Source of the DNA: a virus
Strand: one strand, 5' to 3'
Length of the DNA: 21,360 bases
Virus record (IMG/VR): IMGVR_UViG_3300035158_000295
Location: 1 to 21,360 of that record
The position numbers and the translations under genes are program-made. The notes beneath the pieces were generated by a model, which saw only the letters and a list, made by a program, of their open reading frames with translations, had not been told where the DNA came from and made no database searches. Below are positions 1 to 21,360 of the stretch, piece by piece (positions within the stretch are counted from its first letter, which is position 1; the number at the start of each line of letters is the position of its first letter).

Positions 1-25
1 ACTCTGCCAATTGAGTTACACTGGC
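1..25 (-). tRNA. tRNA, 5' end only (cut by window edge)
   Basis: The complement reads as a tRNA 5' end: acceptor strand GCCAGTG, then TA, then a D arm with ACTC/GAGT stem and GG in the loop. The anticodon lies beyond the window, so the isotype is unknown. Confidence 0.75.
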
Positions 26-44
26 ACGTAGGGCTTGGCGGCTG

Positions 45-308
45 TATTACGAGCCTATCTACGGCCCTGAAAAACTTGCCTCCATCAAGTCCAACGACGA
101 GAGGAAGATGCAAGCCTGTCACGAGCGAGGTATCGAACTCTGCATCCTCGATGTCTCGTCCATGACCTACTTCAAGCCAAAGAAGGCTCAAAAGTACCTT
201 GACATCATAAAGTACCTTGACATCATCACGTCTATTTTGAACCGTTCGTTAGGTTCTCAGCCGTCTACTATAGACGTTACTACTCAGCACCACGTAGAGG
301 TGACCTAA
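45..308 (+). pseudogene. EDxHD (Vsr-like) homing endonuclease, C-terminal remnant, copy 1
   Basis: The frame YEPIYGPEKLASIKSNDERK continues to a helix-rich end and stops at 308. It is clearly related at DNA and protein level to the segment at 1190-1392, which also keeps the ELNG..H core typical, as I recall it, of Vsr-fold homing nucleases. Here the N-terminal catalytic part is missing: the frame is open back only to about base 15, with a stop before it, and joins directly to tRNA sequence. An 18-bp in-frame tandem duplication (191-226) doubles the KYLDII motif. It is on the plus strand, against the tRNA array. It is almost certainly not functional. Family assignment is from motif memory; the homology between the two copies is seen directly. 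Confidence 0.6.
191..226 (+). repeat. 18-bp perfect tandem duplication
   Basis: The unit AAAGTACCTTGACATCAT occurs twice back to back (191-208 and 209-226). The related copy near 1340 has only one unit. It keeps the reading frame of the nuclease remnant. Confidence 0.95.
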
Positions 309-317
309 TACGCTGAG
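283..317 (-). ncRNA. Structured hairpin element directly 3' of tRNA-His (copy 1)
   Basis: On the RNA strand an outer stem CTCAGC/GCTGAG encloses an inner hairpin CACC-loop-GGTG. The inner 15 bases (288-302) recur exactly at 6368-6382, where they are enclosed by a different but also fully paired outer stem. Both copies begin one or two bases after the end of a tRNA that lacks a standard encoded CCA. Confidence 0.6.
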
Positions 318-319
318 TG

Positions 320-394
320 GGTGACGGAGGGGACTCGAACCCCCGACCTTCCGGGTCACAGCCGGATGCTCTTTCCACCTGAGCTACCGTCACC
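320..394 (-). tRNA. tRNA-His (GTG)
   Basis: Full cloverleaf; the anticodon loop CTGTGAC gives GTG. The gene encodes the extra G at position -1 (base 394) opposite C73 (base 320), the histidine identity pair. No complete CCA follows C73; a repeated hairpin element starts two bases on. Confidence 0.95.
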
Positions 395-401
395 ATACAA
401 A

Positions 402-433
402 GGGTTGCGTGTTTCCAATTACACTACGGCACC
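402..433 (-). pseudogene. tRNA 5'-half fragment
   Basis: The complement reads acceptor-like GGTGCCG, TA, then a D arm GTG..CAC with TTGG in the loop, running into a sequence ending ACCCTTTGTA, a 10-mer also found around the anticodon of the odd long tRNA at 2484-2597. No T arm follows: tRNA-His starts instead. This is a remnant or half gene. Confidence 0.55.
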
Positions 434-444
434 TTGTTTGTCAA

Positions 445-529
445 TGGTGGGCGCGGGAGGATTTGAACCTCCGTAGGCATCGCCACGTGATTTACAGTCA
501 CGCTCCTTTGGCCACTCGGACATACGCCC
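445..529 (-). tRNA. tRNA-Tyr (GTA)
   Basis: Type II tRNA with long variable arm; the loop CTGTAAA gives GTA. CCA is encoded (445-447). Acceptor pair 7:66 is an A:C mismatch. Confidence 0.93.
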
Positions 530-536
530 AAAAAAC

Positions 537-612
537 TGGTGGAGGTGGGGAGACTCGAACCCCCGACTTTCACAATGCCATTGTGACGCTCTCCCAACTG
601 AGCTACACCCCC
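537..612 (-). tRNA. tRNA-Ala (GGC)
   Basis: Full cloverleaf with encoded CCA; the loop ATGGCAT gives anticodon GGC. Its 5' ten bases overlap the end of the zinc-ribbon gene at 603-788. Confidence 0.95.
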
Positions 613-788
613 AAGGCAATATCTTCCGTCTCGTCGTCATCTTCGATACAGGACGGACAAGCGTTGTGCCAATTGCCAAGGTCGTCTTTGACATAACGCC
701 AACCTGACTCCTGTGCGGCGAGATACACTTCATTTTCCGTCTCACGGTCAATAGTCTCACCGCAGTATCCGCATGTCAGACCATACAT
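603..788 (-). CDS. Small zinc-ribbon protein, unknown function
   Basis: Encodes 61 residues. Two CxxC pairs are visible: CGYC at residues 6-9 and CPSC at 44-47, a likely four-cysteine zinc site, followed by an acidic tail (EDDDETED). I place the start at 788 because GGGACTGG precedes that ATG and the upstream extension would run into tRNA-Ala (TGC). The gene lies between two tRNA-Ala genes. Its last codons and its TAG stop are inside the following tRNA-Ala (GGC): the stop is formed by tRNA bases 8-10. No relative comes to mind beyond generic zinc ribbons; a nucleic-acid-binding or regulatory role is only a guess. Confidence 0.7.
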   Translation of the reverse strand: MYGLTCGYCGETIDRETENEVYLAAQESGWRYVKDDLGNWHNACPSCIEDDDETEDIALGV

Positions 789-805
789 GCCAGTCCCTTT
801 CAAAA

Positions 806-881
806 TGGTGGAGGTAGCCGGACTCGAACCGGCGACATCCAGCTTGCAAAGCTGGCGCTCTCCCAACTGAGCTATACCCCC
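806..881 (-). tRNA. tRNA-Ala (TGC)
   Basis: Full cloverleaf with encoded CCA; the loop TTTGCAA gives TGC. Its first ten bases overlap the end of the GIY-YIG gene. Confidence 0.95.
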
Positions 882-1120
882 ATCACCATTTCTGTCTTGT
901 CATCCTTTCTCGCTCGTTTGACCTTCAGTTCCAACCGTAAGGCCGTTGACTTGTCATACGGACCACTCGATGCGACCAGTATAACAGGTGAACGACCTCG
1001 CGTGTATTTCGCTCCTTTGCCAGCATTATGCATTGCCACACGTTTCTCGACATCCTTTGCAATGCCACAATACAAAGTTCCATCACCGCACTTCACGAGA
1101 TACACGTAGTAGTCAGCCAC
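872..1120 (-). CDS. GIY-YIG nuclease domain protein (UPF0213/YhbQ-like)
   Basis: Encodes 82 residues. YYVYLV at residues 4-9 and LYCGI at 16-20 form the GIY-YIG signature; the arginine in KRVAMHN and the KGAKYTRGR segment (35-43) match the short single-domain YhbQ/UPF0213 group, which is 80-100 residues long. Members are presumed DNA nucleases, with DNA repair or mobile-element roles. I choose the GTG at 1120 because AGGA lies seven bases before it and because sequence further upstream belongs to a decayed nuclease on the other strand. The protein ends VMGV and the TAG stop is inside tRNA-Ala (TGC). As a free-standing GIY-YIG gene beside tRNAs and nuclease remnants it may act as a homing element. 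Confidence 0.85.
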   Translation of the reverse strand: MADYYVYLVKCGDGTLYCGIAKDVEKRVAMHNAGKGAKYTRGRSPVILVASSGPYDKSTALRLELKVKRARKDDKTEMVMGV

Positions 1121-1139
1121 GTCAAGTCCTATTCGGCAA

Positions 1140-1392
1140 ACACTTCTTCCATTCGCTTGACCACGCTCTCGCTTTTGAACTGAATGGTATCTTCCACTAC
1201 GAGCCAATCTACGGCCCTGATAAGTTGGCATCCATCCAGTCTAACGACGAACGTAAGATGCAAGCGTGTCTTGAACGAGGCATCGAGCTTTGCATTCTCG
1301 ATGTATCGTCCATGACTTACTTCAAACCTAAAGAGGCTCAGAAGTATCTTGATATCATCACGTCTATCTTGAACACGAAACTAAGTTCGTGA
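1140..1392 (+). pseudogene. EDxHD (Vsr-like) homing endonuclease, C-terminal remnant, copy 2
   Basis: In frame with the stop at 1390-1392 the segment reads ALAFELNGIFHYEPIYG followed by NDERKMQACLERGIELC and a helical end. The ELNGxxH core is the best-kept part and fits the catalytic centre of Vsr-fold homing nucleases. It matches copy 1 (45-240) over about 190 bases. The first 100 or more residues expected upstream are missing; the GIY-YIG gene on the other strand begins there, so that insertion or a rearrangement probably removed them. No start codon with a ribosome site is seen in frame. I regard it as dead. Confidence 0.6.
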
Positions 1393-1399
1393 TTGCATG

Positions 1400-1470
1400 C
1401 AGGGCGACAAGGACTCGAACCCTGAGCCTTGGATTTGGAATCCAAGATGTTGCCATTACACCATCGCCCT
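1400..1470 (-). tRNA. tRNA-Trp (CCA)
   Basis: Acceptor AGGGCGA/TCGCCCT; the loop TTCCAAA gives anticodon CCA. Discriminator G73 (base 1400) is the bacterial Trp identity base. The 3' CCA is not encoded. Confidence 0.9.
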
Positions 1471-1485
1471 ATTCCTTTGTCATCC

Positions 1486-1514
1486 TTATATACTCAAAGC
1501 TCTCAAAAAGTACC
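1486..1514 (-). promoter_or_regulatory. Promoter, GGTACT-N16-TATATA class
   Basis: The complement has GGTACT, 16 bases, then TATATAAGG, followed by GATGA. The same arrangement (GGTAYT-N16-TATAT) occurs at 19308-19336 and 7775-7802. It sits just after the gene ending at 1519 and would drive the tRNA-Trp to tRNA-His group. Confidence 0.6.
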
Positions 1515-1518
1515 AATT

Positions 1519-1824
1519 TTACCAATAGCCCCTTTTCAGGTAGTCCGCTTCATCCTCTGGAACCCACGTCTCATCAGCTTCGTGAGCTTCGCCTGTTTTC
1601 AAGTCATCGAGCATATGGAGCTTCGCAGCCTCAGCCGCTCTATCACCCCATATTGCTCTTACCTGCTCAATGCCTGCTTTGTGATGCCTGTATCTACGGT
1701 GCTTGCTCGCATACTTCTGACCTTCAGGTGGGTGCCTGTGAAAGTAGTCCATCCACAGGTTGACTTCCTCGAAAGGTTCACCAAGAACCTCGATGCAGTG
1801 TGCGCAGTGTTTCTCGAATCGCAA
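1519..1824 (-). CDS. Small His/Cys-containing protein, unknown function
   Basis: Encodes 101 residues. The start is TTG (1824), with GGAAG seven bases upstream. The N-terminus has HCAHC (residues 6-10), a possible metal site with the later HRHP (29-32) and the basic, His-rich HRRYRHHK stretch around 42-49; the C-terminal third is acidic. Codon use and acidic end look like a real phage protein. I do not recognise the family. The next gene downstream is tRNA-Trp, with a promoter between. Confidence 0.65.
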   Translation of the reverse strand: MRFEKHCAHCIEVLGEPFEEVNLWMDYFHRHPPEGQKYASKHRRYRHHKAGIEQVRAIWGDRAAEAAKLHMLDDLKTGEAHEADETWVPEDEADYLKRGYW

Positions 1825-1900
1825 GGTGCTTCCTTTGCAGATGGGGCCGAGAGTCCAGACCCACGCTCGGCTCGCAGGTTACTGGACCAATTCAAGTCAA

Positions 1901-1976
1901 TGGTGGGCAGGGTCGGAATCGAACCGACATCTCACGGTTTTCAGCCGTGCGCTAAGACCACATCAGCTACCTGCCC
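1901..1976 (-). tRNA. tRNA-Phe (GAA)
   Basis: Full cloverleaf with encoded CCA; the loop CTGAAAA gives GAA. Only one base separates it from the tRNA-Glu upstream. Confidence 0.95.
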
Positions 1977-1977
1977 T

Positions 1978-2054
1978 TGGTACTCTGGACGAGACTCGAA
2001 CTCGCAATCTCTGGATTGAAAGTCCAGGATGTTCACCGATTACACCACGAGGTC
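1978..2054 (-). tRNA. tRNA-Glu (TTC) with a badly paired acceptor stem
   Basis: D arm, anticodon arm (loop CTTTCAA, anticodon TTC), T arm and encoded CCA are all good. The acceptor strands, GACCTCG and CCAGAGT, form only three normal pairs and one G:U pair. It may be a recombined or decaying copy; two sound Glu genes lie just upstream. Confidence 0.75.
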
Positions 2055-2056
2055 AA

Positions 2057-2281
2057 TTATAACCACTCAACTCTATCAAAGTCCCCAAACTTCTGAATAG
2101 CTCCATACATCTCTTGTACAACATCAGTCCTGCAAACTTGGATTCGAACAACTCCATACGGATGCTTGCCCTTCTTCAAGCCAGACGAAGATGTCGGAGC
2201 CATATTGACCTGACACTTTCTCAAGCACTCTTGTGGAAAGTCCAACTCAGACAACCAAAAGCGTTGCACATCTTCCAGCAT
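2057..2281 (-). CDS. Possible C-terminal part of a LAGLIDADG-type nuclease
   Basis: Encodes 74 residues from ATG 2281 (AAGGG eight bases upstream); a GTG start at 2299 is also possible. The segment PYGVVRIQVCRTDVVQEMYG followed by AIQKF and ending DRVEWL resembles, as I remember them, the ends of phage LAGLIDADG-type homing proteins. The name-giving helix is not visible, so it would be a truncated remnant. The stop abuts the 5' end of the defective tRNA-Glu, which fits a homing event at that tRNA. Assignment is tentative; unknown small protein is the alternative. Confidence 0.45.
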   Translation of the reverse strand: MLEDVQRFWLSELDFPQECLRKCQVNMAPTSSSGLKKGKHPYGVVRIQVCRTDVVQEMYGAIQKFGDFDRVEWL

Positions 2282-2320
2282 CAAGTCATCCCTTCGCACT
2301 GCATGTCTCGACCTCCATAT

Positions 2321-2395
2321 TGGTACTCCGTAGGGGAGTCGAACCCCTGCTTTCAGGTTGAAAACCTGATGTCCTTACCGTTAGACGAACGGAGC
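2321..2395 (-). tRNA. tRNA-Glu (TTC)
   Basis: Full cloverleaf with encoded CCA; the loop TTTTCAA gives TTC. The first acceptor pair is G:U. Confidence 0.93.
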
Positions 2396-2400
2396 TTCAT

Positions 2401-2475
2401 TGGTAGCCCGTAGGGGAATCGAACCCCTGCCTTATGGCTGAGAACCATACATCCTAACCACTAGACCAACGGGCC
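2401..2475 (-). tRNA. tRNA-Glu (CTC)
   Basis: Full cloverleaf with encoded CCA; the loop TTCTCAG gives CTC. T arm and acceptor closely resemble the TTC gene six bases away, suggesting local duplication followed by an anticodon change. Confidence 0.93.
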
Positions 2476-2483
2476 ATTTCACA

Positions 2484-2597
2484 TGGTGGACATGGAAGGA
2501 CTTGAACCTTCATCTGACTTACAAAGGGTCATCGACGCCGGAGCATATGACTTCCAGCACCTCGCCTTATGCCGCTCTACCTTTGAGCTACACACCC
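2484..2597 (-). tRNA. Unusually long tRNA, probably Thr (TGT), with an extra hairpin
   Basis: Acceptor GGGTGTG/CATGTCC (with G:U pairs), a normal D arm (GCTC/GAGC), a normal T arm and encoded CCA are present, but the gene is 114 nt. Between D stem and T stem are 62 bases instead of about 23. The last part, TGAC-CC-TTTGTAA-GTCA, looks like an anticodon arm with a clean Thr loop (TGT). The extra piece (RNA order: after GAGC) contains a 9-bp hairpin, GGTGCTGGA/TCCGGCGTC. An alternative anticodon, CAT, lies in that hairpin loop. No other Thr tRNA is seen here. Confidence 0.6.
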
Positions 2598-2602
2598 GAA
2601 AG

Positions 2603-2679
2603 TGGTAGCGGGGGCAGGACTCGAACCTGCATACTCTTGGTTATGAGCCAAGTGAGCTTCCATTGCTCGTCACCCCGCG
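2603..2679 (-). tRNA. tRNA-Met (CAT), initiator-like, copy 1
   Basis: The 5' end CGCGGGGTG is the same as the first nine bases of E. coli initiator tRNA as I recall it. C1 faces U72 (unpaired), and the D stem GAGC/GCTC has A11:U24; both are initiator traits. The anticodon stem CTTGG/CCAAG lacks the three G:C pairs. Two extra bases sit between acceptor and D stem. CCA is encoded. A near-identical copy is at 12685-12761. Confidence 0.88.
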
Positions 2680-2686
2680 TTCATCT

Positions 2687-2762
2687 TGGTAGCGGCGGCA
2701 GGAGTCGAACCTGCAACCTTCGGATTATGATTCCGCTGCTCTTACCATTGAGCTACGCCGCC
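2687..2762 (-). tRNA. tRNA with CAT anticodon (elongator Met or Ile2)
   Basis: Full cloverleaf with encoded CCA; the loop ATCATAA gives CAT. Pair 27:43 is G:A. The acceptor starts with a G:U pair. Whether it is Met or lysidine-modified Ile cannot be decided by eye. Confidence 0.9.
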
Positions 2763-2833
2763 AAATTTCATGGATGGCTGGCAAACTGTCACTTAGCCCG
2801 TCCGCATGGCGGGCACCATCCAAAACAGCATCT

Positions 2834-2861
2834 TGGTGGGCCGCAGGGGACTCGAACCCCA
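2834..2861 (-). pseudogene. tRNA-like 3' module (T arm, acceptor 3' strand, CCA)
   Basis: T stem TGGGG/CCCCT-like with a normal TTCGAGT loop, then GCGGCCC, A73 and CCA. No matching D arm is directly upstream. A good 5' partner, GGGCTGC, lies at 3017-3023 about 190 bases away, and a TGTCGG/CCGACA hairpin lies between. Either a remnant or the end of a longer tRNA-like RNA. Confidence 0.5.
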
Positions 2862-3034
2862 TACTTGCAAGTCGTCACGCGCTAGTCGCGCTTTACGCAT
2901 GACTGTCGGTGTGGGTTAGTTGGCCGACAATCCCAGTGACCTCAACCTTGCATTGCCTGAATGTCTTATTGACTCCGGTCCTAAATGTAGCCGTAACCGT
3001 TTTGAAGCCTCAACACGCAGCCCGTCTTGTCAAA

Positions 3035-3111
3035 TGGTCAGGGTGAGAGGATTTGAACCTCCGACTTCCTGCTCCCAAAGCAGGCGCTCTGCCAAGCTGA
3101 GCTACACCCTG
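3035..3111 (-). tRNA. tRNA-Pro (TGG)
   Basis: Full cloverleaf with encoded CCA; the loop TTTGGGA gives TGG. The P-loop gene ends inside its first ten bases. Confidence 0.95.
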
Positions 3112-3734
3112 TCTTGTTTCTCTCTGTCACTCTTGGTCAATCTCCGCTTCTCGTAACATCTCTGACCAACCCATGTCTGAAGTGGTTTGAATCTCTTGCG
3201 AAGCTGCTTGTCAACCCACAAAGGATGACCCTGCAACGTCTCGTAGTGGAACTCAAACCAATGCGGCACTTGTGGTTTCTGCAACTCTTCCCAAACCGCA
3301 TACTGTATCGCAGCTATCGGCGCATCCTGCAATTCAGGATGTTTTGCGATGAAGTCACCAAACTTCCTCTCGTACTTGCCTCGTTCAGACTGGTCCTTCC
3401 ACTTGATTCTCTCCTGAGACGCAACGATGTCATCCACATTGCGCATACAGAAGACAATCAGCAAACCGTCAATGGGTCGTTTCGACTTGTACCTCTCAAC
3501 AATCTGAAGGCAATAAGAAGAATGAGCAGGACATTGCAACACAGCGTTGTCGCATTCGTCAAAGACATCGAACGTTTCTCGTATATTGCTGCATCCGATA
3601 TCAAGCTCGTCGTAGAACTCCATTTCCAAATCAGCCGCCATCGCTCTGGCGGTGATTCGAGTGCCTGCCCGGTGCGGACCCATGACGAGAATATGCTTGT
3701 ACCCTCGACATTCTTCAAACCTGTTTTCGGTCAT
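3102..3734 (-). CDS. P-loop NTPase / sulfotransferase-like protein
   Basis: Encodes 210 residues from ATG 3734. GPHRAGTRITARAMA near residue 19 is a P-loop-like phosphate-binding loop of the GxxxxGT kind used by sulfotransferase-fold and small nucleotide-kinase-like phage proteins. Later FCMRNVDDIVASQERIKW resembles the RNP..RxxS part of sulfotransferase-like proteins, and a basic tail ends the protein. Substrate unknown. The start overlaps the end of the truncated HNH gene by 20 bases, so the two are translationally coupled. The TAG stop is provided by tRNA-Pro. It may have been inserted into the restriction gene, whose catalytic end it replaces. Confidence 0.65.
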   Translation of the reverse strand: MTENRFEECRGYKHILVMGPHRAGTRITARAMAADLEMEFYDELDIGCSNIRETFDVFDECDNAVLQCPAHSSYCLQIVERYKSKRPIDGLLIVFCMRNVDDIVASQERIKWKDQSERGKYERKFGDFIAKHPELQDAPIAAIQYAVWEELQKPQVPHWFEFHYETLQGHPLWVDKQLRKRFKPLQTWVGQRCYEKRRLTKSDREKQDRV

Positions 3735-4119
3735 CAATCTGGAGTTCCTTCTCCGGGAATTCTTCCAAATAAATTGCGCATCGGCAACCATCCTGGGCAA
3801 CAAGCTTCTGGCGAAGTTCTTTAGAAAAGGCAGTTCGCCCCTGTAGTTTCGAGAATCGCGCCTTCGTAGGGTCACCGAAACGATAGGCTCCAATGCTCCT
3901 CCCATCTGAACCTTCAACGCGGAATGTTTCAAGAGGAATGCCATGCTCACGCACGTCTCTTGCCGCACGCGGCGGGTGGTTATAGCCATATCGGTCTTTG
4001 AGTTCCTGTGTCGTGATGTAACCATGTTTCAGGATGTGCTCGATCACAGTGCGCGGACGTTTTGCCGTAACCTTTTTGCACTGGGTAATAAACGCCTGGG
4101 GAAGCCTCTGCTTTTTCAT
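3715..4119 (-). pseudogene. Truncated HNH restriction endonuclease-like protein
   Basis: Encodes 134 residues. An N-terminal winged-helix-like part (residues 25-55, TQELKDRYGY...AARDVREHG) leads to the start of an HNH domain at about 97-134. In intact relatives this part reads roughly RCAIC..F....LQIDHR. Here the second cysteine is Tyr (RCAIY) and the first His of the HNH is Asp (IDDRK), and the protein stops three residues later, so the second half of the nuclease is missing. It overlaps the methylase by four bases (ATGA), as expected for a restriction partner. It is probably inactive as a nuclease; the DNA-binding part could still function. Confidence 0.65.
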
Positions 4120-5027
4120 GCTTCGGCTCCAAAGAGCGTCATTTGCCTGTTCTTATGATGATGCTTCGGCAGAGTGCTGGGAAGCTGTTGTGAAAGTGTA
4201 GGGGAAAGGTACAGAGACTCTACGGTTACATCTTCACGTCCAAGTAAAGTTGCCTGCGATGAGCGTCCTGCATGAATCTCAACATGTGTTAGATTCAACT
4301 CGGAAGGCAGCAATTGTCCGTGTACTTTGCCCCCAGTTCGGCCATCATAGCTCACGATGTATCGGATGTCTCTCTGGTTCAACTCCTTCAGGGCTTCGAC
4401 GAACTCGCAGAACTGAACACCGGTAAGGTATCGTGAGTCACGATTTCTGCAGACCCCCTGATAGGGTGGGTCCATGTATACAAGGTCGCAAGGCTTCGCC
4501 TTGTGGATGATGTCATGATAATTCTTTGACGTAGTTCTTGTCTTTCCATTGAGAAGGCCAGAAGCACCAGAGATCATATTACGCATCGTACTCGGTCGTG
4601 CACCACAACGCCTATTGTCAGGACTTTGATTGAATTCTCCGTTGGCGTTATATCTGACAGAAGCTTTTACGCAACGGGCAAGAAGATATAGGAAGAAATC
4701 GGGTTTTCCGGTAAGGTTGAATTGATCGCGAATATTGTCATAGTATTCTCGCGGGTTGCTCTGTTGCTCGTGCCACAGATGGTTATACTTGCGCGAGATT
4801 GTTTCGGGGTGATTGATTATCTGTGCCCACAAATCCATGAGAGGCTTATTGAGATCATTAAGCCAGTAACGGTGTGCCAGCCCCCTTGCCGCAGCAGCTA
4901 TGGAAACGGCAGCTGAGCCAGCGAAGGGTTCAATCAGGGTTGCAACCCCATCTGGAAAGTAGTGAAGAATGTCGGCTGCGATATTCCGCTTGCTCCCTTG
5001 ATATGGTATCGGATGAGGAAGCTTCAT
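4116..5027 (-). CDS. DNA N6-adenine methyltransferase, Dam (D12 class)
   Basis: Encodes 303 residues from ATG 5027, with GAGAGGAAA upstream. Motif X-like PYQGSKRNIAADIL at residues 7-20, motif I EPFAGSAAVS around 35-44 (AdoMet site) and catalytic motif IV DPPY near 184 appear in the order of alpha-class (Dam, DpnM) methylases. It transfers a methyl group from S-adenosylmethionine to adenine in a specific DNA site; length fits the family. It sits between a ribbon-helix-helix regulator and a truncated HNH gene in one operon, which is the layout of a restriction-modification unit or a phage anti-restriction methylase. As the nuclease is broken, its present use is most likely self-protection of phage DNA. 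Confidence 0.92.
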   Translation of the reverse strand: MKLPHPIPYQGSKRNIAADILHYFPDGVATLIEPFAGSAAVSIAAAARGLAHRYWLNDLNKPLMDLWAQIINHPETISRKYNHLWHEQQSNPREYYDNIRDQFNLTGKPDFFLYLLARCVKASVRYNANGEFNQSPDNRRCGARPSTMRNMISGASGLLNGKTRTTSKNYHDIIHKAKPCDLVYMDPPYQGVCRNRDSRYLTGVQFCEFVEALKELNQRDIRYIVSYDGRTGGKVHGQLLPSELNLTHVEIHAGRSSQATLLGREDVTVESLYLSPTLSQQLPSTLPKHHHKNRQMTLFGAEA

Positions 5028-5029
5028 GA

Positions 5030-5206
5030 TTATTTCCTCTCTTTTGGCAAACGTACACGCACATCCCTGACAACCTTTGCAAGCAACGCGGCCACGAACT
5101 CCTGCATGGAGGTATCCTCGACGGCGCACTTGACGCGCAGGCGCTGATGCACGTCCTCCGGCAGTGCGATATGAATCTTGCGTTCCTTCGGTCGGTCGGT
5201 CCTCAT
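5030..5206 (-). CDS. Ribbon-helix-helix (Arc/CopG-like) protein
   Basis: Encodes 58 residues. The N-terminal KERKIHIALPEDVHQRLRVK has the strand-helix pattern of RHH proteins (IHIALPEDVH strand and turn), followed by a second helix EDTSMQEFVAALLAKVV. The start is ATG 5206, with GAGGGG seven bases upstream and a strong sigma70-type promoter (5240-5267) just before it. The stop at 5030-5032 is two bases before the methylase ATG, so they form an operon. It likely represses its own promoter and so controls the methylase; the promoter contains a partial dyad GGTATACTTTTACC. Base composition of this gene is visibly more GC-rich than its neighbours, pointing to transfer. Confidence 0.8.
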   Translation of the reverse strand: MRTDRPKERKIHIALPEDVHQRLRVKCAVEDTSMQEFVAALLAKVVRDVRVRLPKERK

Positions 5207-5239
5207 CGCAACCCCTCAAGTTTCAAGACTAAAGGTAAA

Positions 5240-5267
5240 AGTATACCTGAAGTAGCCTGTTTGTCAA
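5240..5267 (-). promoter_or_regulatory. Sigma70-type promoter of the methylase operon
   Basis: The complement has TTGACA, a 16-base spacer and TATACT, 34 bases before the RHH start codon. The -10 lies inside the partial dyad GGTATACTTTTACC, a possible operator for the RHH protein. Confidence 0.8.
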
Positions 5268-5269
5268 GA

Positions 5270-5610
5270 AGTTTTTTCGGACGCTCTTGTCCCCACCCGA
5301 CCGCTTGTCCCCCTTTGTTCTTTCGGAGGCGCGTGCGCGGCGGGCGCGGCGCAGGGCGAGGACTGGAAATCGTGCGGTCGGCCGACGTTTCGCCTCGCGG
5401 CCGGGTAAGTAACGCAGTGGAGGCGGACGCATGGTTGCAAGCGAGCCGGAGAAAAATCGCGATTCCGTGTCTCGCTCCAAGCCCCTCGGGGGGCCTTTTG
5501 TCCTTTGGAGGGCGATGCGACGAGCGAGAAAAAGGAGCCAAAGGTCTATATGCGTAACAATCTTCACGATGAAGCCTCTCATGCTTCCATTAAACACCAA
5601 CGCCGCATCA
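5270..5610. other. GC-rich gene-free stretch
   Basis: About 340 bases clearly richer in G and C than the rest of the window. No frame has convincing coding character. A short CCCC-TC-GGGG hairpin followed by CCTTTT (about 5481-5503) could be a terminator on the plus strand. A plus-strand ATG at 5431 has a GGAGG before it, but its frame runs into tRNA. It is probably the flank of the transferred methylase cassette. Confidence 0.5.
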
Positions 5611-5686
5611 TGGTGGGCACGGGTGGACTTGAACCACCGGCCTCATCCTTATCAGGATGCGCTCTAACCAACTGAGCTACGTGCCC
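5611..5686 (-). tRNA. tRNA-Ile (GAT), copy 1
   Basis: Full cloverleaf with encoded CCA; the loop CTGATAA (stem CATCC/GGATG) gives GAT. Confidence 0.95.
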
Positions 5687-5689
5687 GAA

Positions 5690-5765
5690 TGGTGGGCTAC
5701 CTCGGACTCGAACCGAAAGCCTCGGCCTTATCAGGACCGCGCTCTACCAATTGAGCTAGTAGCCC
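5690..5765 (-). tRNA. tRNA-Ile (GAT), copy 2
   Basis: Full cloverleaf with encoded CCA; the loop CTGATAA gives GAT. It differs from copy 1 in every stem, so it is not a recent duplicate. The HNH gene upstream is open through its whole length. Confidence 0.93.
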
Positions 5766-6266
5766 ATTGCCATCAAGTTCATCATGAAGCTCCGCATGAC
5801 AATTACTGCAAAGCAAAATACACTTATCAAGTTCACGCCGTAGACTCTGCCAAGAACGATTGAAAAATGCACTTATGCCAAAATCTTTCGCGTCAGGCTC
5901 AACATGATGAAAACCCAATGCTCTATACGATTTTGCATACCCACATCGTTCACAACATCCCCCTTTGTATTCCACAGCCTTTGCTTTCATTCTCTTTCGT
6001 CGTAATGATTGCCTACATGCACTACACATCTTTCTGGAACACCCCACACCACGACGATATACAAACTCCTTCCCACAAGTTGCACATAAACATACTTCCT
6101 TGCGAGACTCTTGTGGTCTATCTTGCTCGTGGAGTTTTACCGTATTGTGTTGAAACGGAGGCGAACATTCAAGACAATACTTCCTTCTTTGAGTGTGCAA
6201 CAACCTACCATCAGGAAGCACAACTCTCGACCCAAATGAACACCCACACTTTTTGCACTCTTTCAT
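5697..6266 (-). CDS. HNH endonuclease whose frame runs through tRNA-Ile
   Basis: Encodes 189 residues. The N-terminal part has CKKC (4-7), CLEC (32-35), CATC and CSRKMCSAC zinc pairs; the HNH domain is CERC (residues 105-108), FHHVEPDAKDFGIS, then CSNCHAELH (about 153-161), giving the usual Cys4 structural zinc, the HH pair and the final His. It is a homing-type nuclease common in phages. The start at 6266 is the first in-frame ATG, after AGGAGAACACG. Homologues end soon after CHAELH; here the frame continues for 23 codons through all of tRNA-Ile and stops at its T stem, so the natural stop was lost when gene and tRNA were joined. A promoter-like motif lies 35-55 bases upstream. Confidence 0.85.
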   Translation of the reverse strand: MKECKKCGCSFGSRVVLPDGRLLHTQRRKYCLECSPPFQHNTVKLHEQDRPQESRKEVCLCATCGKEFVYRRGVGCSRKMCSACRQSLRRKRMKAKAVEYKGGCCERCGYAKSYRALGFHHVEPDAKDFGISAFFNRSWQSLRRELDKCILLCSNCHAELHDELDGNGLLAQLVERGPDKAEAFGSSPR

Positions 6267-6300
6267 CGTGTTCTCCTAACTGACCTCATACAGAGAACAC

Positions 6301-6320
6301 GAATAAAAGAATTATTAGAC
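6301..6320 (-). promoter_or_regulatory. ATTCTTT motif upstream of the HNH gene
   Basis: The complement reads AATAATTCTTTTATTCGTG. The shared core ATTCTTTKATA occurs at six other places in this window, in each case pointing at a gene or tRNA. A promoter or activator site is likely. Confidence 0.5.
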
Positions 6321-6362
6321 TACACGCCACATACTGAACTCTTAGCCCATTTATGGTTACTA

Positions 6363-6398
6363 GCCGACACCACGTAGAGGTGGTTCAGAATTGTCGGC
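6363..6398 (-). ncRNA. Structured hairpin element directly 3' of tRNA-Cys (copy 2)
   Basis: Outer stem GCCGACA/TGTCGGC encloses the same inner 15-mer as copy 1 (283-317). The outer stems of the two copies differ in sequence but both pair fully, and the distance to the tRNA end is one to two bases in both. It has no U run, so it is not an intrinsic terminator. Confidence 0.6.
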
Positions 6399-6399
6399 C

Positions 6400-6485
6400 A
6401 GCGCGAGACAGGACTCGAACCTGCAAGGCTTTCACCCGTCATCGGATTTGCAATCCGCGCCCTTAGCCAATTTGGGTACTCGCGC
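6400..6485 (-). tRNA. tRNA-Cys (GCA) with long variable arm
   Basis: Acceptor GCGCGAG/CTCGCGC and U73; the loop TTGCAAA with stem CGGA/TCCG gives GCA, like the E. coli Cys anticodon arm. The D stem has three pairs (CCC/GGG), and 17 bases separate anticodon and T stems, forming a small GGGT-GAAA-GCCT hairpin as in type II tRNAs. CCA is not encoded. Ordinary tRNA-Cys is type I. Confidence 0.8.
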
Positions 6486-6486
6486 A

Positions 6487-6562
6487 TGGCGACGGTGAGA
6501 GGACTCGAACCTCCAATTTAGCCTTCGGAGAGCTATGTTTTGTCCAGTTAGACTACACCGTC
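6487..6562 (-). tRNA. tRNA-Arg (CCG)
   Basis: Full cloverleaf; the loop CTCCGAA gives CCG; G73 and encoded CCA. Confidence 0.93.
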
Positions 6563-6565
6563 ATG

Positions 6566-6637
6566 TGGAGCAGCAGACCGGAGTCGAACCGCCTCTTCTG
6601 GCTTGGCAAGCCAGTGTGCGCCGTACACCACTACTGC
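6566..6637 (-). tRNA. tRNA-Gly (GCC), copy 1
   Basis: Acceptor GCAGTAG/CTGCTGC, U73 and CCA encoded; the loop TTGCCAA gives GCC. The T stem has a G:G mismatch (50:64). Confidence 0.9.
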
Positions 6638-6651
6638 ACCAAAACGAAATA

Positions 6652-6727
6652 TGGAGCGGCCTACGGGACTCGAACCCGTACTTCCAGCATGGCAAGCTGA
6701 CGTGCTACCGTTGAACACTAAGGCCGC
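6652..6727 (-). tRNA. tRNA-Gly (GCC), copy 2
   Basis: Full cloverleaf with U73 and encoded CCA; the loop TTGCCAT gives GCC. Its 5' end lies five bases after the RNase P-like RNA. Confidence 0.94.
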
Positions 6728-6732
6728 GTTAT

Positions 6733-6826
6733 GTCAGGTGAACCGTAAGCCGGTTTCTGTCAGTAACCGGACTTTCCTCGTGCGGAGAAACAAGTTCCCC
6801 ACACGCGGTCGTCTTGTCCACCTGAC
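6733..6826 (-). ncRNA. Miniature RNase P-type RNA (catalytic core only)
   Basis: A 94-nt RNA with the hallmark RNase P elements in order. P1 is 8 bp (6819-6826 with 6733-6740). A P3-like hairpin of 11 bp follows (6795-6805 with 6779-6789). Next comes conserved region I, GAGGAAAGTCCGG (6767-6779), and conserved region V, ACAGAAACCGGCTTACGG (6742-6759). Together they form P4: AAG, a bulged U, CCGGTT paired with AACCGG-CTT, capped by ACTGACAGA. In ordinary bacterial RNase P RNA (about 350-400 nt) P2, P5-P18 and the specificity domain lie between these regions; here all are absent. It sits five bases upstream of tRNA-Gly in a tRNA array, so 5' maturation of pre-tRNA is the obvious role, in trans with RNase P protein or in cis. 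The sequence match is direct; activity is inference. Confidence 0.88.
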
Positions 6827-6952
6827 TAGATGACCACTGACAGATGCGAACCAACTTGTCAAAGAGCTACACGCGCTCATATCGGCGCGAGACATCTACA
6901 TCTCATTTAGTGCTCTAAGCACTTGATATGAGTGCTCAGAACACTTATCAAC
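6827..6952 (-). other. Structured leader between tRNA-Pro and the RNase P-like RNA
   Basis: No gene is seen. Several hairpins follow one another on the RNA strand: TGATA..TATCA enclosing AGTG..CACT, the tight AGTGCT-TAG-AGCACT, CGCGC/GCGCG and TGACA..TGTCA. The last is part of an element shared with 9214-9240 (13 identical bases). TTGACA is present as a possible -35 without a good -10. Confidence 0.45.
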
Positions 6953-7030
6953 TGGTCAGGGTGAGAGGATTTGAACCTCCGACCTCACGGACCCGAACCG
7001 TGCGCTCTGGCCAAACTGAGCTACACCCTG
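6953..7030 (-). tRNA. tRNA-Pro (CGG)
   Basis: Full cloverleaf with encoded CCA; the loop TTCGGGT gives CGG. It has the same acceptor stem as tRNA-Pro (TGG). Confidence 0.95.
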
Positions 7031-7405
7031 TTATTCCTCTTTCATGAAATGCCTCTCAACAGCTTCGACGCACCTCTTTTCCATCTCCACGAATTCGTCG
7101 CTGTGATGGGCTGCGCTGTCGGGGTTGACCAAATGAGCCAACTCATGTCCTGCCACTTGCAAAACGCTTCCGACCTTCAACCTTTTCGTCCACCACTGCT
7201 GGCCTTCTCTGAACCTGAAGGCGACCGACACACGACCTTCATGCGTATAGCACACACCTTCTCGACCGCCCGGATATGGCCGACGCTTAGCCTCGAAAAC
7301 CCTCATGGGCAATCCAAGTTCCTTCGCGGCCTCGAACGTCGCTTTGCCAACTTCCACCACAAGAGAACGGTCATCTTCATGTGCATGGCTTGCGTCAATT
7401 TTCAT
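7031..7405 (-). CDS. Zinc metallopeptidase-like protein (HExxH, WLM/SprT-like)
   Basis: Encodes 124 residues. AGHELAHLVNPDSAAHHSDEF, at about residues 86-106, contains HELAH, with a later His-Ser-Asp-Glu-Phe that fits the third zinc ligand of WLM/SprT-type peptidases (HExxH...H). The protein is short for a full peptidase, with no signal peptide, so a cytosolic role is likely. In cells this group acts on DNA-protein crosslinks; the phage role is unknown. Its ATG overlaps the end of the SLOG gene by 11 bases, indicating one operon. The TAA stop is directly at the 5' end of tRNA-Pro. Confidence 0.8.
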   Translation of the reverse strand: MKIDASHAHEDDRSLVVEVGKATFEAAKELGLPMRVFEAKRRPYPGGREGVCYTHEGRVSVAFRFREGQQWWTKRLKVGSVLQVAGHELAHLVNPDSAAHHSDEFVEMEKRCVEAVERHFMKEE

Positions 7406-7745
7406 ATTGTATCACCTCAACTGGCTTACCTTGTCGTTCAGCCAACTCGATGGTGCTTTTCGTTCCTTTGCTCTCTCCGTCCCAAAAGGCCACTACTTTA
7501 TCACACCGGTCCACGATGAGCTTGTTCCGCATGAATCCAGCGCCTCGTCCGAACTGGTTCCACTTCGGAAAGATGACCAGTATCGGTAAGCCTTTCTCCT
7601 TCGCATACTGATAAGCCAGCGAATCGGCTCCTGCGGCTCCACCACTGACTATCATGTCAATCTGTCTCTCGCTCAGGGTCCTTTCGAGCAACGCATAGTC
7701 ATTGAAGGACCTTGAGCCAACTACAGCCACGATAGTCTCAGGCAT
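7395..7745 (-). CDS. SLOG-fold protein (DUF2493, YspA/cpYpsA-related)
   Basis: Encodes 116 residues from ATG 7745 (GGAGG 12 bases upstream). VAVVGSRSFNDY at residues 6-17 and IVSGGAAGADSLAYQYAKEK are the two glycine-rich loops of the SLOG/Rossmannoid DUF2493 family; FPKWNQFGRGAGFMRNKLIV and the FWDGESKGTKSTIELA end also match. The family is thought to bind a nucleotide or nucleotide-derived ligand and is common in phages and mobile elements; no reaction is established. It is the first gene after a promoter (7775-7802) and is coupled to the peptidase gene. Confidence 0.88.
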   Translation of the reverse strand: MPETIVAVVGSRSFNDYALLERTLSERQIDMIVSGGAAGADSLAYQYAKEKGLPILVIFPKWNQFGRGAGFMRNKLIVDRCDKVVAFWDGESKGTKSTIELAERQGKPVEVIQYEN

Positions 7746-7774
7746 CACCACACCTCCATTTCGCTTCACATTCT

Positions 7775-7802
7775 GATATACGCAATTCTTATCGAAAGTA
7801 CC
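7775..7802 (-). promoter_or_regulatory. Promoter, GGTACT-N16-TATATC
   Basis: Same spacing as the promoters at 1486-1514 and 19308-19336. It lies directly after a terminator and 30 bases before the SLOG gene start. Confidence 0.6.
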
Positions 7803-7835
7803 AAAAAAAAGAAGCTACCGGTTTTTGCCGGTAGC
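7803..7835 (-). terminator. Intrinsic terminator
   Basis: The complement folds as GCTACCGG-CAAAAA-CCGGTAGC followed by TTCTTTTTTTT. Strong on the minus strand. Confidence 0.92.
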
Positions 7836-7865
7836 CTCTTGGGTTCGTCTTGTCCTTTGGTGGGC

Positions 7866-8012
7866 TTAGACCGGCGACTCCTGCGAACATTCATTATCAT
7901 TACCAAAGGACCATGCACCTTGCGGTTTGGGCATAATCTGCCCGCGTCCTGCCGCGCTTCTCGTCGCGGCGGGATAGGTGCTTGGTCGCGTATGGTATGA
8001 TGTTCGCAACAT
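7866..8012 (-). CDS. Possible 48-residue protein, overlapping RNA-like structure
   Basis: ATG 8012 has AAGGTGG nine bases upstream and opens a 48-codon frame ending FGNDNECSQESPV. No domain is recognised; the first half is rich in Thr, Ser, Pro and Arg. The same DNA has notable inverted repeats on the RNA strand: GCGAACAT with ATGTTCGC (ends near 8007 and 7883) and GTCCTTTGGT with ACCAAAGGAC, arranged like a pseudoknot and followed by the terminator at 7803-7835. It may therefore be a non-coding RNA instead. A promoter-like motif is at 8058-8082. Confidence 0.4.
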   Translation of the reverse strand: MLRTSYHTRPSTYPAATRSAAGRGQIMPKPQGAWSFGNDNECSQESPV

Positions 8013-8057
8013 CGCCTACATCCACCTTCAGAATTGAAGTCTTACGTCAACCTCAGA

Positions 8058-8082
8058 CCGAGTATAAAAGAATTGTGACAGT
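8058..8082 (-). promoter_or_regulatory. ATTCTTT motif site
   Basis: The complement reads TGTCACAATTCTTTTATA, then CTCGGTCTGAGGTTGACG. It is closely similar over about 40 bases to the site at 18441-18465. Confidence 0.5.
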
Positions 8083-8157
8083 TCGGTACTGCCATCTTCC
8101 TCATTATACCCTGTTCCGCTCTCCTGTCAACCCCTTTTTCAGAAAAATCTTCCGGGG

Positions 8158-8343
8158 TCACTCATCGACTTCAACAACCTCAAACTCCGGGTGCCTTTCC
8201 ACGAAAGCGTTGACCACTCTCGTGCATACACCCTTCGTGCTATAGGCTTCGCTGGCTGCCAAAATCCGACCATTCGCGGCACGAATCCTGTACCGCCAAC
8301 CATCCTTGCTCGACCACTTCTCAATCTTGTCCTGTGTCGCCAT
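8158..8343 (-). CDS. YegP-like (DUF1508) protein
   Basis: Encodes 61 residues from ATG 8343, chosen over the adjacent ATG 8346 because AAGGAG is then six bases away. KWSSKDGWRYRIRAANGRIL at residues 8-27, then AASEAYSTKG, is the typical DUF1508 repeat (strand, K-D-G-x-W-R-x-R, N-G-x-I-xx-S-E-x-Y). Single-repeat forms like this are usual; bacterial YegP has two repeats. Function is not established. Acidic end EVVEVDE. It is the last gene before about 80 bases of spacer and a promoter-like site. Confidence 0.85.
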   Translation of the reverse strand: MATQDKIEKWSSKDGWRYRIRAANGRILAASEAYSTKGVCTRVVNAFVERHPEFEVVEVDE

Positions 8344-8385
8344 CATTTTCTCCTTCAACAGCGGAAAATTTGTCACACGGCGAGT

Positions 8386-8511
8386 TCACCAACACACCGT
8401 CGTAACGTAAGACATTATGACCACGGCTGATTTGTGTTCAGAGCTTAGTTTCTCCGAGACACGCTTCAATTCACGCCGGATAGCTGGTGTGACTTCAACC
8501 TTCGCGGACAA
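8386..8511 (-). CDS. Possible 41-residue helical protein
   Basis: A frame from TTG 8511, overlapping the end of the 70-residue gene, reads VTPAIRRELKRVSEKLSSEH and ends SYVTTVCW. The amphipathic helical pattern looks coding, and AGAGG lies seven bases before TTG. It could instead be the real C-terminus of the upstream gene displaced by a frameshift. Uncertain. Confidence 0.35.
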   Translation of the reverse strand: MSAKVEVTPAIRRELKRVSEKLSSEHKSAVVIMSYVTTVCW

Positions 8512-8707
8512 CCTCAAACCTCTCTATCTCAGCAAACTCGTCAATCATGCCCTCCGACCAAATCAAACGAAAACCACCCTTTGGCATTTGGTCAAGATGA
8601 AGCATCGGCTTGGGTACTTTGAGTTTGGTAGCTGCTACAATGGGTAAAACCACTGTAGTGCCATCCTTCTTGACGATGACGAGTTCTCGTTTGACCTTCT
8701 TGGCCAT
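8495..8707 (-). CDS. Small unknown phage protein (70 aa)
   Basis: A basic N-terminus (MAKKVKRELVIVKKDG) is followed by a strand-rich middle, TTVVLPIVAATKLKVP, and an acidic, hydrophobic end. The ATG overlaps the dCMP deaminase stop (TAATG), so the two are translationally coupled. No family recognised. Confidence 0.65.
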   Translation of the reverse strand: MAKKVKRELVIVKKDGTTVVLPIVAATKLKVPKPMLHLDQMPKGGFRLIWSEGMIDEFAEIERFEVVREG

Positions 8708-9189
8708 TAGATTTCCTCGATATCATCGCGGAAAGCCACACGAATAGCGACACCGGCTTCCCTCAACATCTCCTTGGAGATGTCGCAATCTTCTTTCCAA
8801 CGTTCTTCCCAGTACGCCTTCTTTTCTTCGTATCCCCTGCCATCAAGCACCACTTCCTTGATGCCGCTCTGAATGATGGCTCTGGCACAATCCGTACAGG
8901 GAATCCAACTCTGATAGATGACGCCCCCTTCGAGTTGAATTCCTTCTCTAACGGCATTGTAGATTGCGTTCCGTTCGGCGTGTTCCATCCATTTGTACTT
9001 CGCTGGACGTTCATGACGTTCATCTACGTCATCATTCACCCCTCTTGGAAATCCATTGTAGCCAGTGCTCAGTGGCGCATGACTTGGAGATACAACGATA
9101 CAGCCAACCTGCGTACTGCGGTCCTTCGACTTGCTTTTGATGACCTCTACCAATTTGAAGAAATAGTCATCCCATGATTCTTGACTCAT
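8707..9189 (-). CDS. Deoxycytidylate (dCMP) deaminase
   Basis: Encodes 160 residues from ATG 9189 (GGGAG seven bases upstream). The zinc site is complete: HAE at about residue 70 (MEHAERNAIYNA), with the catalytic Glu, and PCTDC near 97-101. The N-terminal RSTQVGCIVVSP and STGYNGFPRG segments are typical of dCMP deaminases from T4-like and other large phages. It converts dCMP to dUMP, feeding thymidylate synthesis during phage DNA replication. It heads a pair with the small gene at 8707-8495. A 13-base element shared with the RNase P leader lies just upstream (9214-9226). Confidence 0.95.
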   Translation of the reverse strand: MSQESWDDYFFKLVEVIKSKSKDRSTQVGCIVVSPSHAPLSTGYNGFPRGVNDDVDERHERPAKYKWMEHAERNAIYNAVREGIQLEGGVIYQSWIPCTDCARAIIQSGIKEVVLDGRGYEEKKAYWEERWKEDCDISKEMLREAGVAIRVAFRDDIEEI

Positions 9190-9276
9190 TATCCTACTCC
9201 CAGTGAAAACAAAATGACCACTGACATATCTACATGTCAATGGCCATTTCATCTCTTCACTAATTGTACAATCTAC

Positions 9277-9300
9277 GGCTCCGGCTCCGGCTCCGGCTCC
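9277..9300. repeat. GGCTCC hexamer repeated four times
   Basis: Perfect 4 x 6 bp, lying just beyond the stop codon of the 9304-9774 gene; one base change would let the repeat be read as an added Ala-Gly tail. Slippage-prone. Confidence 0.95.
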
Positions 9301-9303
9301 GGC

Positions 9304-9774
9304 TTAGACGGCTTTTTCTGCCTCCAACCTTGCTTTCAATTGAAGAAAGACCTTCCGGGGAGATTCGCAAGCCTCATCGTACCTCTTCTTGTGTTTGGTC
9401 TGAGCGTCCAACATGGCCTGTTTCTTTCGAGAAATGCGCTTGACAGAGGTACACCGTTCTATATTGGCCCTACGACGCTCATCCTTGCCTTGGGAGCGCA
9501 CCACACTGTGCAACATTTGAGAAATGATGTCGGGCACAGACAGAAATTTGATGCGTTCTTCTGCATCTCTGGCCAACATCTGAACCATTGATGCCCGAAA
9601 CAAGAAGTCGTCCTTGAAGGCTTCACGAATCTTACGAAGGGCTGTGAAATAACCCTGAAGGAATGATGATACCTTACGAAGCACAAACCTGCCCCGCTTT
9701 CTGTCCACTGCAATGAGTTCATCCAGAAAGCAACTCAACAAAACCCCCGACCGTGTACTTCCATAGCTGTTCAT
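9304..9774 (-). CDS. Unknown helical, basic phage protein (156 aa)
   Basis: Almost entirely helical and very basic in its last third (RRANIERCTSVKRISRKKQA; KHKKRYDEA). There is no transmembrane segment or recognised domain. The start at ATG 9774 is the one following the stop of the upstream gene by a few bases, with GGTGAT before it. It may bind nucleic acid, but this is inference from charge only. Confidence 0.65.
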   Translation of the reverse strand: MNSYGSTRSGVLLSCFLDELIAVDRKRGRFVLRKVSSFLQGYFTALRKIREAFKDDFLFRASMVQMLARDAEERIKFLSVPDIISQMLHSVVRSQGKDERRRANIERCTSVKRISRKKQAMLDAQTKHKKRYDEACESPRKVFLQLKARLEAEKAV

Positions 9775-9778
9775 ATCA

Positions 9779-10144
9779 TCACCTGTGACTTTCTTCTCCC
9801 AACCACCACCAAAAACCACTTGCCCTGCGCCGAGCCTTTTCCTCGGTACAGGAGGGGCAGTCGCATTTGTACCACGCACCGCTGTAGTCCACACAACGCT
9901 CGGCTTGCTTAAGCGTCATCTTGAACTTGAAGCGCAAATGCTTGACAATACGGTCGTTGCTCCAACCCTTCTTGTGAAGGGCAAGAGCGATATCATGCGG
10001 TTTCCAACACTGATAGTCGTGGTTGATATCATCCCACGAACTCGGCGGCACAGCCTTGGAACGCACTCCGTTCACAAGGGCCTGACGATGACCACGCGGA
10101 CGACGAAAGTACCTGTGCGGGTACTTCTTGTAGGTCCTGCTCAT
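9779..10144 (-). CDS. Small basic protein with CDCPSC motif, unknown
   Basis: Encodes 121 residues from ATG 10144, with AAGGAG eight bases upstream. It begins MSRTYKKYPHRYFRRPRGHR, like a group of short phage proteins of unknown role. KCDCPSC at about 93-99 is a possible metal-binding knuckle with the earlier C83 (ERCVDY). A central WKPHDIALALHKKGWSNDRI segment is helix-turn-helix-like. DNA or RNA binding is plausible but unproven. It ends five bases before the next start. Confidence 0.65.
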   Translation of the reverse strand: MSRTYKKYPHRYFRRPRGHRQALVNGVRSKAVPPSSWDDINHDYQCWKPHDIALALHKKGWSNDRIVKHLRFKFKMTLKQAERCVDYSGAWYKCDCPSCTEEKARRRASGFWWWLGEESHR

Positions 10145-10222
10145 GACTGTTCTCCTTAATAGGTAACTATGTCATGGCAGGCCCTCCGAAAAGTCTACGC
10201 AAATTTGCTTCATCGGTTTTCC

Positions 10223-10570
10223 TCAGCACGTCAAACGAAATGCGCCCAAGACCTTCCGTCCGGCAGCAAAAGCCTTGTTGAACTCATCCACTGCCTCTGT
10301 CATCTTACGCGCTATGATGTCAACTCCCTGACCATCGAGCCATACTACCAGTTCCGGGGACATCTTGGCAACCCCATCATGGCCAAGACCCGCAACAAGC
10401 ACTTCCGGCTTGAACTTCTGCACAGCCGTATCCAAGTCACACACAGCAAAAACATGACCGCTCTTTCTCCACCAAGCTGGAAGAACCACATCCTCACAGA
10501 AAACAATCAGGTCCTTCTCGTACAACTCGCCGGATACGGTTATCTTTCCCCACTCGTAACCATCAATCAT
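10223..10570 (-). CDS. Mth938-like (AAMDC / DUF498) protein
   Basis: Encodes 115 residues from ATG 10570 (GGAG eight bases upstream). The pattern YEWGKITVSGELYEKDLIVF at the N-terminus, WWRKSGHVF, PEVLVAGLGHDG and the end GRKVLGAFRLTC matches the Mth938-like fold at full length. The fold is widespread in bacteria, archaea and animals, with no settled biochemical role. Its ATG overlaps the stop of the small gene upstream. Occurrence in a phage is unusual but the match is clear. Confidence 0.88.
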   Translation of the reverse strand: MIDGYEWGKITVSGELYEKDLIVFCEDVVLPAWWRKSGHVFAVCDLDTAVQKFKPEVLVAGLGHDGVAKMSPELVVWLDGQGVDIIARKMTEAVDEFNKAFAAGRKVLGAFRLTC

Positions 10571-10721
10571 TTTTTCTCTCCCGAATCTCCCGCTCGGCCT
10601 CCTTCGCAAGAAATTCGTCTTTCTCTTTGAATCTTCCCTTGTGATTTCCGAACCATCTATGTGGCGTACATAGCGTACATCTGACCTGTTTCCGTGAGTG
10701 TTTTCTCTTATGATGTGCCAC
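10563..10721 (-). CDS. Small basic Cys-pair protein, unknown (52 aa)
   Basis: Starts at GTG 10721 with GGAGGTGAG six bases before it: MAHHKRKHSRKQ, then RCTLCTPHRWFGNHKGRF and a helical KEAEREIRERKND end. The CTLC...H pattern resembles short phage proteins I recall with H-H-K-R-K starts and CxxC, of unknown function. It overlaps the start of the Mth938-like gene. Confidence 0.65.
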   Translation of the reverse strand: MAHHKRKHSRKQVRCTLCTPHRWFGNHKGRFKEKDEFLAKEAEREIRERKND

Positions 10722-10788
10722 TCAACTCACCTCCATTGTCAGTATGTAGGCCGAACCTCCAACTCAATCTCGTAGTGTATGGTGGGTT

Positions 10789-11369
10789 TCAAATTGTCTT
10801 CCATCCGCGCCAGATAACCCCAACACTTGAAGTTGGGTGCCAGTCTTTCGCAACTACGATTCCAACTTTCCAGCCGCGTTTTGTCCTGACCTCCTGACCC
10901 AAAGCAAACTTGGCAGGAGGCAGGTTTTTGGGCTGTTGCTTCACCACAACAACACGTTCCGACTCCACAGGCTCAACACATCTTACTGGTTCCTCTCGTT
11001 TCGGCTCTTCTGCAACTTTGGCAACACGAAGCGTTTCTGGCTGTTGTGCAACACACCTACTGTCTTCGGCGTTGCCTGAACAGCCTCAAACTCAGCATCC
11101 CTAAAGTACCGCTCAATGACGCCCGCCTCAGCAACCGCCGTGTTCTTCTGCATCTCGTGTTTGGTTGCCGCGAACTGGACAAGCACCCAAGGTTCGCTAC
11201 TACTCTCTTTGGTGTAGTTGCCCAAAATGACGCCTTCACGCCCTCCAATGCGATGTCTCACTCTGTCGCCCGGACGAAAACGCCTGTCGCGGCTGTCATC
11301 CTCGTGATAGCAACCCGTCAGAGTAAAACATAATACTAAACACAGAATAGCCGTCATTTTGCGCCTCAT
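10789..11369 (-). pseudogene. Lipoprotein with repeated SH3/KOW-like domains, frameshifted
   Basis: From ATG 11369 (GAGGAC upstream) the protein starts MRRKMTAILCLVLCFTLTGC, a lipoprotein signal with lipobox LTGC. A domain RFRPGDRVRHRIGGREGVIL follows (about residues 35-54). The frame ends at 10983, but another frame carries on from about 11050: AKVAEEPKREEPV, then ALGQEVRTKRGWKVGIVVAK and WRGWKTI, stopping at 10789. The two parts share a G(Q/D)xVRxKxGxxxGIV pattern, so I read them as one two-domain, membrane-anchored surface protein broken by one base change in frame. A lysogenic-conversion or superinfection-exclusion role is a guess. Assembly error is possible. Confidence 0.6.
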
Positions 11370-11790
11370 CGCCATGTCCTCGCCGGACATACCCCTAACC
11401 GATTCAGCACGACGAAGCGCAAGATTACCCGATTCCATGTGTCACGTCCTTTCGATATTGTCCAAGAATATGGTGGAGGTGGACGGATTTGAACCGTCGT
11501 CCCGTAATGTCTCAGAAGAAGCGTCTACGTGTGTAGTCCCGTGATTCGGAGGTATGAACTCTCCACGGCTCATCGAGACAAACCGTTGAGCGTCTTTGTG
11601 CGCCGATACGTCTCTGGCGTTTAGGCATCACTCGTTCCATATCTGTCTTTCCAGAAGTCCGTCGTCTTTCCGACCGTCAGCCTTAGTATGGACGCTACTA
11701 ACAGTTACCAAGACAATCTCACTGCGTTCACGGGAGCCTGTTTAGGCTGCCATACGAACTTCGTTGGCACTTATAGTGCATGGTCGATTT

Positions 11791-12309
11791 TTACTTGCCA
11801 CTGTTGTTCTTTAGATAGTCAATAGCTTTCTGTAAATTCGCTATTTAATCACCAAAGAATCCCAAACCTCTATTACACCTACAACAAAGCAATCCTCGAA
11901 TGAAACCAGTATCGTGGTCGTGGTCAACAGCAAGACGACAAGCCTCTCCATTCTTACTCTTGTGACTTATCTTACAACCACATATAGCACAGCAACCTGA
12001 TTGCGATTCCAACAAAGCCTCATACTGAGATTGAGACAAGCCAAATCTCTGTAACTGAAACGCTTTGTCACACCTCTCGCAATAATAGGCACTCGCCACA
12101 GAAAGTCTAGGAAACTCATCAACAGGCAACAAACGACCACACTTACGACACTTTGCTTTGTCTCTTCTTACGAACTTGTGTTGAACTTCATGAAGCCCTG
12201 CATCAATGAGGATTCGAGTCGTCTTGTACTTGGAAAAACCTACAATCTCTGATATTCTTCTGATTGATTGGCCTCCCTTATACAAGCGGCTCACTTCATT
12301 GACAACCAC
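11791..12309 (-). pseudogene. HNH endonuclease (recombination endonuclease VII type) with in-frame TAA
   Basis: The GTG at 12309 has AGGGAG six bases before it. A helix-turn-helix (YKGGQSIRRISEIVGFSKYK) precedes a Cys pair CRKC and CERC, then CAICGCKI, the HNH core AVDHDHDTGFIRGLLC and CNRGLGFFGD, typical of endonuclease VII family nucleases. The frame meets TAA at 11845-11847, but the next codons, IANLQKAIDYLKNNSGK, then TAA at 11791, are exactly what the family has there. So a recent nonsense change (AAA to TAA would suffice) has removed the last 17 residues, or the product is functional without them. It is the cargo of the insert in tmRNA and the likely agent of its insertion. Confidence 0.8.
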
Positions 12310-12339
12310 ATCTGACTCCCTAAAAAACAACAGTGACAA
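11795..12339 (-). mobile_element. Hairpin-bounded intervening sequence inside tmRNA
   Basis: The 26-base ends (12314-12339 and 11795-11820) are inverted repeats: 22 normal pairs, three G:U pairs and one mismatch. The HNH frame fills nearly all of it, leaving no room for a group I or II intron core. It resembles the processed intervening sequences of bacterial rRNA more than an intron: cleavage in the long helix would leave a two-piece tmRNA. Confidence 0.75.
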
Positions 12340-12415
12340 TACAGGGCCTTCGACCAACCCTGACACGCAACTTCAGCCTCGTCCATCCGGTCGATACCAT
12401 TCACCCCCATCAAAA

Positions 12416-12604
12416 CTAGAATTTGAGAACAAGCTGAGAGTCTTCATCAGTCTTGCCCTTGCCCAAGTCCCACTCAATACGGACCTTGGTCACAGGAGCA
12501 CACGCACCATCTTTGGTGTCATCGACTACGACAACTTCAGCGCCTTCGGGAAGACCTTCCAGAGCTTCCTTCAGTTCGCCAACCGTCCACTTCTTGTTTG
12601 GCAT
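12416..12604 (-). CDS. Small acidic protein, unknown (62 aa)
   Basis: From ATG 12604 (GGAAAGGAC upstream): KKWTVGELKEALEGLPEGAE, then VVVVDD and a strand-rich acidic end. The first part follows the pattern of many short phage proteins beginning T-V-x-E-L-x-x-x-L-x-x-L-P-x-x-A-x-V; function unknown. The stop is seven bases before the tmRNA 5' end. Confidence 0.7.
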   Translation of the reverse strand: MPNKKWTVGELKEALEGLPEGAEVVVVDDTKDGACAPVTKVRIEWDLGKGKTDEDSQLVLKF

Positions 12605-12684
12605 TGTACTGTCCTTTCCACTGGAATGTTCTGCGTCATCTTTTACATCGTGATACGGGTGCATCTCATCTCCCTTGCGTCAAA

Positions 12685-12761
12685 TGGTAGCGGGGACAGG
12701 ACTCGAACCTGCATACTCTTGGTTATGAGCCAAGTGAGCTTCCATTGCTCGTCACCCCGCG
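12685..12761 (-). tRNA. tRNA-Met (CAT), initiator-like, copy 2
   Basis: Identical to 2603-2679 except one base at the end of the T stem (G:U instead of G:C). Same C1/U72 non-pair and A11:U24. CCA encoded. Confidence 0.88.
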
Positions 12762-12776
12762 ATAATGCGCAGTGTG

Positions 12777-12800
12777 TTTTCATACTTCTTTTATATTTGA
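12777..12800 (+). promoter_or_regulatory. ATTCTTT-type motif in plus orientation
   Basis: Reads TTTTCATACTTCTTTTATAT on the plus strand, 35-55 bases before the only plus-strand gene that keeps a start codon. Its flipped orientation together with the flipped gene supports a promoter role for the motif. Confidence 0.55.
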
Positions 12801-12833
12801 CTCCACACAGAGCTACTTACAAAGGAGTCAAAT

Positions 12834-13170
12834 ATGTCTCGACAAAGTGCAGGTGGACAAGTTACCGCAAAACGTCTACGAAACAAACCCTTACCAACTA
12901 TTATCAAGACCCAAATCGTTGCCAAAACTGTTTTAGTGTCATCGAAGTTCCTGATGGAGTCAAAGTAGCTGAAATCAGAAAGCGCAAATTTTGTTCACAC
13001 TCATGCGCTGCTAAATTCAACCACCCAAAACGTTCCAACAAGACAACAAGAACACAAGAACACAAGAACCCACCGGAATCTGCCAACATTGTCAAATCAC
13101 CATAGACGACAATCAACCTCTTGACACTTCGAGTCGGCACCAGCATAATGTCTTTCAAGTCGATGCCTAA
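12834..13170 (+). pseudogene. HNH homing endonuclease, broken by two frameshifts
   Basis: ATG 12834 with AAAGGAG eight bases upstream starts MSRQSAGGQVTAKRLRNKPL. One base back the frame continues TNYYQDPNRCQNC, then RKRKFCSHSCAAKFNHPKRS, the N-terminal zinc part of a well-known phage HNH family. A second break is at an 8-bp unit present three times (13046-13069); removing one unit restores the frame into EPTGICQHCQITIDDNQ and a stop at 13168-13170. The HNH residues themselves are not reached. It overlaps a minus-strand gene that it may have disrupted. It is on the opposite strand to its surroundings. Confidence 0.65.
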
Positions 13171-13297
13171 ACGCTTCCTGCTTCTATCATCCAATATGTG
13201 CCCCCGAAGCTCTTTGATGAACTTGTAGAGCTTTTCTTGGTCCTTTGCAGGCACATCGTGTTTTCAAAGAATGCTTGTTTTTCTCACTCAAGGGCAT
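12904..13297 (-). pseudogene. Small unknown gene, frameshifted and overlapped by the HNH insertion
   Basis: The expected start is ATG 13297 with AAGGAG eight bases before it: MPLSEKNKHSLKT. After about 13 codons the sense continues one frame over as PAKDQEKLYKFIKELRGH, then SRKRLGIDLKDIMLVPTRSV and KRLIVVYGD, a plausible small helical and strand protein. Alternatively it starts at GTG 13254, which has no ribosome site. The end of the frame (to 12904) lies under the plus-strand HNH gene and is probably not native. A-runs (AAAAA, AAAA) at the shift point fit slippage or sequencing error. Confidence 0.45.
13046..13069 (+). repeat. 8-bp tandem repeat x3 (ACAAGAAC)
   Basis: Three perfect units inside the broken HNH gene; two units would restore the reading frame, so replication slippage probably caused the frameshift. 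Confidence 0.95.
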
Positions 13298-13322
13298 TTT
13301 GGTTCTCCTTCCATCAATATAG

Positions 13323-13345
13323 CGGATATCAAAGAATTGTGCCAT
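13323..13345 (-). promoter_or_regulatory. ATTCTTT motif with a TATATT box
   Basis: The complement reads GGCACAATTCTTTGATATCC, then GCTATATTGATGG and the ribosome site AAGGAG. It drives the gene starting at 13297. Confidence 0.55.
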
Positions 13346-13393
13346 CCTGAGCCAAGTCCAACCTCATCCACTTACCCGACAAATGGACATGCT

Positions 13394-13914
13394 TCACCAA
13401 ATCCAACAGAAAACTCCTAGTCGGGCAAGCATCCCGCTGGTGGCATTTGAACATTTCCGAGCGTAGGTTGCATTGAGAAGTCTATTCAGCGGGTCAGGTC
13501 CCTTCTCAGTCACATTGAGTAATTCCCTCAACGCCTCAACGGAAATCCAATAGTAGACCCATTCAGCATTGTTGAACCTCTTGCTCATATTGGCAGGTGT
13601 CTTGACAGCCTGAACCCACCAATCTGCCTGCGTCGATGCAATTCCAGAAGGCTTGCCGTTGCTCACAAATTCAATGGCAATGTGGCCCGTGCCGTTAGGA
13701 CCGAACCTTACCGTATCACCACAAGCAGTATCAGCCTTGACCTCAAACATTGCCGAAGTACCATCTGCGAACTCGAACAAGATGTCATAAACTTGTCTTT
13801 GCGATACTCAACAGACACAACCCGCCTGCGAAACTTAGACAGGAGCATATCACAAACGATACACTCCTGTTCTTCGCCCCACACAATCTGAGTCGTAAAC
13901 TCGTATTTGACCAT
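13394..13914 (-). pseudogene. Unknown phage protein, frameshifted
   Basis: ATG 13914 overlaps the stop of the gene before it (TAATG). The first frame, about 42 residues (VWGEEQECIVCDMLLSKFRR, then VEYRKDK), passes one frame over into VYDILFEFADGTSAMFEVKA followed by GNGTGHIAIEF-like strands and ADWWVQAVKT. The joined protein has a DxxFEFxDG..xxEVKAD pattern with conserved ADWW, seen, as I recall, in restriction-endonuclease-fold phage proteins (D...ExK). The junction is at a short T-run (about 13788). The end after GPDPLNRLLNATY may also be altered. Confidence 0.5.
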
Positions 13915-14546
13915 TAGGTAGCTTTTGCTCTCATTCCTCTAGTACGCCACTTGTTGACCAAGATGCGGAAATCCCTCACAAACGTGCCCCAATTTTTACC
14001 ACGCTGTTGCAAGGTGCTACTCATGTGCTGACAACCATGAAATGGGAAAACAAAGTTCTCTCTACCCGATGCCATCTGTTGCATACACAAATCAGTCACA
14101 GCCATATGAAGACCCCTGAAGTAGATGTCATCAAAGTGCATATCTTGCTTTCTATCAACAAAACACAGGCACTCATCCAGCACCTCCACACTCACAGGAG
14201 CCTTCTTTTCCTCTGCATCGTTCGCCGTAAGGATATCGTCGCCTTGCTTTCCTACGAAGCCTACACATCCCATGCCCTCTCGATAATGCTCAACGAAGAC
14301 ATCCAAGAAGTCAGAACCAAACATGATTTCGGGATGGCAGAAAGCGACAAAACGGGTCTTGGCACGATGGTCAAGCACATGATTGAAGATTTTGGCCCTG
14401 CTGACTGGACCTGTTGACTCGTAAACGAACAAATCGACTGCTCCATCTACAACCAAAGCACTCAAAGAGGACTGAAGGCACTTATCGTAGGTGTCACTAT
14501 TATGCACAATGGTTGCGAAAGAAACATCAGCAGGGCCAATACTCAT
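13914..14546 (-). CDS. Glycosyltransferase-like protein
   Basis: Encodes 210 residues from ATG 14546 (GAGGG nine bases upstream). The N-terminal strand FATIVHNSDTYDKCLQSSL and FNHVLDHRAKTRFVAFCHPE (an A..HPEI in place of the usual DDD/DxD), then GCVGFVGKQ and the later DECLCFVDRKQDMHFDDIYF and FVFPFHGCQH segments follow the layout of GT-A, GT2-like phage and bacterial glycosyltransferases that place sugars on surface or DNA substrates. The metal-binding motif is not classical, so donor and acceptor are unknown. The next gene overlaps its stop. Confidence 0.65.
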   Translation of the reverse strand: MSIGPADVSFATIVHNSDTYDKCLQSSLSALVVDGAVDLFVYESTGPVSRAKIFNHVLDHRAKTRFVAFCHPEIMFGSDFLDVFVEHYREGMGCVGFVGKQGDDILTANDAEEKKAPVSVEVLDECLCFVDRKQDMHFDDIYFRGLHMAVTDLCMQQMASGRENFVFPFHGCQHMSSTLQQRGKNWGTFVRDFRILVNKWRTRGMRAKAT

Positions 14547-14549
14547 CCG

Positions 14550-14650
14550 TTATCCCTCTGCCTGCCACTCTTCAATCATACGTGGGAAGCTCTTGCCTTC
14601 ATCATACTCCACATGGGGTCAAGCGAACCACCATAGAGTGCTTTGTTCAT
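14550..14650 (-). pseudogene. Very small gene with one-base frameshift
   Basis: ATG 14650 with GGAG before it starts MNKALYGGSLDP; one base off, the frame HVEYDEGKSFPRMIEEWQ ends at TAA 14550. Together they give a 33-34 residue acidic protein directly before the glycosyltransferase-like gene. The break falls at CCCC. No family recognised. Confidence 0.4.
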
Positions 14651-14879
14651 CTATCATCTCCTGAAACAAAAGGGGAGCCGCTTCAAAGATGCGAAAAACT
14701 GAAATCCAATCGTGAGTTTTGATTCATGGGCTTTACGGCTTGACTGCTTGAGTCGTGACTGAGTTTCCTCGTTCACTATCAAGGTCCTGAAACAACAGGC
14801 CGCAGCCTATCGTCTGAATTGCCGGTAAAGGACTCGGATTCAGTTGTTCACAATCTCGTCCACGGCTCCCGCAAACGGA
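14651..14879. other. Spacer without a supported gene
   Basis: About 230 bases. A minus-strand frame (NPSPLPAIQTIGCGLLFQ and onward) is open but has no start with a ribosome site. No terminator is seen. It may hold a decayed gene. Confidence 0.4.
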
Positions 14880-15350
14880 CTACAGAATCACGTCAACCGT
14901 GACCTCCGTTGTATGGTTGTGGTGGTCCAGACGGTCCTGAAGCTCGTCCACCTGCTTCTCAAGCGACTCAACAGCCACATCCACGTCAGACTTGCGAATG
15001 ACCGCATCATACTCGACCATCTGAGCATCACCGCGAAAACCGAACTCCTGCATTTGCTTGCCGTGGCGTGTATCAAGTTCGTTCAAGAGAGAAATCTCAC
15101 CCTTGACCTCGGCCAGCCTGAGAATGTCTTCCTGAATGGGACCGTTGGCCTTGGCAATGACCAACTTGACTGCAATCAGGTTCTCCACCAACCGCTTTCG
15201 CTCGGCCATAAGCTCCTTGGCGTCCTTCTCGCGCTCTCCATCAGCGATGATAGAGTTCCACCTGCGAATTTCGCCAGTCACCCTCGACAACTTCTGAAGC
15301 ACACGGTTCTTGTACTTCAACGTCTTGGCCAGCGTCATCGTCTGTTCCAT
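14880..15350 (-). CDS. DIP1984-like coiled-coil protein
   Basis: Encodes 156 residues from ATG 15350 (GGAG nine bases upstream). Nearly all helix: TLAKTLKYKNRVLQKLSRVT, RKRLVENLIAVKLVIAKANG and an end segment VDVAVESLEKQVDELQDRLD. The length and the K..N..L.......I.....N pattern fit the DIP1984 (septicolysin-like) family, found in bacteria and phages without a known function. No signal peptide. It lies 11 bases downstream of the 82-residue gene, in one operon. Confidence 0.75.
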   Translation of the reverse strand: MEQTMTLAKTLKYKNRVLQKLSRVTGEIRRWNSIIADGEREKDAKELMAERKRLVENLIAVKLVIAKANGPIQEDILRLAEVKGEISLLNELDTRHGKQMQEFGFRGDAQMVEYDAVIRKSDVDVAVESLEKQVDELQDRLDHHNHTTEVTVDVIL

Positions 15351-15361
15351 CCCATCTCTCC

Positions 15362-15610
15362 TTAAGTAGTCTGTGCTACCGGTTTACGAGCCGACAGCAT
15401 CTCATCCAAACCAATCGGAGTTCCCCACTTGTCGATGACTTTCACTTCATCGAACGTCGTGAGCAACTTCCCGCCCCGAACCACCACCATACCATGTGGG
15501 GTCACATACACGCCATCCTCTACAGGCACCTTTTCACCCACTACGTAGGCTTTACGCTTCGGGTTGCCTGCCTTGAGTTGAATATCGCCATACAGGTCAA
15601 AACTAGCCAT
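15362..15610 (-). CDS. Small unknown protein (82 aa)
   Basis: From ATG 15610 with GGAGG nine bases upstream and a sigma70-type promoter at 15629-15656. It is strand-rich: KRKAYVVGEKVPVEDGVYVT, then PHGMVVVRGGKLLTTFDEVK. It could be a small beta-barrel. No family recognised. Confidence 0.7.
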   Translation of the reverse strand: MASFDLYGDIQLKAGNPKRKAYVVGEKVPVEDGVYVTPHGMVVVRGGKLLTTFDEVKVIDKWGTPIGLDEMLSARKPVAQTT

Positions 15611-15628
15611 TCATCAACCTCCACCAAC

Positions 15629-15656
15629 ATTATACACAGAAGACCTCTTCGTTCAA
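15629..15656 (-). promoter_or_regulatory. Sigma70-type promoter
   Basis: TTGAAC, 16 bases, TATAAT on the complement, just before the gene at 15610 and overlapping the end of the upstream gene. Confidence 0.7.
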
Positions 15657-15868
15657 CCAAAAATCTTCTGCATTTCTTCTTGCCTCTCCGCTTCCGTCTG
15701 AAAATGGGTCAACCTGCCATTTTCATCAACACGCCCATCCTGAAAAAGTTCCACGAATGGCCACACTTCATCACCGGGATGCTCAATTTCCCAAGCCTTC
15801 GCACACTGCAAGCAAGGATACTCCCAAAAACCGTTATGGTCGCACTCCCCCTTGCCGAATGATATCAT
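15653..15868 (-). CDS. Cys-rich small protein, possibly the 3' part of a frameshifted gene
   Basis: Encodes 71 residues from ATG 15868, which has no ribosome site. GECDHNGFWEYPCLQCAKAW has Cys and His spaced as a zinc ribbon. The same frame is open further upstream (QFIEAYRLYTDQPRTRACGD, with another Cys pair CGDPDC) back to about 15955, where the previous gene's frame ends its sensible part. So the zinc ribbon is probably CxxxxC...CxxC and the gene starts at 16163 with one frameshift between; two separate genes are the alternative. Confidence 0.55.
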   Translation of the reverse strand: MISFGKGECDHNGFWEYPCLQCAKAWEIEHPGDEVWPFVELFQDGRVDENGRLTHFQTEAERQEEMQKIFG

Positions 15869-15902
15869 CTCGGCAATGTTGGTAGTAACCCCACAATCAG
15901 GG

Positions 15903-16163
15903 TCACCACAAGCTCTCGTGCGCGGTTGGTCCGTATAGAGCCTGTACGCTTCGATGAACTGAGTCCGCGTTCATCTCGGCCTTCATGGTCGCGTTCTCTG
16001 TCTGCATGGTTGCGTTTGCTGTTTTCAGCTTCTCGACAGAGTTGAATATCCATGTTCCCATCCCTGTAATGGTGGACAGAAGTAAGATGCACACAGCATG
16101 GAAAATCCACTTGCCTACATTTCCATTGCCATTGCTTTGAACTTCGTCCTGTTCGTCCGTCAT
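15903..16163 (-). CDS. Small membrane protein with coiled coil
   Basis: Encodes 86 residues from ATG 16163 (AGGAG six bases upstream): an acidic, Asn/Gly-rich start, a transmembrane helix WIFHAVCILLLSTITGMGTW (about 18-37), then a short coiled coil with a repeated ENATMKAEM-like heptad (TANATMQTENATMKAEM). It may be a spanin, holin-associated or membrane anchor protein, but neighbours do not support a lysis cassette. The last 20 residues are probably out of frame (see the gene at 15653-15868). Confidence 0.6.
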   Translation of the reverse strand: MTDEQDEVQSNGNGNVGKWIFHAVCILLLSTITGMGTWIFNSVEKLKTANATMQTENATMKAEMNADSVHRSVQALYGPTAHESLW

Positions 16164-16179
16164 GGCAATCTCCTGAAAA

Positions 16180-16253
16180 TGGTGGGCCTGCACGGAGTCG
16201 AACCGTGGCCTACGGATTATGAGTCCGCTGCTCTACCTCTGAGCTACAGGCCC
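16180..16253 (-). tRNA. tRNA-Met (CAT), elongator type
   Basis: Full cloverleaf with encoded CCA; the loop CTCATAA gives CAT; fully paired acceptor GGGCCTG/CAGGCCC and C11:G24. Confidence 0.93.
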
Positions 16254-16254
16254 G

Positions 16255-16437
16255 TCACACCACAAACAAACCTTCACGCTCGATACGCTCATGTTGCTCG
16301 ACATCGGCTGCCGACAAGTCGAAAACTCTGCCTCCCTTTTTGAAGAGCCAGATTCCCACAGGAATCCAACCCAAGGGTAACAGCTTTGCTATGGCTCTCT
16401 TGTAGGCCCCCATCGACAGCTTTTCATTGTGGTTCAT
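16255..16437 (-). CDS. Small unknown protein (60 aa)
   Basis: MNHNEKLSMGAYKRAIAKLL, then PLGWIPVGIWLFKKGGRVF and an acidic end. A single amphipathic or weakly hydrophobic segment (GWIPVGIWLF). ATG 16437 is preferred to ATG 16443, because GAGAGG is then eight bases away. The stop is one base before the tRNA-Met 5' end. Confidence 0.65.
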   Translation of the reverse strand: MNHNEKLSMGAYKRAIAKLLPLGWIPVGIWLFKKGGRVFDLSAADVEQHERIEREGLFVV

Positions 16438-16454
16438 ACTCATGTCCTCTCAAC

Positions 16455-16482
16455 TGGTATGGCAGGAGGGAGTCGAACCCAC
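16455..16482 (-). pseudogene. tRNA 3'-half fragment with CCA
   Basis: A T arm with TTCGACT loop (one stem mismatch), CTGCCAT, A73 and CCA, with no D or anticodon arm directly upstream; tRNA-Leu begins 11 bases away. A tRNA 5'-half fragment lies 730 bases upstream (17212-17246), beyond the HNH gene. Confidence 0.55.
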
Positions 16483-16492
16483 ACGCCCGAAA

Positions 16493-16580
16493 TGGTAGGA
16501 GTGGTGGGACTCGAACCCACACAGGATTTCTCCCACGGATTTTAAGTCCGTTGCCTCATGCCTGATTGGGCTACACTCCC
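16493..16580 (-). tRNA. tRNA-Leu (TAA)
   Basis: Type II tRNA with variable-arm hairpin GGGA-GAAA-TCCT and encoded CCA; the loop CTTAAAA gives TAA. The HNH gene ends inside its first ten bases. Confidence 0.94.
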
Positions 16581-17143
16581 TTTTTCCAATGTTGTTTCAC
16601 ACACTTTACACAATAACCAGACTTTGAATACCTAGACACTTCACACCCACAATCAGGACAAAATCTGGTTACGCGACGATAACCAATGTTCTTACCTCGA
16701 TACGTTGAAGTCAGAGCATGACAATTAGGACACAACAGAGTCAGATTTTCTATTCTATTATCAGTATTGTCACCGTTCACATGCTCTAACTCAAGTGGTA
16801 TAGGGCTTCCCATCCACTCAGTCAAATCGCAAGAATAACACCGATGGTCAAAGTAACTTTCATCAACAAGTCTCTTACGCAAGCATGATGTAGCGGTATA
16901 ATCACTATCCTTTACAAGCACCTCCGATAATGGACGTTTCTTTGTCCAAGGACATGACTTGCCTTTCAAATGTGCCTGACCAGTGAAATGAGAGATGTCA
17001 ACGCCAAACTTTTTCACATCTCTCATAAATGTGGAGTAATTTCCACCAGCGGGCACAAGACCTAAACGTCTAAGAGCTTCTGATATACTGAAACACCCAC
17101 ACACAGCACTCTCATAATCTTCCTTTGTTCGCTTATTCGCCAT
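16571..17143 (-). CDS. HNH endonuclease
   Basis: Encodes 190 residues from ATG 17143 (AAGGAG eight bases upstream). Domains in order: a helical N-terminus (SISEALRRLGLVPAGGNYST), CYSC at about 113-116, the HNH core ELEHVNGDNTDNRIENLTLL, CPNCH, and a C-terminal zinc ribbon FCPDCGCEV with YCVKC. All expected HNH residues (E-H, N, N, H) are present, so the enzyme is probably active. This type is the common tRNA-associated, free-standing homing nuclease of phages. The protein ends KKGV, and its TAG stop is inside tRNA-Leu. A motif of the ATTCTTT class lies 35-57 bases before the start. Confidence 0.9.
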   Translation of the reverse strand: MANKRTKEDYESAVCGCFSISEALRRLGLVPAGGNYSTFMRDVKKFGVDISHFTGQAHLKGKSCPWTKKRPLSEVLVKDSDYTATSCLRKRLVDESYFDHRCYSCDLTEWMGSPIPLELEHVNGDNTDNRIENLTLLCPNCHALTSTYRGKNIGYRRVTRFCPDCGCEVSRYSKSGYCVKCVKQHWKKGV

Positions 17144-17177
17144 TGCGATGTCTCCTTGACAAGAACCACCACGAGAC

Positions 17178-17200
17178 GAATATCAAGAAATTATGAAAAC
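17178..17200 (-). promoter_or_regulatory. ATTCTTT-type motif upstream of HNH gene
   Basis: The complement reads GTTTTCATAATTTCTTGATA, then TTCGTC. It is close to the sites at 12777 (plus strand), 18441 and 13323. Confidence 0.45.
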
Positions 17201-17211
17201 ACCCAAATAAC

Positions 17212-17246
17212 TCCACATGCGCGTTTGCCAATTACGCCACTTGGCC
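17212..17246 (-). pseudogene. tRNA 5'-half fragment
   Basis: GGCCAAG, TG, a D arm GCG..CGC with TTGG in the loop, then sequence that does not complete an anticodon arm. No T arm follows; the HNH gene's promoter region does. Confidence 0.5.
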
Positions 17247-17250
17247 ATGC

Positions 17251-17370
17251 TCATATCTGTGACAAAACGAACACCACAAGTGCTTCTCGGTCTGCAAAGT
17301 AGAAATCTCTAAACTCGATGTCTGCCTGCATCCATATATCATTGCGCACCAGATGGTAGTCCTGAGCCAT
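17251..17370 (-). CDS. Possible 39-residue protein
   Basis: ATG 17370 with GGAGAG six bases upstream: MAQDYHLVRNDIWMQADIEF, then RDFYFADREALVVFVLSQI. It has strand-helix character with acidic patches, no recognised family, and a good promoter (17405-17432) in front. In an alternative frame the end reads KHLWCSFCHRYEHGQVA with a Cys pair, so a frameshift is possible. Confidence 0.45.
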   Translation of the reverse strand: MAQDYHLVRNDIWMQADIEFRDFYFADREALVVFVLSQI

Positions 17371-17404
17371 GTCGCTCTCCATGTGAACAGTGTACTATAC
17401 CATC

Positions 17405-17432
17405 ATTATATGCCCGTCGAGAGACAAAATGA
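17405..17432 (-). promoter_or_regulatory. Promoter with TATAAT box
   Basis: The complement has GCATATAATGATGG with a weak GGTCAT-type -35, directly after a terminator. TATAATGATG is shared with the promoter at 19308-19336. Confidence 0.55.
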
Positions 17433-17444
17433 CCAAATCTTTCA

Positions 17445-17485
17445 GAAAAAGAAAAGGCCCTCGCCCGTGGGGACGAGAGCCTTTT
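17445..17485 (-). terminator. Intrinsic terminator
   Basis: AAAAGGC-CTCG..CGAG-GGCCTTTT hairpin (one bulge) followed by CTTTTTC on the minus strand. Confidence 0.85.
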
Positions 17486-17614
17486 GATGCGGCAGTGATG
17501 CTGCCTTTTGCCTACCACCAAAGCTCGGTCATTGTCGCTTGTCCTGTACTGTCCTTGCCTTGTCTCTGACCGTGTTGATTGCCGCCTGTTGCCCTACTCA
17601 CTGCCGCATCAAAA
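17482..17614 (-). ncRNA. Candidate non-coding RNA or transposon-like inverted repeat
   Basis: 17 identical bases in inverted order bound the segment (17482-17498 and 17598-17614), with an inner CGGTCA/TGACCG pair and a terminator straight after. A short frame (GTG start, about 29 residues ending TMTELWW) exists but has no ribosome site. The long closing stem plus terminator suggests a stable RNA. Confidence 0.4.
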
Positions 17615-17974
17615 GAAGTTGCTCGGTAGCGATATCCCAAGCGCATGAGCCGCCTTGAAGATGTTGTTCCGATGCATCTCAGGAGAACGAGAACGCGGCT
17701 TGTCCGCACTCATCATCAACCTGTTGAAAGCTTCCTTCTGACCACCCTTCAACTCAAAGTCCTTCTTCAACTTCATGTACACCTTGACCGCCAAGTCCCA
17801 CGTCTGCTCGTCAACGTGGTCCTCAAGCTTCGAGAGTTCACGTTGGTCCAGGGCAAGGTCCATCAAGCTTTCACCCGCCTGACGCTCTCTAGTCGTAGTA
17901 GATGCTTTGAATTGGGCAATCAACTGTCTTGCCATCCACACCAACTCGGCTGCTACCTTCTGATTGTCCATCAT
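17609..17974 (-). CDS. Unknown phage protein, helical (121 aa)
   Basis: From ATG 17974 with GGAG upstream: MMDNQKVAAELVWMARQLIA, a charged middle, and an end HRNNIFKAAHALGISLPSNF that looks like a small helix-turn-helix. The N-terminal VAxELVxxAxxL pattern also occurs at the start of the next gene upstream (VARELVRVAKDLKAG), so the two may share an N-terminal helical domain. I recall this start in several phage proteins of unknown role. Confidence 0.7.
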   Translation of the reverse strand: MMDNQKVAAELVWMARQLIAQFKASTTTRERQAGESLMDLALDQRELSKLEDHVDEQTWDLAVKVYMKLKKDFELKGGQKEAFNRLMMSADKPRSRSPEMHRNNIFKAAHALGISLPSNFF

Positions 17975-17980
17975 CGTCTC

Positions 17981-18334
17981 CTACAGTCTCAGATACAGCC
18001 CTGTCTGACCCTCGAAAAGTTCAATCAACTGGTCCCAATACACACCCGAATGCTTCTTCACGACCTTGACGCCCTTGACCGATACGTTGAGGAACTCCAT
18101 GTCGTAAAGGTCATCACCTCTCAACGTGACCTTCAGCGCGTTACCCTTAGACCTCTGCCGGTTGGGAAACAAGAAGCTTAGGTCCTTGCCGCTGGTCGAG
18201 AAACTGTGAGCACCAATCATCGCCTTGAGTCTGCCAGCACCACCCATCTGTTGAAGGATGACATCGGCAACTCCGGCCTTGAGGTCCTTGGCTACCCTCA
18301 CTAATTCCCGTGCCACATCATCCTTCGTTCCCAT
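17981..18334 (-). CDS. Conserved unknown phage protein (117 aa)
   Basis: From ATG 18334 with AGGAG eight bases upstream. An N-terminal helix DDVARELVRVAKDLKAG is followed by LQQMGGAGRLKAMIGAHSFS, an NALKVTLRGDDLYDMEF strand region and the end SGVYWDQLIELFEGQTGLYL. I recognise this architecture (MxGAxxF... LxxxDxYxVxF... GVYxDQLxxxFExxTGL) from proteins found in many unrelated phages and plasmids; function unknown. It lies six bases upstream of the related 121-residue gene. Confidence 0.8.
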   Translation of the reverse strand: MGTKDDVARELVRVAKDLKAGVADVILQQMGGAGRLKAMIGAHSFSTSGKDLSFLFPNRQRSKGNALKVTLRGDDLYDMEFLNVSVKGVKVVKKHSGVYWDQLIELFEGQTGLYLRL

Positions 18335-18440
18335 GAGACTACTCCTCATAACCACTTATTTCGCTTGTTTTTACAATGACTCTAAAAGCAACCTGCCTTT
18401 TGGAACAGGCGCGTGTCACGAAACCTTCCGTCACCCTCAA

Positions 18441-18465
18441 GCGGAATATAAAAGAAATATGACAA
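18441..18465 (-). promoter_or_regulatory. ATTCTTT-type motif site
   Basis: The complement reads TTGTCATATTTCTTTTATAT, then TCCGCTTGAGGGTGACGG, closely matching the site at 8058-8082. It points to the gene starting at 18334. Confidence 0.55.
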
Positions 18466-18545
18466 CAAAATGGGCCTTCTGTCTCAGATTGTCGTCACGC
18501 TTCATTTGAACCTCCTTCCACAAATATCCTTACTATAGGTCGAAG

Positions 18546-18563
18546 GTTCAAAGAATTATCACA
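18546..18563 (-). promoter_or_regulatory. ATTCTTT motif with downstream TATAGT
   Basis: The complement reads TTGTGATAATTCTTTGAACC, then TTCGACCTATAGTAAGG. It lies immediately after the odd tRNA at 18566-18640. Confidence 0.45.
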
Positions 18564-18565
18564 AA

Positions 18566-18640
18566 AGGGAGAAAGGGAGTTGAACCCTTACCACGACCTT
18601 TGAAACCGTGTGACTTGTGCCGAACAGTCAGTATCTCCCT
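18566..18640 (-). tRNA. Irregular tRNA, anticodon uncertain (TCA or CAA)
   Basis: Acceptor AGGGAGA/TCTCCCT and T arm AAGGG-TTCAACT-CCCTT are perfect. The D arm needs four bases after the acceptor (GAC/GTC stem). The anticodon stem pairs as CACGG/TCGTG only with a nine-base loop, TTTCAAAGG; reading from U33 gives TCA, while extending the stem with two G:U pairs gives CAA. The variable region is short and CCA is absent. Possibly defective. Confidence 0.55.
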
Positions 18641-18649
18641 ACTCGCATC

Positions 18650-18725
18650 TGGTGGGCACGGGAGGACTCGAACCTCCAACTTTTTCCTTGTAAGGGAAGC
18701 ACTCTAGCCATTGAGTTACGCGCCC
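18650..18725 (-). tRNA. tRNA-Val (TAC)
   Basis: Full cloverleaf with encoded CCA; the loop CTTACAA gives TAC. The NADAR gene ends inside its 5' part. Confidence 0.94.
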
Positions 18726-19135
18726 TTTAGTTCCTCTCTCACCTTCATGAGTATCTTGCCAAGGTGGTTCTGGCCATCGCCATTGCAGACACCCCAAAAG
18801 GTGTCTCCCCACCAATTTCCTTCCGTCAGTTGTTCGTCACCCGTATCCAGCAACTTCTGCCTGAACGGGTCCTTACTGAACTTCTGCCTGACAAGCTGTT
18901 CCATGATTTCCAGCTTCATCTCTTCCCAGTGCGACCTCAACACGAGCCTTCGTCCAGCCCGCTTCGCCTTACCGGGCGTATCCAACTGAGCAACCAGCAT
19001 ACGCAGGTTCGGGTCTTTCGTCTTCGCCGCTTGGTATGCGTGTTCCACTGAGGGATACACGATACCCTCAAACTCCACCTCTGACAGATGGAAGTTCGAC
19101 AGGAACGAAAACTCACCTGTGAATTGAACTATCAT
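18716..19135 (-). CDS. NADAR domain protein (DUF1768, YbiA-like)
   Basis: Encodes 139 residues from ATG 19135 (GAGG nine bases upstream). FSFLSNFHLSEVEFEGIVYP at residues 8-27 and SVEHAYQAAKTKD (28-40) are the opening of the family; GNWWGDTFWGVCNGDGQNHL and GKILMKVRE close it. The catalytic-site residues (SxEHxYQxxK, WG..) are present and the length fits. NADAR enzymes remove ADP-ribose from modified bases or act on ribosylated pyrimidine intermediates; in a phage, reversal of a host ADP-ribosylation defence is an attractive guess. The last codons overlap the tRNA-Val acceptor, and its TAA stop is tRNA bases 8-10. Confidence 0.9.
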   Translation of the reverse strand: MIVQFTGEFSFLSNFHLSEVEFEGIVYPSVEHAYQAAKTKDPNLRMLVAQLDTPGKAKRAGRRLVLRSHWEEMKLEIMEQLVRQKFSKDPFRQKLLDTGDEQLTEGNWWGDTFWGVCNGDGQNHLGKILMKVREELKGA

Positions 19136-19288
19136 GCCGAGCCTCGAATCCTTCGCCAAGCCAGTTCCCAATGTCGGTCCACCGTTGTCCACGTCATCTT
19201 GTGGATGTGCCTAAAGTCATCCACCAGAAACGGATAGATGAAAGCCAGAAACAGTATCTTCTCCGCTACTGTTTCTCAACCCTTTCAT
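19132..19288 (-). pseudogene. Possible small frameshifted gene before NADAR
   Basis: ATG 19288 (GAGG upstream) opens only 23 codons. Another frame reads ILFLAFIYPFLVDDFRHIHK, then MTWTTVDRHWELAWRRIRGS, and its TGA overlaps the NADAR ATG. Joined they would form a short membrane-associated protein. Weak evidence. Confidence 0.3.
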
Positions 19289-19307
19289 GTTACATCCTGC
19301 CTCATCA

Positions 19308-19336
19308 TTATATACGCAAAAGCTCTGAAAAATACC
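19308..19336 (-). promoter_or_regulatory. Promoter, GGTATT-N16-TATATAA
   Basis: Directly after a terminator; shares GGTAYT-N16-TATAT and a following GATGA with the promoter at 1486-1514. Confidence 0.65.
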
Positions 19337-19376
19337 AAAAAAGAAGCCCTCGCACCCGTTTTCGCGGGCCGAGGGC
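19337..19376 (-). terminator. Intrinsic terminator
   Basis: GCCCTCG..CGAGGGC stem (with an inner GC-rich hairpin) followed by TTCTTTTTT on the minus strand. Confidence 0.9.
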
Positions 19377-19403
19377 CGGTGTGTCTTGCTGTATTTCAGA
19401 GCT

Positions 19404-19520
19404 TTACAGCGCAACTCCGGCCACTTGGCCAACGACGAGTACCAACAGTCCGAGCGCAAGCACCACTCGTAAAGTGGAGCCGCCTAGGACCTTCAGTACC
19501 AATCGTATTGCGCTGTGCAT
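19404..19520 (-). CDS. Small single-span membrane protein (38 aa)
   Basis: ATG 19520 with CGGAG eight bases upstream: a basic start, MHSAIRLVLKVLGGSTLR, then one hydrophobic helix VVLALGLLVLVVGQVAGVAL to the end. It lies alone between two terminators. It could be a holin-like or membrane-modifying small protein, but size and sequence alone do not decide. Clearly expressed-looking (own ribosome site and terminator). Confidence 0.65.
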   Translation of the reverse strand: MHSAIRLVLKVLGGSTLRVVLALGLLVLVVGQVAGVAL

Positions 19521-19540
19521 CGTTTTCTCCGTAGGTACAA

Positions 19541-19570
19541 CGATATCCTGATATCTCATATCTCATATCT
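19541..19570. repeat. Short direct repeats (CATATCT / GATATC)
   Basis: Minus strand reads AGATATG AGATATG AGATATC AGGATATC: two exact 7-mers and two variants between the capsid terminator and the small membrane gene. Possible regulator site; no promoter box is obvious. Confidence 0.6.
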
Positions 19571-19579
19571 TGACCTCTC

Positions 19580-19619
19580 AAAAGAAAGGCCCCCTAGGTG
19601 TTACCCTAGAGGGCCTTGA
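19580..19619 (-). terminator. Intrinsic terminator after the capsid gene
   Basis: AAGGCCCTCTAGGGT..ACCTAGGGGGCCTT hairpin followed by TCTTTT on the minus strand. Confidence 0.9.
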
Positions 19620-19672
19620 AGCTCCCAACTTCAGCCTGTGCTCGGTAGCAACCCGCTACCTACCTGACTGGC

Positions 19673-20533
19673 TTACACCCTCGTGATATTGATGACTTGC
19701 AACGCATACGGGTTGTACGCGCCGATGCCAAGGTTCTCGAAGATGGAGAAACCAATCAAGCGGTTCTTCGGGTCGTCAGCCGACAGGACGGTCAACTCTG
19801 TACGAACAGGAATCCTACCGAAGAATTCCGGCTCACCACAGACGTAGACAGTACCTTCGGTGACCACGCGGGATGTGATGATGTTCGCACCCCACACTTT
19901 ACCCATAAGGCCGGTCTTGAGCAATCTGGCTTGAGTTTCGATGTCAAAAGTGTCGCGGTCCCACTTACGCATGTCCGCGAAATCCTTGGCGTTCATGAAC
20001 ACATTCGCCACACGCATGTCGGTGCGCTCAACGTTTGCGAACGCATCGGCCAAGCTGTTTGCTGTCAGGTTACCCGTCACCGGGATTGCCGGGTTGGGGT
20101 TGCTGGCATCAGCGGCCATAGCATCCATGACTGCGAACACCTTGCGGTCTTCCTCGGCCTGAGTCTCAGACTTGGCGAGGTCCACACTACGCTCGATGAG
20201 GTCAAACCGACGAGCCTTGATTTCCGTCAACTGGATTTCAGGGTTCGATGCGATTTCAAAGAGCGGGAACAGCACTCTCTTGGGCTTTGCGACCGCGACA
20301 ATGTTTTCGCCCTCTTCACCAACCACGTAGGCGGTGATATTCGGGTCCTTGTCGTAAATCGGAAGTGCGCCATCAGGAAGCTGTTCCACGTAGAACGCCT
20401 TGCGTCCTACGGAAGCGTAATCCCTGCGCCGTCTGAGAGGCTGAATCATACTGGCCGCAAGACGCTGCCGTCCGGCTGCGGTCTTGATGTGGTCGCTGAT
20501 AATCTGCTGCTTGGTCTGATTGTCAACTGCCAT
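19673..20533 (-). CDS. Major capsid protein (HK97-fold-like)
   Basis: Encodes 286 residues from ATG 20533 with AGGAGG eight bases upstream. The order of segments is that of a phage coat protein: a helical N-arm (KQQIISDHIKTAAGRQRLAA), an E-loop-like DGALPIYDKDPNITAYVVGE, the spine-helix part ERSVDLAKSETQAEEDRKVF, then a P-domain VANVFMNAKDFADMRKWDRD, LLKTGLMGKVWGANIITSRV and a closing strand LGIGAYNPYALQVINITRV. The RTELTVLSADDPKN region and the YNP(Y/N)A end are typical of coat proteins in several Firmicutes and marine phages. It assembles the icosahedral head. It is preceded by two other structural-type genes with near-identical leaders and followed by a strong terminator. Confidence 0.8.
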   Translation of the reverse strand: MAVDNQTKQQIISDHIKTAAGRQRLAASMIQPLRRRRDYASVGRKAFYVEQLPDGALPIYDKDPNITAYVVGEEGENIVAVAKPKRVLFPLFEIASNPEIQLTEIKARRFDLIERSVDLAKSETQAEEDRKVFAVMDAMAADASNPNPAIPVTGNLTANSLADAFANVERTDMRVANVFMNAKDFADMRKWDRDTFDIETQARLLKTGLMGKVWGANIITSRVVTEGTVYVCGEPEFFGRIPVRTELTVLSADDPKNRLIGFSIFENLGIGAYNPYALQVINITRV

Positions 20534-20620
20534 TGCTACGACCTCCTAGTGTGCCTCTCAAAAGACACGTGTTACTTTGGTCAGTTACAGCACAATGCTG
20601 TAACACACAATTCATCTGGA

Positions 20621-21115
20621 TTAGATGCGCATATCGAGTCCGAGCGTCGGGCTTGCCGTTGTCGGGACCTTGGTCACAACACCAACAACCGTACCTTCAC
20701 TGGACACTTCATTGCTGAGGAAACCTTGCGCCGAAGCGTACAGCTTGTCACCCACAGCGTAGGTGAGGTCTGCGGCATCGGCAGCATTCCTCGTCTCATA
20801 TACATCGACTTCGACACTGGGCTGACCCTTGATGACAGCAACCTTGCCGGATGCGACAGCGGGGCTGTTCTCAAAGGCTGCACCAGCGGCATCGTTCACG
20901 AACAGGCCGACAGGCATAAGCTCGTCAGTACCGGGGACTACCGTGTAGTCCAAACCGGCGCTTACGGCTGCCACGGACCCGCCGAGAACACCATTTGGCG
21001 TGTTCACACTCAAGGTCGTGTTCGTATTCACGCCGTAGTTCGACTTGGTAAAGCAAGCGTCACTGAGCGACGGAATAGAGTTCAACTGAGCGCGAATCAG
21101 GATGGTAAGTGCCAT
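20621..21115 (-). CDS. Structural protein, probably head decoration or capsid-associated
   Basis: Encodes 164 residues from ATG 21115. Composition is that of a beta-rich virion protein: many Val, Thr, Ala and Gly (SVAAVSAGLDYTVVPGTDEL, then LMPVGLFVND), with YAVGDKLYASAQGFLSNEVS and GTVVGVVTKVPTTASPTLGL near the end. The position, just upstream of the capsid gene, and a ribosome leader shared with it (AGGAGGTCGTAGCAATGGC) argue for high-level co-expression with the capsid, fitting a decoration or stabilisation protein. No specific family recognised. Confidence 0.65.
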   Translation of the reverse strand: MALTILIRAQLNSIPSLSDACFTKSNYGVNTNTTLSVNTPNGVLGGSVAAVSAGLDYTVVPGTDELMPVGLFVNDAAGAAFENSPAVASGKVAVIKGQPSVEVDVYETRNAADAADLTYAVGDKLYASAQGFLSNEVSSEGTVVGVVTKVPTTASPTLGLDMRI

Positions 21116-21151
21116 TGCTACGACCTCCTGTTCCTTCTAGGGGACTTGTCC

Positions 21152-21360
21152 TTACGCGAACACATCGCTTACGTCGGGAGCATCTTTCCAAACACTCGAA
21201 ATGTCATTCACCGTTGATTCAGAAGCAACCTTCGGCTGGCCTCCGAGCTTCTTGACGCCCTTCTTGCTGGCCTTCTTGCTGGCCTTCTTGCTGGCCTTCT
21301 TGCTGGCCTTCTTGCTGGCCTTCTTGCTGGCCTTCTTGCTGGCCTTCTTGCTGGCCTTCT
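21152..21360 (-). CDS. Lysine-rich KKAS-repeat protein, C-terminal part (start outside window)
   Basis: The visible part is a run of four-residue repeats (Lys-Lys-Ala-Ser/Gly) from a 12-bp DNA repeat, followed by KKGVKKLGGQPKVASESTVN, DISSVWKDAPDVSDVFA and TAA (21152-21154). The repeat resembles histone-H1-like or nucleoid-type basic tails. The position, directly upstream of the two virion genes, suggests a head protein: a scaffold or protease with a DNA-binding tail, or a packaged DNA-condensing protein. The rest of the gene lies beyond the edge. Confidence 0.7.
   Translation of the reverse strand, partial: KASKKASKKASKKASKKASKKASKKASKKASKKGVKKLGGQPKVASESTVNDISSVWKDAPDVSDVFA
21257..21360. 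repeat. 12-bp tandem repeat (GGCCTTCTTGCT), at least 8 units
   Basis: Units are nearly all perfect and run off the window edge. The frame is kept because 12 is a multiple of 3; copy number can change without breaking the gene. Confidence 0.95.

Follow-up and report, generated by a model that had tools for sequence, protein, structure and literature searches.

A 94-nt derivative of RNase P RNA, as judged from its sequence, in a phage tRNA array, and its longer phage-encoded relatives

Phages carry tRNAs, theta ribozymes, and tmRNA, and a phage-borne RNase P RNA would amount to their own copy of a near-universal 5′-maturation ribozyme. The locus described here raises the question of whether a 94-nt RNA lodged among phage tRNAs is such a ribozyme in miniature, or something derived from one. 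It lies in IMG/VR record IMGVR_UViG_3300035158_000295, a linear fragment of 21,360 bp that was analyzed in full and is referred to below as the window. The tRNAs of the window, about 25 by ARAGORN and Rfam, are all on the minus strand, as is the gene of the major head protein (20533–19673). An earlier, sequence-only reading placed the RNA at 6733–6826 within an array of roughly 25 tRNAs and proposed that it is a stripped, working catalytic core, partnered by the host RNase P protein or acting in cis on the neighboring tRNA-Gly. The coordinates are right, with the RNA on the minus strand, and the tRNA count of 25 agrees with the array as it was described.

The 94-nt RNA has its 5′ end at 6826 and its 3′ end at 6733, and all coordinates in this paragraph refer to the minus strand. 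Its predicted fold has a free energy of −46.2 kcal/mol, versus −28.1 ± 3.4 for shuffled sequences (z −5.25; 0 of 200 as good), while the plus strand reaches a z of only −2.5. The minimum free energy fold is comprised of P1, a P3-like hairpin, and P4 with its bulged U. P1 pairs GUCAGGUGGAC (6816–6826) with GUUCACCUGAC (6733–6743), which closes the 5′ and 3′ ends of the RNA over 11 bp, one of them G-U, rather than over the 8 bp first proposed; the 11-bp length given for the P3-like hairpin (6779–6805, loop CUUGU) was correct. Between P1 and P3 lies ACGACCG (6806–6812), at the position of P2a in relatives, where the family has an NNNNUCG strand. Because ACGACCG has no complement before CR-V, P2 cannot form, and the segment is an orphan 5′ strand; copies of the complement GGTCGTC elsewhere in the window are no more frequent than chance predicts. 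CR-I, GAGGAAAGU (6771–6779), contains all family-invariant bases and supplies the bulged U of P4 at 6771. P4 pairs AAG(U)CCGGU (6766–6774) with ACCGGCUU (6747–6754, from the P4 alignment of 24 sequences), and is counted as 8 bp because a U-A pair closes the helix. In the alignment, its 11-nt loop, UACUGACAGAA (6755–6765), includes the ACAGAA of CR-V and is the point at which long forms would insert everything from P5 to the P2 3′ strand. Every remaining helix is intact, with P1 and P3 unusually regular.

As the sequence-only reading stated, the 3′ end of the RNA is five bases from a tRNA-Gly, identified by ARAGORN as tRNA-Gly(GCC) with an encoded CCA (6652–6727, 5 nt downstream). A tRNA-Pro(CGG) (6953–7030) lies 126 nt upstream, and both are on the minus strand. 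A 15-bp hairpin, AGUGUUCUGAGCACU / AGUGCUUAGAGCACU, is found at 6945–6909 (minus strand), with tRNA-Pro on one side and the 94-nt RNA on the other. No relatives were found for the neighboring open reading frame at 7031–7405.

Similarity to RNase P RNA was assessed with covariance models, a check suggested along with the first reading. The Rfam model of bacterial class A RNase P RNA (RF00010) aligns by cmscan end to end with 6825–6730 (minus strand), deleting nearly everything between CR-I and CR-V. The match scores 26.3 bits, with an E value of 1.7e-8 for the whole record and 6.8e-4 for a 251-nt search, and falls far short of the gathering score of 100. A second model, R2, was built from the outer core (CR-I, P4, and CR-V) of ten relatives with the window left out; it matches 6779–6734 (minus strand) at 30.5 bits (E 1.1e-6), the next best match being 5.9 bits. 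The 33-nt core retains 12 of 12 family-invariant bases and all eight P4 pairs. The U-A that closes the loop is the sole P4 pair type absent from relatives (0 of 23), so both of its sides have changed together. When CR-I, CR-V, and full pairing of P4 are combined in one descriptor, it matches the window once and 24 Mb of first-order random sequence not at all. In addition, P1, the P2 5′ strand, and P3 follow the same order as in relatives, and P1 resumes a few nucleotides after CR-V, as in L177, for example. CR-I and CR-V were borne out by RF00010 and by the core model, and P4 with its bulged U by the fold as well. Judged from its sequence, the 94-nt RNA is derived from RNase P RNA, is phage-borne, and is not a product of chance.

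The relatives were reached through the capsid protein of the window, which led to 80 viral loci, and RF00010 was run on 48 of those contigs. Sub-threshold matches were obtained in two of the 48, G002 (30 tRNAs) and G004 (32 tRNAs), which are the nearest tRNA-rich relatives of the window by capsid protein (91% and 89%) and have RNAs of ~190 nt. Through these two RNAs the 735-kb phage LR756501 was reached, and two degenerate patterns then extended the set to ~24 distinct phage-encoded RNase P RNAs, mostly of 180–290 nt. The one in LR756501 is at 181546–181291 on the minus strand (2960–3215 of the stretch L131), and is followed by a terminator-like hairpin and a T run. All members detected by RF00010 score below the gathering score and several are missed altogether, which would explain how annotation has overlooked the family. 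The literature searched, which included few subscription papers and no preprints, yielded no description of an RNase P RNA in a phage, though one may have been published; the text of the 735-kb phage genome paper nowhere mentions RNase P. The family looks unreported. A blast match in a Lactobacillus phage (H34) is weak and spans 29 nt, and a further candidate, L138, was rejected as a chance match to coding sequence.

Two members stand in unusual surroundings. Among 84,980 prokaryote genomes, the sole match was L180 1425–1632 (plus strand), on contig JAJFLM010000324 of a metagenome-assembled deltaproteobacterial bin; this is possibly a phage contig inside the bin. In L201 (G052; the same as L139), at ~4200–5060 on the minus strand, the RNase P RNA is apparently interrupted by ~640 nt containing a GIY-YIG endonuclease ORF, with the rest of the RNA, including matching P4 and P1, located downstream. 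The insertion has no Rfam intron match.

The family shows covariation. P4 is paired in 100% of cells across 24 sequences, with six of its eight pairs changed on both sides, versus 22–47% for slid controls. In the middle domain, P7, the P8-like and P15–P17-like helices, and a P6-like pseudoknot are paired in 95% of cells, and 15 of 22 pairs have changed on both sides. P1 strands pair better with their own partners than with swapped ones (means of 9.2 vs 6.4), as do those of P2 (6.9 vs 5.6). By these sequence comparisons, P1, P2, P4, P6, and P7 covary across the family. The alignment blocks of the long forms are CR-I, CR-V, CAAACAG, the AGATAAATG block, and a GGU preceding it. By analogy with the E. 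coli RNA, we take CAAACAG to correspond to J5/15 and the AGATAAATG block to be J18/2. Compact members have a single short hairpin inside P7, so the specificity (S) domain is nearly gone. These features are best explained if the long forms are RNase P RNAs encoded by phages, type A-like in build, in which the specificity domain is very small. Homologues that keep P4 and P1 with compensating changes, which the first reading had asked for, exist as long forms, while no second 94-nt form came to light.

The RNAs of G002 (L083, ~728–917) and G004 (L084, ~1495–1685), both on the minus strand, depart from the common order of parts. They run P3b-CR-I ... P2b-CR-V-P2a-P3a, with no P1. A 9-bp helix joins the P2 3′ strand to a segment 3′ of CR-V that ends in the family UCG, and the letters that follow this segment form another 9 bp, as P3, with the bases immediately 5′ of CR-I. 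Compensated changes between the two sequences are seen in these P2 and P3 helices; G004 also has a nine-pair alternative, including G-U pairs, available upstream of CR-I. On these two sequences, the RNAs appear to be circularly permuted, the break falling in the P3 loop, and to have lost P1. Lacking P1 and apparently permuted, neither can be the deletion ancestor of the 94-nt RNA in its present form.

The family is closely associated with tRNAs. Eighteen of the 24 loci have between 4 and 25 tRNAs in the fetched stretch, every one of them sharing the strand of the RNA. In seven relatives (L083, L161, L164, L167, L174, L178, and L179), the 3′ end of the RNA lies 3–6 nt before a tRNA on the same strand. 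Of note is that in the arrays of L161/L172, L162, L174, and L084 the RNase P RNA starts 0–10 nt after the 3′ end of a tRNA, so its 5′ end may come from tRNA 3′ processing. The link to arrays is strong and not strict, as G022 (28 tRNAs), LR745208 (32), Tunturi_5 (34), and phage G (17) have no detected RNase P RNA, and no miniature was found in them either. RnpA is encoded in 0 of the 30 phage records searched; any protein that the family uses must therefore come from the host. A partnership with the host protein is accordingly plausible for the family. Cis action on tRNA-Gly receives no special support, because the long forms sit 3–6 nt from different tRNAs.

What the 94-nt RNA lacks is a single block, extending from just 3′ of the P4 5′ strand to just 5′ of the 5-nt linker of CR-V. 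The block holds P5, P6, P7, P15–P17, J18/2, and the P2 3′ strand, and its absence leaves the P2 5′ strand unpaired; the remainder is the outer frame of the family minus everything from P5 through the P2 3′ strand. The S domain and the P15 loop (L15) had been described as absent, and indeed the RF00010 alignment deletes both and R1, a model of the middle domain, finds no match in the window. No separate middle domain was found in the 21-kb window by model R1 and near-exact searches, and a loose descriptor run over 2.9 million viral contigs gave no further miniature. Although 42 IMG/VR stretches fit the letters of CR-I and CR-V at the spacing of the window, at most 5 of 7 P4 positions pair in them, versus 7 of 7 in the window. 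Exact searches of viral and genome contigs for closely spaced CR-I/CR-V pairs gave nothing real (four matches look coding), and blastn of the 94-mer gave no match in phages. The 94-nt form is thus one sequence. As the record is a fragment of 21 kb, the rest of the genome could encode a full-length copy or a second piece of RNA.

Comparison with known classes places the RNA more precisely. With class A RNase P RNA (RF00010, rnpB) it shares the universal bases of CR-I and CR-V, an end-closing P1, P3, and P4 with its bulged U. It has 94 nt against the 367 positions of the model, and lacks P2 and the P2/P4 pseudoknot, P5–P18, J5/15, P15/L15 with its GGU, J18/2, and the S domain. With the phage long forms (G002, G004, LR756501, L141, and L177) it shares the core bases (by model for the outer core), P4, P3, P1 outside the permuted-looking pair, and placement in a same-strand tRNA array with the 3′ end a few nucleotides before a tRNA. 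It has none of their P2, P6, P7, P8-like, and P15–P17-like helices, nor CAAACAG, GGU, the AGATAAATG block, or the middle domain GCUNAAGGNNGGAG...GAGGAUGCAAC...GGUGAGC...AUAAAUGA. Type T RNase P RNA of archaea (Pyrobaculum/Thermoproteaceae) is a minimal form of ~200 nt, the smallest cellular prokaryotic class, and is active with its catalytic domain kept (PMC7191817, PMC4919922). The phage long forms are of similar size; in contrast, the 94-nt RNA keeps far less, its catalytic domain being incomplete (P2, P5, and P15 are absent). With P2, J5/15, and P15/L15 absent and the Rfam score too low, the 94-nt RNA is classed as derived from RNase P RNA rather than as a member.

The reading preferred here, which is considered probable, is that the 94-nt RNA derives from a phage RNase P RNA by internal deletion and is no ribozyme on its own. 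Computation establishes the homology, the missing parts, the conserved placement, and the family covariation; co-transcription, use of a host protein, a single deletion, and a lack of activity are inferences. In large phages, family RNAs would be transcribed as part of the tRNA array, and would most likely join host RnpA and mature the 5′ ends of phage tRNAs. An RNase P cut at the tRNA 3–6 nt downstream would trim the 3′ end of the RNA itself as well. The 94-nt RNA would descend from a long form by loss of one internal stretch, keeping P1, the orphan P2 5′ strand, P3, P4 with its metal-binding site, and CR-V. Absent are P2, J5/15, P15/L15, and J18/2, on which substrate binding and completion of the active site depend. 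An E. coli C-domain without P15–17 has no detectable activity (PMC5839562). Given this result and the missing parts, catalysis by the 94-nt RNA alone is not expected, and it is unlikely that it cuts tRNAs by itself. The first reading holds only in part, for the working "stripped catalytic core" is not supported, in view of the E. coli result (PMC5839562) and of a family that keeps just what is missing (P5, J5/15, P15/L15, J18/2, and P2).

The first reading had named descent from a longer RNA as a decayed fragment as a result that would count against it. That result was largely obtained, through the ~190-nt forms of the two closest tRNA-rich relatives. "Decayed" is unsupported, because the family-invariant core bases and the remaining helices are all intact. 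Within the deletion-derivative reading, a drifting remnant and an RNA co-opted for protein binding have similar probability. The intact helices weigh against a long period of neutral decay, and the single example against an old, stable function; the lack of decay signs and the regular P1 and P3 argue for selection or a very recent deletion. On so short a sequence, bacterial and phage origins of the parent RNA cannot be separated.

The best-placed alternative is considered unlikely. It holds that the RNA is a decoy or regulator, a non-catalytic frame that titrates the host's RnpA or competes with its RNase P RNA and so favors processing of phage tRNAs. An intact outer frame that lacks the substrate-binding parts is what such a role would leave, the remaining sequence has no sign of mutation, and any protein used would be the host's, as RnpA is missing from the 30 records. 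However, bacterial RnpA also contacts parts that the 94-nt RNA lacks, and there is one example only.

It is distinctly unlikely that the 94-nt RNA is a working miniature, a P1/P3/P4 core of a protein-rich RNase P in which a host or phage protein replaces the lost RNA. Some yeast mitochondrial RNase P RNAs (RPM1) are little more than P1 and P4 and need a large protein. The reduced P1/P4 build is alike and offers a parallel, although RPM1 is organellar, AU-rich, and longer than 94 nt. The fully intact P4 metal site, CR-I, and CR-V, the compensated P4 pair, the strong regular fold, and retention in a tRNA array at the conserved 3–6 nt spacing would also suit a functional core. Nevertheless, P2, J5/15, P15/L15, and J18/2, all present in the long forms, are absent, no relative of such size was found, and deletion of P15–17 abolishes activity of the E. 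coli C-domain (PMC5839562).

Still less probable is that the 94-nt RNA is one half of a split RNase P RNA, with the middle domain and P2 3′ strand encoded separately elsewhere in the genome and joined to it through P2. The orphan P2 5′ strand stands in its normal place, and the closest relatives are apparently permuted, so ends and order seem labile in this clade. Against this are the negative searches of the 21-kb window (model R1 and near-exact) and the chance-level occurrence of GGTCGTC. A chance likeness, or a hairpin of the tRNA array with no relation to RNase P, finds support in scores far below the Rfam gathering score and can be dismissed with near certainty, given E values of 1.7e-8 and 1.1e-6 from two independent models, the empty 24 Mb of random sequence, and homologues in tRNA arrays, which already refute it.

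The boldest statement, that this is the smallest natural working RNase P RNA, as the core of a protein-rich RNP or as a split piece, in a new phage family that includes circularly permuted forms, is judged unlikely. Together, the family makes up a natural deletion series, with forms of ~180–290 nt, two apparently permuted, one apparently interrupted by a homing-endonuclease insertion, and the 94-nt derivative. Such a series lends itself to asking how small the RNA of a protein-assisted RNase P can be.

Other small structured RNAs occur in the same window. Theta (HDV-like) ribozymes are known from phage tRNA arrays, where they act in tRNA maturation (PMC10879173); they are self-cleaving HDV folds at tRNA 3′ ends, and their structure is unrelated to that of the 94-nt RNA. 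Two candidates are found on the minus strand. The first, at 318–248 (RF02682, 48.9 bits), begins at the base adjoining the 3′ end of tRNA-His, an arrangement as in PMC10879173; the second, at 6399–6334 (34.6 bits, below gathering), is directly 3′ of tRNA-Cys. The 3′ part of a divergent tmRNA, missed by ARAGORN, lies at 11760–11471 (minus strand, 46.5 bits) and probably extends 5′ of 11760. Relatives, too, have tmRNAs in or near their tRNA arrays.
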